64,000 nucleotides of DNA from Desulfovibrio sp. (GTDB taxonomy: Bacteria > Desulfobacterota > Desulfovibrionia > Desulfovibrionales > Desulfovibrionaceae), in assembly GCA_031279825.1 (NCBI GenBank), contig JAITHT010000070.1:1-64000 (forward strand), written 5' to 3'. The translations under genes and the position numbers were made by a program. The notes beneath the pieces were generated by a model. It saw only the letters and a list, made by a program, of their open reading frames with translations, was not told the DNA's origin and searched no databases. Below, in pieces: positions 1-64,000 of this stretch (its first letter is position 1; every line of letters begins with the position of its first letter).

Positions 1-112
1 TTCTGTGCTGCGCCAGTACATTGAAAGCCAGCGCACGCCAGATTAAAGACAAAAATTCCAGTTAAGGTGCGCCTTATATCCCCGGCCTGAAGTCCGGGGT
101 TTTACGGCGCGG
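1..112 (+). mobile_element. right end of an IS200/IS605-like element (partial)
   Basis: Bases 2-46 can be read as the last 14 codons of a protein ending LRQYIESQRTPD, which resembles the C-terminal tail of IS200-type Y1 (TnpA) transposases. About 35 bases further on is a hairpin with CCCCGG/CCGGGG arms followed by TTTT and ACGGCG, the usual look of an IS200/IS605 right end. The body of the element lies left of the window. The identification rests on a short tail plus the hairpin, so it is tentative; an ordinary gene end with a terminator would look similar. Confidence 0.4.
80..103 (+). terminator. hairpin with T-tract (IS right-end hairpin or rho-independent terminator)
   Basis: A 6-bp GC stem (80-85 with 94-99) closes an 8-nt loop and is followed by four T. 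It stops transcription from the left and, if the element is IS200/IS605-like, would also be its subterminal hairpin. A closely similar hairpin shape recurs at 31.3 kb. Confidence 0.5.
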
Positions 113-478
113 CGGATAAACTCTATGTTATTTTTTAAACAAAATGAGCTAATAAACAATAATGCGCGCGCAATATTAGCATTTTCCGGATGGCAAAATT
201 ATAACGAATGTTCACCTTATGGACAACCTCGCCTTTATTGTGGAAAGTATCAAATACGTTCAGACTTGGTACGTATCCTAAATGTGAAATAGTTCCGGGT
301 TGATTGGAGGGATGGATTATCCGTCCGCCTATCTCATGCGAAATGCGGACCGCTGCTGTTCCGCTAACAGCGCCCACGCGGCTTGTCACGCAAAAATGAG
401 GGCGTCTTGCGCTCTCGTGTTGCGTCCATGCAATACATGAAGCGCGTCCAGAATACGGCAAAAACGCGTCTTCGCCCC
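113..478. other. AT-rich spacer without a gene
   Basis: About 365 bases lie between the element end and the purF stop codon. The first half is much richer in A+T than the surroundings. Open frames here have no start with a ribosome binding site and no recognisable protein. No clear purF terminator is visible. Confidence 0.5.
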
Positions 479-1849
479 TCACAGGGGAATCTCTTCGTCC
501 AGGATCGGATAGCGACCGCTCCAGCAAGCGGTGCAAAAAGAGGAGGATTCGCTGAAAAGGCCGGTAATGCCTTCCAGGGAAAGATAGCCGAGACTGTCCA
601 TATGCAGGTGGGAACGTATCTCCTCAAGGCTGCGGTTATGCGCCAGAAGTTCTTCCCTGCGGGGAAAATTCACGCCATAGACGCAGGGATGGCGGGTCGG
701 GGGGCAGGCGATACGCAGGTGGACCTCCCGGGCGCCGGCATTACGCAATTCCCGGCCAAGGGCGTCGGTTGTCGTGCCGCGAATCAGCGAATCGTCCACA
801 AGGACGACGCGCTTTCCTCTGACCACCTCACGGACCACGTTATGCTTCATGCGCACGGCGGCCGCCCTGGCCTCCTGCCCCGGCGCTATGAAACTGCGGC
901 CGACGTAGTGGTTGCGAATAAGGCCGCGCTCCAGGGGCAGACCGGCGGCCTCGGCATAGCCCATGGCCGCGGACATGCCGGAATCGGGAATGGCCACGAC
1001 GATATCCGCCTCAGCCGGATGTTCGGCGGCAAGAGCCCTGCCGCTGCGCTGGCGGAAAAGGTGCGGCATTTCGCCAAAGACCAGGGAATCCGGACGGGCG
1101 AAATAGATAAGTTCCAGCAGGCAGCGCGCATGGGGATGGCCGGGCGGACAGAAAAAAAAGGAACGGCAGGCTCCGGAAGAACAGATCACCATTTCTCCCG
1201 GTTCAATCTCGCGCAAAAAAGCGGCGCCGATCTGGTCAAAAGCGCAGCTTTCCGAAGCCGCCACATACCCGTCGCGCAGCTTGCCGAGGACCAAAGGCCT
1301 GAACCCGTAAGGATCGCGAGCGGCAATCAAGCGATCGGCAAAGAGAAGTACAAGGGAAAAAGCCGGCCCGACGCGCGTCAGCACCTGGCCTATTTCGTCT
1401 TCCGTGGAGGCTTGTTCCTGAGCGAGTTGGTGCAAAAAGATTTCACTGTCGGCATCGGTCTGAAAAAACGCTCCGGTAGCGCCGAGGGTATAGGTCAGAC
1501 GTTTCGCCGCGATCAGGGTGCCGTTATGGGCAAGGGCCGCCTGGCCGTGAATATAGCGGCCCACTAGCGGTTGCGCGTTAACGAGATTGCTGCCGCCGGC
1601 GGTGGAATAACGCACATGGCCGATACCGATCGCGCCGGGCAGGTTCTCCGCCTCGCCTCTGGCGAAAACCGCGGAGACAAGACCCATGCCTTTGTGACAA
1701 TGAAAAACGCCGTCACAACTGGTGACAACGCCGGCGGATTCCTGCCCTCTATGTTGCAGGGCATGCAGGCTGAGGGCAATAAGAGAGGCGGCGCCATCAA
1801 CGCCATATATGCCGACGACGCCGCAGGCGTCACGGGGATGATCAGTCAT
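479..1849 (-). CDS. purF: amidophosphoribosyltransferase
   Basis: This enzyme makes 5-phosphoribosylamine from PRPP and glutamine, the first committed step of purine synthesis. The N-terminal glutamine amidotransferase (Ntn) domain begins after an eight-residue propeptide, MTDHPRDA, at Cys9 (CGVVGIYG), the expected catalytic cysteine after processing. The C-terminal phosphoribosyltransferase domain carries VVLVDDSLIRGTTT. Extra cysteines in CLLELIYFARPDS, CPPTRHPC and FCTAC match the [4Fe-4S] Bacillus-type enzyme rather than the E. coli type. Start chosen at the ATG preceded by GAGGAGGGA; an upstream start would add seven residues. It follows infA by 24 bases and is probably co-transcribed with it. 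Length of 456 residues is normal. Confidence 0.96.
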   Translation of the reverse strand: MTDHPRDACGVVGIYGVDGAASLIALSLHALQHRGQESAGVVTSCDGVFHCHKGMGLVSAVFARGEAENLPGAIGIGHVRYSTAGGSNLVNAQPLVGRYIHGQAALAHNGTLIAAKRLTYTLGATGAFFQTDADSEIFLHQLAQEQASTEDEIGQVLTRVGPAFSLVLLFADRLIAARDPYGFRPLVLGKLRDGYVAASESCAFDQIGAAFLREIEPGEMVICSSGACRSFFFCPPGHPHARCLLELIYFARPDSLVFGEMPHLFRQRSGRALAAEHPAEADIVVAIPDSGMSAAMGYAEAAGLPLERGLIRNHYVGRSFIAPGQEARAAAVRMKHNVVREVVRGKRVVLVDDSLIRGTTTDALGRELRNAGAREVHLRIACPPTRHPCVYGVNFPRREELLAHNRSLEEIRSHLHMDSLGYLSLEGITGLFSESSSFCTACWSGRYPILDEEIPL

Positions 1850-1873
1850 TCCCTCCTCTCCCGCGATCAAAGG

Positions 1874-2092
1874 CTATTTCATACGATACGTGATACGGCC
1901 GCGGGTGAGGTCGTAGGGCGACAACTCCACCTTTACCCTGTCTCCAGGCAGGATGCGGATGTAAAACTTGCGCATCTTGCCGGAAATGTGGGCCAAAACC
2001 TCGTGCCCGTTTTCCAATTCCACGCGAAACATGGCGTTAGGCAGGGCTTCCTGCACCACGCCGTCAATTTCCAAGGCTTCTTCTTTAGCCAT
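1874..2092 (-). CDS. infA: translation initiation factor IF-1
   Basis: A 72-residue S1/OB-fold protein that binds the A site of the 30S subunit during initiation. The whole length matches the family, including [32 protein letters not shown] and the [18 protein letters not shown] core. The start is set by length and by GAGG five bases upstream of ATG. It lies directly before purF. The 144 bases between this gene and the upstream ABC ATPase are enough for its own promoter, but no convincing -35/-10 pair was seen. Confidence 0.97.
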
Positions 2093-2236
2093 ACAATCCT
2101 CATCATTAGAGCATATTGCGCTTGAGATCGTCGCGTAGCGGCGAGCGAAGCCCGCCCGCTCCCCAATCCCGCGCGCCTTGTTACGCTCCCCATCGCTCCG
2201 GAAAAACGCGGCCAATCCGCCCGCCGTGTGTTCGTG

Positions 2237-3367
2237 TCATGTTTCCGCGGACTTGTCAATGCGCATCCCTTCCGCCAGCCAGCAACGGCAATACCTCCAT
2301 CCGGAATCGGAAGTCTCCGGAGGAAGAAACGCGGCAAAAACCCCGCCCTTATCGGAACGCGCCGCAAAAAACGGCGGCTCCTCACGCGCGCAGATCGCGC
2401 GGGCTCCGGAACAGCGAGGATGAAAGGCGCAGCCCGCGGGCCTTGACCAGAGGCCGGGCACCGCGCCGGGAATGGCTTCAAGCCGATGCTTACGCTCTCG
2501 CATGCCGGGACGGGAACGCAACAGCCCCACGGTGTAAGGGTGGGCAGGCCCGGCAAGAACGGCCGCCGCCGCCCCCCGCTCCACAATACGTCCGGCGTAC
2601 ATCACCGCCACGTCATCAGCTATTTGCGCCACCACTCCGAAATCGTGCGTAATCAGAAGCAATGCGCTGCCGGAAACGGCGATACGGACGCGCAACAGAT
2701 CAAGAATCCTCTTTTGCACCGTCACGTCAAGGGCCGTTGTGGGTTCATCGGCAATCAGCATATCCGGATCGCAGGCGATCGCCATCCCGATCATCACCCT
2801 CTGGCGCATGCCGCCACTCATCTGGTGCGGAAAATCGAAAATACGGGCGGCGGGGTCGGCTATGCCCACCCCGGCAAGTATGCGTTCGGCCGCTTCTTTT
2901 GCGGCCGAGGCGGAAAGACGGCGATGCAGACGCAGACCTTCGGTCATCTGTCTGCCTACACGCATCACCGGATTGAGCGCGGTCATGGGATCCTGAAAAA
3001 CCATGCCCACGCGATTGCCGCGGATATGCCGCAGTTCGGCTTCAGACGCGGTCAGCAAATCCTGCCCCTCAAAATGCGCGCTGCCGCGCAGAATCACGGC
3101 GGGAGGGGAAGGCAGAAGGCGCAACAGGGACAGAGCCGTCACGCTTTTGCCGCAGCCGGATTCTCCCACAAGACACAAAACGGCGCCGCGCCGCAAAGTG
3201 AAATTCACTCCGTCAACAGCCATGCCCATATGACGACTGTCCCCCCGCAAGGGAAAACCCACCGTCAAATCGCGTACGCGCAGCAAAGGGGCATCCGTAC
3301 GGAAACCGGACACGGGAGAGACGGCGGAAGACCTTTCCCGGCGCGGGAAAAAAGAATCCATGCCCAT
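2237..3367 (-). CDS. oligopeptide/dipeptide ABC transporter ATP-binding protein (DppD/OppD type)
   Basis: ATPase subunit of a peptide-type ABC importer. Visible motifs are Walker A (GESGCGKS), the signature MSGGMRQRV, Walker B (MLIADEPTTALDVT) and the C-terminal oligopeptide-transport extension with CAFHPRC. Length (376) fits DppD/OppD. The ATG overlaps the stop of the upstream DUF151 gene (TGATG); a GTG one codon earlier is also possible. No permease, binding protein or second ATPase lies beside it, so it is an orphan subunit whose partners must be elsewhere. Substrate cannot be deduced. Confidence 0.88.
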   Translation of the reverse strand: MGMDSFFPRRERSSAVSPVSGFRTDAPLLRVRDLTVGFPLRGDSRHMGMAVDGVNFTLRRGAVLCLVGESGCGKSVTALSLLRLLPSPPAVILRGSAHFEGQDLLTASEAELRHIRGNRVGMVFQDPMTALNPVMRVGRQMTEGLRLHRRLSASAAKEAAERILAGVGIADPAARIFDFPHQMSGGMRQRVMIGMAIACDPDMLIADEPTTALDVTVQKRILDLLRVRIAVSGSALLLITHDFGVVAQIADDVAVMYAGRIVERGAAAAVLAGPAHPYTVGLLRSRPGMRERKHRLEAIPGAVPGLWSRPAGCAFHPRCSGARAICAREEPPFFAARSDKGGVFAAFLPPETSDSGWRYCRCWLAEGMRIDKSAET

Positions 3368-4518
3368 CACATGGGGACCTTGGTCTCCGGCAAAAGCATG
3401 CGCAAGAGCATCGCCCAGCGTTCCTCCTCCGAGCCTTCCCTGCTGATGGCCTGTTTTTCAGAAAGGGACAGGCCGAGGCCCGCCAGCACATTTCCGTGAA
3501 TGCCGGGCTCGGCGCCTTGCCGCTGCGGACCGCCTTTACCGGACGGCCCCTGATCCAGGGATATCCTGATATGCGATCCCTGCATGCGCCTTGCCCCTGC
3601 GGCGTCAGTATCGGGGATCGCGCCGGGGCGGAGTCCGGCGGCGGGAATAACGCCTTTTTCCGGCAGAGCGCCGCTCATTGTATCCGCAAAAACAATTTTC
3701 GCTTCACCCCGCTGCGATCGCACGCCGGAAGCGCGCTGCGCGGTCCGCTCGGAAAAAGGCTCGTCCCCGCTGACGGAAATAATCTTAATCTCCAACTGCG
3801 GCCCGTTTTGGACTTTGACATGAGCGGGAGACAACTGCCGCGCCTTTGCCGGAATACTGTCAGGATGTTCGCGCAGGCCGTGCTGATCAAAAATCTTCTG
3901 AGCCGCGCTGAGTATCCCCCGGCGGGGATCCTGGGAAAGGCTCCGCGGCGCGCGCGCTTCCCGCGCGGTAAAATACACGGAGGTTGTTTCCTCCTCTTTG
4001 ACCACCGGCGGACCCGATATCCGCTTTTTCACAAAAATACGCGCCTCCTCGGGCAAGGTCCGTATGACGCTGTCCATATCCTCGGCATGGACAAGCAAAT
4101 GTCCGGGCATCCTGATGACGGCGCCGCAGCGCAAGGCAAGGAGCAACGCGTCGGCAAGGCGGCAGGCGAGACGCGCGACGCCCCCGGCGCTTTGCACCAC
4201 CAGTTCCGCCGCAAGGGTCTCTTTCTCCATGCGAATCAGTTCGGCAGCGGACACGCGACCGCCAAAAGCGTCCACAAGCCTGAGCATCAGTTCATGCGGC
4301 AGAAGATTGAAAAAAGGCAAAGCGTCGGAAACGCCGTGTTCCCGGACGTCGGACGAAACAGGGCATCCCTGTCCGTTCATGGCCATGGCAAGAATAAAGG
4401 ATTCCAAGGGGCTGGCGCGCACGCACAGCAGCTTCCGGAGTCCGTGAGGGTGGAATATCAGAAAGGGAGAATCGCTTCCTTCCCGCACAAAAATGCCTAT
4501 AACGGAAAGATCTACCAT
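3367..4518 (-). CDS. DUF151 bifunctional-nuclease-like protein with long C-terminal tail
   Basis: Residues ~1-165 resemble the DUF151/BFN fold: a beta-rich N-terminus, an alpha-helical LLPHELMLRLVDAFGG stretch, and a LACRLADALLLALRCGAVIRMP segment that corresponds to the family's RPSDAIALALR region, though the usual acidic/arginine residues are partly changed. The remaining ~215 residues are low-complexity and charged, with no domain I recognise, and are absent from ordinary DUF151 proteins. The start ATG overlaps the miaB stop by seven bases (ATGGTAG), and the stop overlaps the ABC ATPase start, so it is translated as part of the miaB run. Enzymatic activity is uncertain. Confidence 0.65.
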   Translation of the reverse strand: MVDLSVIGIFVREGSDSPFLIFHPHGLRKLLCVRASPLESFILAMAMNGQGCPVSSDVREHGVSDALPFFNLLPHELMLRLVDAFGGRVSAAELIRMEKETLAAELVVQSAGGVARLACRLADALLLALRCGAVIRMPGHLLVHAEDMDSVIRTLPEEARIFVKKRISGPPVVKEEETTSVYFTAREARAPRSLSQDPRRGILSAAQKIFDQHGLREHPDSIPAKARQLSPAHVKVQNGPQLEIKIISVSGDEPFSERTAQRASGVRSQRGEAKIVFADTMSGALPEKGVIPAAGLRPGAIPDTDAAGARRMQGSHIRISLDQGPSGKGGPQRQGAEPGIHGNVLAGLGLSLSEKQAISREGSEEERWAMLLRMLLPETKVPM

Positions 4519-6140
4519 GGCGCACCTGCCTGCCTGCCTTTAAGAGAATGCCGCGCCGCCGCTTCAATACGCACGGGCAGCACAGCGCCTTTCCAGCCGT
4601 CCGGACAGCCGTTCCCGCGAGGAGCGAGGGGAACGTTGACAATATATCCTTGCGGCGTTTTGCCCTGCCAGGACTCTCCCCGCCCTTCGGCGTCAGTTCG
4701 CGGTCCGGCATGAGCGCGCCCCCCGGCCGGGGAGATGGCCGCGTCCGCCGGAACATCCGCCGCGGCAACATATTTCGCGAAAATCCCGCCAAAAGTCGGC
4801 TCACCCGGCACGGCCCCCTCGCCGCCGTCAGGGAAATCTTCTCCCGCCGGCTCTTCCATAAGCGTATTCAGACGGCTTTTACCTTCAACAAGCACCGCGA
4901 CCGTCTTGCCTGTCATGGATGCCAACACTTCGTTACTAGCCTGATTCTGCCACTCCTGCAAGCGGGAAAGGCGTTCAAGAGCAACCCGCCTGTCCACTTT
5001 GCCCGGCAGGGAAGCCGCCCTGGTTCCCGGCCTGTCTGAATACACGAAGGAAAAACTGGAGACAAAACCCACTTCACGCATCACGTCCATAGTGGCCTGA
5101 AAATCCTCTTCGCTTTCGCCGGGAAAGCCGACAATGACATCCGTGCTCAACGCCATATCCGGACGGGCATCTTTGAGACGGCGCGCGATGTCAAGGTAGC
5201 GGGCCGTATCGTAACGGCGGTTCATGGCTTTAAGGATGCGGTCCGATCCTGACTGCAGGGGCAGGTGAAGCCTGGGGCACAGCGGTGCAAGTTCGGCAAA
5301 GGCGTCGATAACTTCCGGGGAGATGTCCTTGGGATGGGAAGTAATGAAGCGCAGACGCTCAAGTCCGGACAGGACGGCCACGTCGCGCAGCAAACCGGCA
5401 AAACCCGTCTGTATGTTTCCCAAGGGCGGCGAGCCCTCCCCGGCGGCCCCGTCACATCCGTAGGAATCAACGTTCTGCCCAAGCAGGGTAATCTCCCGCG
5501 CGCCCGCCTCAAGCAAGCCGCGACACTCGTTGAGAACGGCTTCCGGACGGCGGGATTTTTGCCTGCCGCGCACAAAGGGCACGATGCAGTAAGAACAGAA
5601 GTTGTCGCAGCCCTGCATGATGGAAACAAAGGCCGACGCCGGCGCCCCTTCCGCGCTCCCCGCCCGTCCTGAAAGCTCCCCGTCCCCGGACGGACCTTGC
5701 GGAAAAGAGCCATGACGAACCGGCGGGCGCTCCTCGTAATGTTCCGCAAAATCCAGCAGGCTCAGGCGCAGACGCGGTTCTTCCATCAAACGGCAAATCG
5801 CCTCCGGCGCGCGGGCGATGCCGTCCGCGCCGAAAAGCAGGCGCACCTGGGGGAAACGCCGGACAAGCCGTGCCCCCACCTGCTGGGCGACGCAGCCGCC
5901 CACGCACACCGTAACGTCCCGGCGACCGCGCGTCCCGCAAAAGAGGGCGATACGGCCCAACTCCGAATACACCTTCTGCTCCGGCTTATCCCGCACCGAA
6001 CAGGTATTGATGATATGCACGTCGGCCTCTTCAAAACCGCTTTCCGTAAAACCCCGGGCTTTAAGAGAACGGGCCAGCCAATCGGAGTCATTGGCATTCA
6101 TCTGGCAGCCGAAGGTCCGCATATGAAATCTGTACGTCAT
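4512..6140 (-). CDS. miaB: tRNA-2-methylthio-N6-dimethylallyladenosine synthase MiaB
   Basis: Radical-SAM methylthiotransferase that adds a methylthio group to i6A37 of tRNAs. The UPF0004 domain supplies three cluster ligands (C12, C47, C83). The radical-SAM motif is CDNFCSYC (C178, C182, C185), followed by the VRGRQKSR segment. The C-terminal TRAM region starts near residue 400. At 542 residues it is about 90 longer than typical MiaB: one extra stretch lies before the SAM motif (~140-168) and a larger one splits the TRAM domain (~425-495). It starts five bases after the selU stop and ends overlapping the DUF151 gene. Clustering with selU groups two wobble/anticodon-loop tRNA modifications. 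Confidence 0.95.
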   Translation of the reverse strand: MTYRFHMRTFGCQMNANDSDWLARSLKARGFTESGFEEADVHIINTCSVRDKPEQKVYSELGRIALFCGTRGRRDVTVCVGGCVAQQVGARLVRRFPQVRLLFGADGIARAPEAICRLMEEPRLRLSLLDFAEHYEERPPVRHGSFPQGPSGDGELSGRAGSAEGAPASAFVSIMQGCDNFCSYCIVPFVRGRQKSRRPEAVLNECRGLLEAGAREITLLGQNVDSYGCDGAAGEGSPPLGNIQTGFAGLLRDVAVLSGLERLRFITSHPKDISPEVIDAFAELAPLCPRLHLPLQSGSDRILKAMNRRYDTARYLDIARRLKDARPDMALSTDVIVGFPGESEEDFQATMDVMREVGFVSSFSFVYSDRPGTRAASLPGKVDRRVALERLSRLQEWQNQASNEVLASMTGKTVAVLVEGKSRLNTLMEEPAGEDFPDGGEGAVPGEPTFGGIFAKYVAAADVPADAAISPAGGRAHAGPRTDAEGRGESWQGKTPQGYIVNVPLAPRGNGCPDGWKGAVLPVRIEAAARHSLKGRQAGAPW

Positions 6141-6145
6141 CCCGA

Positions 6146-7198
6146 TTATAGCTCCAACGTCAACAGACGCTCGGCCGCCGCGTCGGGATCATTCTCATAT
6201 ACCCGGGCCGCGGGCGGACGGTTAAGAACTTGCCTGGCATAGGCGCGATCGTAATAGCCGAGCAGAATACCCGCCAGATGCGGCAGATCCCCCTCTTCCA
6301 GACTGGCCAGGGCGCGACGGTGTTCCAATCCTCCCAGGCGTTTTTTGATACGCTCAAGGCCCCGGCGGATGTCTTCGCGAGGCAAATCGCCGTAGTCTTG
6401 CAGCACACGGGCCAGCCGCGCCGCATCGGAACTTTCCAGAATCACCATGGGAGACGCCCGGAGATGGAGAAAAAACGGCCGGGGCAGATTGACGCCGCCC
6501 AGATTTTCGCATTCGTCCTCAACCCATACGGGCAAACGGGAATCCTTCGCGGCAAGGGCAAGGGCAAGGGTGTTCTCAAATTGCTCGCGCGAAGGCTGCG
6601 TCGTACCGGCAAGGGCGCCGAAGGCCGAGCCCCTGTGCCGGGCCAGATTTTCCAAATCCACCACTTGCGCCCCTCTGGCGGCCATACGTTCCAGCACCAT
6701 GGTCTTGCCGACCCCCGTCTTGCCGCCGAGCACCCGCAAGTTCACAGGCCGCTCAAAAACGGCAAGCGCGTGGCGTCGAAAACTTTTATAGCCGAGATCC
6801 AGCACGTGAACGCAAAGACCCGTGGAGGAAAGCAGCCAACCGACAGCGGCGCTGCGCATGCCGCCCCGGCTGCAGTAGAGCGCGATTTCTCCGGCGGCGC
6901 GCCGCCGGCACAAGGCGCGCCCCGCCTCGGCCAGCGCCGCGAGCCTGGGCCCGACATGCCCAAGGCCGCGCATCACAGCCTCCTCTCTGCCTTTTCGCGC
7001 GTACAGCTCGCCGACCTCGGCCCGTTCCGCGTCGGAAAAAAGCGGAATATTGACGGCGCCGGGAATATGCCCCCCGGCGAACTCCAAAGGCGAACGCACA
7101 TCCGCCAGCGGCACGCCGTCGGACAGCGCCCGCCCGGCGGCGCACACCGCGAGAAACTCCTCAACGCACAGACGCCGGACGCCGGACGCTCCGCTCAT
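6146..7198 (-). CDS. selU: tRNA 2-selenouridine synthase (SelU/MnmH)
   Basis: Replaces sulfur by selenium at 2-thiouridine-34 of Lys, Glu and Gln tRNAs using selenophosphate. The N-terminal rhodanese domain begins PLADVRSPLEFAGGHIPGAVNIP and has the catalytic loop YCSRGGMRS. The C-terminal P-loop is GGKTGVGKTMVLERM, followed by the VVDLENLARHRGSAFG segment typical of SelU. The ATG overlaps the stop of the sensor kinase (ATGA), so translation is coupled to it. Length of 350 is normal. Together with the UGA-containing HesB gene at 41.5 kb it shows the organism has an active selenophosphate supply. Confidence 0.95.
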   Translation of the reverse strand: MSGASGVRRLCVEEFLAVCAAGRALSDGVPLADVRSPLEFAGGHIPGAVNIPLFSDAERAEVGELYARKGREEAVMRGLGHVGPRLAALAEAGRALCRRRAAGEIALYCSRGGMRSAAVGWLLSSTGLCVHVLDLGYKSFRRHALAVFERPVNLRVLGGKTGVGKTMVLERMAARGAQVVDLENLARHRGSAFGALAGTTQPSREQFENTLALALAAKDSRLPVWVEDECENLGGVNLPRPFFLHLRASPMVILESSDAARLARVLQDYGDLPREDIRRGLERIKKRLGGLEHRRALASLEEGDLPHLAGILLGYYDRAYARQVLNRPPAARVYENDPDAAAERLLTLEL

Positions 7199-10100
7199 TG
7201 TTCCCCGCGGGCACGCAGGAGAGTGCCGATATGCCCCAAAACAGCGGACAGTTCCGCCGCGAACACGGGCATGGCAAGGCAATAATCCATGCCCAAAGCC
7301 AGCACGCGCTCGCGCTCGGCCGCCATGGACTGGGGCGTCAAAGCCACCACGGGAATATCTTCGGTAACGGCGAAAGCGTCACTTCCGGCCGGGGCATCCG
7401 TCCCAAGAAGGGCGCAAACGTTCGAACCCGGCCGTATGCCGGCGGTATCGCCGGCGCGCAGACGCCTCACCAGTTCCTCCCCGTCCATGACCGGCATCCG
7501 TATATCCGTAATAACACAATCAAAGGAACGGAGCATAAGCGCTTCCAGCGCCTGGCGCCCGTTGCCCACACAAACGGAGGTGTGCCCCGCCTGGTGCAGC
7601 ATGGCCCGCAAGGCGCACTGATCGGAAGGGTCTTCTCCCGCTACCAGAACGTCCAGGGAACGGGAAGCGTGAGTTTCAGCGGCAAAAAGCTCCGGGGATT
7701 CGGACGCCGCCTGCCGCGGTTCGTCAAAGGGCAGGGAGCAATGCACGATGGTGCCCCTGCCGACAACGCTCTCCACTCCGAGGGAACCGCCCATGAGACT
7801 CGCCATTTTACAGGCGACGGCAAGGCCGATTCCCGTACCCGTATACGGCGGAGCATCCCCCTTGCCGGCGAAGGCGCGGGAGAGATCTTCAAGCGCCTCT
7901 CTCGGCATGCCCGAACCCGTATCTCGTACTTCAATAAAAATCAATACGCTGCCATTTTTTTTCCGGGGCAGGAGCGCGCATTCAATGCGGATGCCCCCCC
8001 GCGCGGTGAATTTGAAGGCGTTGTCCACCATATTGACGAGAATCTGGCGTACCCTGGCGTCATCGCCGATTAACGCGCCGGGAATGCCCGCATCCATATT
8101 CAGCTTGAAGCCTATTTTCTTCCGCCCCGCCTGATGGGCGAACATGGCTACAGCCGAGCGGACTGTTGAGGGAAAATCAAACAGATGCGGGGAGAATTCA
8201 ATGGCGTCCGCCTCAATGCGGGAAAAATCAAGCAGGTCTGAAATACCGCGCAACAGGCCGAGTCCGGAATAATTGGCCGTGAGCATCCATTCCTGCTGGG
8301 TCTCGGACAGGGGAGACTGCTGCAGCGCCTGGAGCATTCCCAGTATGCTGTTAAGCGGCGTGCGCAGGGAATGTCCGAAAGCGTTCAGAAGTTCGGTTTT
8401 CGCGCGATCCGCCGCCTCGGCCTCGTCCTTGGCCCGCCGCAGGGCCAGAGTGCGCCGGCGCCGGCGCACGCAGAGCCACAGATCGTTAACGAGCGGAATG
8501 AGCTGCCGCAACTCAGCGGTATCATACTCTCCGTCCTTATCGGCCACGGCGGCTACGCAGACGATATTCCCCTCATCCAGCGCCGTCGCGAGCATATAGC
8601 GCGCGACAGGGCATTCGCCGCCGAAAATATCGGCGGCGCGCCCGTCGGCGGCATTCACCAGTTCAGCCATATCCGGGCTGAGCCGCTCCGTTTTCCTGAA
8701 CAGGGACACATCGCGCACAAGAGGCGGGAAGTCGCCGGAAGAAACACACTCCCCGTCCTCGCGGGACCAGTACAAAGTCCCCCTCTCGCCCTCTCCCTCT
8801 CCTGTTATGTACAGATAGGCGAGACGGCTGCCCGCCAGACTTTTCGCCTGCTCAATGGTGAAACGCGCCGCCTCTTCCTCGGAAAACTCGTCCATGCGCA
8901 AAAAGGTATGCGTAACGGCAAAAAAAGGTTTATCCGGACGCTCCTTATCCTGCCCCGCCGTTCGGAGAGCTTCCGCGACTTCTCTGGTGACGAGACAGGC
9001 CACACGGCCCTTTTCAGGCGAATAGGCAATCAACGCGAAACGCTGGGCGGCAACGCTCACAAGACCTTTCACCGGCTTGTTTTCCGTAAGCGCGAGGCGA
9101 AGACACTCGGCCCATGCCCGCGCGTCTTCCCCTATGACTTCGTCCAACCGCTTGCCCACCACTTTAGCGGCCTTCACAAAAAACATGCGGCTGAAAGAGG
9201 CGTTTATGCTCACCAGAGAAAATGTTCCGGCGCCGTACGCGGACGATTCGTCCCTCCGGCCGGCATCGTGTTCCAGAAGGACGAAACCGTCTTCCATGGC
9301 GTTAAGCAGCGCGTGATAATTATCCTTCATGCGACGGGATGAGGTCATATCCCGCAGCACGACGGTGACGGAACTCACGTTGCCGTCTCCGCTGAATTCC
9401 GGCTGAAAACGGCAATCCGCGATAAACTCTCCCGTCAGTGACGAAAGAAGGCGTATCTCTTCCTGAAAAGGTATGCCCACTTCAAAGACCTGGCGCAGGT
9501 TCTCCTCAAAAAAAGCAACTTCTCCAGAAATATCAATATCTTGCAGGTGCTTTCCCAAAAGTTGCTCAGGGAGCGCGGCTGAATAGCGGCTGAAGTTCGG
9601 ACTGATGGAAAGAATACGCCCCTGCCTGTCGAAACAACCGACAACATCAGGAGAATCCCCTCCCGTCAGGGCGCGGAAAAATTCGCCTTCGGCCTGCAGG
9701 GCTATCTCCGTCTTGCGTTGCTCGGTGATGTCCCGCAGAACGGCTATGATGCGCCGAACCTTCCCCCCTGCGGCAATGCCCACGGCAAGCAGCACTCCCC
9801 ATCCCCATACGGACTCCCCTCGCCTGAAACGCAATTCCAGACTCAACATTTTGGCGACGCCGCTGAGCAGGCTGTCAAAACGGGCATGAAGGGCCGCGCG
9901 GTCAGAGGGATGCACATGCCGGACAAAGGTCTCAAAGGGGGACTCCCCTCTGCGCCGCGTTTGCGCGCCTATAATTTCGCGCCAGCGTGACGAGGTGTAC
10001 AGTGCGCCGCTCGGCAGATCCCAATCCCACACGCCTTCATGGCATAACTGCAAAACGGGGCAGGAACGCAGGCAATCGCCGTCGCGGCGGCTTTCTTCGG

Positions 10101-10785
10101 AAAACGGCGAGGCTTCGCCGTCAGGCCCGACTCCTTCCTCCTGCGGCAGGGGCGAGGCGGGGAGCGGGAAATCCTGCCACGTTCCGTCCGGCACGAATCC
10201 GGAGGCGGCAGGGGGTGCGGCCGCTCCAGGGGAAGTCCGGGGGAGAGCGTCCGGAGAGGGCCCGCATCCGTAGCGGCCGACGCCGTCCTCAGGCATGGGA
10301 ATATTCTCGACAAGCCCCGCGGCGCGCAAGGACTCCCCGCCGGCGGGGTATTGCGCCTGATCCGGCGAAAGCGCCGCCTGTCCGGCGGAATCCGCGCCCA
10401 CCGAGCCGAAATTGATGGAGAGCATATCGTCGGGATGGCCGTCGACAAGCCGGCTTACCATGGGATGCAGGGAGGGAACCGCGTCCGGCAGTATGTCCAA
10501 AGAGACGTCGGGGCCGAGACGAGGGCGGCTTGCGTCATGACCTTCCCTGCCGATAAAGTCGCTGATGTCTTCCCCAGGCTCAATCAGTCCTATATACTGC
10601 ATCAGGGAGTCCGACGAATCCGCGAAGGCCGGCGCGCCCGCGCCGGGCATTCCTTCACGCTCCACCCCCTCTCCCCGCATGGCTTCCTGATGGGCCAGAG
10701 CCGCCTCAAGGGCTGAGACCCGCTTGCGCGCCTCATACAGCGCTACCAGAAGCTCATGCTGCACCCGCCTTTCCTGCGACGCCAT
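7195..10785 (-). CDS. PAS-domain hybrid sensor histidine kinase/response regulator
   Basis: A 1196-residue cytoplasmic sensor with no obvious membrane segments. Residues 1-40 form a heptad-rich helix, followed by ~180 residues of low-complexity linker. At least three PAS-like blocks follow (WDWDLPSGALYTSSRWREIIG, DVVGCFDRQGRILSISPNF, FSLVSINASFSRMFFVKA), then a GAF-like block. The HisKA H-box is FGHSLRTPLNSILG (His805), the HATPase_c has DTGSGMP and GTGIGLAVACKM, and a receiver domain holds Asp1094 (DCVITDIRMPVMDG). The signal is unknown; cytosolic PAS domains could sense redox or a small ligand. It is followed, with overlap, by selU. No output domain is seen, so a phosphorelay partner is expected elsewhere. 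Confidence 0.9.
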   Translation of the reverse strand: MASQERRVQHELLVALYEARKRVSALEAALAHQEAMRGEGVEREGMPGAGAPAFADSSDSLMQYIGLIEPGEDISDFIGREGHDASRPRLGPDVSLDILPDAVPSLHPMVSRLVDGHPDDMLSINFGSVGADSAGQAALSPDQAQYPAGGESLRAAGLVENIPMPEDGVGRYGCGPSPDALPRTSPGAAAPPAASGFVPDGTWQDFPLPASPLPQEEGVGPDGEASPFSEESRRDGDCLRSCPVLQLCHEGVWDWDLPSGALYTSSRWREIIGAQTRRRGESPFETFVRHVHPSDRAALHARFDSLLSGVAKMLSLELRFRRGESVWGWGVLLAVGIAAGGKVRRIIAVLRDITEQRKTEIALQAEGEFFRALTGGDSPDVVGCFDRQGRILSISPNFSRYSAALPEQLLGKHLQDIDISGEVAFFEENLRQVFEVGIPFQEEIRLLSSLTGEFIADCRFQPEFSGDGNVSSVTVVLRDMTSSRRMKDNYHALLNAMEDGFVLLEHDAGRRDESSAYGAGTFSLVSINASFSRMFFVKAAKVVGKRLDEVIGEDARAWAECLRLALTENKPVKGLVSVAAQRFALIAYSPEKGRVACLVTREVAEALRTAGQDKERPDKPFFAVTHTFLRMDEFSEEEAARFTIEQAKSLAGSRLAYLYITGEGEGERGTLYWSREDGECVSSGDFPPLVRDVSLFRKTERLSPDMAELVNAADGRAADIFGGECPVARYMLATALDEGNIVCVAAVADKDGEYDTAELRQLIPLVNDLWLCVRRRRRTLALRRAKDEAEAADRAKTELLNAFGHSLRTPLNSILGMLQALQQSPLSETQQEWMLTANYSGLGLLRGISDLLDFSRIEADAIEFSPHLFDFPSTVRSAVAMFAHQAGRKKIGFKLNMDAGIPGALIGDDARVRQILVNMVDNAFKFTARGGIRIECALLPRKKNGSVLIFIEVRDTGSGMPREALEDLSRAFAGKGDAPPYTGTGIGLAVACKMASLMGGSLGVESVVGRGTIVHCSLPFDEPRQAASESPELFAAETHASRSLDVLVAGEDPSDQCALRAMLHQAGHTSVCVGNGRQALEALMLRSFDCVITDIRMPVMDGEELVRRLRAGDTAGIRPGSNVCALLGTDAPAGSDAFAVTEDIPVVALTPQSMAAERERVLALGMDYCLAMPVFAAELSAVLGHIGTLLRARGEQ

Positions 10786-10817
10786 ATCCGCCCCCTTGTG
10801 CTCCGTACGTCCGGAGC

Positions 10818-11282
10818 CTAAAAACCGGCCATTTCCCGCACGGCATCCCGCATTTCAGCGGCGTTTTTCAGATCCCGGCGCTGATCGTGCAGCTTTTTAC
10901 CCCTGCCCAGGGCAAGTTCCGTTTTTACCTTTCCGTTACGAAAATGCATGTTTACGGGAACAAGCGACAAGCCTTTCTGCTGCACCTTATCGGCAAGAAT
11001 TCCAATTTCCCTCTTATGTAAAAGAAGTTTGCGATCCCGATCCGGATCATTGCCGGCATACCCGGCGTTACTGTAAGGCGCGATATGCAAACCGACGAGA
11101 AAGGCCTCGCCATCGCGAAAAGTCACGTACGCGTCGCGAAAGTTGACGGCACCCCGGCGTACGCTTTTCATCTCCGGGCCGGTAAGCATGATGCCGGCCT
11201 CGCAAAATTCCAGAAGCTCATAATAATGGCGCGCCTTTTTATTGTGAGCAATAAGGCCGCCCGTTTTTTTTTCGCTCGTCAT
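10818..11282 (-). CDS. smpB: SsrA-binding protein SmpB
   Basis: Binds tmRNA and delivers it to stalled ribosomes. The core is present: HNKKARHYYELLEFCEAGIMLTG, EMKSVRRGAVNFRDAYV, and the basic C-terminal tail GRGKKLHDQRRDLK. Length of 154 residues is normal. The ATG was chosen by homology and by a GGCGGGA ribosome site; the open frame extends much further upstream but that part is unlike SmpB. Codons 4-7 contain a run of nine A, a possible slippage site. It lies 32 bases upstream of the sensor kinase. The tmRNA gene ssrA was not seen in the window. Confidence 0.95.
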   Translation of the reverse strand: MTSEKKTGGLIAHNKKARHYYELLEFCEAGIMLTGPEMKSVRRGAVNFRDAYVTFRDGEAFLVGLHIAPYSNAGYAGNDPDRDRKLLLHKREIGILADKVQQKGLSLVPVNMHFRNGKVKTELALGRGKKLHDQRRDLKNAAEMRDAVREMAGF

Positions 11283-11367
11283 ATTCCCGCCGTTTTTACA
11301 ACACCGCAACCGCATTCCGCCATCGTTCCGAACCGCCGACGCGCCGCCGGCACAAAAAAATACGCCC

Positions 11368-13140
11368 TTATCTGTTGACGCCGAGTTGTGAAACAAAAAA
11401 GCCCACATCCTCGGGAAAAGCGCTGTGCACGGCCTGACGTACCATATTGTTGATGGCGTTGGCCGTGGAAGCGAAAAGAGCCTGATCCAGCAATTTACGG
11501 CTCTGCCTCGCATGACTGCGGCGAATCAGATGTTTTATAGCCGGAATAGACTGCGGGGCAAGCGAAAGCTCATCCACGGGCATGCCCAGCAAAATCGGCA
11601 GACAGTACGGGTCTGACGCCATTTCTCCACAGACGCATACGGATATGCCCGTTTTATGGGCCATATCCACGACCTGCTTAATAGCCCGGACAATGGACGG
11701 ATGCAACGGTTGATACAGGTGGGCCACATGCCTGTTGCCGCGATCCGCCCCCAGGGTATATTGTATGAGATCATTGGTGCCGATGCTGAAAAAATCCACC
11801 TCGCGCGCCAGGGCATCGGCCATGAACACCGCTGAAGGCAACTCAATCATGATGCCGACGGGTATATGCGGATCAAAGGGCACGTCGGCATCGTCAAGTT
11901 CCTGCTTGGCCTCATTGAGTATGGATTTGGCAAGACGCAGTTCCGACAGCCCGGAAATGAGGGGAAACATCATGGACACATTGCCGTGAGCGCCCGCGCG
12001 CAAAATCGCCCGAAGCTGCGTCCGGAAAATATCCTGATGCCGCACGCAGTAACGGATACCCCGCAGACCCAGCGCGGGATTGGCCTCTTCCGAAACCTTG
12101 CCTCTGCTGAACACCTTGTCTCCGCCTACATCCAGCGTACGGAAGGTGACCTTGCGCGGAGCCAGCGCGGCCGCCAGGCCGGCGTATTCCTCGTACAAAT
12201 CCTCTTCTCCCGGCAGCGAAGAACGGGTAATATAGCCGAACTCCGTCCGGACCAGACCCACGCCCTCGCCTCCCGCGGACAACACCCCCTCCGCCTCCGC
12301 GGCGCTTTCCACATTGGCCAGCACGGATACCTGCACGCCGTCTTCGGTTTCCGCCGGATGAACGGCATAGGCGGCAACGCGTTTGCGGTAGATCGCGTAC
12401 TGCTCCCGCAAATCGCTGTAGGCGGCAAGCTCCGCTTCGCTCGGGTCGACCAGCAGCTTGCCTTTAAGGCCGTCCACTATGAGCAGATCGCCGTCGAAAA
12501 TCTCCTTGCGCAGGCCGAATACGCCTATCACGGCGGGAATATGCAGACTGCGGGCAAGAAGTCCCGTATGCGAAGTGCCTCCGCCCTGCGCGACGGCAAA
12601 AGCCGCTATGCGCTCGATGGGCAAATCCACGACATCCGTGGGCGTCAAATCATGCGCCAGCAATATGCCCCTTTCTCCGCCGGTGGGATGAGGGGCGCAA
12701 GCGCCGGATAAACGCTGGAACAGCCTGTCCGTCACCAGGCGGACGTCCTCTATGCGGTCGCGGATATACGGCGAAGAAAGCGCATTGAAGATGTCGGCAA
12801 TGCGGGCCACGCTTTCCTCAAGCGCCCATTCCGCGTTCATGCGCTGCTCGCGCACCCGGCGCAGCGCTTCGCCGCCGAGTCTGGGGTCCGTGCAGATAAG
12901 CAGGTGGGAGGTGAGTACGTCGGCATGGCGCCGTAAATCTCCGGGCAGACGGGCGCGCGCCTCGGCGAATTCGGCGGCCACGGTATCCACGGCATCCTGA
13001 AGCCTCGCGGCTTCGCTCTCTATCCTATCAAGGGGCACAAGCTCATGACGCGCGCTCTCAGGGTTTTTGTTCACAAAAAAGCCTTTCCCTATGGCGATGC
13101 CTGTCGATACAACTATTCCATGCAAGACGGCCCGTGCCAT
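11368..13140 (-). CDS. ptsI: PTS enzyme I (phosphoenolpyruvate-protein phosphotransferase)
   Basis: Transfers phosphate from PEP to HPr. The swivelling domain has GGGTSHTGLLARS with active His191. The PEP-binding barrel carries VRTEFGYITR, the FRTLDVGGDK motif, SIGTNDLIQYTLGADRGN and the VCGEMASDP motif with Cys504. Length (590) is normal. It begins ten bases after ptsH and forms a ptsH-ptsI unit. No sugar-specific EIIA/B/C lies nearby, so this may serve a mannose-type PTS or a regulatory PTS elsewhere. Confidence 0.96.
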   Translation of the reverse strand: MARAVLHGIVVSTGIAIGKGFFVNKNPESARHELVPLDRIESEAARLQDAVDTVAAEFAEARARLPGDLRRHADVLTSHLLICTDPRLGGEALRRVREQRMNAEWALEESVARIADIFNALSSPYIRDRIEDVRLVTDRLFQRLSGACAPHPTGGERGILLAHDLTPTDVVDLPIERIAAFAVAQGGGTSHTGLLARSLHIPAVIGVFGLRKEIFDGDLLIVDGLKGKLLVDPSEAELAAYSDLREQYAIYRKRVAAYAVHPAETEDGVQVSVLANVESAAEAEGVLSAGGEGVGLVRTEFGYITRSSLPGEEDLYEEYAGLAAALAPRKVTFRTLDVGGDKVFSRGKVSEEANPALGLRGIRYCVRHQDIFRTQLRAILRAGAHGNVSMMFPLISGLSELRLAKSILNEAKQELDDADVPFDPHIPVGIMIELPSAVFMADALAREVDFFSIGTNDLIQYTLGADRGNRHVAHLYQPLHPSIVRAIKQVVDMAHKTGISVCVCGEMASDPYCLPILLGMPVDELSLAPQSIPAIKHLIRRSHARQSRKLLDQALFASTANAINNMVRQAVHSAFPEDVGFFVSQLGVNR

Positions 13141-13150
13141 TGAACCTCCA

Positions 13151-13441
13151 TTACTCTTCGTTAAACAGCGCCTCCAGAACCTCGGCCGCCTCCCGGGCGT
13201 CTTCTCCCGCGCAGCGCAGCGTAAGCGGAGCGCCGCGTCCGGCGGCCAGAAAAAGAATATCCAGAACGCTTTTGGCGTCCGCCGTCATATCTTCATATTC
13301 CAGAATAATCCGGGATCGATAGCGCCGGGCGGCCTGCGCCAGCCGGGCGGCCGGCCGCGCATGCATACCCAGTTCATCACGGACGAATACGGTTACCGAT
13401 ACCTCCTGCCCCTCTTCAGCCCGCGAGACTCCATACTCCAT
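13151..13441 (-). CDS. ptsH: HPr phosphocarrier protein
   Basis: Small PTS carrier. The active site is ELGMHARPAARLAQ with His27, and the regulatory-serine region is KSVLDILFLAAGRG with Ser58 at the position of HPr Ser46, so HPr kinase control is possible. There is an N-terminal extension of about 12 residues over typical HPr. The start is supported by GGAGG seven bases upstream. It lies between rsmI and ptsI with short gaps. Confidence 0.93.
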   Translation of the reverse strand: MEYGVSRAEEGQEVSVTVFVRDELGMHARPAARLAQAARRYRSRIILEYEDMTADAKSVLDILFLAAGRGAPLTLRCAGEDAREAAEVLEALFNEE

Positions 13442-13458
13442 GTCCCTTTCCTCCCGCT

Positions 13459-14304
13459 TCACGGCCCATTCGCCGCAAGGCGACGCATGCGCCGGTACAA
13501 CTCTTTGCCGCTCCAACCGTTCACCCGCATCTGTACCCTGCGGGCAAGCTCGCGCGGTTTTCCCCCGGCGGCCGCTTCTTCTTCTATAATCCTGTCCAGG
13601 TCATCGTCTTTCGTCCGATTCCCGCCAAGGGGAGGACCAACAAGCACGGTGAGCTCTCCAAGCAAATTCTGAGGCAAGGCCGCGTGCTCCTCCAGGGAAA
13701 AGAAGATGAACTCCTCGTGGATTTTGGTCAACTCTCTGGCAATGCACGCCTTGCGCGGACCGAAGAGACGAAAGACGGTCCGCAACGTGGCGGCGAGACG
13801 ATCCTTACGTTCAAAAAACACCAGAGTGGCGGCAAGCGCGGCATAAGGCAGTAAAAAAACTTCGCGTTCAGCCTCTTTACGCGGGATGAAGCCCAGAAAG
13901 ACAAAAGGATGGGGAGGCAGGCCGCTGGCCGAAAGCGCCGCCACCGGAGCGGAAGGGCCGGGCAGGGGAGAAACCCGTATGCCCTCTTCCCGGCATGCCC
14001 TGACCAGACGGTAACCCGGATCGGAAAGCAGCGGGGTGCCGGCATCGGACACCAGGGCAAGCTGTCCGCCTTCCTTCAAACGGGCGATGACGCCCGGCAG
14101 CCTGGCCTCCTCGTTATGTTCGTGAAGACTGGTCAGGACGACGGGAGAAAGCCCGCAACGGGCCAGCAGTATTCCGGTACGACGGGTATCTTCGGCAAGC
14201 ACGCCGTCAACGGAAGCCAGGGTTTCCCGCGCCCGGGGAGAAAGATCACCAAGGTTGCCAAGCGGCGTTGCCACTATCCACAACCTGCCTGAAGTCGAGG
14301 ACAT
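13459..14304 (-). CDS. rsmI: 16S rRNA (cytidine-1402-2'-O)-methyltransferase RsmI
   Basis: SAM-dependent tetrapyrrole-methylase-fold enzyme acting on C1402 of 16S rRNA. The N-terminus LWIVATPLGNLGDLSPRA and the loop EDTRRTGILLARCGL, LVSDAGTPLLSDPGYRLV and LPGPSAPVAALSASGLP are family hallmarks. Length of 281 is normal. The start overlaps the 3' end of yraN by 59 bases, an unusually long overlap that suggests yraN has been extended or that the pair is tightly coupled. Confidence 0.95.
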   Translation of the reverse strand: MSSTSGRLWIVATPLGNLGDLSPRARETLASVDGVLAEDTRRTGILLARCGLSPVVLTSLHEHNEEARLPGVIARLKEGGQLALVSDAGTPLLSDPGYRLVRACREEGIRVSPLPGPSAPVAALSASGLPPHPFVFLGFIPRKEAEREVFLLPYAALAATLVFFERKDRLAATLRTVFRLFGPRKACIARELTKIHEEFIFFSLEEHAALPQNLLGELTVLVGPPLGGNRTKDDDLDRIIEEEAAAGGKPRELARRVQMRVNGWSGKELYRRMRRLAANGP

Positions 14305-14761
14305 TGCTGTAGTGCTCCAGCCTCGCCCGCCCGTCGGGCAAATGTTCAATGCAGATCAAGTCGCAGCGGCAGGGTCTGCTCCATAAACCGTACGCGCTCA
14401 GATAACGCCCGGCCGCCCGCCGCAGGTTTTTTTGCTTGCTTGCCGTCAAAGCGCCGTACACGGGAACGGATAAAGGAGAATACCGCGCCGCTCCGGGGGG
14501 AACAGACGCCCCCGCCCGCCGCGGTCCGTATCCGGCGCGGGCATTCTCCGGCGCCTCACCGGAACGCAAACGCCGGGTCTTTACCTCAACAAAGACGATA
14601 CAGTCGCCGTGCACGGCGACTATATCGAGTTCAAGCCCCCGCGCGGCCCCCGCGGGACGCCAGTTGCGGGCCAGAAGACGCCAGCCTTCGCCTGTAAGGT
14701 AACGAGCGGCTTCCTCCTCTCCGGAAAAGCCCAAAGCGAGATGTCCCGTCCTGTTCGCCAT
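14246..14761 (-). CDS. yraN: UPF0102 family protein YraN
   Basis: Predicted restriction-endonuclease-like fold of unknown function, often next to rsmI. The family motif LELDIVAVHGDCIVFVEVKTR is clear, with the DxnVxK catalytic-type residues. At 171 residues it is longer than usual (~120-130) because of an insertion after the motif (RSGEAPENARAGYGP...) and a C-terminal tail that runs into rsmI. The usual upstream neighbours in related genomes (ribosomal protein and rnhB genes) are not here; instead a spacer with repeats and an IS5 relic follows. Confidence 0.87.
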   Translation of the reverse strand: MANRTGHLALGFSGEEEAARYLTGEGWRLLARNWRPAGAARGLELDIVAVHGDCIVFVEVKTRRLRSGEAPENARAGYGPRRAGASVPPGAARYSPLSVPVYGALTASKQKNLRRAAGRYLSAYGLWSRPCRCDLICIEHLPDGRARLEHYSNVLDFRQVVDSGNAAWQPW

Positions 14762-14980
14762 AGAATATCATGGCAGCAAGCGACCCGCAAAGCAAGCGCA
14801 TAGTTGCGGGCAATGCCGGGAGGCGACAGGCCGCGAACAACATCCGAATGAGGCAGCGAAGCCCTTCATGGCGGGGGCGGGGCTATATGGCCTTGCGGCC
14901 TGGGGTTCAGACCACAATGGAAGTTCTGATGACGCGCGGACGTCGCCTTTTTTCCTCTGGACCTTATCCCGGCCTTTTGC
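14762..14980. other. spacer with one copy of a shared ~72-bp repeat
   Basis: No gene is seen. The centre holds the repeat described separately at 14861-14932. The left part has GC-rich short inverted segments. The region marks a break in the expected gene order upstream of yraN. Confidence 0.5.
14861..14932. repeat. dispersed repeat B, copy 1
   Basis: From GCCCTTCA to TTCTGATGA this stretch aligns with 31308-31379 at roughly four bases in five, including the shared core GGGCTATATGGCC and TTCAGACCACAA. Both copies keep the same open frame on the minus strand (HQNF-CGL-P-P-GHIA), but I see no gene around them. It may be a remnant of a mobile element end. Confidence 0.55.
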
Positions 14981-15400
14981 TAAGGAACCGCTGATTTAAT
15001 CGCCGCCCAAGGATCGCCAATAGGCTGAGTTTTTTGTATACTCTCTTTACTTCACAGGAGGTAAGACATGCGGCGGCCCGGCTTCAGCGATATCGAATAC
15101 GGTTTGCGCAAGCGCACGACAAAACGCGAAGAGTTTCTCAAGGCCATGGACGAGTTTATTCCTTGGGTTGAGTGGGTTTCGCTCATTGAGTCGTATTATC
15201 CGAGCTGTCAGCGGGGCCGCCCTCCGATGGGCGTTGAGAAGATGTTGCGCATGTACCTTTTGATGCGTTGCGCCGCCGCATCCAAAAAGTTCGGCCTATG
15301 CCGCTTTTTCCCGCACACCAATCAGCCGCTCCAAAAGTTCCGAGCTTGCGTCCCATGTATCCCTGCAGCAGTGTATGCTGCCATTATTCACTATAGGTCG
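14981..15400 (+). mobile_element. IS5-family insertion sequence, left part only
   Basis: A left end (TAAGGAACCGCTGATTTAA) lies ~85 bases before a transposase start with a strong AGGAGG site. Only the first ~60 codons of the transposase survive; the rest and the right end are gone before proC. The exact end of the element cannot be placed. Confidence 0.55.
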
Positions 15401-15424
15401 TCACGCAAGCTGCGCGTCTTTTAA
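15068..15424 (+). pseudogene. IS5-family transposase, truncated N-terminus
   Basis: Residues 1-66 (SDIEYGLRKRTTKREEFLKA, VEWVSLIESYYPS, GRPPMGVEKMLRMYLLM) match the DUF772 N-terminal region of IS5 transposases, normally ~320 residues long. After LLM the frame runs into unrelated sequence, so the DDE catalytic domain is missing. The start has a CAGGAGG ribosome site seven bases upstream. The open frame ends inside the 3' end of proC on the other strand. It cannot be active. Confidence 0.75.
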
Positions 15425-16195
15425 TGCCACGGCGGCAACCGCCTTGTGTACGGCGCTTTCAAAACCGCATTCTTGCAGACGGCAAACGCCTTCTATCGTC
15501 GTGCCGCCCGGTGAACAGACCTGGTCAACAAGGGCAAAAGGATGTTCATTACCCTCAAGAATCATTTTGGCGCTTCCGTAAACGGCGCTGGCGGCTATTT
15601 CCAGGGCCTTGGCTTTGGGAATGCCCCCTCTGACGGCAGCTCTGGCCAAAGCGTCAATATACATATAGGAAAAGGCAGGCGATGATCCGGCCACAGCGGT
15701 AAAAATAGAAAAATGTTCTTCAGCAAGCTCCACTATCGTGCCTACCGTGGCAAACAACGCGCGAACCGCATCTTTATGCGCCTCGCCGCAATGGCTGGTG
15801 GCGGCAAAAGCGCTGATGGCGGCCCCGACTTTGGCATTGATGTTCGGCATCACCCGTATGATGGCGGCACCATGTCCCAGACCCTCTTGCAAAAAAGTCA
15901 GGCTTCGGCCAGCAGCTATGGAAATGATCAATTTTTTCGAAAGATCCGACGCACGCAGATCTTTCAATACGGAAGGCATGACCTGCGGCTTTACCGCCAA
16001 AAGCAGGATATCGGCCGCAGCCACAGCCGCGAGAGAGGGGCAGACCTCCACCCCCATTGCGGCGACCGCAGCCCGGCCTGCCGCGGAATAGGGATCATAG
16101 GCGAGAATATCCCCGGGCGGATAATTCCTCGAATCAATCATACCCTTGATAATGGCCAATCCCATATTGCCCAGGCCGACGAATCCATGCTTCAC
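15401..16195 (-). CDS. proC: pyrroline-5-carboxylate reductase
   Basis: Reduces pyrroline-5-carboxylate to proline with NAD(P)H. The Rossmann start is FVGLGNMGLAIIKGM, then LLAVKPQVMPSVL, IRVMPNINAKVG, and the C-terminal signature SSPAFSYMYIDAL and VDQVCSPGGTTIEGV. Length (264) is normal. The start is a GTG with GAGGGAG upstream; the next ATG would remove conserved residues. It stands alone between an IS5 relic and a repeat copy. Confidence 0.95.
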   Translation of the reverse strand: MKHGFVGLGNMGLAIIKGMIDSRNYPPGDILAYDPYSAAGRAAVAAMGVEVCPSLAAVAAADILLLAVKPQVMPSVLKDLRASDLSKKLIISIAAGRSLTFLQEGLGHGAAIIRVMPNINAKVGAAISAFAATSHCGEAHKDAVRALFATVGTIVELAEEHFSIFTAVAGSSPAFSYMYIDALARAAVRGGIPKAKALEIAASAVYGSAKMILEGNEHPFALVDQVCSPGGTTIEGVCRLQECGFESAVHKAVAAVALKDAQLA

Positions 16196-16284
16196 GGGTT
16201 CGCTCCCTCAGGTGATTTACAGTGTTTTTTTGACATGCGAATTCTTTCATCTTACTTAATAAGGAGCCGGTAAGGCAACCGCCT

Positions 16285-16355
16285 GGAGCAGCTTGACTTT
16301 GAAACGGTGCACTCGTCGCTGACGGCGAAAACACGTTTCAAAGTTGATCTGCTTC
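16285..16355. repeat. dispersed repeat A, copy 1 (partial)
   Basis: Carries GAGCAGCTTGACTTTGAAACG, the GGCGAAAACACGTTT core and a closing TTTCAAAGTTGATCTGCTTC. The central section of the longer copies (41.0 and 47.9 kb) is deleted, leaving a self-complementary element that would fold into a hairpin. Confidence 0.65.
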
Positions 16356-16455
16356 AGGTCTTTTCAACGGCAAAATACTCTAATCGCTATAAAGTTATGC
16401 CGCTTTGCGCCGATAAAAACGAAAGCGAGTCTCTTCTGCGAAGAGGAGAAGACCC

Positions 16456-16668
16456 ATGCCCAAATCATTTGATGCTCCAGCCGTAACAGCGGCCAAAATT
16501 AAAGGAGATATCGTCACCAAGACATTGGACACGTTGAACGATGATCTCCACAGCGGTTCAGGGAAACGCTCGGGGGTGAACAAGATGAGTGACACCTACC
16601 ACCTGAGCAAGTCCGTGTTGGCTACGGCCTATCAGGGAAAAGGCGCTGTGCTCAGCGCTAAAGGCTGA
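16456..16668 (+). CDS. small hypothetical protein (70 aa)
   Basis: No family recognised. It is hydrophilic, with alternating Lys/Asp and a small-residue C-terminus (TAYQGKGAVLSAKG). No signal peptide or membrane segment is seen. Support comes from AGGAGAAG seven bases before the ATG and a composition unlike the shadow frames around it. It stands alone between a repeat copy and the flagellar operon and is transcribed opposite to both neighbours. Confidence 0.5.
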   Translation: MPKSFDAPAVTAAKIKGDIVTKTLDTLNDDLHSGSGKRSGVNKMSDTYHLSKSVLATAYQGKGAVLSAKG

Positions 16669-16845
16669 ATGAGCCACGCCGAAATCGCGCTTTGCAGCGA
16701 CTCTTCAGAGGCATGCAAACAGCGCGGGGATGTCGTATCCGGCCTGAATTGAATAGAAAAGACGTTACAAACCACAGGCGTTGCGTATTTCGATTCATAA
16801 TCGCGCCAGGAAATGCGCACGCTCTACCCGCGGAGATCTCGCTAA

Positions 16846-16886
16846 GCCCCCTCCTTGCCCGGCAATGCTCCAGGCAAGGAAGGGGC
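16846..16886 (-). terminator. hairpin after flgH
   Basis: Arms GCCCCCTCCTTGCC and GGCAAGGAAGGGGC (one mismatch) lie 8 to 48 bases past the flgH stop and could form a stable stem. No T-tract follows on either strand, so this is a likely but not classical terminator. Confidence 0.5.
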
Positions 16887-16893
16887 ATCGTCT

Positions 16894-17628
16894 TCAGAAC
16901 GGCCAGATGTTGTCCAGCATACGCGACAGCCAGCCCTGGCGCTGTTTGTTGGTGAGATCTCCCTTGCCGTAATATTCTATGCGCGAGTCGGCCAACTGAG
17001 TGGAGTCCACCGAATTGTCCGATGCCACGTCCTGGGAACGCACCAAGCCGCTGATAACCATGTACTGGGTTTCGTCGTTCACGCGGATTTCCCGCGCGCC
17101 CTGTACTTGGAGTACCCCGCTCGGCAGCACCTGAAGCACGCGAGCGCCGACTGTAGCGGTAACGTAATTTTCCCGTTTGGTTTCCCCGGTGGCGCTCAGA
17201 CCCGACGCTGTTGACGTGGACAGCATGGGGTCAACGCCGACATTGCCCGTCAAGGGGCCGCCCATGCCCGGAATGACGCCTATGGTGTTGCGGCCGAAAG
17301 CGGCGGCAACACCCAAGGAATGTGACGATTGTTTTTGCGCGGTGGTGTCCGCCTTACTTTTGGATTTGGAGTTTTCCACCACTTTGATCAGGATAATGTC
17401 TCCCACCCGGTGAGCGCGGTTATCGGCGTACAGATCGGTCGCTTCCGAGGCGCTGTAGAGAGAACCGGGGTTGGAGTAGCGCTGTTCCGGTTCCGTATAC
17501 TGTTGCGTCGGCGTTATGGGCGGCATGGGCGCGGCGTATTGGGCCTGCGGCCCCCCGCCGCAACCGGCCGCAAGAAGGCACAGACCCGTGATGGCGGACA
17601 GAGAAAGAAAGCGCGGGCGTCGTTTCAT
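16894..17628 (-). CDS. flgH: flagellar L-ring protein FlgH
   Basis: Outer-membrane lipoprotein forming the L-ring around the flagellar rod. A lipoprotein signal ends LLAAGC (Cys23). The FlgH body is visible in LYADNRAHRVGDIILIKVVENSKSKSKADT, ATVGARVLQVLPSGVLQVQGAREIRVNDETQYMVISGLVR and DSTQLADSRIEYYGKGDL. Length (244) is normal. Ribosome site GAGGAG. It follows flgA closely. In related genomes flgI (P-ring) and flgJ follow, but here a hairpin and spacer come next. Confidence 0.95.
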   Translation of the reverse strand: MKRRPRFLSLSAITGLCLLAAGCGGGPQAQYAAPMPPITPTQQYTEPEQRYSNPGSLYSASEATDLYADNRAHRVGDIILIKVVENSKSKSKADTTAQKQSSHSLGVAAAFGRNTIGVIPGMGGPLTGNVGVDPMLSTSTASGLSATGETKRENYVTATVGARVLQVLPSGVLQVQGAREIRVNDETQYMVISGLVRSQDVASDNSVDSTQLADSRIEYYGKGDLTNKQRQGWLSRMLDNIWPF

Positions 17629-17647
17629 GCTATACTCCTCGAGATGT

Positions 17648-18796
17648 CTATGGCATCGTCGTGATCATGATTGTTACGGCATCGCGCACGACGCCGTAAA
17701 TTTCCTTGCGGCTCTGCAGGTTCCTGACGGGGATGCTCTCGCCCGCCATACCGTCCGCCAGGGCCTCGGCTCTGGCGCTCAGGCGGATGTTCTTGCCTTC
17801 GTAAATCAGGGTCACGGCGGCTCCTTTGCGTACTGTCGGCAGGTAGGCGATATCGTTTCGGTAAATTATCTGATCCGGCGCTACGGGGCGAACGACGCGC
17901 CACGGTCCGCCCAGTCCGTCCCATGGCTCGCCGCGCACGTTGGCAAGATTGACGCGCTTGAAGGTCACTTTGTTGTGATCCAAAAGATCGTCCCTGTTCA
18001 GAATGACGGTGGAGCAGGGGGCTTCCACCCAGCAGTCCAGAAAAACGGAACCGGTCAGGCGTTGTTTGACGGAGCCGTCCATCTCGCGCACAAGCAGACG
18101 CAGACCGATACGGCCGGGAGCGATTTTGTGCAGCGGTTCCAGTATGAGTTCTTGCCCCGCATGTTCCATAAAAACATACTGGGGGAGCCGGAAGTCCTTC
18201 AGCAGCGCTTCACCCCGCAGAGAGGCCAAAAGAGGGGCCATTCCCCGGCTGATCATAGCCTGCACGCCTTCTTTGCCGATCAGTTTGCCGCCGCGCTGGA
18301 TGGCCATGCCGCCGGGAAAAAGGCAGTACGGAGCCAGATCCTGCATGGTGCGCATAACAGCCTCCTGCAATTTCGGTCTGGTCATGTTGACGGCCCGACC
18401 TCCTTCGGGAGGAGAGGGCCAGAGGCTCCGTCGCGCCAGTTCTTCCCATTTGCCGGGAGGAATGTTGCCCACGGGCACGGCCACCTCGCCGAGCGTTACC
18501 ATGGGGCCGTCGACAATAGCGGCGTCCAGAAAACGTATGCGCCAGGCGTCGTCCGCCATGCCCGCGCGGGGCGGCGCTTCCGCCGCGGACGGGGCCTGCG
18601 CCAGAGCCAGAAGAAGAAGCAACTGCGCGACGATTCCCACGCCTGCCGTACGGAGCCGCCGCCAGAAAAAAGGATTTTCGCCGGCACCCTCGCGACGGAA
18701 CCGCGGAACACAATCCATACCGGGAACCGGCGCTCCTTGCGTACGTGATTGTCTCGGCCTTGCGCCCGCGAAAATTGCGCCGACAGGAAAATCCAA
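17648..18796 (-). CDS. flgA: flagella basal body P-ring formation protein FlgA
   Basis: Periplasmic chaperone for FlgI P-ring assembly. The C-terminal SAF/FlgA domain is clear in DHNKVTFKRVNLANVRGEPWDG, PDQIIYRNDIAYLPTVRKGAAVTLIYEGKNIRLSARAEALADGMAGESIPVRNLQSRKEIYGVV. A hydrophobic signal segment (GIVAQLLLLLALAQAPSAAEA) sits at ~53-72, so the true start may be the Met at residue 27. The long middle section is typical of the longer FlgA forms. Eleven bases after flgG. Its client FlgI is not encoded next to it. Confidence 0.88.
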   Translation of the reverse strand: MDFPVGAIFAGARPRQSRTQGAPVPGMDCVPRFRREGAGENPFFWRRLRTAGVGIVAQLLLLLALAQAPSAAEAPPRAGMADDAWRIRFLDAAIVDGPMVTLGEVAVPVGNIPPGKWEELARRSLWPSPPEGGRAVNMTRPKLQEAVMRTMQDLAPYCLFPGGMAIQRGGKLIGKEGVQAMISRGMAPLLASLRGEALLKDFRLPQYVFMEHAGQELILEPLHKIAPGRIGLRLLVREMDGSVKQRLTGSVFLDCWVEAPCSTVILNRDDLLDHNKVTFKRVNLANVRGEPWDGLGGPWRVVRPVAPDQIIYRNDIAYLPTVRKGAAVTLIYEGKNIRLSARAEALADGMAGESIPVRNLQSRKEIYGVVRDAVTIMITTMP

Positions 18797-18807
18797 GGGG
18801 CACGTCC

Positions 18808-19599
18808 TTATGAACGCTTGAGCTGTACGGCGATCTGCAGCATGGAGTCAGATGTCTGGATGGCTTTGGAGTTCATTTCATAGGCACGCTGCCCTACGAT
18901 CATGTTGACCATTTCATCAACGACCTCAACGTTGGACATTTCCAGAAAGCCTTGGGCAATAGTGCCGAAGTTATTTTCTCCGGGTATGCCTTCAACGGCG
19001 TCGCCGGAAGCTTCCGTGGTGTTGAACAGGTTGCGCCCCCTGGCTTCCATGCCCGCGGGATTGATAAAGGAGTACAGGGGGATGTCGGCGGAGGCCAGTT
19101 CGTCCCCGTTGGCGTCAAGGGCGGTGATGCGTCCGTTTTCCGTGACGATGAGATTTTTCGTCTCCGTGGGCACGGCGAATTCCGGCTGCAGCACATAGCC
19201 GTTGGCCGTGACAATCGTGCCGTCCTGATTGAGCTTGAAAGCTCCCGCTCGCGTGTACAGCTCTTCGCCATTCACGAGCACTCTGAAAAATCCGTCCCCT
19301 TCAATGGCGAGATCCAGGGGATTACTGGTATTTTGATAGTCCCCTTGAGAAAAGATCTTATGCACGGTTGTGGGGCGTACGCCAAGGCCCACCTGGATGC
19401 CGGTGGGAATGGTCTGTCCGGCGTCCGCGCCGGTGACTGTGCCGGCGATGCGCATGTTCTGGTAAATGAGATCCTCAAACTCGGCCCGGCTTTTTTTGAA
19501 GCCCGTGGTATTCACGTTGGCGAGGTTGTGCGAAATCACATCGATGTTCAATTGCTGGGCAACCATGCCGGTCGCCGCGGTCCAAAGGGAACGCATCAT
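18808..19599 (-). CDS. flgG: flagellar distal rod protein FlgG
   Basis: Rod protein. The N-terminal flagellar motif [41 protein letters not shown], the central [20 protein letters not shown] and [12 protein letters not shown], and the C-terminal [35 protein letters not shown] are canonical. Length (263) matches FlgG. Separated from flgF by an atypical 356-base gap. Confidence 0.96.
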
Positions 19600-19698
19600 A
19601 AAGTGTATCCTCCCGCACGGTCATGTTTTTGCCGTGCCGTCGCTGTTATGTCGCTACGTATCGCGTGCGGAACAAGCGTCATTCCGCACGGAGTATTT

Positions 19699-19956
19699 TC
19701 AGAACCGCTTTTCATCCACGGGGGATCCTGCCGTTGCCGCATTCTCCGCGAGACACTCGGCGCTGATAATGCGCGGAGTGCTGAAAAATGTGAGCCGGTC
19801 AAGCAGACTGAAGAAAAAGCCTCCGGTGCCGGCGCGCGTCTTCGCCCGGGGAGTGAATCCGCCGATGAGGGGGCCGGCCGTCCAGTCCCTTCCGCCGCTA
19901 TGGATCGGGGGCGCGTAAATGTGAAAGATCGGTTCGAGGATGTGTATGTTTTCCAT
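19699..19956 (-). CDS. possible small protein between flgF and flgG (85 aa)
   Basis: The ATG overlaps the flgF stop (TAATG), an arrangement typical of coupled genes, and the frame fills most of the 356-base gap before flgG. No domain is recognised and there is no signal sequence. It may equally be leftover sequence, since flgF and flgG are usually adjacent. Kept as a low-confidence call because of the coupling. Confidence 0.3.
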   Translation of the reverse strand: MENIHILEPIFHIYAPPIHSGGRDWTAGPLIGGFTPRAKTRAGTGGFFFSLLDRLTFFSTPRIISAECLAENAATAGSPVDEKRF

Positions 19957-20735
19957 TATCGCGCTCTGCCTACTTTGGAAATGGTTTCCTTATCAAGGGC
20001 TTCCGTCGTCTGCATGACTTTGGCGTAGGCTTCAAACTGCCGTTGCGTCTCGATCATGTTGACCATTTCATAGACGGGATTCACGTTGGAGACTTCAAGG
20101 AAACCTTGAACCATGTAAGAACTACCTTCCATTTCCTCGAAATCCACGCCGTTTCTCGGACGGTAGAGATTGCTGCCGAGTTTCTCCAGGGCAAGGGGAT
20201 TGTTCACTTCCACCAGGTCTATGCTGCCCATGCCTGCTCCGTCGCCGTAAATGTCGCCGTTTTCCGCTATGGTAAAGTTGTCGACGCCGGCGGGCAGGGT
20301 GATTTCTCCGCCGTTGCCGAGTACGGGATATCCTTGCTCCGTAATGAGCATGCCCTCGCCGGTCAAACGAAAATGGCCGTTGCGGGTATAAAAATCCCCC
20401 TGCGGTGTTCTGACCTTAAAAAAGCCGTTGCCGCTGATAGCCACGTCAAGAGACGATCCGGTCACCTTGAGCGAACCCTGTTCAAAATCCACTTGGGCCT
20501 GGGCGATGCGTGTGCGCGACAGGTGCTGGGGCTCGGGAAAAAGCTTTTTTGATCGCAGATTGACCATGGGTTCCATAATTTGATCGTGGGCGTACATGGC
20601 GAAGGTATCCTTAAAGGACAGCATGTCGCGTTTGTAGCCGGTGGTGTTGACGTTGGCCAGATTGTTGGCGATGCTGTTCATGCGGTGTTCGTTGGATAGA
20701 GCACCGAATAGCGCCGAATACATGGAATTTTGCAT
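19956..20735 (-). CDS. flgF: flagellar proximal rod protein FlgF
   Basis: Rod protein of the FlgF/FlgG family. The N-terminus has [33 protein letters not shown], then SSLDVAISGNGFFKVRTPQGDFYTRNGHF, and the C-terminus EVSNVNPVYEMVNMIETQRQFEAYAKVMQTTEALD. Assigned as FlgF rather than FlgG by being first in the operon and by its divergent middle. Ribosome site GAGGAG. A sigma-54 promoter lies ~50 bases upstream. Confidence 0.92.
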   Translation of the reverse strand: MQNSMYSALFGALSNEHRMNSIANNLANVNTTGYKRDMLSFKDTFAMYAHDQIMEPMVNLRSKKLFPEPQHLSRTRIAQAQVDFEQGSLKVTGSSLDVAISGNGFFKVRTPQGDFYTRNGHFRLTGEGMLITEQGYPVLGNGGEITLPAGVDNFTIAENGDIYGDGAGMGSIDLVEVNNPLALEKLGSNLYRPRNGVDFEEMEGSSYMVQGFLEVSNVNPVYEMVNMIETQRQFEAYAKVMQTTEALDKETISKVGRAR

Positions 20736-20784
20736 ATGCGCTCCTCAAGAGATATGACAAAAAGATACCGTGGCGTACGGATTC

Positions 20785-20800
20785 TGCAAATTTGGGGCCA
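20785..20800 (-). promoter_or_regulatory. sigma-54 promoter of the flgF operon
   Basis: Read on the minus strand the site is TGGCCCCAAATTTGCA. This matches the -24/-12 consensus (TGGCAC, five bases, TTGCW) with the invariant GG and GC at exact spacing. It ends 50 bases before the flgF ATG. Sigma-54 control of rod genes is common in Desulfovibrio-like bacteria. Enhancer sites for an FlrC-type activator were not located. Confidence 0.75.
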
Positions 20801-20914
20801 GTCCATGATAGATAAAGAATTCAGATGGATATGATATTTTAGGAAGAGAAAGGGGCCGGGGTTTGCGTCGGTTTCATGACGGAATGAACCGCGCTTTTTC
20901 CAGACACGGAGGCC

Positions 20915-21955
20915 TTATTTTTTGTTCGCCACGACAGTCTCCGGCGCGGGGGGCGCTATCGGGGCGGCGCATACGCGATTGCGCCCGGACTGTTTGGCTT
21001 GATAAAGGGCGGCATCGGCCATGGCTACAATTTGCTGCAAAAACGCGTTGTCTCGTTCACCCGGCCATTCGGGCAACACAATGCTTACTCCCAAACTGAC
21101 CGTCATGGGCAACTTGCCGGAGGGGAGTTTCATCCGGTTTTCGGCAATGGATTTGCGGATGCGTTCGGCCGCACGGGTTCCCTGCTCCAGATCCGCATCA
21201 GCGAAGAAAAAGAGGAACTCTTCTCCCCCGTAACGCCCCATACGATCCGCGTGGCGCAAAGAGGCGGAGCTTAAGGAGACCACATGCTTCAAGGCAAGAT
21301 CTCCAATGTTATGTCCATGTATATCATTAATTTTTTTGAAAAAATCAATATCAAGCATGGCTATGCAACAAGGGGCGTTTTTAATTCGCGCCGCTTTGAA
21401 TTCGCTTTCCACAAGATTGAAAAAAGAACGGCGATTGAGGGCATTGGTCAGCGGGTCGTGCTCCGCCAAATATTTGAAGCGTGCTTCACTCTGCTTGAGG
21501 TTATGAACGGCAACGGTACGCGCTCTCACTTCCTGGCTGAGGGAGCCCGTCAGATTACGCAGGGCCTCTTCCGTCTCCTTCAGTTCCTTCAGCGTGACAT
21601 CAAGCTGGCTGGCCATGTGGTTGAATGCTTCGGAGAAGTCTCCCATAAAGTCAACACGTTGGGAAAAATCGCCTTTGGCGACCTGTTCCACTTGCCAGGT
21701 CAGATGTCGCAAGTTGGCAAGATGGCTTTTGAGCAGACCCGCGATATAACCGCGTTCAGTGATGTCCTGTGATAAATTTCCTTTGAAAATCAATACCATG
21801 TGTTTTCGTAGCGCCAGCAGTTTATTATGCAGGTTCTGCGCCTCCTCGTCATCTGCCAGTTCAGAGGGCAAAGGAGGAGGCTCGGCGTTGGAAATCAGCT
21901 TATCCATGTGCTGAATGAAAGCAAGTAAGAGTGGTTCGCAGCTGCCTGTAGTCAT
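20915..21955 (-). CDS. diguanylate cyclase (GGDEF domain)
   Basis: Makes cyclic di-GMP. The C-terminal GGDEF domain has HDPLTNALNRRSFF, MLDIDFFKKINDIHGHNIGD, the active loop RYGGEEFLFFF, and MADAALYQAKQSGRNRV. No EAL domain. The N-terminal ~160 residues hold helices with a KGDFSQRVDFMGDFSEAFNHMASQLD stretch resembling a HAMP linker, but no membrane span, so it is probably cytoplasmic. No clear inhibitory RxxD was found. Start is uncertain: the ATG used lacks a good ribosome site and Met17 is an alternative. Its position next to the flagellar operon suggests a motility link. Confidence 0.9.
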   Translation of the reverse strand: MTTGSCEPLLLAFIQHMDKLISNAEPPPLPSELADDEEAQNLHNKLLALRKHMVLIFKGNLSQDITERGYIAGLLKSHLANLRHLTWQVEQVAKGDFSQRVDFMGDFSEAFNHMASQLDVTLKELKETEEALRNLTGSLSQEVRARTVAVHNLKQSEARFKYLAEHDPLTNALNRRSFFNLVESEFKAARIKNAPCCIAMLDIDFFKKINDIHGHNIGDLALKHVVSLSSASLRHADRMGRYGGEEFLFFFADADLEQGTRAAERIRKSIAENRMKLPSGKLPMTVSLGVSIVLPEWPGERDNAFLQQIVAMADAALYQAKQSGRNRVCAAPIAPPAPETVVANKK

Positions 21956-22003
21956 TGCGGGTGAGTTTACCTGCCGGGTTGATGCTTGGCACAAACAAAA
22001 GAG

Positions 22004-22780
22004 TCAATATAATGGAACATAATGTGCGGCAAGCGTGGTTCCCAAGCTCTCCAGGGCGGCCTGGCGGCTCTTTTTTTCAACTTTGAGTAGCGACCAGAAG
22101 AGAGTGAGCGTTTGCCCCGGCTTGGCTTCAATGGTAAAATGGATACTTTTATCAGCGTGCAATGTGGCGGCCTGTACCGTTGAGTAAAGGATCTTCAGCG
22201 GATCGGCGAAGAGTCCGGGCGTCACGGTAAAGTAGGTATGGTGCAGAGAAAGCGCGTAAAATTTTTTCGCCCTTGAGTGAAGATAGCTCCCTGCCAGACC
22301 CAGGCTGAAGGCCATAAGTCCCCAATCACGCGATCCGGTGACAAAGCACAGCGCGCCCAAGGCGAACCCGCCCAAGGCAAGATAGGGCAGTATGGAAACG
22401 TAAGCCGAGGGGAAGACGGCCTGAGCCTGATCGTGCGCGGCGACGGATGGAAACACAGAGTACTTGAAACGATAATGGCTGAGAAGGCACCCGATGATGT
22501 ATACCAGGGAAGCGGGTAACTCAAAAAAACCGGCGATGATCGCCAGCACGATACCCGCCTTGATTCGCGAGGCGATAAGGCCCACCGCTGCGGCCTGGAT
22601 GCTCAAGAGCGGAAACATAAGAGGCTGCAAAGTTTCCAGAGCCGCAAAAAGACTGGGATCCACAGTGGATATTTCTGAGGGGGGAAGACTCCTCAAGTAG
22701 GACAACGTCATGGACAGCATCGCCATCAGCGCGGCGTTCAACAAAAGACCGGCCCAGACCGCCGGGTGGATATAGCGCAT
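22004..22780 (-). CDS. membrane protein of unknown function
   Basis: Not recognised. Four or five hydrophobic segments lie within residues 1-165 (AVWAGLLLNAALMAML, PLLSIQAAAVGLIA, GIVLAIIAGFFELPASLVYIIGCLL, LALGGFALGALCF, GLMAFSLGLAGSYL). The C-terminal ~90 residues are soluble and beta-rich (LHHTYFTVTPGLFADPLKILYSTVQ...), reminiscent of PH-like/YdbS-type membrane-associated domains. Strong AAAGGAG site before ATG. It lies between asmA and the diguanylate cyclase; no function follows from this. Confidence 0.75.
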   Translation of the reverse strand: MRYIHPAVWAGLLLNAALMAMLSMTLSYLRSLPPSEISTVDPSLFAALETLQPLMFPLLSIQAAAVGLIASRIKAGIVLAIIAGFFELPASLVYIIGCLLSHYRFKYSVFPSVAAHDQAQAVFPSAYVSILPYLALGGFALGALCFVTGSRDWGLMAFSLGLAGSYLHSRAKKFYALSLHHTYFTVTPGLFADPLKILYSTVQAATLHADKSIHFTIEAKPGQTLTLFWSLLKVEKKSRQAALESLGTTLAAHYVPLY

Positions 22781-22913
22781 GGATACTCCTTTTACTTTGA
22801 GTACACATAAGTCGTGTCAGGCGTCAAGGCGTTTGGCGACGGGAGGCGTTCCGTTTTTACGCGGGTTTTCGTCGGTTTTTATTGCCACCGGTGCCGAGGC
22901 GCCACCGCGGGTT

Positions 22914-24920
22914 TTATCGCAGCAGAAATTTTTCGGCGTTTTTCAACAATTTCTTGACTTTTTCCGGCGATGTCAAGGCGCCTTCGGCTGTATTGCGCAT
23001 CAGGGTTCTGATGTCCACGCTGGAAGAAACAGAACTGAAGGGGCCGGTGATATTGACGGGAATTGCCGGAGGATTCCCGGCAATCATAAAGTCTATGCCG
23101 AGATCCAGCTGCTCAAGGACCAGGTTGATGATGCCGCCTCCCGCCGCGGTAAGAAGTTTGGCTTGCAGGGAGATATCCTTGCTGGTGAGAATGCCGCGCT
23201 CCACTTTGCCGCTGCCGGATATCCGTTCAAAGGGGAAGTTGACGGGCGCGTTTTCTATGCCGCGCAAATTAAGGGGAATAAGCGCGAAATTCCTGACCTC
23301 GCCGTTATGCGCCAGAAGAGAGAGTTTTCCTTTAAGCGTCGGAGCCAGCTCCTTCCATGATCTTCCTTGGCCGCTTATCTCCACATCGGCGGACAACGCG
23401 CCGCTGACGGTTGTCTTTATGGAGAGGACGCGGCTCAGTTTTTCCATGTTCAGAGCTTTGACGGCGGCGGCGAAGACCAGTGCCGGAATCCCTTTGCGCA
23501 GATCCGCCCGCAGAGCGCCTTTGACGGTACCGTCCAGCGTTGCCAGAGAGAAGGGAATGGAAGCCATGTTGTCCTGAAGATGCAAGGTGGCGGTACATTT
23601 GTCGATCAGGAGCGCGTTAAGGGTCAGAGACGAGACGGTCACGGCCAGGGTGCCCTGCGCTCCGGCTGAAGGAGGAGCCGCTACGGACTCCTGGGAGGGA
23701 AATCCCTGAGCCTGTTGCGGCGATGATGCCGTATTGTTCGGAAGGTTGTCAGAGGCTTTTCTATCAGCTGTAACCCCGCCGACAAGGGCGACATTGGGCC
23801 GGGTAAGATTGGGTGCGCCTTTAGGTTCTTCGGTATGTGCGAAGGAGCGGACAGTCTCCGTTTTTTCCAGCAGGGCATCCACATTGAGATTGCTGAGCGT
23901 GAGGTCTCCCGTAAATTGCGCGGGCGCTTTGCCCGCCGGCAGGGTGACGGCGAGATTTCCTCCATATGCCGCTTTACCGAGCGTCCCCTGAAGACTTCGC
24001 ATTTCCAGCGTCCGGCTTGTCGGGTCGTATACGAACTCCACGCGGTTTTTCATGACGATGGGTGCGGCAGCCGGGGAAACGGCCTCCAAATCGAAAGCTT
24101 CGACGCGGGCGCTAAGCGCGCCGGCAGAATTGAGCCGGGCCACACCTTTGAGGGCAAACAGGGCTTTTCCTTTAAGAGCCTCGCCCGTAAGGTTGCCGGC
24201 GGCGGAGAAAGGCACGTCGGCATCCCGGCGGATGGAGTGTACGGCGAAGGAATCCAGAACGCCTGTCCAGGATTCCCTTGTGCGCAGATTGCGGTACAGC
24301 ACCTGTGCCTTATTACAGGTAAGGCGTTCCACCTGAATTTCCAAGCGGGAGAAAAAACCGGATTTCGGCGTGTCTGCCCGGGCGGGCTCCGCCAGAGGGG
24401 TGCTCCCACCGCTGTCCGTGCCGCTGTCAGAGGGGTTTGGGGGAATGCTCCGGGAGGATGCCGGAGTATCGCCTGCCCTTGCCGCTTGTTCCTGGGAAAG
24501 CGCCTGAGGCTTGCCGGAACTGAAGCCGTATTCCCAATTGCTCTGTCCGAATTCCGTGGTAAGCAGGTGCAGTACAGGGGCTTCCAGAAAGATTTCTTCA
24601 ATCTGGAGAGTGCCTTGCAAGAGAGGTTTCACAGACAGAGCGACGGAGGCCTTTTCCACCGTGATAAAGGCTCCGCCGCCGAATGTGCCGGGGTCGTGCA
24701 TGATCAGGCGCCCGGTTTTCAGGCTGGGCGTGGGGAAAAGGGAAACGCTGATCTCGTCCTGAAAGCGAAGTTGCCTGCCTGTGGCTTTTTCTACAACCGC
24801 GCTGATTTTCCTGGCATGATCGTCGGGAGAGAAGGTGGACAAAAGGATTCCCCAACATGCCGCGGCAAGCAGCACCAATCCGGAACAACTGAGTACGATG
24901 ACAAGCGCTATCCGTCTCAT
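22914..24920 (-). CDS. AsmA family protein
   Basis: Large periplasmic inner-membrane-anchored protein of the AsmA/TamB-like lipid-transfer class. A single N-terminal span (IALVIVLSCSGLVLLAAACWGILL) precedes the AsmA start region EKATGRQLRFQDEISVSLFPTPSLKTGRLIMHD. The C-terminal AsmA-type repeat is seen in LSGALSADVEISGQGRSWKELAPTLKGKL and the FDRISGSGKVERGIL-like stretch. A Pro/Ser-rich insertion sits at ~150-180 and another at ~385-415. Length of 668 fits. Likely involved in envelope phospholipid homeostasis. Confidence 0.85.
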   Translation of the reverse strand: MRRIALVIVLSCSGLVLLAAACWGILLSTFSPDDHARKISAVVEKATGRQLRFQDEISVSLFPTPSLKTGRLIMHDPGTFGGGAFITVEKASVALSVKPLLQGTLQIEEIFLEAPVLHLLTTEFGQSNWEYGFSSGKPQALSQEQAARAGDTPASSRSIPPNPSDSGTDSGGSTPLAEPARADTPKSGFFSRLEIQVERLTCNKAQVLYRNLRTRESWTGVLDSFAVHSIRRDADVPFSAAGNLTGEALKGKALFALKGVARLNSAGALSARVEAFDLEAVSPAAAPIVMKNRVEFVYDPTSRTLEMRSLQGTLGKAAYGGNLAVTLPAGKAPAQFTGDLTLSNLNVDALLEKTETVRSFAHTEEPKGAPNLTRPNVALVGGVTADRKASDNLPNNTASSPQQAQGFPSQESVAAPPSAGAQGTLAVTVSSLTLNALLIDKCTATLHLQDNMASIPFSLATLDGTVKGALRADLRKGIPALVFAAAVKALNMEKLSRVLSIKTTVSGALSADVEISGQGRSWKELAPTLKGKLSLLAHNGEVRNFALIPLNLRGIENAPVNFPFERISGSGKVERGILTSKDISLQAKLLTAAGGGIINLVLEQLDLGIDFMIAGNPPAIPVNITGPFSSVSSSVDIRTLMRNTAEGALTSPEKVKKLLKNAEKFLLR

Positions 24921-24960
24921 CTCGGGATCTCCTTAAAGAGCATTGCATACGTGAAACGCG

Positions 24961-24990
24961 CGGCAGGGATTTTCTGAAAAATCCCTGCCG
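24961..24990. terminator. perfect 13-bp inverted repeat between metK and asmA
   Basis: Arms CGGCAGGGATTTT and AAAATCCCTGCCG flank a four-base loop. It sits between the metK stop and the asmA start, both minus strand, and probably ends metK transcription. No run of T follows. Confidence 0.5.
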
Positions 24991-25113
24991 CCGAGTAGTT
25001 GCGGGCGGGCTTTGCCCGTTGCGAGGCGCCTGCCGGCATGCGCCGCCGTAAAGCGCCGGAGCGGGCGCGTTTCCATAGCCCCTTCGGCAGGGTTGGTCAT
25101 TAATCCGGATCGT

Positions 25114-26286
<1,173 letters not shown>

Positions 26287-26359
26287 TCGCAATTCTCCTG
26301 TGGTATTCTCTATCCAAATACACCCCGCGACGTATCTGGAAGCGGGCTTGCACGCATAC

Positions 26360-26384
26360 CGCCGGCAAACGTCGTTTGCCGGCG
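26360..26384. promoter_or_regulatory. 25-nt palindrome in the metK leader region
   Basis: Twelve-base arms CGCCGGCAAACG and CGTTTGCCGGCG meet around one T. It lies 74-98 bases upstream of the metK ATG and could be an operator, or a hairpin in the leader RNA. Confidence 0.45.
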
Positions 26385-26691
26385 ATGAGGATTGTCTGCG
26401 CGATATATCAATAAATAAACATATAGTTTTATGATTCTATCCTGCCTGATGTCTTTTGTCCAGACGCAAGAAAGAAAGCGCGGACAAAGGTCGGCGCGGC
26501 GGATCCGGGCAAACGCGCATGCCATGGAAGTCCAAAAAAAATGCTATTGTCCGAGAGATTCGAAAGACGGATCGTTTTTGTTGAGAACTATGCATTATCA
26601 GTATATTATATGGATTCTCAGAACAGGCAGGGGGCCGTACCTGTTACAATTGACAGATGAATGACAATCCAGCTCCTCTCATTATGGGTGT

Positions 26692-26712
26692 GCAGGGGCA
26701 TCATGCCCCTGC
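26692..26712. repeat. 10-bp inverted repeat upstream of the C39-like gene
   Basis: Arms GCAGGGGCAT and ATGCCCCTGC surround one C, ~60 bases before the GTG start. Possible operator or hairpin; nothing further can be said. Confidence 0.4.
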
Positions 26713-26770
26713 GGGGGCCGGGTGACATCGTCCCCCATTAAAAAACTCCGTCACGTTTGGGGAGCGCTAG

Positions 26771-27517
26771 GTGCCGAGACGCTATCTTCAAGGGACGCTG
26801 GATTTCGCTTGCGGTATCTATGCGGTCATTAACGCGCTTGCCTGCGCGCGTGGCCTGGATCTGGTCGGGGCGCGGCGCATCTTTCAGGAAACCGGCATAG
26901 CTCTGGCGGAAAAGCCGGAGTTGTGGCGGAGCTTCATGCGCAACGAGACGGATCAGTACTGGCTGGTGCGCTACATGCTGCGGCGCTGGTGCCGCGCCGA
27001 CCCTTGGAAATTGTGTCTGCGCCAGCCTTTTTCAGACTGTCTGCTGCAGGCGGAAGAAACGGCGGATCTGGCCGGAGCGGAGATGTTCCTGCCTGAGGCT
27101 GAAGAGGAGAGCGGTCCTCCCCTCCTTGACAGGGCCCGGCGGGAAGCGGCCCTTGTTTGGCGACAACTTGAGAAATGGTTGAGCCCCGGGGGGCGGGATT
27201 GGCCGGGGCGCACGGCGCTGTTTCGCTTTCACCGCTTTCTCCGGCACGACGTCCGCCCGCCGGCGCAGGACTCCCATCCGCTCCGCCGGCGGGCGGGGGG
27301 GAGCAAGGTGCCCGGCAAACTGCGCGGGACGCCGCCGTGCATCTCCCACTGGACGAGCGCCCGCGGCATGGCCGACGGCCTGCTGTACCTGCACGATGCC
27401 AGTTCCGAAGCGAACGCCCTGCTCCGCCTGGAACCGGCGGACCTGTTGCCTGAAGACGGCAGCAGGGGCATGGTCCGCATTGTTCCGGAATCCCTCGTCC
27501 TGCTTGAGCCGGAGTGA
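26771..27517 (+). CDS. papain/C39-like cysteine-protease-fold protein
   Basis: A 248-residue protein whose N-terminus GTLDFACGIYAVINAL has the look of a C39/papain-like catalytic cysteine helix (CGxxAxxNAL). A C-terminal HWTSARGMADGLLYLHDASS block would supply the His and the Asp/Asn. The residues between (~100-180) are helical and Arg/Pro-rich. No signal peptide or ABC transporter domain. Start is GTG with GGGGAGC eight bases upstream. No neighbouring peptide or radical-SAM gene. Protease activity is inferred only from the motif pattern; a non-proteolytic member is possible. Confidence 0.55.
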   Translation: MPRRYLQGTLDFACGIYAVINALACARGLDLVGARRIFQETGIALAEKPELWRSFMRNETDQYWLVRYMLRRWCRADPWKLCLRQPFSDCLLQAEETADLAGAEMFLPEAEEESGPPLLDRARREAALVWRQLEKWLSPGGRDWPGRTALFRFHRFLRHDVRPPAQDSHPLRRRAGGSKVPGKLRGTPPCISHWTSARGMADGLLYLHDASSEANALLRLEPADLLPEDGSRGMVRIVPESLVLLEPE

Positions 27518-27569
27518 CGGCGATGTCTGCCGCGAAACCGCGCGTGTTATTTTTTCCGGGAGGTTCTGT

Positions 27570-28151
27570 GTGAACGTTTCCACTATATTTGCCATAGCCG
27601 TGGCCTTATCTATGGACGCCTTTGCCGTCTCCCTGACCGAGGGCGCGCGTCTGCGCCGCGTAAGCGCCGGGCACATTCTGCGCATGGGAGGGACATTCGG
27701 TGGATTCCAGTTCGCCATGCCGCTCGCCGGCTGGCTGCTCGGAGCGGGCGCGCAAGGCTATATAGCGTCCTATGCCTCCTGGTTGGCCAGTATCCTGCTG
27801 CTTTTCGTAGGCGGCAACATGCTTAAAGGGGCATGGGGAAAAGAAAAACAAGGGAAGGAGGTCCGCGACGACTCCGTATCCCCCACTCAGGGCGGTGCCT
27901 TGTTGCTGTTGGGCATTGCCACCAGCCTGGACGCCCTGTCGGTGGGCATATCGCTGGCCCTGCTGCGAAGCGGGGTGTGGTTTCCCGCTCTCGTCGTCGG
28001 GATAGTATGCTTCTTTTTCGCCGCCTGCGGTCTGCTCCTTGGCGCGCAGGCCCGCCGCCTTCCCCTGCTCGGCGGATTGGGGGGTAAGGTCGACGTCCTG
28101 GGAGGGCTGATCCTTATAGGCATAGGCATGCAAATCCTTTGGCGGCACTGA
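27570..28151 (+). CDS. mntP: manganese efflux pump MntP
   Basis: Six-span inner-membrane exporter of Mn2+. The two DUF204 repeats are visible: AIAVALSMDAFAVSLTEG in the first and LLGIATSLDALSVGISLAL in the second, each with the key Asp. The C-terminus GGLILIGIGMQILWRH is typical. Start is GTG after GGGAGG; upstream codons are non-homologous. Length (193) is normal. A yybP-ykoY riboswitch often precedes mntP, but only 52 bases separate it from the upstream gene, so none fits here. Confidence 0.93.
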   Translation: MNVSTIFAIAVALSMDAFAVSLTEGARLRRVSAGHILRMGGTFGGFQFAMPLAGWLLGAGAQGYIASYASWLASILLLFVGGNMLKGAWGKEKQGKEVRDDSVSPTQGGALLLLGIATSLDALSVGISLALLRSGVWFPALVVGIVCFFFAACGLLLGAQARRLPLLGGLGGKVDVLGGLILIGIGMQILWRH

Positions 28152-28262
28152 GGAAGCTGGACTCGGAATGGCGGAGTTCCTTTATCCCAATGCCGCATAC
28201 ACCTAGTGACTAATTGCAAAAATTCAAAGTATATTTTTTGCAGATATTTTTGCAGGATTATT

Positions 28263-28309
28263 TGCTGAAAAACATGCTTTTCAGCAAACTTACGCCGCCT
28301 TCGGCGGCG
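28263..28309 (+). terminator. tandem hairpins after mntP
   Basis: Hairpin one has nine-base arms TGCTGAAAA/TTTTCAGCA; hairpin two has CGCCGCC/GGCGGCG with a TTC loop. They begin 112 bases past the mntP stop. The second is followed only by CAAAACCC, so termination is plausible rather than certain. Confidence 0.45.
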
Positions 28310-28358
28310 CAAAACCCTCCAGAGTTTTTATAGTATTTACTTTTGCAAATAAACACGA

Positions 28359-28485
28359 GAGCAGATTAACTTTGAAACGTTGCACCCGTAACCCTCGGCG
28401 AAAACACGTTTAGCCTACTCCTCGTGCACGAGATCCGGCGCTTGCGCTGCCGGTTGACGAGCATTTTCAAAATGAAAATGCTCTG
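28359..28485. repeat. dispersed repeat A, copy 2
   Basis: Runs from GAGCAGATTAACTTTGAAACG through CGAAAACACGTTTAGCC and CTCGTGCACGAG to a terminal GAGCATTTTCAAAATGAAAATGCTC palindrome half. Orientation is opposite to copies 5 and 6. Confidence 0.75.
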
Positions 28486-28621
28486 GTTGCGGCTCCGCCT
28501 CTCCTCTCCGCCAAGGGGAGAAATCTCCCTGGAACCCGTATCCGGCGGGTCCGTTATGGTGGACCCGCCGGGGCTGCAAGCGAACTTTGCTTTTATTCCG
28601 ACCCTCTGCTAAAGCTTCCCG

Positions 28622-30070
28622 ATGCCTTCCGACATATCCGCCGCCTCTCCGGTCCTGCCCGCAACCAAGGATGGGCAAGGCCGCGTTTCTTCCCGCGAGA
28701 TTTGGTCTCTCGTCTGGCCGCAGGCCCTGATGATGATGATGCAGTTCCTTGTGGGCTTCACCGACGTTTTTGTGGCCGGACGTATCTCCCCTCATTTACA
28801 GGGGATTCTCGGCATCATCACCCAATGCCAGTTTTGCCTGCTGGTGCTGGGCATGGCCGTGGTGAACGGCGGCTTGGCCGCCATGAGCCAGTCGCTTGGC
28901 GCGCGCCTGCCGTTGCGGACGCGGCGCTATGTGGGCCTTCTTTTCAAGTTGAGCGCTACGTTCTGCCTGTTGACCCTGGGCTTCGGCCTGATCTTGCAGC
29001 GTCAAATTCTGGGTGCCCTCCATGTGCCCGAAGAGATTTTTCCTCTGACTTTGGAACTTTGGGAACTATATCTCGGAGCCATGCCCGCGAGTTACCTCGC
29101 CTTCACCACGACGGCCGTTTTCCGGGCTCACAAGCAGGTGGGGGTCCCCCTGATTTCCATCCTTCTTGTCTGCATTATCAATACCCTCGGCGATTTCGGC
29201 TTGGGGCTGGGCATGTTCGGCATGCCCGACATGGGAGGCCGGGGGCTTGTCTGGGCGTCCATCCTTTCCGTCAGCGCAGGCGCGCTCTTCAATCTGGCCG
29301 TTCTCGTTTCCAGAAGAATGGTGACCGCCGGCAGTTTCGCTCCCTGGCGATGGGAAAAGCGGGCCGTCCCGTATATTGTCAGGGTGGCGCTACCCGCCGG
29401 ATGCTCCCAGTTCCTCTGGCAACTCGGACATTTGGCGCTGATTTTTATCACCGCCACATTGCCGGAAAACAGCGTCAGTGCCGTTGCCGGCCTGACAGCG
29501 GGCATGCGGGTGGAATCGTTTTTATTTCTGCCTGCCATGTCCTTCAGCTTTACCGGTTCAATCCTGGTAGGGCGTTGTCTGGGGGCGGGCAATCTGAGTG
29601 AGGCAAAGCGCGTGGGATTACGCGTCGTGAGCGCCGGCGCTCTGTCCATGACGCTCACGGCTCTGGCTCTTCTTCCCTTCGTGCGGGAAATCGCCGCCTT
29701 TGTTTCTCCTGAGTCAACGGCTGTCCAGGAGGTTTCCGCAAGCTACATGACCTATAATTTTCTGGCTACTCCCTGTACCATGGTCAGCATGATCATGAGC
29801 GGCATTTTCACCGGCGCCGGGGCCACCTACTTCAGCCTGATTACCTTCAGTTGCAGCACGTGGCTTCTGCGCCTGCCTCTGGCCTGGTATATGGGGCACA
29901 CCGTCTGGCGCGCCGCTGCCGGCGTGTTCATAGCCATGCCGATATCGCAATTTGTCCAGGCTTCTCTCTGCATATATCTTTTTCTGTATCGGGACTGGTA
30001 TCGTTTCTCCTCCACGGCGAAACGCTTCAGACGTTCATCCGGCGCGGCAACGAGAACATTTGTAAAATAA
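28622..30070 (+). CDS. MATE family multidrug/metabolite exporter
   Basis: Twelve-span Na+/H+-coupled exporter. The start of the MatE domain is SLVWPQALMMMMQFLVGFTDVFVAGRISP; a second repeat begins at VALPAGCSQFLWQLGHLALIFI. Length of 482 is normal. Substrate is not predictable. The ATG lacks a strong ribosome site. A copy of repeat A flanks it on each side, so the gene sits between two like elements. Confidence 0.9.
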   Translation: MPSDISAASPVLPATKDGQGRVSSREIWSLVWPQALMMMMQFLVGFTDVFVAGRISPHLQGILGIITQCQFCLLVLGMAVVNGGLAAMSQSLGARLPLRTRRYVGLLFKLSATFCLLTLGFGLILQRQILGALHVPEEIFPLTLELWELYLGAMPASYLAFTTTAVFRAHKQVGVPLISILLVCIINTLGDFGLGLGMFGMPDMGGRGLVWASILSVSAGALFNLAVLVSRRMVTAGSFAPWRWEKRAVPYIVRVALPAGCSQFLWQLGHLALIFITATLPENSVSAVAGLTAGMRVESFLFLPAMSFSFTGSILVGRCLGAGNLSEAKRVGLRVVSAGALSMTLTALALLPFVREIAAFVSPESTAVQEVSASYMTYNFLATPCTMVSMIMSGIFTGAGATYFSLITFSCSTWLLRLPLAWYMGHTVWRAAAGVFIAMPISQFVQASLCIYLFLYRDWYRFSSTAKRFRRSSGAATRTFVK

Positions 30071-30071
30071 A

Positions 30072-30181
30072 AATGCTCCAGCATCCGGCAGCGTAAGCGC
30101 TGACTCGGGCGCACGAAGAGCCGGCGAAACTTGTTTTCGCCGTCAACGACGAAGGCCGCGTTTCAAAGATAAACCACTCTA
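30072..30181. repeat. dispersed repeat A, copy 3 (diverged)
   Basis: Contains CCGGCAGCGTAAGCG, GGCGAAACTTGTTTTCGCCG and a closing CGTTTCAAAGATAAACC, matching copy 5 but with a damaged left terminus. Lies between the MATE and DUF2156 genes and contains the latter's leader. Confidence 0.65.
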
Positions 30182-30193
30182 TTAGGATACATA

Positions 30194-31075
30194 ATGCTAC
30201 CCAAAGAATATACTCCCGTTTCCCTCGCCGGCATGGAGCACTACCTTACGCTCCTGTCGTTCACCAGCGTTCATGCCTCGGATTACAGTTTCGCCAATAT
30301 CTGGGGATGGACGCCGTATTATGGGCTGGAATGGCGTTTTGACGGCGCTTTGTGCTGGATCAGGCAAAACCGCCCGGAACCCTGCTTTTGGGCTCCTGTC
30401 GGCCCCTGGAATACTATCCGCAACTGGCGGGACTGCGCGGAACTGGCCCACGGCACCCGGCTGATTCGCGTGCCCGAGGCCTTATGCGCGATGTGGAAGC
30501 GCGCTTTCGCTGAGGATATAGTCTTAGAGGAAACGCGTGGACAATGGGATTACCTCTATCTGGCGTCAGAATTGGCTGCCTTACCCGGCAACCGTTTCCA
30601 CAAAAAGAAGAATCTGCTGCGGCAGTTCCAGAAAGGATACGACTACGAATATCGGTCGCTTTCCGTTAATTGCGTGGAAACCGTCATGAACATGCAGACG
30701 GAGTGGTGCCGCTGGCGCGACTGTGAATCCTCCGAAGCGCTTTTAGCCGAAAACGACGCTGTGGCGCGCGTGCTGGCCCACTGGAACGAGATCCCCGGCC
30801 TGTGCGGCGGCATCATCCGCGTTGACGGCGTGCCGATCGCCTATACTCTGGCCGAACCTTTGAACCGCGATACCCTGATCATCCACTTCGAGAAAGCCGC
30901 TAACGGCATCAAGGGCGCGTATCAGGCCGTCAACTACCTGTTCTGCAACGATGTGGGCGTTCATTTCACCTATATCAACCGGGAACAGGATCTGGACGAT
31001 GAAGGGCTGCGTCAGGCGAAACTCAGCTACCATCCGACGGATTTTTCCAAAAAATACGCCGTTATCCTCGGATAA
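30194..31075 (+). CDS. DUF2156 (LPG synthase C-terminal-like) acyltransferase-fold protein
   Basis: The whole 293-residue protein fits the DUF2156 family: SDYSFANIWGWTPYYGLEW, YLYLASELAALPGNRFHKKKNLLRQFQK, GGIIRVDGVPIAYTLAEPL, IHFEKAANGIKGAYQAVNYLFC and YINREQDLDDEGLRQAKLSYHPTDFSKKYAVI. The fold is two GNAT-like domains as in the C-terminal part of phosphatidylglycerol lysyltransferase, but there is no membrane flippase part, so aminoacyl-lipid synthesis is not implied. The function of stand-alone members is not established. Confidence 0.85.
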   Translation: MLPKEYTPVSLAGMEHYLTLLSFTSVHASDYSFANIWGWTPYYGLEWRFDGALCWIRQNRPEPCFWAPVGPWNTIRNWRDCAELAHGTRLIRVPEALCAMWKRAFAEDIVLEETRGQWDYLYLASELAALPGNRFHKKKNLLRQFQKGYDYEYRSLSVNCVETVMNMQTEWCRWRDCESSEALLAENDAVARVLAHWNEIPGLCGGIIRVDGVPIAYTLAEPLNRDTLIIHFEKAANGIKGAYQAVNYLFCNDVGVHFTYINREQDLDDEGLRQAKLSYHPTDFSKKYAVILG

Positions 31076-31187
31076 TTCGCTTTCCACACACACACATTGC
31101 GTTCCGCAATCGGTATGTATCGGCTCCGCCGGAAGCATGGATATATCCAAATGGGGTAGCGAAGCCCTTCAGGACTTCGCGTCTCGC

Positions 31188-31217
31188 GCTTGGGAGGGGT
31201 CCCGACCCCTCCCAAGC
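31188..31217. terminator. 14-bp perfect inverted repeat after the DUF2156 gene
   Basis: Arms GCTTGGGAGGGGTC and GACCCCTCCCAAGC separated by CC. Very stable if transcribed and placed to end the upstream plus-strand gene, but it has no T-tract. Confidence 0.45.
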
Positions 31218-31307
31218 TTCCGCTCAGACTGTGGGGCTCGCGCTCCCCCATGCCCCCAGTCCGCGCCGGGCAAAAGCCCGGCTGGGTCCTTCCCGGAAAG
31301 AAACCCC

Positions 31308-31379
31308 GCCCTTCAGGGCGGGGTCAGGGCTATATGGCCTTTCGGCAGGGGTTTCAGACCACAAAGGAAGTTCTGATGA
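31308..31379. repeat. dispersed repeat B, copy 2
   Basis: Aligns with 14861-14932. This copy overlaps a GC hairpin of the CCCCGCCCTTCAGGGCGGGG type (31304-31323), like the hairpin at the left edge of the window, which hints that repeat B derives from an IS200/IS605 end. Confidence 0.55.
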
Positions 31380-31399
31380 TGATTGAAGGGGTTTGCCCC

Positions 31400-31462
31400 C
31401 ATCCTCCGGATCATTTCCTCTCGACCTTTAGCCGTCAGTTTGGCATTCTTATGGCTGTTCAC
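31400..31462 (-). pseudogene. IS481-family transposase, N-terminal fragment
   Basis: From a GTG with AAAGGGAGAG upstream the frame reads VNSHKNAKLTAKGREEMIRRM, which resembles the first ~20 residues of IS481 transposases (NxHKNARLTPxGREExVRR). After that it becomes unrelated, so helix-turn-helix and DDE domains are missing. The element was cut at this point. Confidence 0.55.
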
Positions 31463-31565
31463 ATCTCTCCCTTTCGGTTTGCTGTTGTCTGACAACTCCA
31501 GTTTTACCGATTTGAGGGAGGGCGAACAACCTATAGATCAGATTACCCGTGAAACGAGGTTCTCC

Positions 31566-32465
31566 ATGGAAATACGCGCCAATTACATTCTTGTCGGCTT
31601 GTTCACGTTGCTGGTACTGTTCGGCGGACTCGGCTTCACGCTGTGGATGGCCAAAAATGACAAAGATATCCCTACGGCCCGCTACGATATTTTCTGCAAC
31701 GAAAGTGTACTTGGTCTGTCCGTAAACAGCGATGTGCTTTTTAGCGGTCTGCGTGTGGGCAAAGTGGAAGAAATCACCATCAGCGACGCCATTCCCGGAG
31801 CGATACGCGTGCGCATAGTCATTGCCGCCAATACCCCGGTGCGTGAGGATTCCCGCGCAGAGATCACGATGGTGGGACTCACCGGCGTATCCGCCATCTC
31901 CATCTCCGGCGGCACGGCAGGCAGCCCTCTGATGAAAGTGTCCGAAGACGCCGTGAGGGAGATTTTTTATGAGCCGTCCCCCCTGCGCTCAGTCATGACG
32001 CAGATGCCTGATGTGCTCGCTTCCGCCAACCAACTGCTGAACCGCATGGAAACCATGTTTTCCGATCGGAATGCCCAGTCTCTCACGGCTTTGCTGGATT
32101 CTTTGGCCATAGTATCCAAAACGGTCGCCGATCGGGCGGAGGAACTCGACAAACTTTTGCTGTCAGCCGCAAAGGCGGCCGTCGATATTGAGAAGCTTGC
32201 CTATAATGCCAACAACACCATGGCGTCGGACATCACGTCCATCAGCCGGTCCATGAACAGGATCGTCAAACGCGTGGACTCCACACTCAGCGTTATGGAG
32301 CCGGGACTTAAGCAGTTCAGCCGACAAGGGCTTGCCGATATGCAGATGCTCATGATTGAGATGCGCAACGCCATCCGTGTGCTGACGCGTATAGGCCAAA
32401 AAGTGGAAAGCGACCCTCGCCGCTTTTTTTTCGGCGAACCCGTTAAGGAGTACGAGAACAAATGA
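31566..32465 (+). CDS. mlaD: MlaD family (MCE domain) lipid-transport protein
   Basis: Periplasmic substrate-binding subunit of a retrograde phospholipid ABC system. One N-terminal span (NYILVGLFTLLVLFGGLGFTLWMAK) is followed by the MCE domain (ARYDIFCNESVLGLSVNSDVLFSGLRVGKVEEITI, MVGLTGVSAISISGG). The C-terminal half is helical coiled-coil. Start chosen at the ATG directly before the span. It overlaps the lipoprotein gene by four bases. The permease (mlaE) and ATPase (mlaF) that normally precede it are absent; IS and repeat debris occupies their place. Confidence 0.9.
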   Translation: MEIRANYILVGLFTLLVLFGGLGFTLWMAKNDKDIPTARYDIFCNESVLGLSVNSDVLFSGLRVGKVEEITISDAIPGAIRVRIVIAANTPVREDSRAEITMVGLTGVSAISISGGTAGSPLMKVSEDAVREIFYEPSPLRSVMTQMPDVLASANQLLNRMETMFSDRNAQSLTALLDSLAIVSKTVADRAEELDKLLLSAAKAAVDIEKLAYNANNTMASDITSISRSMNRIVKRVDSTLSVMEPGLKQFSRQGLADMQMLMIEMRNAIRVLTRIGQKVESDPRRFFFGEPVKEYENK

Positions 32466-33208
32466 CAGAAGCATCGTGCGCACGGCGAAGGACGGAGCGC
32501 TGCCGTCCATGTGATGGACGGCGGAACGCGCGCGGCCGCGTGACCCTCCGGCCCCCTTTTTTTCGTAGCGCCGCTTGGGGTGGTAGCGCTAAATGCCTGT
32601 TGTCTCTTTGCCTGCTGCTTGTTTTGGCGGCGAATCTGTTCGCCTGCGCCGCCGTTCTGAATCCGGGACAGGCCCCGGCGCGCCTTCAGCTTGCGCCGGC
32701 CATGCCGGACAAAATTCTGAGCAAGCCGCTGAACAAACAGCTTGTCGTCGCTCTGCCCACGGCTGAGCGCGATATTGATACCGACAACATTGCCCTGGTC
32801 TTCAACAAGCGAGAGGTCCGTTACCTTGCCGGCCTGCGCTGGACCAGCCCTGCGCCGAATATCTTGCAGCGCGCGCTCATAGACGCCCTGGCCGCCACAA
32901 ACAGCCTGCGCGGCGTGACCGACGAAAGCGCAGGCATCGCGGCCGATGCCGTGCTGTTCTGCGATCTCAGGCAGTTCTCTCTCCATTACGCTGATCCCGA
33001 AGAATCGCCTGCCGCTGTGATAATCGTCTATTTCCGGCTGATCGACCCGTCTGATGGAACACTTATGGCCATGCGCAAAGTGGAAGTGTCTGTTCCGGCG
33101 GGCGGCCGAGACAACGCCGACTTGATTTCAGCCTGTGAAACCGCCTTAAGCCGTTGTCTGGCCGAGATATCTCCCTGGATCGCGCTGACAATGGCGGCGA
33201 AAAGCTGA
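32462..33208 (+). CDS. ABC-type transport auxiliary lipoprotein (PqiC/LptAbs-like)
   Basis: Outer-membrane lipoprotein partner of MCE systems. A hydrophobic stretch ending NLFAC (Cys62) looks like a lipoprotein signal, so the real start may be well downstream of the ATGA-overlapping ATG, whose first 40 residues are Arg/Cys-rich and atypical. The mature part (RLQLAPAMPDKILSKPLNKQLVVALPTAERDIDTDNIAL...REVRYLAGLRWTSPAPNILQRALIDAL) is the family signature of DUF330/PqiC-type proteins. Works with MlaD. Confidence 0.82.
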   Translation: MTEASCARRRTERCRPCDGRRNARGRVTLRPPFFRSAAWGGSAKCLLSLCLLLVLAANLFACAAVLNPGQAPARLQLAPAMPDKILSKPLNKQLVVALPTAERDIDTDNIALVFNKREVRYLAGLRWTSPAPNILQRALIDALAATNSLRGVTDESAGIAADAVLFCDLRQFSLHYADPEESPAAVIIVYFRLIDPSDGTLMAMRKVEVSVPAGGRDNADLISACETALSRCLAEISPWIALTMAAKS

Positions 33209-33509
33209 CCCCTGTCAGCAGGCGTACGTACCGGCATTTTTCCTTGCCAGTCACGGATAAACATGGCATCTTCCCAAGCTAAAATCGTTGTGCGGTCACT
33301 CTTCCGCATGCGCATGCCCAGGAAGAGCTGTCTCCCGCATCCCGCAACAAGGGGCGACCGCCCTTGGCGGCGTCTGCGTGGAAGCGTAAGCCCTCACACT
33401 ATGCGCCTTGGGGCATTTTCAAAGTGAAAATGCCCTATACGCGGTCGCGCCATGCCTGCACTGCCCGCTTGTCGATCCGCGCACCCAAACACCAAATATT
33501 TGAGGACAT
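33209..33509. other. spacer before lysA with a repeat A terminal palindrome
   Basis: No gene. Around 33411-33435 the palindrome GGGCATTTTC...GAAAATGCCC is the terminal part of repeat A without the rest. Several GC-rich short stems precede it. The lysA ribosome site GAGGA closes the spacer. Confidence 0.5.
33411..33435. repeat. dispersed repeat A, terminal fragment
   Basis: Ten-base arms GGGCATTTTC/GAAAATGCCC around AAAGT; matches the GAGCATTTTCAAAGTGAAAATGCTC terminus of the full elements. Confidence 0.5.
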
Positions 33510-34808
33510 ATGATTCCAGTCCGTTCACGCTACAGCGATTCCCTGCATTTTTTCGGCATATCCTCTCCGGCCAGGCTCATAGCCGAATACGGCAGCCCCC
33601 TCTATGTCTATAATGAAGACGTTCTGCGCGCGCGTTGCCGCGAAATGAAAAATCTTGTGGAACTGCCCGGCTTTACGGCCTGCTTTTCCACCAAGGCTAA
33701 CGGGAATCCCCATCTTTTGCGCGTCATACGTGAAGAGGGCCTTAGCGCCGACGCCATGAGCCCCGGAGAAGTCGCTCTTCTGCGGCAGGCAGGTTTTGAT
33801 AAAAACTCCATCTGCTATGTCTGCAATAACGTTGCCGCCGGAGAACTGGCTATCGCCGCCAAAGAGGCCGCCCATGTAAGTGTGGACTCCCTGTCGCAGA
33901 TTGAGTCCTTTGGCCGCCTGTACCCCGGCGGCGCTGTCATGGTGCGGGTCAATCCCGGCATTGGGGCGGGGCATCACCAGAAAGTGATCACCGCTGGTAA
34001 AAATACCAAATTCGGGGTTGTTCCCGAGGACTTCCCCCGCATGCGCGCCCTGCTCAAGCAGTATTCGCTCACGCTCGTCGGCCTTAATCAGCATGTGGGT
34101 TCCCTGTTTATGGACGCGGTGCCTTATCAGGAAGCGGCGCAATGGCTGCTTGAAACCGCCGTCTCCTTTCCCGGCCTGGGCATTATCGATTTCGGCGGCG
34201 GTTTCGGCATTCCATACCGCAAGTATGACGGCGAAAAACGGCTTGACCTGCATGCGTTCAGCCGGTCTTTCACCGCATTGCTCAAGGATTGGTCGGCTCG
34301 GACCGGCTTTTGCGGCAGTTTTGTTATTGAACCCGGACGCTATGTTGTCGCCGAAAGCGGTCTGCTCCTCGGCACGGCCCATGCCGTGAAAAATAACGGC
34401 CCGGTGCGCTATGTGGGCACGGATATGGGCTTTGCCGTCCTGGCCCGCCCTATGATGTACGACTCATTTCATGATGTGGAGATCTATCCCGGCGCAAACG
34501 AGGCAAAAGGCGGACACGCGGAGATACCGGCGGACACGCGGACAAATGCCCGCCCTGAATGCTTGCAAACCATTGTCGGCAATATCTGCGAAACCGGCGA
34601 CGTGCTCGCCAAAGATCGTATGCTTCCTGAAATCAGAGAAGGCGATATTATCGGCATGCTTGACGCCGGAGCTTACGGGCATGCCATGAGTTCCAATTAT
34701 ACGCAACGCCTGCGCCCGGCGGAAGTGCTTATCCGGAATGACGGCTCGTCCCGTCTTATCCGCCGCCGCGACTCCATTGAGGATATCCTGGCTGTTTACC
34801 CACGATAG
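33510..34808 (+). CDS. lysA: diaminopimelate decarboxylase
   Basis: PLP enzyme making lysine from meso-diaminopimelate. PLP lysine in FSTKANGNPHLLR; GLNQHVGSLF, IIDFGGGFGIPY, EPGRYVVAESG and GNICETGDVLAKDR (active Cys) are all present, as is LDAGAYGHAMSSNYTQRLRPAEVL. Length 432 is normal, with a short insertion of ~15 residues near 330 (AKGGHAEIPADTRTNA). ATG preceded by TGAGGA. It stands as a single gene, usually followed by dapF/dapA elsewhere. Confidence 0.96.
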   Translation: MIPVRSRYSDSLHFFGISSPARLIAEYGSPLYVYNEDVLRARCREMKNLVELPGFTACFSTKANGNPHLLRVIREEGLSADAMSPGEVALLRQAGFDKNSICYVCNNVAAGELAIAAKEAAHVSVDSLSQIESFGRLYPGGAVMVRVNPGIGAGHHQKVITAGKNTKFGVVPEDFPRMRALLKQYSLTLVGLNQHVGSLFMDAVPYQEAAQWLLETAVSFPGLGIIDFGGGFGIPYRKYDGEKRLDLHAFSRSFTALLKDWSARTGFCGSFVIEPGRYVVAESGLLLGTAHAVKNNGPVRYVGTDMGFAVLARPMMYDSFHDVEIYPGANEAKGGHAEIPADTRTNARPECLQTIVGNICETGDVLAKDRMLPEIREGDIIGMLDAGAYGHAMSSNYTQRLRPAEVLIRNDGSSRLIRRRDSIEDILAVYPR

Positions 34809-34810
34809 AG

Positions 34811-34908
34811 AGCCGGTTGGCGAAAACACGTTTCGCCCACTCCTCGTGCGCGAGAGCCGGCGCTTACGCTGCCGGTTGCCAGAGCATTTTCAAAGTGAAA
34901 ATATACTA
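34811..34908. repeat. dispersed repeat A, copy 4
   Basis: Carries GGCGAAAACACGTTTCGCC, CTCGTGCGCGAGAGCCGGCGCTTACGCTGCCGG and a GAGCATTTTCAAAGTGAAAAT terminus; the other terminus is lost. It lies between two convergent genes and may act as their shared terminator. Confidence 0.7.
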
Positions 34909-36609
34909 TTATTGTTGAAGATCTTGCAATTTGACAAGCAGGATTTCCGTATTGCGAAGAGATTGCCACGCTTTAAGGGCTGAGAGAGTTTCGGGCAAAG
35001 GATGCCCGATGGCGATACTGTGTCCGGTGAGCAGGGCGATACGCTCGGCCTGTCTGAGCGCTTTTATGATGTCCGGATGCACGGGCGTGACATCAAGAAA
35101 TATACTGCGTTGATAAGTTTTAAGACCAAGTCTCCTCGCTTCGGAGGCGAAGACGGAATTATTGTGCGTGAGGCTGTCCAGGGAGAAAAGGCCGTGTCGT
35201 TGCAAGGCGCTGACAACGGCGTTTATTCCGGCGGTATTTTGGGTAAATCGCGATCCCATGTGATTATTGAGCCCCACCGCATGAGGAACGGCCGCAATGG
35301 AGTCCTCAAGAATAGCATGAATCTTTTCGGGAGGCATTCCGACAAGAAGCGCGTTGGGGCCTGGGTTGACGCGGGGATATCCCAGAGGTTCCATAGGCTG
35401 GTGAATAATGATTTCGCGCCCGGCGCGATGCGCTTCAAGACTCCCCTGCATGGTGTGGCTGCCGTGTGGCCAGAAGGCAAAGGTTACCGGATAATCAAGG
35501 GCCAGGAGTTGTTGGACGGCCAAGTGATTAGCCCCTAAATCATCCATGACGATGACCATCCTGGCCGCTTCTCCTGAAGCGCGGCAAAATGGCCGGCGGT
35601 CACCGGGAGGCGCTGGCGAAAGAGACGCGTTGCCGGAGGGCGGCGTAGAGGGCTCCGGCGCAAGCAGACCTGAATCCTCCCGGAACAACGAGGATTGAGC
35701 GGGAGGAGAAGCGCCTTTGTCCTGGCAGCCGGGAAGGGGCGGAAATTCTTCCTTTCCCGGAAAAAGCCGGATATGGTGTGTTTGTACGCCATTGATATAT
35801 ATGAGCCAGTGAGTATCCCCCTGATTTTGCAAGGTCGCGCCTTCAGCCCAGGCCGTAAGGCTGTTTTTGAGAGCCTGCGCATATTCCTTAGCGTTTTTAC
35901 CCGGCAGAATATCAATAATCTGATATTGGTAAGGTTCAATACCTTCCAGCCTATCCTCTACGGAAACAAGCCTTAATGCCGAGGCTGGAATTTTTTTGAG
36001 CCAGGATGCCTGCATGATGGCATAGTCCACTTGGCGTATGCGTTCATCTAAAGAGGCATTGAGAGATTCTTCGTATGGTAAATCATTGATATTTATAGGC
36101 ATTACTGACGTAGAGCCTTCTGTCCGGCTTTCAGCATTTGAGATCGGCAAAGACGCGCTGCCGGCCTGTTCTGAAGAAAGGCTTGCAGTCAGAGGATTCT
36201 CCGGCCGAGGAGATGAAGCATTCCGGCCGTCTTGCGGTTCGGGACCCGTAAGATGCCTTGCCCCGGAAGTTGCAAGGGCCGAATCCGGCGATGGCGGCCG
36301 GGAAGCGGCGAAGTTCTTTTTGGAGCGGGCTTCTTTCGCGTCTGCCTTGTTGTCGGAAGGCGCTGTCTGTTTGAGGGTGTTGCCGAATGCGGGCAGATAC
36401 TTGCGCGGGTCAAGCGTATCGAACCTGCCGGTAAGATGAAAGGCCGACAGGGTCAAGGCGATGCCCAAAACAAAGGCAATACCTAATGATAGAGAGGACC
36501 TGCCGTTTTTTTTCCGGCGGGTCCTCTTTTTTCGCGGGACAGATTTCTTTGGCGCGTCTGAGCCGGTGGCAACTGCGGGTCTGTTTGTTTTTTTTGAGGA
36601 CAAGGGCAT
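34909..36609 (-). CDS. divergent polysaccharide deacetylase (YibQ/DUF610)
   Basis: Inner-membrane-anchored periplasmic protein. Basic N-terminus, then one span (SLSLGIAFVLGIALTLSAFHL). A Pro/Ser-rich linker with no domain runs to ~360. The deacetylase-like NodB fold follows: MVIVMDDLGANHLAVQQLL, VTFAFWPHGSHT, EIIIHQPMEPLGYP, GLNNHMGSRFTQN and GHSIAIGHPLPETLSAL. Metal-binding Asp/His are kept. Together with ctpA and envC it forms the common envC-ctpA-yibQ cell-wall cluster. Confidence 0.88.
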   Translation of the reverse strand: MPLSSKKTNRPAVATGSDAPKKSVPRKKRTRRKKNGRSSLSLGIAFVLGIALTLSAFHLTGRFDTLDPRKYLPAFGNTLKQTAPSDNKADAKEARSKKNFAASRPPSPDSALATSGARHLTGPEPQDGRNASSPRPENPLTASLSSEQAGSASLPISNAESRTEGSTSVMPININDLPYEESLNASLDERIRQVDYAIMQASWLKKIPASALRLVSVEDRLEGIEPYQYQIIDILPGKNAKEYAQALKNSLTAWAEGATLQNQGDTHWLIYINGVQTHHIRLFPGKEEFPPLPGCQDKGASPPAQSSLFREDSGLLAPEPSTPPSGNASLSPAPPGDRRPFCRASGEAARMVIVMDDLGANHLAVQQLLALDYPVTFAFWPHGSHTMQGSLEAHRAGREIIIHQPMEPLGYPRVNPGPNALLVGMPPEKIHAILEDSIAAVPHAVGLNNHMGSRFTQNTAGINAVVSALQRHGLFSLDSLTHNNSVFASEARRLGLKTYQRSIFLDVTPVHPDIIKALRQAERIALLTGHSIAIGHPLPETLSALKAWQSLRNTEILLVKLQDLQQ

Positions 36610-36636
36610 GGCGCTATGGTGCAGACAACTTACAAC

Positions 36637-37953
36637 TCACTGCATCTTTGATTCCATCTTTACTTCCACAATTTTGGGAAGACTGCGCACCATTTGCAGG
36701 GCCATACGCAGCTGATTGTCTTTTTCCAGCATAGCTCTAGTGTCATTGTCCACCAGTTTGGGTTTATCCGTATCTTTGCCGCCGGCGTCCTTCACCGTGC
36801 CGTTATCCAGATGGCGGGACAGATCTTTTTCTCGCGGGCCGGTGAAGCGGGATTGTTTGCCCTCTTCGCGGGGCGTTTCAAAGGATATTTCCAAGTCCGG
36901 CTTTATTCCTTCAGCTTGAATGGAACGGCCATTCGGTGTGTAATAGCGGGCTATGGTGATTTTGATGGCGGTGCCGTCTCCCAGAGGTTCGATTTTTTGT
37001 ACCGACCCTTTGCCAAAGGTGCGTTCCCCGATAATCACGGCTCGATTGTGATCCTGAAGCGCTCCGGCAACGATCTCCGATGCCGAGGCTGAACCCTGAT
37101 TCACGAGCACCACCAGGGGACAGACGATATCCGACGAGGCATTTTTCGCCTCGTGAGTTTCAAGCACCGCTCCGTTACGGCCGCGCATGCTTACTATAGC
37201 GCCCTGTCTCAGGAACACGTCGGCCACGGAAACTGACTGTTTGAATAATCCGCCAGGATTGTTGCGTAAATCAAAGACTATCCCTTTGACCAACGCTTTT
37301 TGGGATTGATCGCGCAAGGCGTCAAGCAGTTCGGGGGTAGTGCGGTCGTTAAAGCGTGTCAGGCGAACCCACAGGTAACCGTCTTCATCAAGAAAGCGGG
37401 ATTTCACGCTGATAAGGGGAATGGCGTCCCGCACAATTTTGACTGTGGCGGGCACTTTAGCGTCCTTATGCATGATCAGCAGTTCCACGGAGGTGCCTTT
37501 GGGCCCCCGGATTTTCGATACCGCCTCCTGGGTGCTCATATCCTGGGTGAGTTGCCCGTCGACGGAAAGAATAATGTCGCCGGCCTTCAGGCCGGCCTTA
37601 TCCGCCGGAGTATCCTCAATGGGCGAAACGACGATAAGTTGGTTGTTTTCCGTCGATATTTCTATGCCTATGCCGAAAAACTCCCCGGAGGTCGCCTCCT
37701 GCATTTCTTTAAAGTCTTCTTTATTAAGAAAGGTGGAGTGGGGATCCAGCGCTTCAAGCATGCCTTTAATGGCGCCGTTCATTACCTCTTCGCTGGTCAC
37801 TTCACGTACATAGCCGCTGCGAACCAAGTCATACGCCTTGGCGAACCGCTTCATATCATTAAATTTACCGTCACTGGAAGCAACGCTGTGGACGGCGGAT
37901 GTCAATACCGCCAGCAGACAGAAAACGGACAGAATTTTGATAAAAAGACGCAT
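36637..37953 (-). CDS. ctpA: S41 family C-terminal processing protease
   Basis: Periplasmic protease. Signal peptide ends SAVHSVASSDG. PDZ domain ~85-165 (GEFFGIGIEISTENNQLIVVSPIEDTPADKAGLKAGDIILSVDG). Peptidase core with NNPGGLFKQSVSVADVFL and the catalytic Ser in VNQGSASASEIVAGAL and Lys in IGERTFGKGSVQ. The ~60-residue C-terminus is charged. Length of 438 fits. It is encoded between envC and the deacetylase; in several proteobacteria CtpA controls cell-wall hydrolases. Confidence 0.95.
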   Translation of the reverse strand: MRLFIKILSVFCLLAVLTSAVHSVASSDGKFNDMKRFAKAYDLVRSGYVREVTSEEVMNGAIKGMLEALDPHSTFLNKEDFKEMQEATSGEFFGIGIEISTENNQLIVVSPIEDTPADKAGLKAGDIILSVDGQLTQDMSTQEAVSKIRGPKGTSVELLIMHKDAKVPATVKIVRDAIPLISVKSRFLDEDGYLWVRLTRFNDRTTPELLDALRDQSQKALVKGIVFDLRNNPGGLFKQSVSVADVFLRQGAIVSMRGRNGAVLETHEAKNASSDIVCPLVVLVNQGSASASEIVAGALQDHNRAVIIGERTFGKGSVQKIEPLGDGTAIKITIARYYTPNGRSIQAEGIKPDLEISFETPREEGKQSRFTGPREKDLSRHLDNGTVKDAGGKDTDKPKLVDNDTRAMLEKDNQLRMALQMVRSLPKIVEVKMESKMQ

Positions 37954-38014
37954 GGGTATCCTCCAGGCAAAAACACGTCGTCCGCTGTGTTTTTTTCATC
38001 ATTTCAGTAGTTGC

Positions 38015-39232
38015 CTATCGCGCAAGCCACTGCTCAGGGTTAATGGCTTTTTGCTTAAAACGCAATTCAAAATACAGGCCGGAGCTTTTTATCGCCGGAT
38101 AATATCCCACCGTGCCGAGTTGCTGGCGGCTTGCCACATCTTGTCCAAGCTGCAAAGGGCTGTTGCCGAGAAAGGCATATAACGAATAATAATCGTCCCC
38201 ATGCTGTAAGATAAGCACCGTGCCGAATCCTCGCAGTACGTCATTATGCACGACTTTGCCTCCGGCGACGGCCCTGACGGTTTCTTTTTCCGCCGTGGCG
38301 ATGCCGAGACCGCGTGAGGCCGGAACCGCCTGAGGAGCATAGCCCTGAATGATTTTCCCTATAACGGGCCAAGGAAGTCGGCCTTTACTTTTTTCTATAT
38401 CCTTGCCGGTCCTCTGGGTAATTTCCAGGTTGAGGCTTTCCACCAACGCCAGTATCGCATCCAGTTCGCTTTCCGCATCAACGCGTTGCAGACGCAGTTC
38501 CGCTAAACGTTTGTCGTAAGAGAGGCGGTTGTGCAGTAGCCGACGTTTTTCTTCATTGACGGCATTGAGACGGTTTTGCATCTCGCGGGAAATCTTATCA
38601 CGTTTGCCTATGATTTTAATTAATTTCGCCTCTTGCTCATCCAGTTTTTTTCTGTAGCCTTCAAGGACAGCATACAATTCTTTGGACCATGCGTATTCCC
38701 GGTCTGTTTGCGCCCAGTCCGCCATATCCCTGTTCCCCACGGCAATACGCTTGCCGCTTATTTCCCAAAGCAAACACAAGGCATCCGTCTGCGCTTCTTC
38801 CGTTTTTGCCTGTTCTCCAAGGAGCGTTTCGTATTCGACACGGACGGCATCATCAGCAAGAGCAAGATCCCGAAGTTTGGCATGCTGCAGTTCCAAGCCC
38901 TTTTCCAACTCTAAAATACGCGTTTCCGCCGCACTCAAATCGGCATTGAGCTGACGTTCTTGTTCGCTTAAACGCTTTAAACTTTGTTTGCGATCCGCAG
39001 CCTTTTTTTGTTCCTGAGAGAGTTTTTTTTCCAGTTGTTCAAGGGAGGAAGCGGCTCTCGCCGGAAAAACAGGAAAAAATGAACTGCCCAGCAATATGAA
39101 AAACAACATATATGGCAGAACGTGTTGCGCAAAGAAACGGTCGGCCGGAAAATCGTCACACGGACGGCAATCCCGGGAGCAACACCGGGAGTTGTTTGCG
39201 AACGCCGGGAACATCACCTCAGACCAGGCCAC
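38015..39232 (-). CDS. murein hydrolase activator EnvC-like (peptidase M23 domain)
   Basis: Periplasmic coiled-coil protein with a C-terminal LytM domain. The coiled coil spans ~60-280 (LEQLEKKLSQEQKKAADRKQSLKRLSEQERQLNADLS...). The LytM part (GLGIATAEKETVRAVAGGKVVHNDVLRGFGTVLILQHGDDYYSLYAFLGNSPLQLGQDVASRQQLGTVGYYP) lacks the usual HxH and HxxxD zinc ligands, so it activates amidases rather than cutting itself. Start is uncertain: a GTG is right after the upstream gene, but the signal peptide (MLFFILLGSSFFPVFPARAAS) begins at Met42. Confidence 0.87.
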   Translation of the reverse strand: MAWSEVMFPAFANNSRCCSRDCRPCDDFPADRFFAQHVLPYMLFFILLGSSFFPVFPARAASSLEQLEKKLSQEQKKAADRKQSLKRLSEQERQLNADLSAAETRILELEKGLELQHAKLRDLALADDAVRVEYETLLGEQAKTEEAQTDALCLLWEISGKRIAVGNRDMADWAQTDREYAWSKELYAVLEGYRKKLDEQEAKLIKIIGKRDKISREMQNRLNAVNEEKRRLLHNRLSYDKRLAELRLQRVDAESELDAILALVESLNLEITQRTGKDIEKSKGRLPWPVIGKIIQGYAPQAVPASRGLGIATAEKETVRAVAGGKVVHNDVLRGFGTVLILQHGDDYYSLYAFLGNSPLQLGQDVASRQQLGTVGYYPAIKSSGLYFELRFKQKAINPEQWLAR

Positions 39233-39235
39233 GGT

Positions 39236-39967
39236 TCAAAACCTTTGCAAAGGACACTGGAGACATAAGGGGTTCGATTTTTTGCAGAAGCGGTTCCCCG
39301 TACGCACGATGAGGGCGTGGTATTCGTTAAAAAGTTCCGTATCAAGCGGTAAAGCGTCCATAAAAAAAGCGCGGATGCTTTCGTACGAACTGTTTTCGGA
39401 GAACAGTCCGTGGCGGCTGAAAATGCGGCGGGTGTAGGCGTCAACCACGAATGAGGGGCGATTCAGGGAGTATAGCAGAATCGCATCCGCCGTTTCCTGC
39501 CCTATGCCACGTACCTGCAAAAGCTCCCGGCGGAGCTTCTCGTCTGTTTCCCCCTGCATATACTCCAGAGTCAGATCGCCGGGAGAACGATTCCATCCGA
39601 TAAAGGAGCGCATATATTCCAAGAGATTTCGCAATCTCTGTGCCTTGAGTTTAAAAAAGCCCGAGGGGCGCAAAGCTTCTTCCAAAAGTTCCGGCGGCAT
39701 ATCCCAAAGAGCTTCAGGCCGTAAAGCGTTTTTTACCCGCAGCAGCGCCAGAGCTTTTTCCACGTTGCGCCAGGCGGTATTTTGGGTGAGCACGGCACCC
39801 ACGGCTACTTCAAAGGAGCTGTCCCCAGGCCACCAGCCGCAGGGGCCGAAGTACCCAGCCATCGCCGCATACATTTGCATAAGCAGGGGATGGCGGGCTT
39901 GTGCTTTTTTGCTGACCGGAGGCATATGTCCGCAAGGGGATGCTACCCTCATTTCATTGTTTCTCAA
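39236..39967 (-). CDS. endonuclease III-like DNA glycosylase (MagIII/COG2231 type)
   Basis: HhH-GPD base-excision protein. FEVAVGAVLTQNTAWRNVEKAL and the helix-hairpin-helix LLQVRGIGQETADAILLYSLNRPSFVVDAYTRRI include the catalytic Asp, but the Lys of true endonuclease III is replaced by Glu (GQETAD), so a monofunctional glycosylase is likely. The C-terminus shows three of four iron-sulfur cysteines (C-x6-C-x2-C-x5) and then UGA exactly where the fourth should be. Four bases before the envC frame, which is in the same reading frame. Eight bases after prmA. Confidence 0.88.
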   Translation of the reverse strand: MRNNEMRVASPCGHMPPVSKKAQARHPLLMQMYAAMAGYFGPCGWWPGDSSFEVAVGAVLTQNTAWRNVEKALALLRVKNALRPEALWDMPPELLEEALRPSGFFKLKAQRLRNLLEYMRSFIGWNRSPGDLTLEYMQGETDEKLRRELLQVRGIGQETADAILLYSLNRPSFVVDAYTRRIFSRHGLFSENSSYESIRAFFMDALPLDTELFNEYHALIVRTGNRFCKKSNPLCLQCPLQRF

Positions 39968-39974
39968 TTATGCT

Positions 39975-40850
39975 TCATCCAAAAAGTAGGGCCGTCCATT
40001 CGCCTTTGCTCAATCGTTGCGCCTTGGCAAAGCCTTGTTCAAGGAAGCTTGCTTCCACGTCATCAGCCTGCGTGCCCAGTATGCCCGACAGTATCAGCAG
40101 AGACCGGGATACTGCTTGTGGGCGGGCCAAGGATGCAATTTGCGGAGCCATGTCCTTGAGAGGATCGGCCAGAATATTCGCCATCACAAGGTTATACGGG
40201 CCGACGGCCTCCTCGATGCTGCCTCGGCATATCTGGAGATCGGCCGCTGGCACGCCGTTATTGTTTCTGTTTTCTTCGGCGTTAAGGATGGCGGAAGGAT
40301 CCGTATCCAATCCGTCCCCTGTAAGGCCGAGTTTAGCGCAGGCAATGGCAAGAATACCCGATCCGGTACCGATATCAAGAAAACGCATGCCTTTTTGCAG
40401 CTTGCCCGTAGCGGCGAATAGCGAGACGGCATCAAGGCACAGGGAGGTTGAGGCGTGGTGGCCGGTGCCGAAAGCGGTTTTTGGTTCAATGATGATCGGA
40501 ATGAGCGCGCTTGCCGCGTGTTCTTCTTGCATCCAGGGCGCCAGAATAAGAAAATGGCTGCCGCATTCCACCGGAGTGAAAAACTCCTTCCAGGCTTCTG
40601 TCCAATTTTTCTCTTCTATGTTTTCCGTAACGATCCGCAACATGGGTAAGGTCGGAGCGAGGGCTTGCGACAGCGCATCGCTGAAGGACTCATGCGTAAA
40701 ATAAACGGTACAGCGCATTTCTCCTGTGGGCAGGCTTTCTTCTTCCCATCCATGGGGAATATGCAGGGTCAGCAACGCTAAAAGCTTTGTGAAATTATCC
40801 TCGGAATGCCCCGCAGGAAGGGTGGCCGTGCACTTGACGAGTTGCGTCAT
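39975..40850 (-). CDS. prmA: ribosomal protein L11 methyltransferase
   Basis: Trimethylates lysines of L11. The methyltransferase core has FGTGHHASTSLCLDAV, GMRFLDIGTGSGILAIACAKLG, DLQICRGSIEEAVGPYNLVMANILADPL. Length of 291 residues is normal. The ATG was chosen over an upstream start because GGGAG lies about nine bases before it and the family begins here; upstream codons are unlike PrmA. Confidence 0.94.
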   Translation of the reverse strand: MTQLVKCTATLPAGHSEDNFTKLLALLTLHIPHGWEEESLPTGEMRCTVYFTHESFSDALSQALAPTLPMLRIVTENIEEKNWTEAWKEFFTPVECGSHFLILAPWMQEEHAASALIPIIIEPKTAFGTGHHASTSLCLDAVSLFAATGKLQKGMRFLDIGTGSGILAIACAKLGLTGDGLDTDPSAILNAEENRNNNGVPAADLQICRGSIEEAVGPYNLVMANILADPLKDMAPQIASLARPQAVSRSLLILSGILGTQADDVEASFLEQGFAKAQRLSKGEWTALLFG

Positions 40851-41004
40851 ATATTTTTCTCCCGGGAACGCCGCAAGCCCATATGACGGCCCGTGCGTAA
40901 AGGCGCGTATACGCGCCTTTTCGCACGGAAACAAGCCAGGGACGCGTATCGTTCGCGTGCGCACAAAGAACAGCGGCACGTCGTGCAAAGGCGGGAAGAC
41001 GCTG

Positions 41005-41133
41005 GAATATTTTCACTTTGAAAATAGCTCCGTCAACCGGCAGCGTAAGCGTCGGCTCTCGTGCATGAGGAGTAGGCGAAACTTGTTTTCGCCGAAGGCG
41101 ACGAGTGCAACGTTTCAAAGTTAATCTGCTCTA
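41005..41133. repeat. dispersed repeat A, copy 5 (near full length)
   Basis: About 129 bases, from GGAATATTTTCACTTTGAAAATAG to CGTTTCAAAGTTAATCTGCTCTAG. Inside are GGCAGCGTAAGCGTCGGCTCTCG and GGCGAAACTTGTTTTCGCC. Its right end supplies the TAG stop codon of the HesB gene at 41131. With copy 6 it defines the element. Confidence 0.85.
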
Positions 41134-41445
41134 GACGTCGCCAGCGCAGCCGCTCCGGCAGGATGCGCAGCCGCCGGCGAAGCCTTCTTCGGATTCTATG
41201 CTGAAACCTCTGTCTGAGAAGTCCAGGGTAATTTTTTTGAGTACGCGCAAGAGTTCTTTATTAACGCAAAAAACATACTCTTGCGCGACAAACACATCAT
41301 CGGAATCGCTCGGAGAATCCAGCGCCAGGGACAGACTAGGGCCGTTGCATCCCCCAGGAGCAAGGCAAACGCGAATCGGCGATTTTTCCTTGTCGTCAAA
41401 ATAGGCATCCAGTTCTTTGCAAGCGGCATCGGTAACGACAATCAT
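41131..41445 (-). CDS. HesB/IscA family protein, cysteine form
   Basis: Iron-sulfur carrier/scaffold fold of 104 residues. MIVVTDAACKELDAYFDDKEKSPIRVCLAPGGCNGPSLSLALDSP has the first conserved Cys in GGCNGP; the C-terminus GGCASCRSGCAG is Cys-rich, replacing the usual CGCG. It is a paralogue of the next gene upstream and aligns with it through the whole length, with Cys where that protein has selenocysteine. Start with a CTGGGGAG-type site. Stop lies in a repeat A end, so the original C-terminus may have been altered. Confidence 0.85.
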   Translation of the reverse strand: MIVVTDAACKELDAYFDDKEKSPIRVCLAPGGCNGPSLSLALDSPSDSDDVFVAQEYVFCVNKELLRVLKKITLDFSDRGFSIESEEGFAGGCASCRSGCAGDV

Positions 41446-41504
41446 TGTTTTCTCCCCAGGGCGTCGTATGAGTTAGAAACCGCCGCAATACGAGCAACAA
41501 TCGC

Positions 41505-41834
41505 CTATTGCCCGGGGCCGCATCCGCCTGCCGACGCGCAGCTTCCGCATTTGCTTCCCGTATCGGACAAGGGGGTTTCAGATTCAACAGAAAAGCCCAT
41601 ATACGAATAGTCGACAGTCACATGGGATACTTGGGCAAGCAACTGCTTGTCCATACAAAAGTTGTATCCCTTCTCCTCAGCCTTGGTATCTGTAATTTTA
41701 GGCTCGTCCAGAGCCAACGCGAGTCTCGGCCCGCTTCAGCCTCCCCCGGACAGGAAAACCCTGATGGAACTTGGAGGATTGCCTTCAAAATAGGCATCCA
41801 ACTCTTTTTTAGCGGAATCCGTCACTGTAATCAT
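41505..41834 (-). CDS. HesB/IscA-like selenoprotein (in-frame UGA = Sec)
   Basis: A 109-residue protein if the UGA at 41736-41738 is read as selenocysteine. Before it: MITVTDSAKKELDAYFEGNP...IRVFLSGGG; after it: SGPRLALALDEPKITDTKAEEKGYNFCMDKQLLAQVSHVTVDYSYMGFSVES. The UGA sits exactly at the first cluster-ligand Cys of HesB/IscA (GGU-SGP versus GGCNGP in the neighbour), and homology continues in the same frame. HesB-like selenoproteins are known from deltaproteobacteria. Start ATG has GGAGG five bases upstream. A possible GC hairpin follows the UGA. A conventional gene finder would call two broken genes here. Confidence 0.9.
41711..41738 (-). promoter_or_regulatory. candidate bacterial SECIS hairpin region after UGA
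   Basis: On the minus strand the bases after UGA can pair GGGCC with GGCUC/GGCUCU around a ~12-nt loop that ends GUU, with a bulged U possible on the 3' side. Distance from UGA is suitable for a bacterial SECIS, but the structure was judged by eye and does not exactly match the E. coli fdhF form. Confidence 0.35.
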
Positions 41835-42100
41835 GTGAACCTCCATCGCTCGTTTCCATTCAGGTAATGCCTGAGCGAGCTTTGTCAACGCAATATGCCT
41901 TGTTTCCAGAAGAAAAAATTTTTTTGCATAGGCACCTTTTCCATACCACAAATAATCCGCATCCAAAAGCGCATTATTGTCATACGGCAACAAACGGGTT
42001 ACTTTGGGGAGCGTTGCCGGATTTCCGCTTATGGGCGGAAAAGGCGCGCTGTCAGCGGCGCGGGGCGTCACGGCAGGAAAAGTTTGTTGCGGAGGCGTAT

Positions 42101-42685
42101 ATGTCAGGTTCTTCAATTCCTATTATGTCACTCTCTTCCTGTAAGTCGGGTCCACTTATCTCATCTTCGGATATGGCGCGCATTTTTGACGCTCTGACGG
42201 ACAACCTGCTAAAACGGTACAGTAAATGCCGGGATTTCGCCCTTATAGGCATCCAGCGTCGAGGGGTAAGTATAGCCGAGGAACTTTGCGATCGTATGTC
42301 CCGCAAACTTGGGATATCCGTACCTGCCGGTTCCCTTGATATCACCCTGTATCGGGACGACTGGACCACCAAAGGCCCCAAGCCTTCGGTCGGCGAGACC
42401 CTCATCCGTTTTGATGTTGAGGGCAAAAACCTTGTCCTGGTGGATGACGTCTTATATACTGGGCGTACGGTCCGTGCCGCCCTTGAAGCGCTGGCGGATT
42501 TCGGCCGGCCGAGTAAAATCGAATTGTTGGTGCTGGTGGACCGCGGCCATCGCGAACTGCCTATCCATGCGGATTATGTGGGTGTACGCTGTCCTACGGA
42601 CAAGGGAGACCACGTGAACGTGCTGATGCGGGAGATCGACGGAGAGCAGGGAGTGCGCCTCGTCACCAGATCAGTTGCAACGTAA
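42101..42685 (+). CDS. pyrR: bifunctional pyr operon regulator / uracil phosphoribosyltransferase PyrR
   Basis: PRTase-fold protein. MARIFDALTDNLLKRYSKCRDFALIGIQRRGVSIAEELCDRM, DITLYRDDW and the PRPP loop NLVLVDDVLYTGRTVRAALEAL are characteristic; the C-terminus LVDRGHRELPIHADYVGVRCPTD is typical of PyrR. Length (194) is normal. The ATG is preceded by GGAGG. In Gram-negatives it may act mainly as an enzyme or lost its attenuation role. It is divergent from the selenoprotein gene and followed by ndk. Confidence 0.93.
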   Translation: MSGSSIPIMSLSSCKSGPLISSSDMARIFDALTDNLLKRYSKCRDFALIGIQRRGVSIAEELCDRMSRKLGISVPAGSLDITLYRDDWTTKGPKPSVGETLIRFDVEGKNLVLVDDVLYTGRTVRAALEALADFGRPSKIELLVLVDRGHRELPIHADYVGVRCPTDKGDHVNVLMREIDGEQGVRLVTRSVAT

Positions 42686-42761
42686 AATGGTGCCGACAGA
42701 CTGTGCGCCCAGGTTGCGTGAGCGCCGAGGATGACATTGTATACACAAAGGAGCCGTATAT

Positions 42762-43190
42762 ATGCATTACCGTACCCTTTGCCTTATCAAACCTGATGCT
42801 GTCGAGCGCGGCCTGAGCGGCGCTATTCTGGACATGATCCAGAATAGCGATCTGAAAATTATCGCCATGAAGATGCTGCGCCTCACTCAAGCCGAAGCTG
42901 AAGGCTTTTACACAGTCCATAAGGAGCGCCCTTTTTTTGACAGTTTGACCCGATATATGTCTTCAGGACCCATCGTGGCGGCGGTCCTTGAAGGCGAGGA
43001 CGCCGTGGCCCGTTACAGGGCGCTTATGGGCGCGACGAATCCGGCCGATGCGCAAGACGGCACTATCCGCAAACGCTATGCCGTTGACGTGGAAGCTAAT
43101 GCCGTACACGGTTCCGATGCGCCGGAAACGGCTTCTATTGAAATATCCTATTTTTTCAGTGCGTTGGACCTTGCCGGCTGGCCCGCATAG
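42762..43190 (+). CDS. ndk: nucleoside diphosphate kinase
   Basis: Exchanges phosphate between NTPs and NDPs. RTLCLIKPDAVERGLSGAILDMI at the start and the active His116 in NAVHGSDAPETA are intact. Length of 142 residues is normal. AAAGGAG upstream of ATG. It follows pyrR by 76 bases and both concern nucleotide pools. Confidence 0.97.
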   Translation: MHYRTLCLIKPDAVERGLSGAILDMIQNSDLKIIAMKMLRLTQAEAEGFYTVHKERPFFDSLTRYMSSGPIVAAVLEGEDAVARYRALMGATNPADAQDGTIRKRYAVDVEANAVHGSDAPETASIEISYFFSALDLAGWPA

Positions 43191-43341
43191 TGCATGGGCG
43201 GTATTGAGAAGCACATTCTGGTACCTCTCAATAATTCCGTGGCGAATGTGGCTGAGTTTTTTCGTTGCCGTCCGCACGCGAAACAGGGACGCGCTGTTTC
43301 GCGTGCGGGCGGCATACGTGTTCGGCTTGCAGGAGGTAAGC

Positions 43342-43836
43342 TTATTTCGGCTTGGAAACCTTAAATTCGTCACGGCGGTTTTTTGACCACGCGACTTCTC
43401 CACTGCCGGATACCGCGGGATGAAGCTTGCCGAAGCTGACCATTTCCATCTGGCCGACGCCGACTCCGAGGTTGAGCATATATTCATAGGCGGCGCGGGC
43501 GCGGCGTTCGCCAAGGGCCAGGTTATATTCTTCCGTACCGCGTTCATCACAATGGCCTTCGATAATCACCCGCAGTTGGGGGAAACGCTTTATGATCGAA
43601 GCTTTCTGTGTCAGAGTGCTTTTTGCTTCGGCAGAGAGGGAAAAGCTGTCATAGTCGAAGTAGATGATGCCGTCGCTGATGTTCATGGCTGCCTGACGTT
43701 CTTCGCCGGTCATGGAGAGTTCTTCCTCTTCGCCTCCGGGGGTGAGGCTATCCGCCTGTTTCTTGGCGCAGCCGAATCCGGCAATAAGAACTAGAGTCAG
43801 GAGCAGCAAAAGTCCGTTACGCAATGTGGTGTTCAT
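43342..43836 (-). CDS. pal: peptidoglycan-associated lipoprotein Pal
   Basis: Outer-membrane lipoprotein; Cys23 follows LVLIAGFG. The OmpA-like domain has IYFDYDSFSLSAEAKSTL, LRVIIEGHCDERGTEEYNLALGERRARAAYEYMLNLGV, and the closing EVAWSKNRRDEF. Length of 164 is normal. Last gene of the tol block, 195 bases after tolB. Confidence 0.95.
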   Translation of the reverse strand: MNTTLRNGLLLLLTLVLIAGFGCAKKQADSLTPGGEEEELSMTGEERQAAMNISDGIIYFDYDSFSLSAEAKSTLTQKASIIKRFPQLRVIIEGHCDERGTEEYNLALGERRARAAYEYMLNLGVGVGQMEMVSFGKLHPAVSGSGEVAWSKNRRDEFKVSKPK

Positions 43837-44031
43837 AAAGCCTCCTTACGCGGCTTGTGGCATAAACAATTGATAGGGTTCCTTCGTTGTTTTCAATACT
43901 CCGCCGGAGCGACTTTCGCTGTGCGATGCCTGCGGCGGGATGGCGAAGCGCCGTCGATACGCTTGGCGCGGGTTCGGTAAATTTCATGTCGCCGTGAAGA
44001 GCCGGGCATAGGGTCTCAATGTCGCGACGCG

Positions 44032-45363
44032 TCACTCTCTTGCCCGCATCGACCGGCTCCATGCCGGAAAGGCGGCATCGCCGGCTCCTGAGGGCAGTAG
44101 CTTGGGTTCACCTCCGTTACGGGTGGTTATATAGATGGACTTTTTCCCGTTGCGTGTGGACATAAAGGCGATAAAGTAGCTGTCCGGGGCAAAGGCAGGT
44201 TCTTCATCGCTACCTGGACCGAAGGTAAGTTGCCGTTCTTGTCCGCTGATTAAATCTTGGACATAAATGCGATGCCCGCCGCCTTCCTGTCTGGCGTACG
44301 CGATAAGGGTACCGTCCGGGCTGATGGACGGATCCGTGTTATAATTGCCGTACTGGCTGATGCGGCGTACTGATCCGGAACGCAGATCTTTCAGAAAAAT
44401 CTGTGGACCGCCCATGCGATTGGAAGTGAAAGCCATCAGAGTACCCTTGGCGTCCACGGACGGAGATACGTCTATGGACTGGCTTTCATCCAGCTTCCCT
44501 TGTTTTTCCAAGCTATGACCAAGGATGAATATGCTGGGATTTCTGCCGTCGGTCAGACTGACGGCCACGCGGCCGTCAGGCAGATATGTCGGTCCGATGA
44601 CGGTATTGCCAGGAAATTTGATGCGTTGCGTACTTTTGCTGCCGGTATCATATATGCCGAGACCGTGAGAACGCTTATCAATGTGTGTGAAGATCACTTT
44701 TCGTCCATCCGGCGACCATGAGGGCGAAAGGGCTTCTCCCTGCATGTTGGTCAGTCGATGTAAATAGCGTCCATTAGGACGTACGGACCATACATCCCTT
44801 TTACGAGCTCCGTCCGTTTTGATAAAGGCCATGGAAGAACGAAAAAAATCGCCGCGTCCTATGACCGCTTCCAAAAAATCATCGCAGAACTTGTCCGCCA
44901 CGTCCAGGAGAGCGTCCTCTCCATCTTTCACCGCATAGCGGTTGCCGAACATCAACGATCCTTGGGCCACGCTGAAACAGCGTAATTCCACCATGGAAGG
45001 ATCATTCCAGTTGGTGGTGATCAGCAGTTGGGCATTGGCCAGAGAAAAACGCTTGAAGTCAATGCCGTCGGCCGTGGCTCCGCTGATCGCGCCCCCCCCC
45101 GGAATACCGTTGGGATTGATGACATTGACGAAGGGCAACAAAGTCATATTGGCGCCGATGGCTTTTTGCAGAGCGGCGGCCCGGCTGGAATTGCCGAGGG
45201 GGGCGGCCTGCACGATATTCGTCATAGTGTTGCCGGGGCTGGTGACGTCTACGGTAAGCGCGGCCGAAACAGACGGAGGCATTATCAGGCAAACCATAAG
45301 GAATAAAGCCGCCCAAAAGGCAGAAGTGCCGCAGCCTGCGTATCGGGATGGTGTCATACTCAT
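44032..45363 (-). CDS. tolB: Tol-Pal system protein TolB
   Basis: Periplasmic beta-propeller. Signal peptide to PPSVSAALTVDVTSPG. The N-terminal domain is followed by repeats of the WSPDGRKVIFTHID / ISPDGTLIAYARQEGGGHRIYVQDL type. Length (443) is normal. Codons for IPGGGAIS contain a run of nine G, a slippage risk. Interacts with Pal and TolA. Confidence 0.95.
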   Translation of the reverse strand: MSMTPSRYAGCGTSAFWAALFLMVCLIMPPSVSAALTVDVTSPGNTMTNIVQAAPLGNSSRAAALQKAIGANMTLLPFVNVINPNGIPGGGAISGATADGIDFKRFSLANAQLLITTNWNDPSMVELRCFSVAQGSLMFGNRYAVKDGEDALLDVADKFCDDFLEAVIGRGDFFRSSMAFIKTDGARKRDVWSVRPNGRYLHRLTNMQGEALSPSWSPDGRKVIFTHIDKRSHGLGIYDTGSKSTQRIKFPGNTVIGPTYLPDGRVAVSLTDGRNPSIFILGHSLEKQGKLDESQSIDVSPSVDAKGTLMAFTSNRMGGPQIFLKDLRSGSVRRISQYGNYNTDPSISPDGTLIAYARQEGGGHRIYVQDLISGQERQLTFGPGSDEEPAFAPDSYFIAFMSTRNGKKSIYITTRNGGEPKLLPSGAGDAAFPAWSRSMRARE

Positions 45364-45399
45364 GCGTTGCTGTTTCCTCTTGCTAAAAGTGTTGCTGGA

Positions 45400-46329
45400 T
45401 TATCGGGCCCCTAACGCTTCAGGAGTAAAACGAATGTCGATATCCGCGCAGTCCGGCCTGGGTGGAGGTTCCAGCGTATTGGTGGCGGCAACGGCTTGAA
45501 GCACTGTTGCGTCAAAATACGCGTTTCCCGAGGAGGAAACGATGCGCGCGTTTTTGATTGTCCCGTCTGGATCAATCTGAATGTTTACCACGGTCGTGTA
45601 TTTTTTGCGATCGCTACGTCCGGGCCAAGCCCAGTTGGCGCTCACGCGGGAGACGATGGACTCCTGATATGACCCCAGGACGCCGTAAGCGTCCCCGCGG
45701 TCGCCTCCCTGTCCGTTATCCGCTTCAGCCGTGCCGGCGCTGCCCAGTTCTTCGCCCAGGGCGCTCAGCACGGAGGACAGATCCTGCCCCTTGCCGCCCG
45801 TTGTTCCCCGTGCGCTGTTTTTTCCCCTGTTTCCGCTAATGTCTCTGTCTAAGGAGTTGAGCGCCTCCGCAAGAGTATCGCCGGGTTTTTTGCTTGCGGC
45901 GTTTTTAACAGGCTTTTCCGCTTTAGCGGCGTCGGCGGTTTTCGCTCCTGTCTTCTCAGGGTGTTTGGGAACGGCAACGGTATTCGGAGGCGGCTGCTCC
46001 GCCGGCTTTTCAATGGAACGGACATTCGGCTTGGGCTTGAGTTTGTCCGGGGCGTTCACCCTGGGCACACTTTTCACCTGCGTATCCGCAGGAGGTTTGT
46101 CAATGGTCGACGCTTTTTCGGGATGGCCTCGAGACGCCTCGGGAAGGGCCGGTTTGCTGCCGGGCAGATTTTTGCCCTCTTTGCCTATGGAAACAAGACC
46201 GGAAACAAAGCGTCCCTGGGCAGGTTCAACCACGGGCGCTTTGGGTGCAGGCCAGAAAAGCGCCAGCACCACAAGCGCCAGATGCAGGCATAAGGAGAGC
46301 AGAAAGCTGGACAACTGCTCAAAGCGCAC
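45400..46329 (-). CDS. tolA: TolA/TonB-like energy-coupling protein
   Basis: Single N-terminal span (LSSFLLSLCLHLALVVLALFWP), then a Pro/Lys-rich periplasmic spacer (~50-200), and a C-terminal TonB/TolA domain (SIVSRVSANWAWPGRSDRKKYTTVVNIQIDPDGTIKNARIVSSSGNAYFDATVLQAV). It begins three bases after tolR and occupies the tolA slot between tolR and tolB. Sequence similarity in the C-domain is TonB-like, as usual for non-enterobacterial TolA. Confidence 0.9.
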   Translation of the reverse strand: MRFEQLSSFLLSLCLHLALVVLALFWPAPKAPVVEPAQGRFVSGLVSIGKEGKNLPGSKPALPEASRGHPEKASTIDKPPADTQVKSVPRVNAPDKLKPKPNVRSIEKPAEQPPPNTVAVPKHPEKTGAKTADAAKAEKPVKNAASKKPGDTLAEALNSLDRDISGNRGKNSARGTTGGKGQDLSSVLSALGEELGSAGTAEADNGQGGDRGDAYGVLGSYQESIVSRVSANWAWPGRSDRKKYTTVVNIQIDPDGTIKNARIVSSSGNAYFDATVLQAVAATNTLEPPPRPDCADIDIRFTPEALGAR

Positions 46330-46332
46330 GTC

Positions 46333-46797
46333 TTACCGACTCCTGTCCTGTCCCTTGGCCGGCGGGGCCATCCGCCCGACGGGGGGCTCATCGTCGATAC
46401 GCTCGGCCACGATACCCAGAGTATCTATGCCGGCAGCCTTTATTTTACCCATGACATAGACTACCGTACCGTAGGGAACTTCTTTGTCTGCCTGCAAAAA
46501 TAACGAGCGATTGGCGTCTTTGACGACGGTGGCGAGTTTTGCGGCCAAGCCTTCCATAGTTTCCGGATATTCGTTGATATAGATGCTGCTGTCCTTTCTG
46601 ATGGTGAGCACCACGTTATCATTGCCCGCAGGCAATGATTCCACCGCCTGGGTTTGAGGCAGATCCACGTCAAGCCCTTCGGTCAACATGGGGGTTGTGA
46701 CCATAAAAATAATCAAAAGAACAAGCATGACATCCACAAAAGGCGTCACATTGATTTCCGACACGAAGCTTTTGCCGTTGCCGACTGAAGCGCCCAT
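46333..46797 (-). CDS. tolR: TolR/ExbD biopolymer transport protein
   Basis: One-span proton-channel subunit. SEINVTPFVDVMLVLLIIFMVTTPML with the key Asp in the span, then a periplasmic domain (LPQTQAVESLPAGNDNVVLTIRKDSSIYIN). Length of 154 is normal. Lies 11 bases after tolQ. Confidence 0.95.
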   Translation of the reverse strand: MGASVGNGKSFVSEINVTPFVDVMLVLLIIFMVTTPMLTEGLDVDLPQTQAVESLPAGNDNVVLTIRKDSSIYINEYPETMEGLAAKLATVVKDANRSLFLQADKEVPYGTVVYVMGKIKAAGIDTLGIVAERIDDEPPVGRMAPPAKGQDRSR

Positions 46798-46808
46798 AGC
46801 GCTCTCCT

Positions 46809-47543
46809 TTACGCTTTGCCGCCGTGCGAGGAAACGGACGCGTCATGGACAGGAAACGGACGCGCGCCTTTGGAATCACTGTGGGCGTTGAGTTCGCGCT
46901 GTACCCGGTTAAGGAACACGCCGGCGAAATTCACCAATTCGCTTTCAATGTGCTGCATGACGCCTAAAAACGTATTATAGCCCACGGTTGCCGGGATAGC
47001 CACAAAAAGGCCTACCGCTGTGGCGATAAGAGCTTCGGAAATGCCCGGCGCCACAGTGGCTATGGAGGCGGTTTTCTGCTGGCCGATTTGGTGGAAGGAG
47101 TGCATAATTCCCCAAACAGTGCCCAATAAGCCGATAAAAGGCGCCGTATTGGCTGCTGTCGCCAAAAAAGAAAGTGACGAATTGAAGCGGGCCATGGTTT
47201 CGCTCACCCCCTGGCGTAACGCCCGGCGGACATTGTCGGAAACCACATCGCCGGAATTGCCCGCCTCTTTCAGTCGGTTAAATTCCGCAACGCCCTGCTG
47301 AGCCACGTGATACAGCGGCGAATTGACATCTCCGCCCAAAGATTGAACCGCCTCGCGTAAATCACGGGCATTGGTAAAGCGGCCAAGGCCGATGGCCGCC
47401 TTTTTTCTGGCGCTGCTCAACATAATGCCTTTATAGATGATCATCGTCCAACTGCTGACGGACATGAGCGTTAAAAGCAACAGCACCAATTGCGCCACAA
47501 GCGTGGCTTCCATAAATATATCTAAAAAACCCTTTTCTGCCAT
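46809..47543 (-). CDS. tolQ: TolQ/ExbB proton channel protein
   Basis: Three-span subunit of the Tol motor. LVAQLVLLLLTLMSVSSWTMIIYK, FLATAANTAPFIGLLGTVWGIMHSF and APGISEALIATAVGLFVAIPATVGYNTF are canonical. Length of 244 is normal. The ATG was chosen with GGGAG ~11 bases upstream; the frame continues 62 codons upstream but that part is unrelated. First gene of tolQRAB-pal. Confidence 0.95.
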   Translation of the reverse strand: MAEKGFLDIFMEATLVAQLVLLLLTLMSVSSWTMIIYKGIMLSSARKKAAIGLGRFTNARDLREAVQSLGGDVNSPLYHVAQQGVAEFNRLKEAGNSGDVVSDNVRRALRQGVSETMARFNSSLSFLATAANTAPFIGLLGTVWGIMHSFHQIGQQKTASIATVAPGISEALIATAVGLFVAIPATVGYNTFLGVMQHIESELVNFAGVFLNRVQRELNAHSDSKGARPFPVHDASVSSHGGKA

Positions 47544-47887
47544 GACAGACGATTCTCCCTCTCTCTTGCCCCGTCCGGCGGCATTTTCCGATTCGGGGAA
47601 AAGCTCTGCAGCACGGGCGTTCCTTGCGCGAAACGTTGTGAAAATCCGTTGCAATGCATTGACGGAAGGGATGCCGCCGTTTAGCGCCCACTGTATAGCC
47701 TTGCGCCGACGACAAAACCCATCGTGCAACCTTTTATCTAGGGCATGTTAACGCTATGCCTTTTTGCCCTCTGGCTGAGTCAGATTTGTCTGCCCTCCCG
47801 GTCAAATACCGTTAAGAGTATATTCCCTCATGGCAGACTCATCTTCCTTGCCATAGAACAAAAATTCTATAGTGTTAACACGTCCTG

Positions 47888-48014
47888 GAGCATTTTCACT
47901 TTGAAAATGCGCTGTCAACCGGCAGGGTAAGCGTCGGCTCTCGTGCACGAGGAGTAGGCGAAACGTGTTTTCACCGAGGGCGACGAGTGCAACGTTTCAA
48001 AGTTAATTTGCTCT
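47888..48014. repeat. dispersed repeat A, copy 6 (near full length)
   Basis: Begins GAGCATTTTCACTTTGAAAATGCG and ends CGTTTCAAAGTTAATTTGCTC; the ends are imperfect inverted repeats (~16 of 20). Almost identical to copy 5 over ~125 bases, same orientation. Confidence 0.85.
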
Positions 48015-48023
48015 AGATACTAT

Positions 48024-48040
48024 CTATATAGTCTATATAG
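48024..48040. promoter_or_regulatory. tandem CTATATAG palindromes
   Basis: Two identical 8-bp palindromes separated by one T, ~150 bases upstream of tolC. Such tandem operators can bind a dimeric regulator; they also double as a -10-like AT element. No regulator identified. Confidence 0.35.
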
Positions 48041-48191
48041 TTTGTTTGTCCAGGTCAAAGGATGTTTTGCCTTTTTGCAAAAAATTGTTTTTCGCGGCAG
48101 AGTAGCGGAGTGCCCGGCATGAGCGAAAATTTGTGCGGCTACAGCACCTTTCCGCGTATTGCGCTTTTTTGCGGCTTTGTTAAAAAAGCGT

Positions 48192-49553
48192 ATGAAAAAG
48201 CGCTTGCTGAGAAATCATGTTGTTACTTTTCCGTCGATACTCCGCGTTTTTCCTCGCGCGGTTTTTTTCGCCTGCCTATGTCTCTTTTTTTTACCGGCCA
48301 TGGTTTGCGCCAAGGATGTGTATACCCTGCAGCGGGCAGTGGAAACCGCTTTGGAAGATAATTTTACCATTAAGGCTGCCGAAGCCGGGCATAAAGGAAC
48401 TCAGGAAGGGGTCAAGGCATCTCGTAGCGTTTTCGGGCCGGTTCTAGGGGGTCGTTATGAATACAGCCGTCGCCAGCGGAGCCTCAGCGCCACGGGCGGC
48501 GCGCAAGATAAGGAATTATTCGCCTGGCGTGCCTTTATCACGCAAGATATCTTTTCCGGCTTTTCTTCCCTGGCGGATCATCAGAAGGCGATTTTGCAGG
48601 AAGAAAGCAGCCGAGCCGGCATTTCTCAGGCGCGGCTTGAACTTATCCGCACGGTGCAGGAACATTTTTTCACCTATCTCAAGGCGCAACGGAACGTCGT
48701 CAGCGCTAAGGATTCTCTTGAACGCCTGCGTTCCCAGCGGGAATCCAGTCAAGCCTTTTATAATGTCGGCGTATCGCCGCGCATAGACGTGCTTCAGGCC
48801 GATGTGGATGTTTCCACCGCGGAGAGTGCCCTTCTGGTGGCGGAAAATACAGTGGCAACGGAAAAAGCGCGGCTTAACACCCTTCTTCTTTTACCCATTG
48901 ACGCGGATGTGGAGTACAAAGGCAGATTGGAATATACAGCGTTTTCCCGCGCTTTGGAAAGTTGCCTGGAGCAGGCGTACCGCCGCCGTCCCGATTTGAT
49001 TATTGCCGAAAAGGCTGTGCAGATCGCGGAAAAAGATATACTTAAGGCCAAAAGCGGTTTTTATCCCACGATTTCAGCCCAGGCGTTCTGGAGAACGCAA
49101 GGCGGCAATCCTCTAGCTTCCGGCAGTCCCAGCGCAAGGACGCGCTTTAATGAGTGGACGGCGGGCATTTACAGCGAATGGCCGGTATTTGAATGGGGAA
49201 AAACGCTTTTTCAAACGCGCCAGGCTTTCCACAATCGCTCCAAAGTCAGGGCGGAAGCCGATAATCTCCGGCAGGAAGTGGGCTTTTTAATCAAAGAGCG
49301 CCTTTTGACCATGAGCGAGGCGGCTAAGCGTATCAAGGTAGCGCAGAAAGCCGTGGAGCAGGCCAATGAGGCGTACCGCATGGCCTCCGCCCGCTACCGG
49401 CAGCAAGTAGGCGCCATGACTGACGTGCTGGACGCTCATGCCAAACTTTCCTTGGCTGAGGCTTCGCTGGCCGGATCGCTTGCTGATTACAATATTGCCC
49501 TATCCAGTCTGTACGTTGCTATTGGAGAAGAAAATCCGGATCTTACGCCTTGA
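48192..49553 (+). CDS. TolC family outer-membrane efflux protein
   Basis: Trimeric outer-membrane channel. Signal peptide ends FFLPAMVCA, then two OEP repeats (YTLQRAVETALEDNFTIKAAEAGHKGTQEGVKASRSVFGPVLGGRYEYSRRQRSL... and YSEWPVFEWGKTLFQTRQAFHNRSKVRAEADNL...). ~453 residues, normal. Start: the ATG giving a KKR-type signal start was preferred over an upstream TTG; neither has a strong ribosome site. No RND pump lies next to it. Confidence 0.88.
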   Translation: MKKRLLRNHVVTFPSILRVFPRAVFFACLCLFFLPAMVCAKDVYTLQRAVETALEDNFTIKAAEAGHKGTQEGVKASRSVFGPVLGGRYEYSRRQRSLSATGGAQDKELFAWRAFITQDIFSGFSSLADHQKAILQEESSRAGISQARLELIRTVQEHFFTYLKAQRNVVSAKDSLERLRSQRESSQAFYNVGVSPRIDVLQADVDVSTAESALLVAENTVATEKARLNTLLLLPIDADVEYKGRLEYTAFSRALESCLEQAYRRRPDLIIAEKAVQIAEKDILKAKSGFYPTISAQAFWRTQGGNPLASGSPSARTRFNEWTAGIYSEWPVFEWGKTLFQTRQAFHNRSKVRAEADNLRQEVGFLIKERLLTMSEAAKRIKVAQKAVEQANEAYRMASARYRQQVGAMTDVLDAHAKLSLAEASLAGSLADYNIALSSLYVAIGEENPDLTP

Positions 49554-49570
49554 TGCAAAAGAGGCGCGTC

Positions 49571-49790
49571 CTTTTATACCGAGTTGCTTTCAAAACGGCT
49601 TCCGCCGTTTTGAAAGCTCGGCCGCGGCACGAGCGCGGTCGCGCCTTGCCTCCGAAATGCTTCGCATTTCGACGCGACATTCTGTCGCTCTGATACCAAA
49701 TTACAATCCTGTTGATTGCAACTTGGTATTACGCGGCGATTGCTTCGCGGCGCCCATGAGGCACAGGCCGCTGCTTGCCGCAGGATAGAC
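49571..49790. repeat. cluster of hairpins after tolC
   Basis: Within 220 bases lie a 13-bp perfect stem (CTTTCAAAACGGC/GCCGTTTTGAAAG, 49587-49616), a CGAAATGC/GCATTTCG stem (~49653-49669), an ATACCAA/TTGGTAT stem spanning ~49692-49729, and a GCGATTGCTTCGCGGC block. It separates two converging genes. It resembles REP/BIME-type intergenic structure and differs from repeats A and B. Confidence 0.6.
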
Positions 49791-49808
49791 GTTACAATGA
49801 TTGTATGA

Positions 49809-50300
49809 TCAGCGGCCGCAACATTTTTTGAATTTTTTACCGCTGCCGCAAGGGCAGAGTTCATTGCGGCCAATGCGCGGCTGTTCCCGGATATAGGGAT
49901 CTTGCCCGTGGACATGTCCGTCCACATAGTACCATTGGCCTTCATACATGGCAAAGGAGGAGTCCTCGCGCAGTTCTTGAGGCGTGTCCTGCATGGTGAA
50001 GTGGGCGGTGAACGAAACTGTGCCCGTATCATTCGTGTCGCCGGGAGAGGCGGAATGGATCTCAAGACTGGTCCATGTGACGTGTGATGCCCATCGGGAG
50101 ATTTCTTCCTCACTGACATCGCCGCGATGCTCCGGATGGGTTGAGTCAACCAGAAATGCGTAATTGCGTCGGCAATGTGCCGTAAAGCGCGCGCGCATCA
50201 GTTCTTCCGGCGTACGGGCGGGGGAGATTCCCTGAATAATCGGCTCACAGCAGGCGGAATAGGTTTTGTCTGAACCGCAAAAGCAAGATTCGTGACGCAT
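49809..50300 (-). CDS. UPF0225 / YchJ-like SEC-C motif protein
   Basis: Small zinc-binding protein. N-terminal [17 protein letters not shown] and C-terminal [17 protein letters not shown] are two SEC-C motifs; between them is the YchJ NTF2-like fold ([31 protein letters not shown]...GTVSFTAHF). Length (163) is normal. Function unknown. Confidence 0.93.
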
Positions 50301-50351
50301 TGCTCCTCCGGGATGCGTGGAAATGTTTAATGCGTATCTGCAAAAAGCGCG

Positions 50352-51305
50352 CTACGCTTTATCCTCCATATCCTGTTGCATAAACCCGATAAGGGATTGC
50401 TCACGGGCGGCGCGCCGGGCGGAGATCGTTTCCGGCGGCCACGCATAGAGGCCATTGCCGCTTTTCATACCCAGACGGCCGCTTTGCAGGGCCTTATCCA
50501 TGAGGGGCCCCGCTTCGACGCGAGTCCCCAGTACGGGACAAATGTGCTCAAGCACGCTGTTAAAAATATCCAGCCCGCCCATATCGGCGCTTTCTATGGG
50601 GCCTGTTACCGAGTAACGGCGACCTAGGGTAAGAGAAACGGCCTTATCCACAGTTTCCGCGCTGGCCCACCCCTGCTCCACAATATGGAGAGCCTCGCGC
50701 AGGCATGCGGCCTGAATTCGGTTGACAATAAAGCCTTTCACTTCTTTTTCCAACTCTATCGGGACGTTGCCCAGAGATTTCACCCAACGGGCGCTTAAGG
50801 CGCGTATGGCAGGCAAGGTTGCCGGGATTGGAGAGATTTCCGCTGGAGACATGAGGTAGGGTGGCGAGAAGAAATGAATGGAGAGGAAGTATTCCGGCCG
50901 GGCCAAAGCGCTGCCGATGGCGCTGAGACTCAGTCCCGACGTATTGGTGGCAAGAACGGCTTCCGGTCGGCAATGCCGCTCCGCTATGGAAAAGGTTTTT
51001 TGTTTGATGTGCAAATCTTCGGCCACGGATTCCAGTATCAGGTCGGCGCCGTCAGCGGCTTCTTCCACGCTCGTTACCGGGATGATGCGTTTTTTGAGGG
51101 AAGCGCCCTGATTTGCCGGCATAAGCTGATGCGCTTCATACAGCGCAATGGCGCGCTCCACTCCGGCCATGCCCTTATCGAGACTTTGTTGTGACCGACC
51201 GAACAAGCGCACGGTATAACCGGCTTTGGCGGCAAGAAAGGCTATCCCGTGTCCCATGGTTCCCGCACCCAGGCAGGCGACGGTTTGGATTTCCGGTATG
51301 CGCAT
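50352..51305 (-). CDS. 3-hydroxyacyl-CoA dehydrogenase
   Basis: NAD-dependent oxidation of 3-hydroxyacyl-CoA. The Rossmann motif ACLGAGTMGHGIAFLAAKAGYTVRLFG, then LILESVAEDLHIKQKTFSIAERHC, IHFFSPPYLM (active His) and the C-domain NRIQAACLREALHIVEQGWASAETVDKAV. About 317 residues, slightly longer than usual. ATG chosen with AAGGAA ~10 bases upstream; 27 residues before it are not conserved. No thiolase or enoyl-CoA hydratase next to it. Confidence 0.9.
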   Translation of the reverse strand: MRIPEIQTVACLGAGTMGHGIAFLAAKAGYTVRLFGRSQQSLDKGMAGVERAIALYEAHQLMPANQGASLKKRIIPVTSVEEAADGADLILESVAEDLHIKQKTFSIAERHCRPEAVLATNTSGLSLSAIGSALARPEYFLSIHFFSPPYLMSPAEISPIPATLPAIRALSARWVKSLGNVPIELEKEVKGFIVNRIQAACLREALHIVEQGWASAETVDKAVSLTLGRRYSVTGPIESADMGGLDIFNSVLEHICPVLGTRVEAGPLMDKALQSGRLGMKSGNGLYAWPPETISARRAAREQSLIGFMQQDMEDKA

Positions 51306-51437
51306 GACAATATTTTCCTTTTCCAAAGGTTGCGCTATTCTTTTGTCCGGCAAAGGCATGTCGGATGACGAAGATACGCTATTCACCGTGGTCGCGGCAA
51401 GTTCCTTGTTTTCAAACCCTCATATGCGCCGCCGGGC

Positions 51438-51608
51438 TCATTTTGCCTGTTCCTTCTCTTTTTCCCGATGGTATCCCTCACTGTATCCTTTTTCGACTTC
51501 GTCCGCCTTACGTTCCAGTTTCGCCTGGGCTTTGCCGGCCGTTTGGCCCACCCAACTGCACGCGCTGAGAACACACATGGACAACATACATATCACCAGT
51601 ATTCGCAT
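51438..51608 (-). CDS. small lipoprotein (56 aa)
   Basis: Signal ILVICMLSMCVLSAC ends at a lipobox Cys17; the mature part (WVGQTAGKAQAKLERKADEVEKGYSEGYHREKEKEQAK) is a charged helix. A very strong AGGAAGGAGGAG ribosome site supports it. It is the next gene downstream of the polyene-type cluster. No known family beyond resemblance to Lpp/entericidin-like small lipoproteins. Confidence 0.75.
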   Translation of the reverse strand: MRILVICMLSMCVLSACSWVGQTAGKAQAKLERKADEVEKGYSEGYHREKEKEQAK

Positions 51609-51716
51609 ATGCTCCTCCTTCCTGTTTCGGGGCCGTACGCCGCATGCCGCGCGCGTGCGGCTTTTTTTCGGGACATACGAGAGCGCCAACGCGGCTTGCA
51701 TGGAGTCACGCCACCG

Positions 51717-52937
51717 CTACCAATCGGACGGCTTCCCCACCGGGCCGCAAGGAAGCTCCTCCCCAAAGGCATACGCCGCCGGGCGCAGGACATCCTCCAG
51801 CCGCTTCCTGACGAAAGCGGAAAGCGCCGGGCGCAATGCTTCAGCCGTCCACCCAGGGGCCGGGACCACAAAGGCTTTCAGACGGTGGCCTTCTTCAGGC
51901 CGCATCAGTCGCACGGAACATTCCCGTACGCCCTCATGGCCTTGTAGCACCTCAGCCACATGGTCGGGGAACACGTTGACCCCGCCGATTTGCACCGCCT
52001 TATCCCGTCTGCCTTGGGGGTAAAAGCTATGATGATCCATCCAGGCGACATTGTCCAGTAAGGGATAGCTGCGCAACTCCCCATCGGGCAGCAGCCGCTG
52101 CAAGACATCTTCGCCATTGTGCGTGCCGCGTCGCACGTGGGGCAGCAGGACAAAAGGCATGTCCGGCCGCTCTCGCCGGCAGACAGCGCCCATTTCCGAG
52201 GCGCCGAAAAATTCAACTACGCGAAACGCCTGCCCCATAAGCGCGGACATCACCTGCGCAGGGAGGGGAGCAGTCGCGCTGATAAGCGCAATATCCTCTC
52301 CCTCGCCGGAGCTTTGTCCTGCCCAGCCTTTCACGTCCACCAGACGGGTCCAGAGCAGAGGAATGCCCACCACCATATCTCCCGGGCGCATCTGGGCGAA
52401 CACCACTGTCGGCAACGGGGGGCAGGAGCGAATGGGAATGTCCAGGGTCAAGGGAAGCAGCAAGCCAAAGGTAAAACCGTACATATGATGCATAGGCGCG
52501 GTGACCAACGCGGCGCGCCTACCCGTCAGCAGAGGGGCTATGCTGGTGATCTCCTGCCGCAGATGGGCTTCCAGGTGGGTGCAGGGCTTGGGCATGCCTG
52601 TGGAGCCGGACGTGAAGAAGGTGATCGGTCGCGCGCCTTCGCGCCACAAGCGTAACGCCGTGTCGGCAAGATCCTCCGCCCGCGCGGCCAGATCCGGCAC
52701 ATCCAGCCGGACGTGGAACATACGCGCGTATCGTTCGCTGATCGCCCGCAAGACATCGGCATCGCATCCGGCGTCCTGCCAACTGCCTGCGCCGAACTCC
52801 CGCGGCGGTCGCGCGGGACGCGCCAAGGGCGCGCCCCGGCCCAACTCCTGTTGCGCGATGGATTGCAAAATGGCGAGAAAGCCCCGCTCATCAAGATGCG
52901 GGGCGCGTTCTATATCCAGATAGTTCTGATATGTCAT
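51717..52937 (-). CDS. AMP-dependent acyl ligase of the aryl-polyene cluster (ApeH-like)
   Basis: ANL-fold ligase activating an acyl starter. The AMP motif is TFFTSGSTGMPKPCTHLEAHL, then EFFGASEMGAV, NVAWMDHHSFYPQGRRDKAVQIGGVNVFPDHVAEVL and a C-terminal domain ending GKPSDW. Length ~406 is short, as in APE ligases. In known clusters ApeH loads 4-hydroxybenzoate onto an ACP. The ATG here has no good ribosome site; a GTG at 53024 is also possible. It is the last cluster gene, downstream of the ketosynthases. Confidence 0.85.
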   Translation of the reverse strand: MTYQNYLDIERAPHLDERGFLAILQSIAQQELGRGAPLARPARPPREFGAGSWQDAGCDADVLRAISERYARMFHVRLDVPDLAARAEDLADTALRLWREGARPITFFTSGSTGMPKPCTHLEAHLRQEITSIAPLLTGRRAALVTAPMHHMYGFTFGLLLPLTLDIPIRSCPPLPTVVFAQMRPGDMVVGIPLLWTRLVDVKGWAGQSSGEGEDIALISATAPLPAQVMSALMGQAFRVVEFFGASEMGAVCRRERPDMPFVLLPHVRRGTHNGEDVLQRLLPDGELRSYPLLDNVAWMDHHSFYPQGRRDKAVQIGGVNVFPDHVAEVLQGHEGVRECSVRLMRPEEGHRLKAFVVPAPGWTAEALRPALSAFVRKRLEDVLRPAAYAFGEELPCGPVGKPSDW

Positions 52938-53050
52938 GACGGCGATGAACTGGCTGCATGTTTCCTCCCGTATTTTCGGGAAGATACCACAAGGCTCTAT
53001 AAAAGTAAAGTCAATTGACGACACTTCCTAAGGGAAACGCTTCCATATGA

Positions 53051-53905
53051 TCAACTCCGCAGGACAATATGGGCCTGCCGCTTATGAGCGATGTCGGCGC
53101 AACTGCAGCGCACGCGCCGGGTTGCGCCGGCGCGCAGCAGGGAAATGCCTATGCAACAATCCAGGGCTTGGGCCAAGGGAGTATGACCGTAGACCGGCGC
53201 ATTGCGGCGCCCCGGTCCCTGGGCGCCGCCGGACAGCAGGACCAGCGCGTCGTCGGCGGCGGCAACGCCCCACTCCACATCCATGGCGACGTCTGCCGGG
53301 CGTGACGCGTCCAGACAGAGAAACACCGCGCCTTCAGTTTGCGCAATCCCCTGCCCGGCCACTTGAGGACAGCACGCGGCAAAACGCGCATCCGTCTCAT
53401 CAGCCGCGCCGACAAGCACCCTGTCCGCCCGCCCCGATTGCAACAAAAGCCTCCCGGCCGCCAACGCGCCGGCAAAAGAAAGCTCGAACTGGGAAATCGT
53501 CAGGCAGGGGCCGCGTATGTCCAGCAAAAGGCTGATCATGCCCGCGCCCATATTGTTGACCGCGTGGGAAAAGGCGGTGGGAGACGACAATCGGGGACCA
53601 TGTTCCAAAACGGAATCCATGAAGTCCATATTCATCTCCGAACTGCCGTAAGCCGTTCCCAGCGCCAGAGCCGTCCGCGCGCTGTCGGCCTTTCCCGCTG
53701 CCCGTAGCGCTCTGACGGCGGCAAGCAACGCCATGCGGGCGAAATGGGGGACGCGGCGCAGGGAGGCGCCGGGCAACAGGGTCCGCAGTTCTCCGGTATC
53801 CGTTTTTCGAGAAACACGCAGGGCTTCCCCGGCAAGGAGTTCGTCCCAGGACAGGCAGTGCGCCAGGCCGATGCCGCTCACAGCAATGGGAAAAGGCCGT
53901 TTCAC
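53051..53905 (-). CDS. beta-ketoacyl synthase-like chain-length factor (ApeC-like)
   Basis: A 284-residue thiolase-fold protein of the Ketoacyl-synt_2 type. GTAYGSSEMNMDFMDSVLEHGPRLSSPTAFSHAVNNMGAGMISLLL and GPCLTISQFELSFAGALAAG are seen; the nucleophile Cys of ketosynthases is replaced in SQFELS, so it is probably the non-catalytic partner (chain-length factor). The C-terminal His residues are also absent. It overlaps the next ketosynthase gene (4 bases), as in KS-CLF pairs. Confidence 0.85.
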   Translation of the reverse strand: MKRPFPIAVSGIGLAHCLSWDELLAGEALRVSRKTDTGELRTLLPGASLRRVPHFARMALLAAVRALRAAGKADSARTALALGTAYGSSEMNMDFMDSVLEHGPRLSSPTAFSHAVNNMGAGMISLLLDIRGPCLTISQFELSFAGALAAGRLLLQSGRADRVLVGAADETDARFAACCPQVAGQGIAQTEGAVFLCLDASRPADVAMDVEWGVAAADDALVLLSGGAQGPGRRNAPVYGHTPLAQALDCCIGISLLRAGATRRVRCSCADIAHKRQAHIVLRS

Positions 53906-55113
53906 GCCCCCTCCCTGCCGGGGACCGCGCCCAGGAGCAGGGCCGCGTTCCCTCCGCCGAAACCCAATGATGTGGAAAGCGCAAAGGGCGTGCGGGTCGG
54001 GGCTTCTTCCGTTGTTGGGCGTATCATTGTTTCCGGATCCGGCTGCTCAAAACCAGGGCTGCACGGCACAATGCCCTGGGTCAGAGCCACAAGGGAGAGC
54101 AATGCCTCCAGAGCGCCCGCCGCGCCCAGGGTATGCCCGGTGCAGCCCTTGCCCGCCCAGACGGGAACCCCCGGCAGCATCGAGGCCAGGGTGCGCCCTT
54201 CCACCTTGTCGTTGTCAGGAGTGCCCGTGCCGTGAGCATTGACAAAGGCCATATCTCTGGCGTCCAGAGCCGCTTCAGCCAAGGCTTCCCGCAACGCCGA
54301 AGCAAGGCCGCGTCCTTGCGGATGCGGCGCGGTGAGGTGGTAGGCGTCCGCCCCCGCGCCGTAGCCGAGCAGATAGCCTATGATGTCGGCCCCGCGTTGT
54401 CCGGCATGCTCCATGGATTCCAACACAAATACCGCCCCTCCCTCCCCAAGGTTCAGACCCTTGCGGCGCAGGTCAAAGGGGCGGCAGGGCCGGTCGTCGT
54501 AAATCATCAGGCGGGCGAATCCCGTATGCGGCACAAGACTCAGGGCGTCGGCGCCGCCGCAGATCACGCAGGGGCATTCTCCGTGACGGATCAGATCCAT
54601 GCCCAGCCCCAGCGCATCCGCCCCGGATGTGCAGGCGTCGGTCACCGTAAGGCGCGGCCCCTTGGCCGGGATGGGCAAGGCCAGGGCGAGGTTGGCCGCG
54701 AAGTAATCATCCCGGTCGGAACAGCCGGAGGACAGGCCGGCTTTGAACGCCGCGTAGCTTTCAATAAAATGCAGGGCGCTGCCGGCAGTGGTGCCGAGCA
54801 CGACGCCCGCCGCTTCCATGGTCCCGATCGGCAACTGCGCCCGGGCGAGAGCGGCACGGGCGGCGTATTCCGCAAGGGCCAGGGTATCGGCTGCCGAATG
54901 CCGCCGCTTGCCTGGAAAGCATGCCTCCCCTATGCCGCAGAAGGGGAAGGGCAAGGCTCCGTCTCCCAAAGCGCTGTGGGGAAGCAAGGGGCGCTCCCCC
55001 GCGCGCATGGCCCGCCAAACCCGCTCGGGGCTATTTCCCGCAGCGCAGATGCAGCCCATGCCGGTGACGGCCACCGGGGACGCGGCGCCGCTATGGGCGG
55101 CCACCTTAGGCAT
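53902..55113 (-). CDS. beta-ketoacyl-ACP synthase (ApeO-like)
   Basis: Condensing enzyme. Active Cys161 in TVTDACTSGADALGLG, His294 in VNAHGTGTPDNDKVE, and His327 in GCTGHTLGAAGALE; C-terminal SLGFGGGNAALLLG. Length of 403 is normal. Start ATG overlaps the ACP stop (ATGCCTAA) with GGGAG just upstream. Pairs with the chain-length factor downstream. Confidence 0.92.
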   Translation of the reverse strand: MPKVAAHSGAASPVAVTGMGCICAAGNSPERVWRAMRAGERPLLPHSALGDGALPFPFCGIGEACFPGKRRHSAADTLALAEYAARAALARAQLPIGTMEAAGVVLGTTAGSALHFIESYAAFKAGLSSGCSDRDDYFAANLALALPIPAKGPRLTVTDACTSGADALGLGMDLIRHGECPCVICGGADALSLVPHTGFARLMIYDDRPCRPFDLRRKGLNLGEGGAVFVLESMEHAGQRGADIIGYLLGYGAGADAYHLTAPHPQGRGLASALREALAEAALDARDMAFVNAHGTGTPDNDKVEGRTLASMLPGVPVWAGKGCTGHTLGAAGALEALLSLVALTQGIVPCSPGFEQPDPETMIRPTTEEAPTRTPFALSTSLGFGGGNAALLLGAVPGREGA

Positions 55114-55375
55114 TGCTCCCTTTGGCGACAATAAAGTCGGCCAGAACGTCCAGAGAGGTAAAGACCGCTCCGGCTTCTTCCGCATCGGCAATGCTTACGC
55201 CAAAATGCTTTTCCACCAGCACCACCAGTTCAACGGCATCCAGAGAGTCCAAGCCAAGACCGGAGTCGCCGAATAACGGAAGGCAAGGGTCAATGTCGGC
55301 CGGAGTGATGTCTTCAAGACGCAGATCGCGCACCAGAGCTTCCTTGAGGGTATCCAGAATCCGCCCTTTACGCAT
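55106..55375 (-). CDS. acyl carrier protein 1 (ApeE/F-like)
   Basis: Phosphopantetheine carrier, 89 residues. Attachment Ser44 in GLGLDSLDAVELVVLVEKHFGV. GGAGG before ATG. Overlaps the acyltransferase stop upstream and the ketosynthase start downstream by eight bases each, the tightest coupling of the cluster. Confidence 0.93.
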   Translation of the reverse strand: MRKGRILDTLKEALVRDLRLEDITPADIDPCLPLFGDSGLGLDSLDAVELVVLVEKHFGVSIADAEEAGAVFTSLDVLADFIVAKGSNA

Positions 55376-56267
55376 GTGGCCTCCAGAGGTCGTAGAAGTT
55401 ATAAAATTGGTACGGGTATCTGCGCGTCACGTCTTCCATGCCCTGCGCAAAGCGGGCGGCGTAGGGCAGAAAAACATCCGGATCCTTCCGCGGCAAGGCG
55501 GGGGGAATATGCAGGCATTCGGCGTACACGGCGCGTATACCTGTTTCGGTCATGACGACAAAGACAATCGCCAGCGCCGCCCCGGTGATGGAAGCCAAGG
55601 CATAGGCCGTTGTCGGCAATCGGATAAGGCCGTGTAAAAAAGGAACGAGAACCGACTTTTCTCCTTCAGCGCCCTGGCGCAATAGTCTGTCACCCATCAG
55701 GCAGACGATTTCTCCCCGGCGCAAGGCGGCGGCGGCCCCCGCAAGCGCTCCCGGATCGGCGGCATCAAGAATATTCACCAGAGGGCCTTTGCCGTGCTCA
55801 AAGTAGTGACTATCCACATCGCCCGGATCCCGATGCTGAACGATGTGCACGGGGCGCCCCGCTCCCGCCGGCCAGGCCATGCCCAGTTGCCAAGGCCCCA
55901 CATGCCCTGTCAGCACAATGCAGCCCCTGGCGTCGTTTAGCGCTTTCAAAAACCTTTTCCGTTCCGGGCAGGGGGCAGGATCCAAGGAAAAACGACCGGT
56001 GACGCCCGCAATGATCCGTTCCAGCAAAATCCGGCCAAAGGCAAGATACAGGCGGAACACATGTCCAAAGGCGCTCAGGGATCCTGACGGGGCGAAACGG
56101 CGCCGCACATACGGCAACGCGCGCGCCCGCACCGAGGGAAGCAAGGCGTAATAAAACACAACCACCCTCAACAAAAAACGGGCAACCCATACCGCCCGCA
56201 GCCGGACCAGCATATAAAAAATCGTATGCTGCAAACGGGATCCCAGACTGCGGCTCGACCAACTCAC
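55368..56267 (-). CDS. LpxL-like lysophospholipid acyltransferase (ApeD-like)
   Basis: Membrane-associated acyltransferase of the LpxL/HtrB type. N-terminal hydrophobic segment (ARFLLRVVVFYYALLPSVRA), motif GCIVLTGHVGPWQLGMAW (a changed HxxxxD: H-V-G-P-W-Q), and CLMGDRLLRQGAEGEKSVLVPFLHG. The Asp is replaced, so activity may be altered. GTG start overlaps the glycosyltransferase stop (GTGA). May transfer the polyene acyl chain to a lipid. Confidence 0.82.
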   Translation of the reverse strand: MSWSSRSLGSRLQHTIFYMLVRLRAVWVARFLLRVVVFYYALLPSVRARALPYVRRRFAPSGSLSAFGHVFRLYLAFGRILLERIIAGVTGRFSLDPAPCPERKRFLKALNDARGCIVLTGHVGPWQLGMAWPAGAGRPVHIVQHRDPGDVDSHYFEHGKGPLVNILDAADPGALAGAAAALRRGEIVCLMGDRLLRQGAEGEKSVLVPFLHGLIRLPTTAYALASITGAALAIVFVVMTETGIRAVYAECLHIPPALPRKDPDVFLPYAARFAQGMEDVTRRYPYQFYNFYDLWRPHA

Positions 56268-57421
56268 GCTTCCCGCCTTTTCCGTAGCGTGCGGGCCAGG
56301 CCAAGCGCCGCGCTGCCCACTATACAGGCAGTCAACAGGCCCAAAAGCGGCGCCATGCACAAGGCCCCTGCCGCCCAGTCGAAAACCCGCTGCCATGCTT
56401 CATGCCCGAGAGTCCGAATCGAAAACTCGGTCAGCCATTCCCCCTGGCGCAGCCTGTACCCGACCAGCACGCAGAGACCCGGCACAAAGGGCGGCCACGT
56501 CAACGGCGCCACGGACACGGCCGCTGCACGATGCAAACGGAACCATCCCACGCACAAGAGCAGCAAAATGCTCTGCAGCCCTGGCAACGGCAAGGTGGAA
56601 ACAAACACGGACAGCCCCGTGGAACGGGCCAGATCAGCCGGAGTGGCGTTATGGGCCAGCAAATGCCGCAACGACGCCAGAGGGCGCAGCGGGGAAAGCC
56701 GATCCCGGGAAGCGCCCGCATAACAGGTAAAGGGAAGCGGCAATAAAGCCCGGATGGTCAGGCGCGTATTCAGCAGGGAAATACGCAGGTTGTCGCGAAA
56801 GAGCCGGAAATGTGAGATGCGCTCCCCGCGCGGCGGGTAGTAGACCCGAATCGGAATCTCGCACAGCGCAAACCCGGCCCACGCGGCCCGCACGACCACC
56901 TCCACCTCAAAGCTGTAGCGCGTCTCCGTAAGACGCACACAGTCGAACAGCTCCAGCGGATAGGCTCGAAAGCCGCTCTGCATGTCCTGCACCGCAATCC
57001 CCGTTTGCGCGCGCATCCAGAAGCCGGAAAAGGCCCGGCCAAAACGGGCGGGCGCCGGCACATGCGGAACGGAAAAATCCCGCCGACCGATGATCAGGGC
57101 ATTGGGATCCTGCTCAATGCGTGCTAAAAACAGGGGAATATCTTCCGGGTGATGCTGTCCGTCCGCATCCAGGCTAATCATGTGCGTTGCCCCACGCGCG
57201 GCGGCGGATTTGGCCCCTGCCAGCAACGCGGCTCCCTTGCCCCGGTTTTCCCCCAGGCGGACGCATTCGACCGGCAGCCCGGCAAGACCTTCAGGGCCGC
57301 CGTCGGTAGAGCCGTCGTCCACAACCAGCACGGGAGAATGCACGCGTAGCGCGCGCTCCACCACATCACGCAGACAGGCCCCGTGGTTATATACCGGGAT
57401 AACGACGGCGACTACGGGCAA
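56264..57421 (-). CDS. GT2 glycosyltransferase fused to DUF2062
   Basis: N-terminal GT-A domain: VAVVIPVYNHGACLRDVVERAL, VLVVDDGSTDGG, MISLDADGQHHPEDIPLFL (DxD-like), QSGFRAYPLELFDCV. Two to three hydrophobic segments and a DUF2062 region (STGLSVFVSTLPLPGLQSILLLLCVGWFRLHRAAAV) form the C-terminus (~250-370). In APE clusters such a protein (ApeJ-like) builds the lipid head. Its substrate is unknown. Overlaps the thioesterase upstream and the acyltransferase downstream. Confidence 0.85.
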   Translation of the reverse strand: MPVVAVVIPVYNHGACLRDVVERALRVHSPVLVVDDGSTDGGPEGLAGLPVECVRLGENRGKGAALLAGAKSAAARGATHMISLDADGQHHPEDIPLFLARIEQDPNALIIGRRDFSVPHVPAPARFGRAFSGFWMRAQTGIAVQDMQSGFRAYPLELFDCVRLTETRYSFEVEVVVRAAWAGFALCEIPIRVYYPPRGERISHFRLFRDNLRISLLNTRLTIRALLPLPFTCYAGASRDRLSPLRPLASLRHLLAHNATPADLARSTGLSVFVSTLPLPGLQSILLLLCVGWFRLHRAAAVSVAPLTWPPFVPGLCVLVGYRLRQGEWLTEFSIRTLGHEAWQRVFDWAAGALCMAPLLGLLTACIVGSAALGLARTLRKRREA

Positions 57422-57894
57422 AGCGTTCCCTCCCGCCAGGCGGCGCGGAAGTCATTGAAAAAGGGAGGATGTTCCAACAAAAGAACCCCCTCCGGGGAAA
57501 GCATCAACTGAATGGTGGAGGCAAGGGTCATTTCCCTCCCCTCTGCATCGGTGATGGCGTATGTGAACTGCAACAAGGCCGCATCGCTCCATGACAGAGA
57601 GGCGGTAATCAGGTAGGTTTCCCCGTAACGCAACGGACGCTTGTAATCTATGGACAAGGTCTTCAGCGGCACAATCACGGCATGGTCGTGAAAATCGGCA
57701 TAGCGCACACCGTAGCGCAGACCGAAAGCCTCGCGCCCGTCCTCAAGCCAACCGGCATAGCGACCGTGCCACATCATCCGCAACTGGTCCACCTCTTCAA
57801 AGCGCACAGTGCGGGCAACGCTCGCGGACAAAGGAGGGGGCGTTCCCTCTTCCGCCAAGGGGCGCCGCACACGCCGTCTACGTGCCACCGGCAT
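57412..57894 (-). CDS. acyl-thioesterase (4HBT hot-dog, ApeK-like)
   Basis: 4-hydroxybenzoyl-CoA-thioesterase fold. FEEVDQLRMMWHGRYAGWLEDGREAFGLRYG holds the catalytic Asp; then LKTLSIDYKRPLRYGETYLI. 160 residues. Basic N-terminus. Probably releases or edits acyl-ACP. Confidence 0.85.
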   Translation of the reverse strand: MPVARRRRVRRPLAEEGTPPPLSASVARTVRFEEVDQLRMMWHGRYAGWLEDGREAFGLRYGVRYADFHDHAVIVPLKTLSIDYKRPLRYGETYLITASLSWSDAALLQFTYAITDAEGREMTLASTIQLMLSPEGVLLLEHPPFFNDFRAAWREGTLCP

Positions 57895-57897
57895 GGA

Positions 57898-58263
57898 TTA
57901 TTCCGCCTGAAAGGCATACCGGGAGAGCAGTATCCCGCCCGCGCTGAGGCTGCATTGCCAGAGGCCTTCCTGCTGTCCGGCCTCCACAACGATGGAGATC
58001 TCCGTACCCGGGCCGACAGGCGCCAGAAATTTCGCCTGGGGGACGCCACGCAGCCGGATATTCCCGCCCAGAGCGCGCTCGACCACCGTCTGTCCCATCA
58101 GTATTTGCACAACAGCGGGAAGCACCGGATGCCCCGGGAAATGCCCGGCAAACACCAGGGAATCTTCAGTGAAGCAGTATATGGACTCCCATCCCCTTCG
58201 AGGCGACGGCAGGGGCGTAGCGCCCTTGCAGGCCGCGCGCACGCTGTGGCGGACGGCATTCAT
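57898..58263 (-). CDS. 3-hydroxyacyl-ACP dehydratase, FabZ-like (ApeI-like)
   Basis: Hot-dog dehydratase. VFAGHFPGHPVLPAVVQILMGQTVVERALGG matches the FabZ HFPGxPxxPG core with the catalytic His; the usual Glu helix is QTVVE. 121 residues, shorter than FabZ. Start overlaps the upstream lipoprotein-like gene by four bases. Removes water during polyene growth. Confidence 0.85.
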   Translation of the reverse strand: MNAVRHSVRAACKGATPLPSPRRGWESIYCFTEDSLVFAGHFPGHPVLPAVVQILMGQTVVERALGGNIRLRGVPQAKFLAPVGPGTEISIVVEAGQQEGLWQCSLSAGGILLSRYAFQAE

Positions 58264-58742
58264 GGAAGGTATATCTCCGTAAGATGTATTTCCACCCTCG
58301 TGTTCTCCTCAAGATCGCTGTACAGGCCCAAACGTTCCGGCCCGTAGAGGGAGTGCTCCCTCCAGATGGTCGACCATTGTTCGTTCCGCTCCGGAGAAGG
58401 CAAGCCGCCTCGCTCACGCATGCTTCGATACAGAGCCGCGCCGCTTTGACGCAACAGATACAGCCCCTGCCGGCTCCGTCCGCCCGCAAGCTCGCAATCC
58501 ATGCTCGTATTGCGGTAGAAACAATACCCCAGCGTTTGGCCGTGCGCAAGAACAAAGGCGGCTTTCCCTTCCCCCCCGGTCATTTCCATACCTCCTTGCA
58601 GGGGAATGGTCCTGTCCCCGATGGTTGTCAACATGCCGAAACTCGCTTGCAGTGAGCCCGTCCGCCATGGCTGCAAGGCTGGCCCGAACACGCAGGAAAG
58701 TGGAATGCACAGGAGAAAAAGACGCGCCGCTTTTTTCAGCAT
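58260..58742 (-). CDS. small envelope protein of the cluster (ApeN/DUF3261-like position)
   Basis: 160 residues. A signal-like start (MLKKAARLFLLCIPLSCVFG) could give a lipoprotein (Cys17 after PLS, non-ideal lipobox) or a cleaved protein. The mature part is beta-rich (GSLQASFGMLTTIGDRTIPLQGGMEMTGGEGKAAFVLAHGQTLGYCFY). DUF3261 lipoproteins sit at this place in APE clusters; the match is by position and length. The ATG overlaps the exporter stop by seven bases. Confidence 0.55.
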   Translation of the reverse strand: MLKKAARLFLLCIPLSCVFGPALQPWRTGSLQASFGMLTTIGDRTIPLQGGMEMTGGEGKAAFVLAHGQTLGYCFYRNTSMDCELAGGRSRQGLYLLRQSGAALYRSMRERGGLPSPERNEQWSTIWREHSLYGPERLGLYSDLEENTRVEIHLTEIYLP

Positions 58743-61114
58743 GCCTGCGAAGCTCCGATTGCCGCCTTGCGGCACAGCAGCGGCAACAGCCAAACGGCAG
58801 CCGGCGCCTCTGCCAACAGCCCGCAAAAGACCACTTCACCCATGGCTTTAAGCGCCGGGTGAGAGGCGCAGATCAGCATGCCCATGCCCGCAAGGGTGGT
58901 CAAAGAGGCCACCATCATGGCTCTGCGACCGCCGGCGTCAAAGTCGTGTTCCATCTCGTGCACGGCTGTGATGCCATGATCGGCCGCCAACCCGATCACC
59001 ATGGTCAGCGCGGCGCCGGCCGCAAGGGTCATGGGCGTAGCGGTCATGGTCAGGTAGGCCAGCACGCAGGTTCCCGCGCATAGGGGAGGGATGGCCGCGA
59101 GGGCCGCTTTGACGATGTTCCGAAAGCAGAGCAGCAAAATGGCGAGGCAAAGGCACCAGGCGATGGGGACAAGCTTTTTCTCCCGATGCAACTGCCCAAG
59201 CAAATGTTCTTCAATTGCGGAGGAGGAAACGGGAGTGACGCACCCTTGCAACTCCGCAGGCAACGCCGCAAGGTCCAAAGGCCCGGAGACGAACAGCAGC
59301 GTGCCCCCCGTACCGTCTTGTTGCGGCGGGCAAAACAAGGATAGGATCTCGCCCAGACCGGCATCGCGCAGCAGTGCGGGAGACGCTTCCTCCCGCGCCG
59401 GGACGAGCACGGCGGCAAAATCCGTAAAGGCATGCGGAGAAAAGCCCGCTTCCGACGCTTGTTCCCCAAGCCTTGCAAGGATTGCCGCGCGGTGCTGTTC
59501 CAAAAACAGCGCCCAACGCTCACTATTGTCATGCGCCGTTGCTCCGTCCGGCAGAATGTCGCTGATGCCGGCGACCGCGCTTGCCGGCGAAGCGGCCCGT
59601 ATGCTCCCGGTGATGCGGCGCGCGCAGGCGAGAGCATCAGGCAGGTTCGCCGCACCGACAAAGAGGACGGTCTTTTCCGGCCCGGCCCACCGCTGCCGCA
59701 GCTCTTCCGCATCCTGCCTGATGGCTGCGGCGTCCGCCCCCATTGTTCGGGGGGATATGTCCACATCAAGCCTGTGCAGAGAAAAGAGACAGAGCGCGGC
59801 CAATGCGGCGACGCAGCACGCCACCCGCCGCCCCACCGGCTGCAGGCGCCGGCTCGCGAGCGGTCTGGGCGGAAAAACAGGCATGTCCGCAAAGGGGCAC
59901 AAGGGGAGGATGAACACCGCCAACAGAAAACCCGCCCCAAGGGTGAGTATGGCAAAAACCGCCACGTCGCGCACGGCGGGAATGCCGGAAAAAAGCAGAA
60001 CCCCGAAGCCCGCGTTGTTGATCAGGCAGCCGAAAAACAGGGAGGGCATGACGGCGTCCAGGGCGCGCCGGGCGCCCTGCCCGCTACGTAAAGCAAAATG
60101 CACATGTGTGGCGTAATCTTCCGCAATGCCCAGAACCGATGCGCCAAAGCCAAGGGCCAGGCCTGAAAACACGGGAAAGGCAAGGCTCACCGCACCCAGC
60201 GCAAGCGTCGCCGCCGCAACCGGAGCCAGCAGGAGCCAGATCATGCCCACGGATCGCACCAGGATAAGGTACACAAGGGCAATGCCGATCAGCGATCCCG
60301 TAGCGAGAAAGCCGATATCCCCGTTGATGGCCCGGGCGTTGGCGGCCGTATGCCGGTATCCGCCCGCGATCCGGCTTTCCACCCCGGGCGGAAGGTGCGC
60401 GGCCAGGGAGTGTTCCAGCACGGCAATCAAGCGCGTGGCCGCTTCCACGTCATGCAATGAACGCGTAGGACGCAGGACGAGCAATAGATGCCTGCCGTCC
60501 CGGCTTATGGGGTAGCCGAGCACTGGATCCGGGAAAAAGGCGCCCTCCGGTGACGGCAGGCGGCGGAAGACTATCCGTCGAAAATTCAGGGGATCGGCTC
60601 GCGCCCATGCGCTTGCGGCGCCGCCCCACAAGGCGCCGATGGCGTTTCGAACTTCATGTAAGGCATATCCGATCGATTCCGGCAAAATGGATTGCCGCAG
60701 TTCGTCAAGCGCCTGCGCGTCCACAAGGTAGGGCAGCAGGCGCAACATGGCCGTTGGATCCGGGATCGTGGGCCGGGAGGCTTGCTCCGCCAAATCGGAA
60801 GGAATGTCGGCAAGAAGGCGGGAAGCGACGGCGGCGAGTTCGGCTTCCCGACCGGGCGCGTCGGAAGACAATTCCACCAGGAGAAGCCGGGAAAACGGCG
60901 TGCTTTCCAAAGCCGCGGCCATGCGACCGGCCTTGGCGGCATCAGGGAAAAATATCCGGCTGCCCATGTCCAGGCGAAGACCCGCGCCGGCAAACGCGCA
61001 CAGGGCAAACACAAGACCAAGCGCGATCAGGACGGCGCCCCGGCGGCGGTACAGCCATGCATGGGCAACGCCGGGCAAACTGCCGAGCGCGGACGGTCGG
61101 GGCAGACTTTTCAT
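58736..61114 (-). CDS. MMPL/RND-type exporter of the cluster (ApeM-like)
   Basis: 792-residue, 12-span transporter. First span ~29-46 (VLIALGLVFALCAFAGAGL); large periplasmic loop to ~250; SLIGIALVYLILVRSVGMIWLLLAPVAAATLALGAVSLAFPVFSGLALGFGASVLGIAEDYATHVHFALRSGQGARRAL carries the MMPL Asp-type motif. The second half repeats this (CTCVLAYLTMTATPMTLAAGAALTMVIGLAADHGITAVHEMEHDF). In APE clusters it moves the polyene lipid to the periplasm. Confidence 0.9.
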   Translation of the reverse strand: MKSLPRPSALGSLPGVAHAWLYRRRGAVLIALGLVFALCAFAGAGLRLDMGSRIFFPDAAKAGRMAAALESTPFSRLLLVELSSDAPGREAELAAVASRLLADIPSDLAEQASRPTIPDPTAMLRLLPYLVDAQALDELRQSILPESIGYALHEVRNAIGALWGGAASAWARADPLNFRRIVFRRLPSPEGAFFPDPVLGYPISRDGRHLLLVLRPTRSLHDVEAATRLIAVLEHSLAAHLPPGVESRIAGGYRHTAANARAINGDIGFLATGSLIGIALVYLILVRSVGMIWLLLAPVAAATLALGAVSLAFPVFSGLALGFGASVLGIAEDYATHVHFALRSGQGARRALDAVMPSLFFGCLINNAGFGVLLFSGIPAVRDVAVFAILTLGAGFLLAVFILPLCPFADMPVFPPRPLASRRLQPVGRRVACCVAALAALCLFSLHRLDVDISPRTMGADAAAIRQDAEELRQRWAGPEKTVLFVGAANLPDALACARRITGSIRAASPASAVAGISDILPDGATAHDNSERWALFLEQHRAAILARLGEQASEAGFSPHAFTDFAAVLVPAREEASPALLRDAGLGEILSLFCPPQQDGTGGTLLFVSGPLDLAALPAELQGCVTPVSSSAIEEHLLGQLHREKKLVPIAWCLCLAILLLCFRNIVKAALAAIPPLCAGTCVLAYLTMTATPMTLAAGAALTMVIGLAADHGITAVHEMEHDFDAGGRRAMMVASLTTLAGMGMLICASHPALKAMGEVVFCGLLAEAPAAVWLLPLLCRKAAIGASQAC

Positions 61115-61743
61115 GGATCGCAGAGTGCCGGCAAAAGGCTGTTCAGCCGTACATCCGTGAAGGAAAGCGTGACGCCGCCTCCATCGGCATCCGTAAAGCG
61201 CAGGGATTCCACGGTACGCAAGGAAGGGGCGAAACGGATCAGCACTTCGCTGAAAAAGGAATTGGGCTTACGGGGGCGCAAACACAGAGAGGGAACAGCG
61301 GGATCCGGCATGGAGACGACGTGCTCCTCGCGCAGGCGTTGCGGCTCGATGCGCACCCAGGTCAGCAGGGAACGGACCATGGCTGACAGCGCGGCCCCCT
61401 CCTGGGCCGAGACCGGGCGTATATTCGTGGGATCTTTGCTCCAAAAAGAGCCCTTGCCGCTTTCATAGGTAAATCCTGATCGCACAGGGGTCTCATAGAC
61501 CCAGACGACCCGGTCGCCGCCCCCTTTGCCCGACAGGCAAAAATACCCGGAGGAACGCAAGGGGGCGACAAGCATTTGCAGTGTTTTTTCCTGAGTAAAG
61601 CGGGCAAAAAGAGTGTGAACCGACATGCCGTGAGCGGCGGCATTGCGCAACAGATCGTCAGCGGGATCTCCGGCCCGCGCCGCTCCCGCCGCCCAAAGGC
61701 AGATGAGCGCGCAAGCCGGCGCGAACAACAGACGGCGCGTCAC
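61111..61743 (-). CDS. LolA-like outer-membrane carrier (ApeL-like)
   Basis: Periplasmic lipid carrier. Signal peptide ends GAARA; body FARFTQEKTLQMLVAPLRSSGYFCLSGKGGGDRVVWVYETP resembles LolA. The C-domain has EVLIRFAPSLRTVESLRFTDADGGGVTLSFTDVRLN. 210 residues. Stop overlaps the exporter start and start overlaps ApeP stop (ATGA), so carrier and exporter are coupled. Confidence 0.83.
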   Translation of the reverse strand: MTRRLLFAPACALICLWAAGAARAGDPADDLLRNAAAHGMSVHTLFARFTQEKTLQMLVAPLRSSGYFCLSGKGGGDRVVWVYETPVRSGFTYESGKGSFWSKDPTNIRPVSAQEGAALSAMVRSLLTWVRIEPQRLREEHVVSMPDPAVPSLCLRPRKPNSFFSEVLIRFAPSLRTVESLRFTDADGGGVTLSFTDVRLNSLLPALCDP

Positions 61744-62165
61744 GATTCCTCCTTGGGGACGAAAATCTTGAACTCCCCTTCGGCAACCAGGGCATTGCGG
61801 TTACGCACCTCCGCCCGGACAACGGTGATCTCCCCCAGGGAGGCGCCGATGCCTGCGCGTATATGCAGGGTGTCGCCCACGCGGCTTGGGGCATGGATAA
61901 TGACGCGCTTCAGCGCGGCCAGATAGCCCCAGGAAGATACGGGCAAACCGGCGCGCCGCGCCGCCAGGCCGGCGCAGGCGGCAAAACACTGGGCCATCAT
62001 CTCCACATAGGCGATCGGCTCCAACGTGCCGTCGTCGCACGCGTAGGGAGTACTCTCCCTCAGGCGCGCGGTCGCCAGCGCGCCTGAGGGAGAGTACTCC
62101 TCCACGCTGTCGATCAACAAGGCCGGCGGACGATGGGGTGTGCTACCCTCAAGAGGCATGCCCAT
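61740..62165 (-). CDS. hot-dog dehydratase, FabA/ApeP-like
   Basis: 141 residues of the hotdog 3-hydroxylacyl-ACP dehydratase type: PPALLIDSVEEYSP, PIAYVEMMAQCFAACAGLAARRAGLPVSSWGYLAALKRVIIHAPSRVGDTLHI. The Glu in YVEMMAQ corresponds to the FabA helix. The second dehydratase of the cluster. A 23-bp perfect inverted repeat lies inside codons 22-40. Confidence 0.83.
   Translation of the reverse strand: MGMPLEGSTPHRPPALLIDSVEEYSPSGALATARLRESTPYACDDGTLEPIAYVEMMAQCFAACAGLAARRAGLPVSSWGYLAALKRVIIHAPSRVGDTLHIRAGIGASLGEITVVRAEVRNRNALVAEGEFKIFVPKEES
62047..62100. repeat. 23-bp perfect inverted repeat inside the ApeP-like gene
   Basis: Arms 62047-62069 and 62078-62100 are exactly complementary around the 8-nt GGTCGCCA centre, all within coding sequence. 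The encoded segment is EEYSPSGALATARLREST. No such long perfect palindrome is required by protein coding. Confidence 0.85.
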
Positions 62166-62167
62166 GT

Positions 62168-62596
62168 TCAGCTCCGCGTACGTGCGATATTCGCCTTGAC
62201 GGCTTTATCCAGAGCGCCCACCCACTTATTGTAGTTGGGGTGGATGAGGACGCTGCCGTCGCTTTCCAACTCATGTTCCTTCATATTGACGCTACGCTTA
62301 TATTTGATCTGGTACTGCTGATTCGTATACGGAATGTCCACGACAACGGCATGTTTGCCTCGAACCTCTAAGGATGCCTCTATCAGACCGGGCGTGGGCT
62401 CTGCGGGGGACCAGCCTTTGTCCATGCAGGCCCTGAGGATGGCGGCGCGCATATCTTCCCCCGTGAATTTGCGCGCCTTGTCGACGGATGCCGCCGACCC
62501 GACAGGGCTCACGGGGGAAACGCCCTTCTTGCGACATGCGCCGGATGAAAAGGCGGCAACGAAAAGCAGAACAAACAGAAATATCGTGCGCATCAT
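62168..62596 (-). CDS. cluster lipoprotein of unknown function
   Basis: 142 residues. Signal TIFLFVLLFVAAFSSGAC ends at a possible lipobox (Cys20). Mature domain ~45-140: GEDMRAAILRACMDKGWSPAEPTPGLIEASLEVRGKHAVVVDIPYTNQQYQIKYKRSVNMK...IHPNYNKWVGALDKAVKANI, a conserved small-lipoprotein pattern seen in other proteobacteria, with no known role. ATGATG start overlaps the acyltransferase stop. Likely part of the envelope machinery of the cluster. Confidence 0.72.
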   Translation of the reverse strand: MMRTIFLFVLLFVAAFSSGACRKKGVSPVSPVGSAASVDKARKFTGEDMRAAILRACMDKGWSPAEPTPGLIEASLEVRGKHAVVVDIPYTNQQYQIKYKRSVNMKEHELESDGSVLIHPNYNKWVGALDKAVKANIARTRS

Positions 62597-63369
62597 GGGG
62601 TATCCTTGTGGGGCACAGGGTGCAGACGCTCGCGAAACAGACGGTGCACATATTTGAGCAACGCTCTGTGCGGCAGGGCTTCCGCCGCGAAAGGCCCGGT
62701 TTCGACAGGTTCAAGCGAACTTATGACTATCTCTCCGGGAGTAAAGAGTGTTTCACCCGGCGCAAAGACGGAAAAGCTGTTGTGGATGACCAGAGGGCAC
62801 ACCGGCACTCCCGCTCGTACCGCAAGCAGGAAGGCTCCTGAACGGAAAGGGGCGAGCGCGCCGGTCCGGCTGCGTCTGCCTTCCGGAAACAACACAAGGC
62901 TCGTTCCCTCCCGCAGCCTTTGCAGGCATAACGATTCCAAGGCTTCCAGCGGCAATGCTTCCGTATTGATATACCCGGCGCAGCGCATGGCGGGAGCGAA
63001 AAAAAATAAAATTTTGTATGGCCATGCCTTGCTTATCAGGCAAATATCCGCGCAGCGCTGCGCGCCAAGCAGATAAATATCTAAAAATGACTGATGGTTG
63101 GAAACGATAATGCAGGGTCTGTTGCGTTGCGCCGTATCCGGTCGGGAGATGGAAACCGGCACCCAGGGGGAAATCAAAAAGAGCGTCGTGCGCCCGTAAA
63201 GCCAGATCAACTTGCGCATGGTCCGCTGCATGCCGGGAGTGCGCAGCCGGAACAGCAGCGCCAGAACATAGGAACACGGCAGCATTACCAGGGCGCATAC
63301 GAAAAATGCGATGAAGATCGCCGCGTTGGCGGCGATCTTGTTATTTTTCCACAAAACTCTTGTGCTCAT
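62593..63369 (-). CDS. 1-acyl-glycerol-3-phosphate acyltransferase-like (PlsC) protein
   Basis: PlsC-type acyltransferase. Hydrophobic N-terminus (AANAAIFIAFFVCALVMLPCSYVLALLF), catalytic CIIVSNHQSFLDIYLLG (HxxxxD), YINTEALPLEALESLCLQRLREGTSLVLFPEGRRSRTGAL (EGxRS motif), and AGVPVCPLVIHNS. 258 residues. It overlaps the ACP 2 frame by 29 bases. Second acyltransferase of the cluster. Confidence 0.87.
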   Translation of the reverse strand: MSTRVLWKNNKIAANAAIFIAFFVCALVMLPCSYVLALLFRLRTPGMQRTMRKLIWLYGRTTLFLISPWVPVSISRPDTAQRNRPCIIVSNHQSFLDIYLLGAQRCADICLISKAWPYKILFFFAPAMRCAGYINTEALPLEALESLCLQRLREGTSLVLFPEGRRSRTGALAPFRSGAFLLAVRAGVPVCPLVIHNSFSVFAPGETLFTPGEIVISSLEPVETGPFAAEALPHRALLKYVHRLFRERLHPVPHKDTP

Positions 63370-63607
63370 AGATATCGCGAATGAATCGGTACAGGTCGCC
63401 CAGCGTCTGTATGCCGGCGAGCTTGGACCTGTCTTCCAGCTTGAAATTGAAGGCATTCTCTATAACGATGACAAGATCGACAATATCCAGGCTGTCAAGG
63501 CCGAGATCCTCCCGAATATGGGCATCGTCAACAAGCGATGCCCGGTCCAGTTCGAATTCGTCCGCAAGGGCGGCGTCGACAATATCCTTAATCTCTTTTT
63601 CCTGCAT
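63341..63607 (-). CDS. acyl carrier protein 2
   Basis: Carrier protein of ~88 residues; attachment Ser39 in DLGLDSLDIVDLVIVIENAFNF. The ATG used follows AAAAGAG; an alternative ATG at 63622 would overlap the ketosynthase stop (TAATG). Differs from ACP 1 in its helix 2, so two distinct carriers serve the pathway, as in APE clusters (ApeE, ApeF). Confidence 0.9.
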   Translation of the reverse strand: MQEKEIKDIVDAALADEFELDRASLVDDAHIREDLGLDSLDIVDLVIVIENAFNFKLEDRSKLAGIQTLGDLYRFIRDIYEHKSFVEK

Positions 63608-63621
63608 GACGACTCTTTTCA

Positions 63622-64000
63622 TTATTGACAACAATGATCAAGGACAAGGGAACAGTTACTGCCGCCCAGAGCGAAGCTGTTCTTCAGTATGGCTTTACCG
63701 GTTACGGCAAAAGATGCTTGTGGATGCCGCAAAGCGCCGCAACGCGCATCCGGAGTTTCAAGCCCGTAAGTGGGTATATATACCGAAGTCCGCAACATTT
63801 CAATACAGGAAATAAGTTCCAGCGCTCCTGAAGCAGCCATGGCATGCCCCATATGCCCCTTCAGGCTGCTTACCGGCACGGCGTCGCCGAACAGCCCCGC
63901 AACCGCCCTGCCTTCCGCGATGTCTCCCCATTCCGTGGCTGTGGCGTGGGCGTTGACGTAGCCTATATCCTGAGGCCGCAGCAAGGCGTCATCCAGGGCC
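63622..64000 (-). CDS. beta-ketoacyl-ACP synthase, C-terminal part (cut by window edge)
   Basis: C-terminal 125 residues are visible: RPQDIGYVNAHATATEWGDIAEGRAVAGLFG contains the first active-site His (HATAT rather than HGTGT), then SLKGHMGHAMAASGALE with the second His and KNSFALGGSNCSLVLD at the end. The nucleophile Cys lies off the edge. It is the third ketosynthase-type gene of the cluster, FabF-like, and probably the catalytic elongating enzyme (ApeR-like). Confidence 0.88.
   Translation of the reverse strand, partial: ALDDALLRPQDIGYVNAHATATEWGDIAEGRAVAGLFGDAVPVSSLKGHMGHAMAASGALELISCIEMLRTSVYIPTYGLETPDARCGALRHPQASFAVTGKAILKNSFALGGSNCSLVLDHCCQ

Follow-up and report, generated by a model that had tools for sequence, protein, structure and literature searches.

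A gene on the minus strand of the window (by which we mean the whole 64,000-nucleotide [nt] stretch of DNA analyzed), at 41505..41834, encodes a member of the IscA/HesB family, and its in-frame UGA codon, at 41738-41736, is almost certainly read as selenocysteine (Sec), to judge from sequence comparisons. We are highly confident of the reading as a whole: the product would be an A-type protein with Sec as a ligand, decoded by means of a SECIS element and SelB, and the neighboring gene, which has Cys at the same position, would derive from an older Sec form.

The Sec gene starts with ATG at 41834-41832, 5 nt after a GGAGG ribosome-binding site (41844-41840, minus strand), and ends with TAG. Among its 109 codons there is one in-frame UGA, codon 33 (41736..41738, minus strand; context GGGUSGPRLALALDEP). 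Translated with UGA as Sec (U33), the complete 109-amino acid (aa) protein runs from MITVTD to GCGPGQ and has a Cys-rich tail with Cys96, Cys99, and Cys105, the spacing of the first two being C-X2-C. A preliminary description of this DNA had placed a HesB/IscA-like gene with an in-frame UGA at these coordinates, with a GGAGG site, a clean start, and homology in frame on both sides of the UGA. It was correct in all of these points and lacked only the strand.

The homology across the UGA can be seen in two family profiles. The Sec protein matched NF038090 (IscA_HesB_Se) with 109.3 bits (9.7e-32; cut-off, 85) over residues 1 to 98, and the Cys paralogue matched it with 98.7 bits; both copies cover the full profile above the curated cut-off. 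The match of the Sec copy to the Pfam family Fe-S_biosyn (PF01521) also spans the UGA (1e-8; 35.8 versus a gathering score of 26.3), and the Cys copy, at 25.9, fell slightly below that gathering score. The in-frame UGA of the window gene is aligned to the Cys of homologues, with homology on either side of it, the pattern by which bacterial selenoprotein genes are recognized. Other profiles were more distant. The score against TIGR01911 (HesB_rel_seleno) was 32.4 bits, below the cut-off of 66.35, and the window proteins scored 18 to 30 bits against the IscA, SufA, and ErpA equivalogs, the cut-offs of which are 117 to 181. A PHROGs search gave a match to one family, annotated as function unknown.

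In an alignment to Escherichia coli IscA (1r94), counted by hand, residue 33 corresponds to Cys35 and Cys96 corresponds to Cys99. An AlphaFold model of the Sec protein (pLDDT, 79; low confidence in the last 18 residues) had as its top PDB matches IscA with and without a [2Fe-2S] cluster and SufA (1x0g, 1s98, and 2d2a). The alignment and the predicted fold support the placement of the UGA-encoded residue at the first cluster-ligand position, as the preliminary description had proposed, and we infer that the Sec protein binds a cluster.

Comparison of the Sec and Cys copies located a putative SECIS hairpin, GGCUC-UGGAC-GAGCC, at 41701..41715 (minus strand), with an apical loop that begins 25 nt after the UGA. 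All five stem pairs are formed in 111 of 111 distinct Sec copies, from this and other families, and in only 1 of 62 Cys copies (the sequences are related, so that neither these counts nor those given below are independent trials). Nearly all of the 111 Sec copies have the consensus GGCUC-UGGAY-GAGYC. In the tree, the one Cys copy with the five pairs, L020_C, branches beside the Sec copies of the genus to which it belongs; it may therefore have arisen recently from a Sec copy. Compensatory double changes occurred at three of the five stem pairs, giving GGUUC/GAACC at three loci outside the family (L188, L190, and L197), AGCUC/GAGCU at L153, and GGCCC/GGGCC at L158 (genome G170). In the last case a U-A pair became C-G, and a conserved Glu became Gly (LALALDGP). 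That the pair was retained despite the loss of the Glu suggests that at L158 RNA structure prevails over protein sequence. Counted from the UGA, codons +8, +9, and +11, which encode the A, L, and E of A-L-D-E, are GCT, CTG, and GAG, each in 68 of 68 family Sec copies. The same codons are variable in the 62 family Cys copies, GCT being present in 7, and of the 387 other Ala codons in the Sec genes only 71 are GCT. The adjacent Cys copies thus serve as a built-in negative control and pin the hairpin to the base.

The preliminary description had suggested a search for a SECIS element downstream of the UGA, and the window hairpin fits the published model for bacteria. That model allows a loop of 3 to 9 nt, a stem of 4 to 16 bp, a distance of 16 to 37 nt from the UGA to the loop, and a minimum free energy of no more than −7.5 kcal/mol, and it needs a G within the first two loop positions (PMC13188914). 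The window hairpin has a loop of 5 nt that begins with UGG (a G at position 2, then another G), a stem of 5 bp, a distance of 25 nt, and an energy of −8.1 kcal/mol with its flanks; the bare 15-nt hairpin, at −6.9 kcal/mol, is slightly short of the energy limit. When folded alone, the hairpin was ∼29% populated, an upstream stem being in competition with it, and five pairs at these places arose by chance in 2.8% of random synonymous sequences (same protein, codon usage of the window). Consequently, the case for a SECIS element rests on the comparison of copies, a single fold being weak evidence. The minimum-energy fold with the 5′ flank contained an alternative hairpin with its loop ∼10 nt from the UGA, which we ruled out because the comparison of Sec copies favors the hairpin at 25 nt. 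An Rfam search of the locus matched no RNA family, a result that is neutral with respect to SECIS.

We used family searches to judge which genes of the Sec machinery are present in the window's genome, an assembly of 2.23 Mb in 94 contigs that is 83.5% complete. Both selA (542 bits; cut-off, 268) and selB (340 bits; cut-off, 242) were found. Also present was a full-length gene for the alpha subunit of formate dehydrogenase (1292 bits, over the cut-off); its only in-frame TGA lies in the context QARVUHSPTVAALAESFGRGAMTN. In the window itself, at 6146..7282 on the minus strand, is selU/mnmH, which encodes tRNA 2-selenouridine synthase, a user of selenophosphate (NF008750, 319 bits; cut-off, 241); the preliminary description had pointed to this gene as well. 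Neither selC, the gene for tRNA-Sec (best match, 38 bits), nor selD (no match reached the cut-off) was found in this 83.5%-complete assembly, and the weak tRNA matches that we inspected were Ser, Leu, Arg, Gly, and other tRNAs. The same gap exists in G120, an incomplete genome of the same genus that has a UGA copy. The preliminary description had proposed looking for selA, selB, selC, and selD and had named the absence of selB or selC as grounds for abandoning the Sec reading. The absence of selC formally holds for this assembly. Because two UGA genes have been retained together with selA, selB, and selU, we attribute the failure to find selC and selD to gaps in the assembly, and the incompleteness of the assembly is a better explanation than true loss.

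Across the family, the UGA copy goes with tRNA-Sec. Among genomes at least 90% complete, 22 of those with tRNA-Sec have a UGA copy and 4 do not; the corresponding numbers for genomes in which tRNA-Sec is absent are 0 and 13 (Fisher's P = 2.9e-7, from two fully listed searches and only indicative because the genomes are related). Within the window's genus (G119 to G132), strong matches to both tRNA-Sec and selD were found in G119, G121, and G123 only, most of the others having neither, and most of the relatives without them that carry a HesB gene have a single Cys copy only. It looks like Sec decoding has been lost within the genus. One genome there, G123 (L065 and L076), combines tRNA-Sec with a selD that itself contains a UGA, but its HesB is of the Cys form only, and no formate dehydrogenase scored above the cut-off. 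Its selenophosphate-producing SelD may therefore be one of the few selenoproteins left in that organism.

Two explanations would take the UGA out of use as a Sec codon. If the lineage had lost selC and selD, the UGA would be a genuine stop and the gene a relic, producing a 32-aa peptide or a fragment from an internal start while the Cys copy did the work. The failure to find these two genes in the window's assembly and the state of most other genomes in the genus, which lack strong tRNA-Sec and selD matches and, where they bear the gene, mostly have only the Cys form, would both be expected. A relic is nevertheless very unlikely: the frame, the Cys tail, and the hairpin are all intact, as are selA, selB, the selenophosphate-dependent selU, and the full-length formate dehydrogenase gene with its own UGA, and none of the 13 near-complete genomes without tRNA-Sec has kept a UGA copy. 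The other explanation, that the codon is truly TGC, TGT, or TGG and was misread in sequencing or assembly, has in its favor only that the assembly is fragmented into 94 contigs. Its probability is negligible given that a homologous TGA occurs in 113 Sec copies, from the window's genome and others, and that all of these have the hairpin missing from Cys copies. A UGA-bearing copy was found in more than 100 genomes, and because the UGA recurs in most of the gene-carrying genomes of the family and phylum, its presence at codon 33 is no chance event. Comparative RNA evidence, selA and selB, the UGA-containing formate dehydrogenase gene, and the association with tRNA-Sec thus all favor Sec insertion, the reading given in the preliminary description.

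The Cys paralogue (41131..41445, minus strand; 104 aa) has the motif GGCNGP and lies downstream of the Sec gene in the same direction, with 59 bp between the stop of the one and the start of the other. On the other side, pyrR (42114..42685, start approximate; plus strand; NCBIfam PyrR over the cut-off) is divergent, as it is upstream at 57 of 81 related loci. Apart from this gene, the surroundings of the Sec/Cys pair showed no conserved operon partner, so that the neighbors offer no functional lead. (A search for related loci with a single protein as the query gave five loci only.) Elsewhere in the window, at 26771-27517 on the plus strand, is a 248-aa open reading frame without an NCBIfam match.

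Matches to NF038090 were found in 264 of 288 genomes of the bacterial family, the Desulfovibrionaceae, and very often a copy with one TGA and a copy with none lie on one contig a few hundred bases apart. At the 49 examined loci with both copies, these are always on the same strand and 59 to 742 bp apart; the Sec copy comes first at 38 and the Cys copy at 11, the order differing between genera. The preliminary description had singled out the side-by-side pair as worthy of attention. The pair is real, but because it is widespread and its locus is conserved beside pyrR, it is a trait of the family at an old locus and no peculiarity of this genome. We also noted some irregular copies. In genus g39 (L037 to L048) the Sec/Cys pair is followed in tandem by a third HesB paralogue in which the first ligand is gone (e.g., SFMSESGPRLEL), an indication that the fold can be retained without that Cys or Sec. 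The Sec copy at L069 and L072 (G121) changes frame at about codon 27, a frameshift of either the gene or the assembly; one family member (G473:C66:233-529) has two in-frame TGA codons; and G016 has at least eight NF038090-related copies, several of them with TGA and below the cut-off.

The direction of change can be judged from the phylum. Among the matches listed over the cut-off in a sample from outside the family, the UGA copy occurs in 90 genomes, in 15 of them together with a copy with no stop, and a further 7 genomes have only copies with no stop. Since the Sec-only state is dominant outside the family, Sec is likely the ancestral state and the Cys copies are likely derived. The preliminary description had suggested duplication followed by replacement in either direction; the data support duplication and replacement, probably from Sec to Cys. 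In a weakly resolved tree built from ∼108 columns, a grouping of all Sec copies into one clade is rejected (p-AU, 1.7e-9); the well-supported branches require at least eight changes of state, and at several well-supported places Sec copies join Cys copies from the same genus. Cys copies were probably derived repeatedly, or with gene conversion between neighbors, and the tree fits both. In the window's own genus the Sec and Cys copies tend to separate, with modest support, and so the pair there probably predates the radiation of the genus.

A single ancient duplication homogenized by gene conversion would explain why the gene or pair keeps one place, next to a divergent pyrR, at 57 of 81 loci, and why the examined pairs are always on the same strand and so close together. 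Against it, the order of the copies varies between genera, and the grouping of Sec with Cys copies of the same genus, with the p-AU value given above, would also be expected if duplication had occurred separately many times, with a change from Sec to Cys after each; we lean slightly away from the single duplication. There is also room for doubt about function. The tail motif of IscA is C-X-C, unlike the C-X2-C plus a further Cys of the window protein, and the protein might use the IscA fold for Sec/Cys redox chemistry or for metal scavenging instead of carrying Fe-S clusters. The third paralogue of genus g39, which does without the first ligand, fits such a role, as does the report that, in Methanococcus, mutation of the gene for a distantly related HesB-like selenoprotein left nitrogen fixation unimpaired (PMC11097638). 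We consider this role rather unlikely because the ligand position is kept and the model matches the fold of IscA and SufA structures, among them 1x0g, which holds a [2Fe-2S] cluster.

Under the reading that we prefer, the gene product would be an A-type (IscA/HesB-fold), carrier-like protein with Sec as its first metal ligand, and we infer that it carries Fe-S clusters or metal. SelB with Sec-tRNA-Sec would bind the hairpin at 41715-41701 and deliver Sec at the UGA, which precedes the hairpin loop by 25 nt. Translation would then complete the Cys-rich tail, and Cys96, Cys99, and Cys105 together with U33 would form the cluster or metal site. The neighboring Cys version, needing no selenium, could be a selenium-independent stand-in. 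Cys copies would arise by tandem duplication and Sec-to-Cys replacement, after which the SECIS hairpin would decay. More tentatively, and with some doubt, we suggest that the family keeps the two ligand versions side by side as a pair for selenium-replete and selenium-poor conditions, repeatedly re-created or homogenized, and that only the Cys copy survives where Sec decoding is lost. If so, the locus would be a natural replicate experiment on selenium as a cluster or metal ligand. With pairs at one locus throughout and an apparent loss of the Sec trait in one genus, the family is a comparative resource of modest interest, in which the exchange of Sec and Cys at a probable metal ligand is replicated many times.

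The Sec gene of the window is a further member of a catalogued selenoprotein family. Both window copies are full-profile members of NF038090, the short name of which points to selenium; nothing distinguishes the Sec copy within that family, and the Cys copy has diverged further. As the preliminary description stated, HesB-like selenoproteins are known from deltaproteobacteria. They were reported for Desulfovibrio vulgaris and Desulfovibrio desulfuricans in 2006 (PMC1794560), and DVU_1382 of D. vulgaris was listed as one in 2007 (PMC1914089). These proteins come from the same bacterial group and are of the same UGA-containing kind as the window gene; unlike the window, the relevant passages of the two accounts describe no adjacent Cys copy. 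The earlier account, covering the bacteria known at the time, counted two replacements of Sec by Cys in HesB-like proteins (PMC1794560). We found no description of a tandem Sec/Cys HesB pair in the open-access literature. TIGR01911 (HesB_rel_seleno), listed in PMC13188914, shares the fold and the UxGP motif with the window proteins, which are far under its cut-off (32 versus 66 bits). The fold and the first ligand position are also common to the window Sec protein and IscA, SufA, and ErpA of E. coli; compared with E. coli IscA, the window protein has Sec for Cys35 and, in its tail, Cys96-X2-Cys99 plus Cys105.
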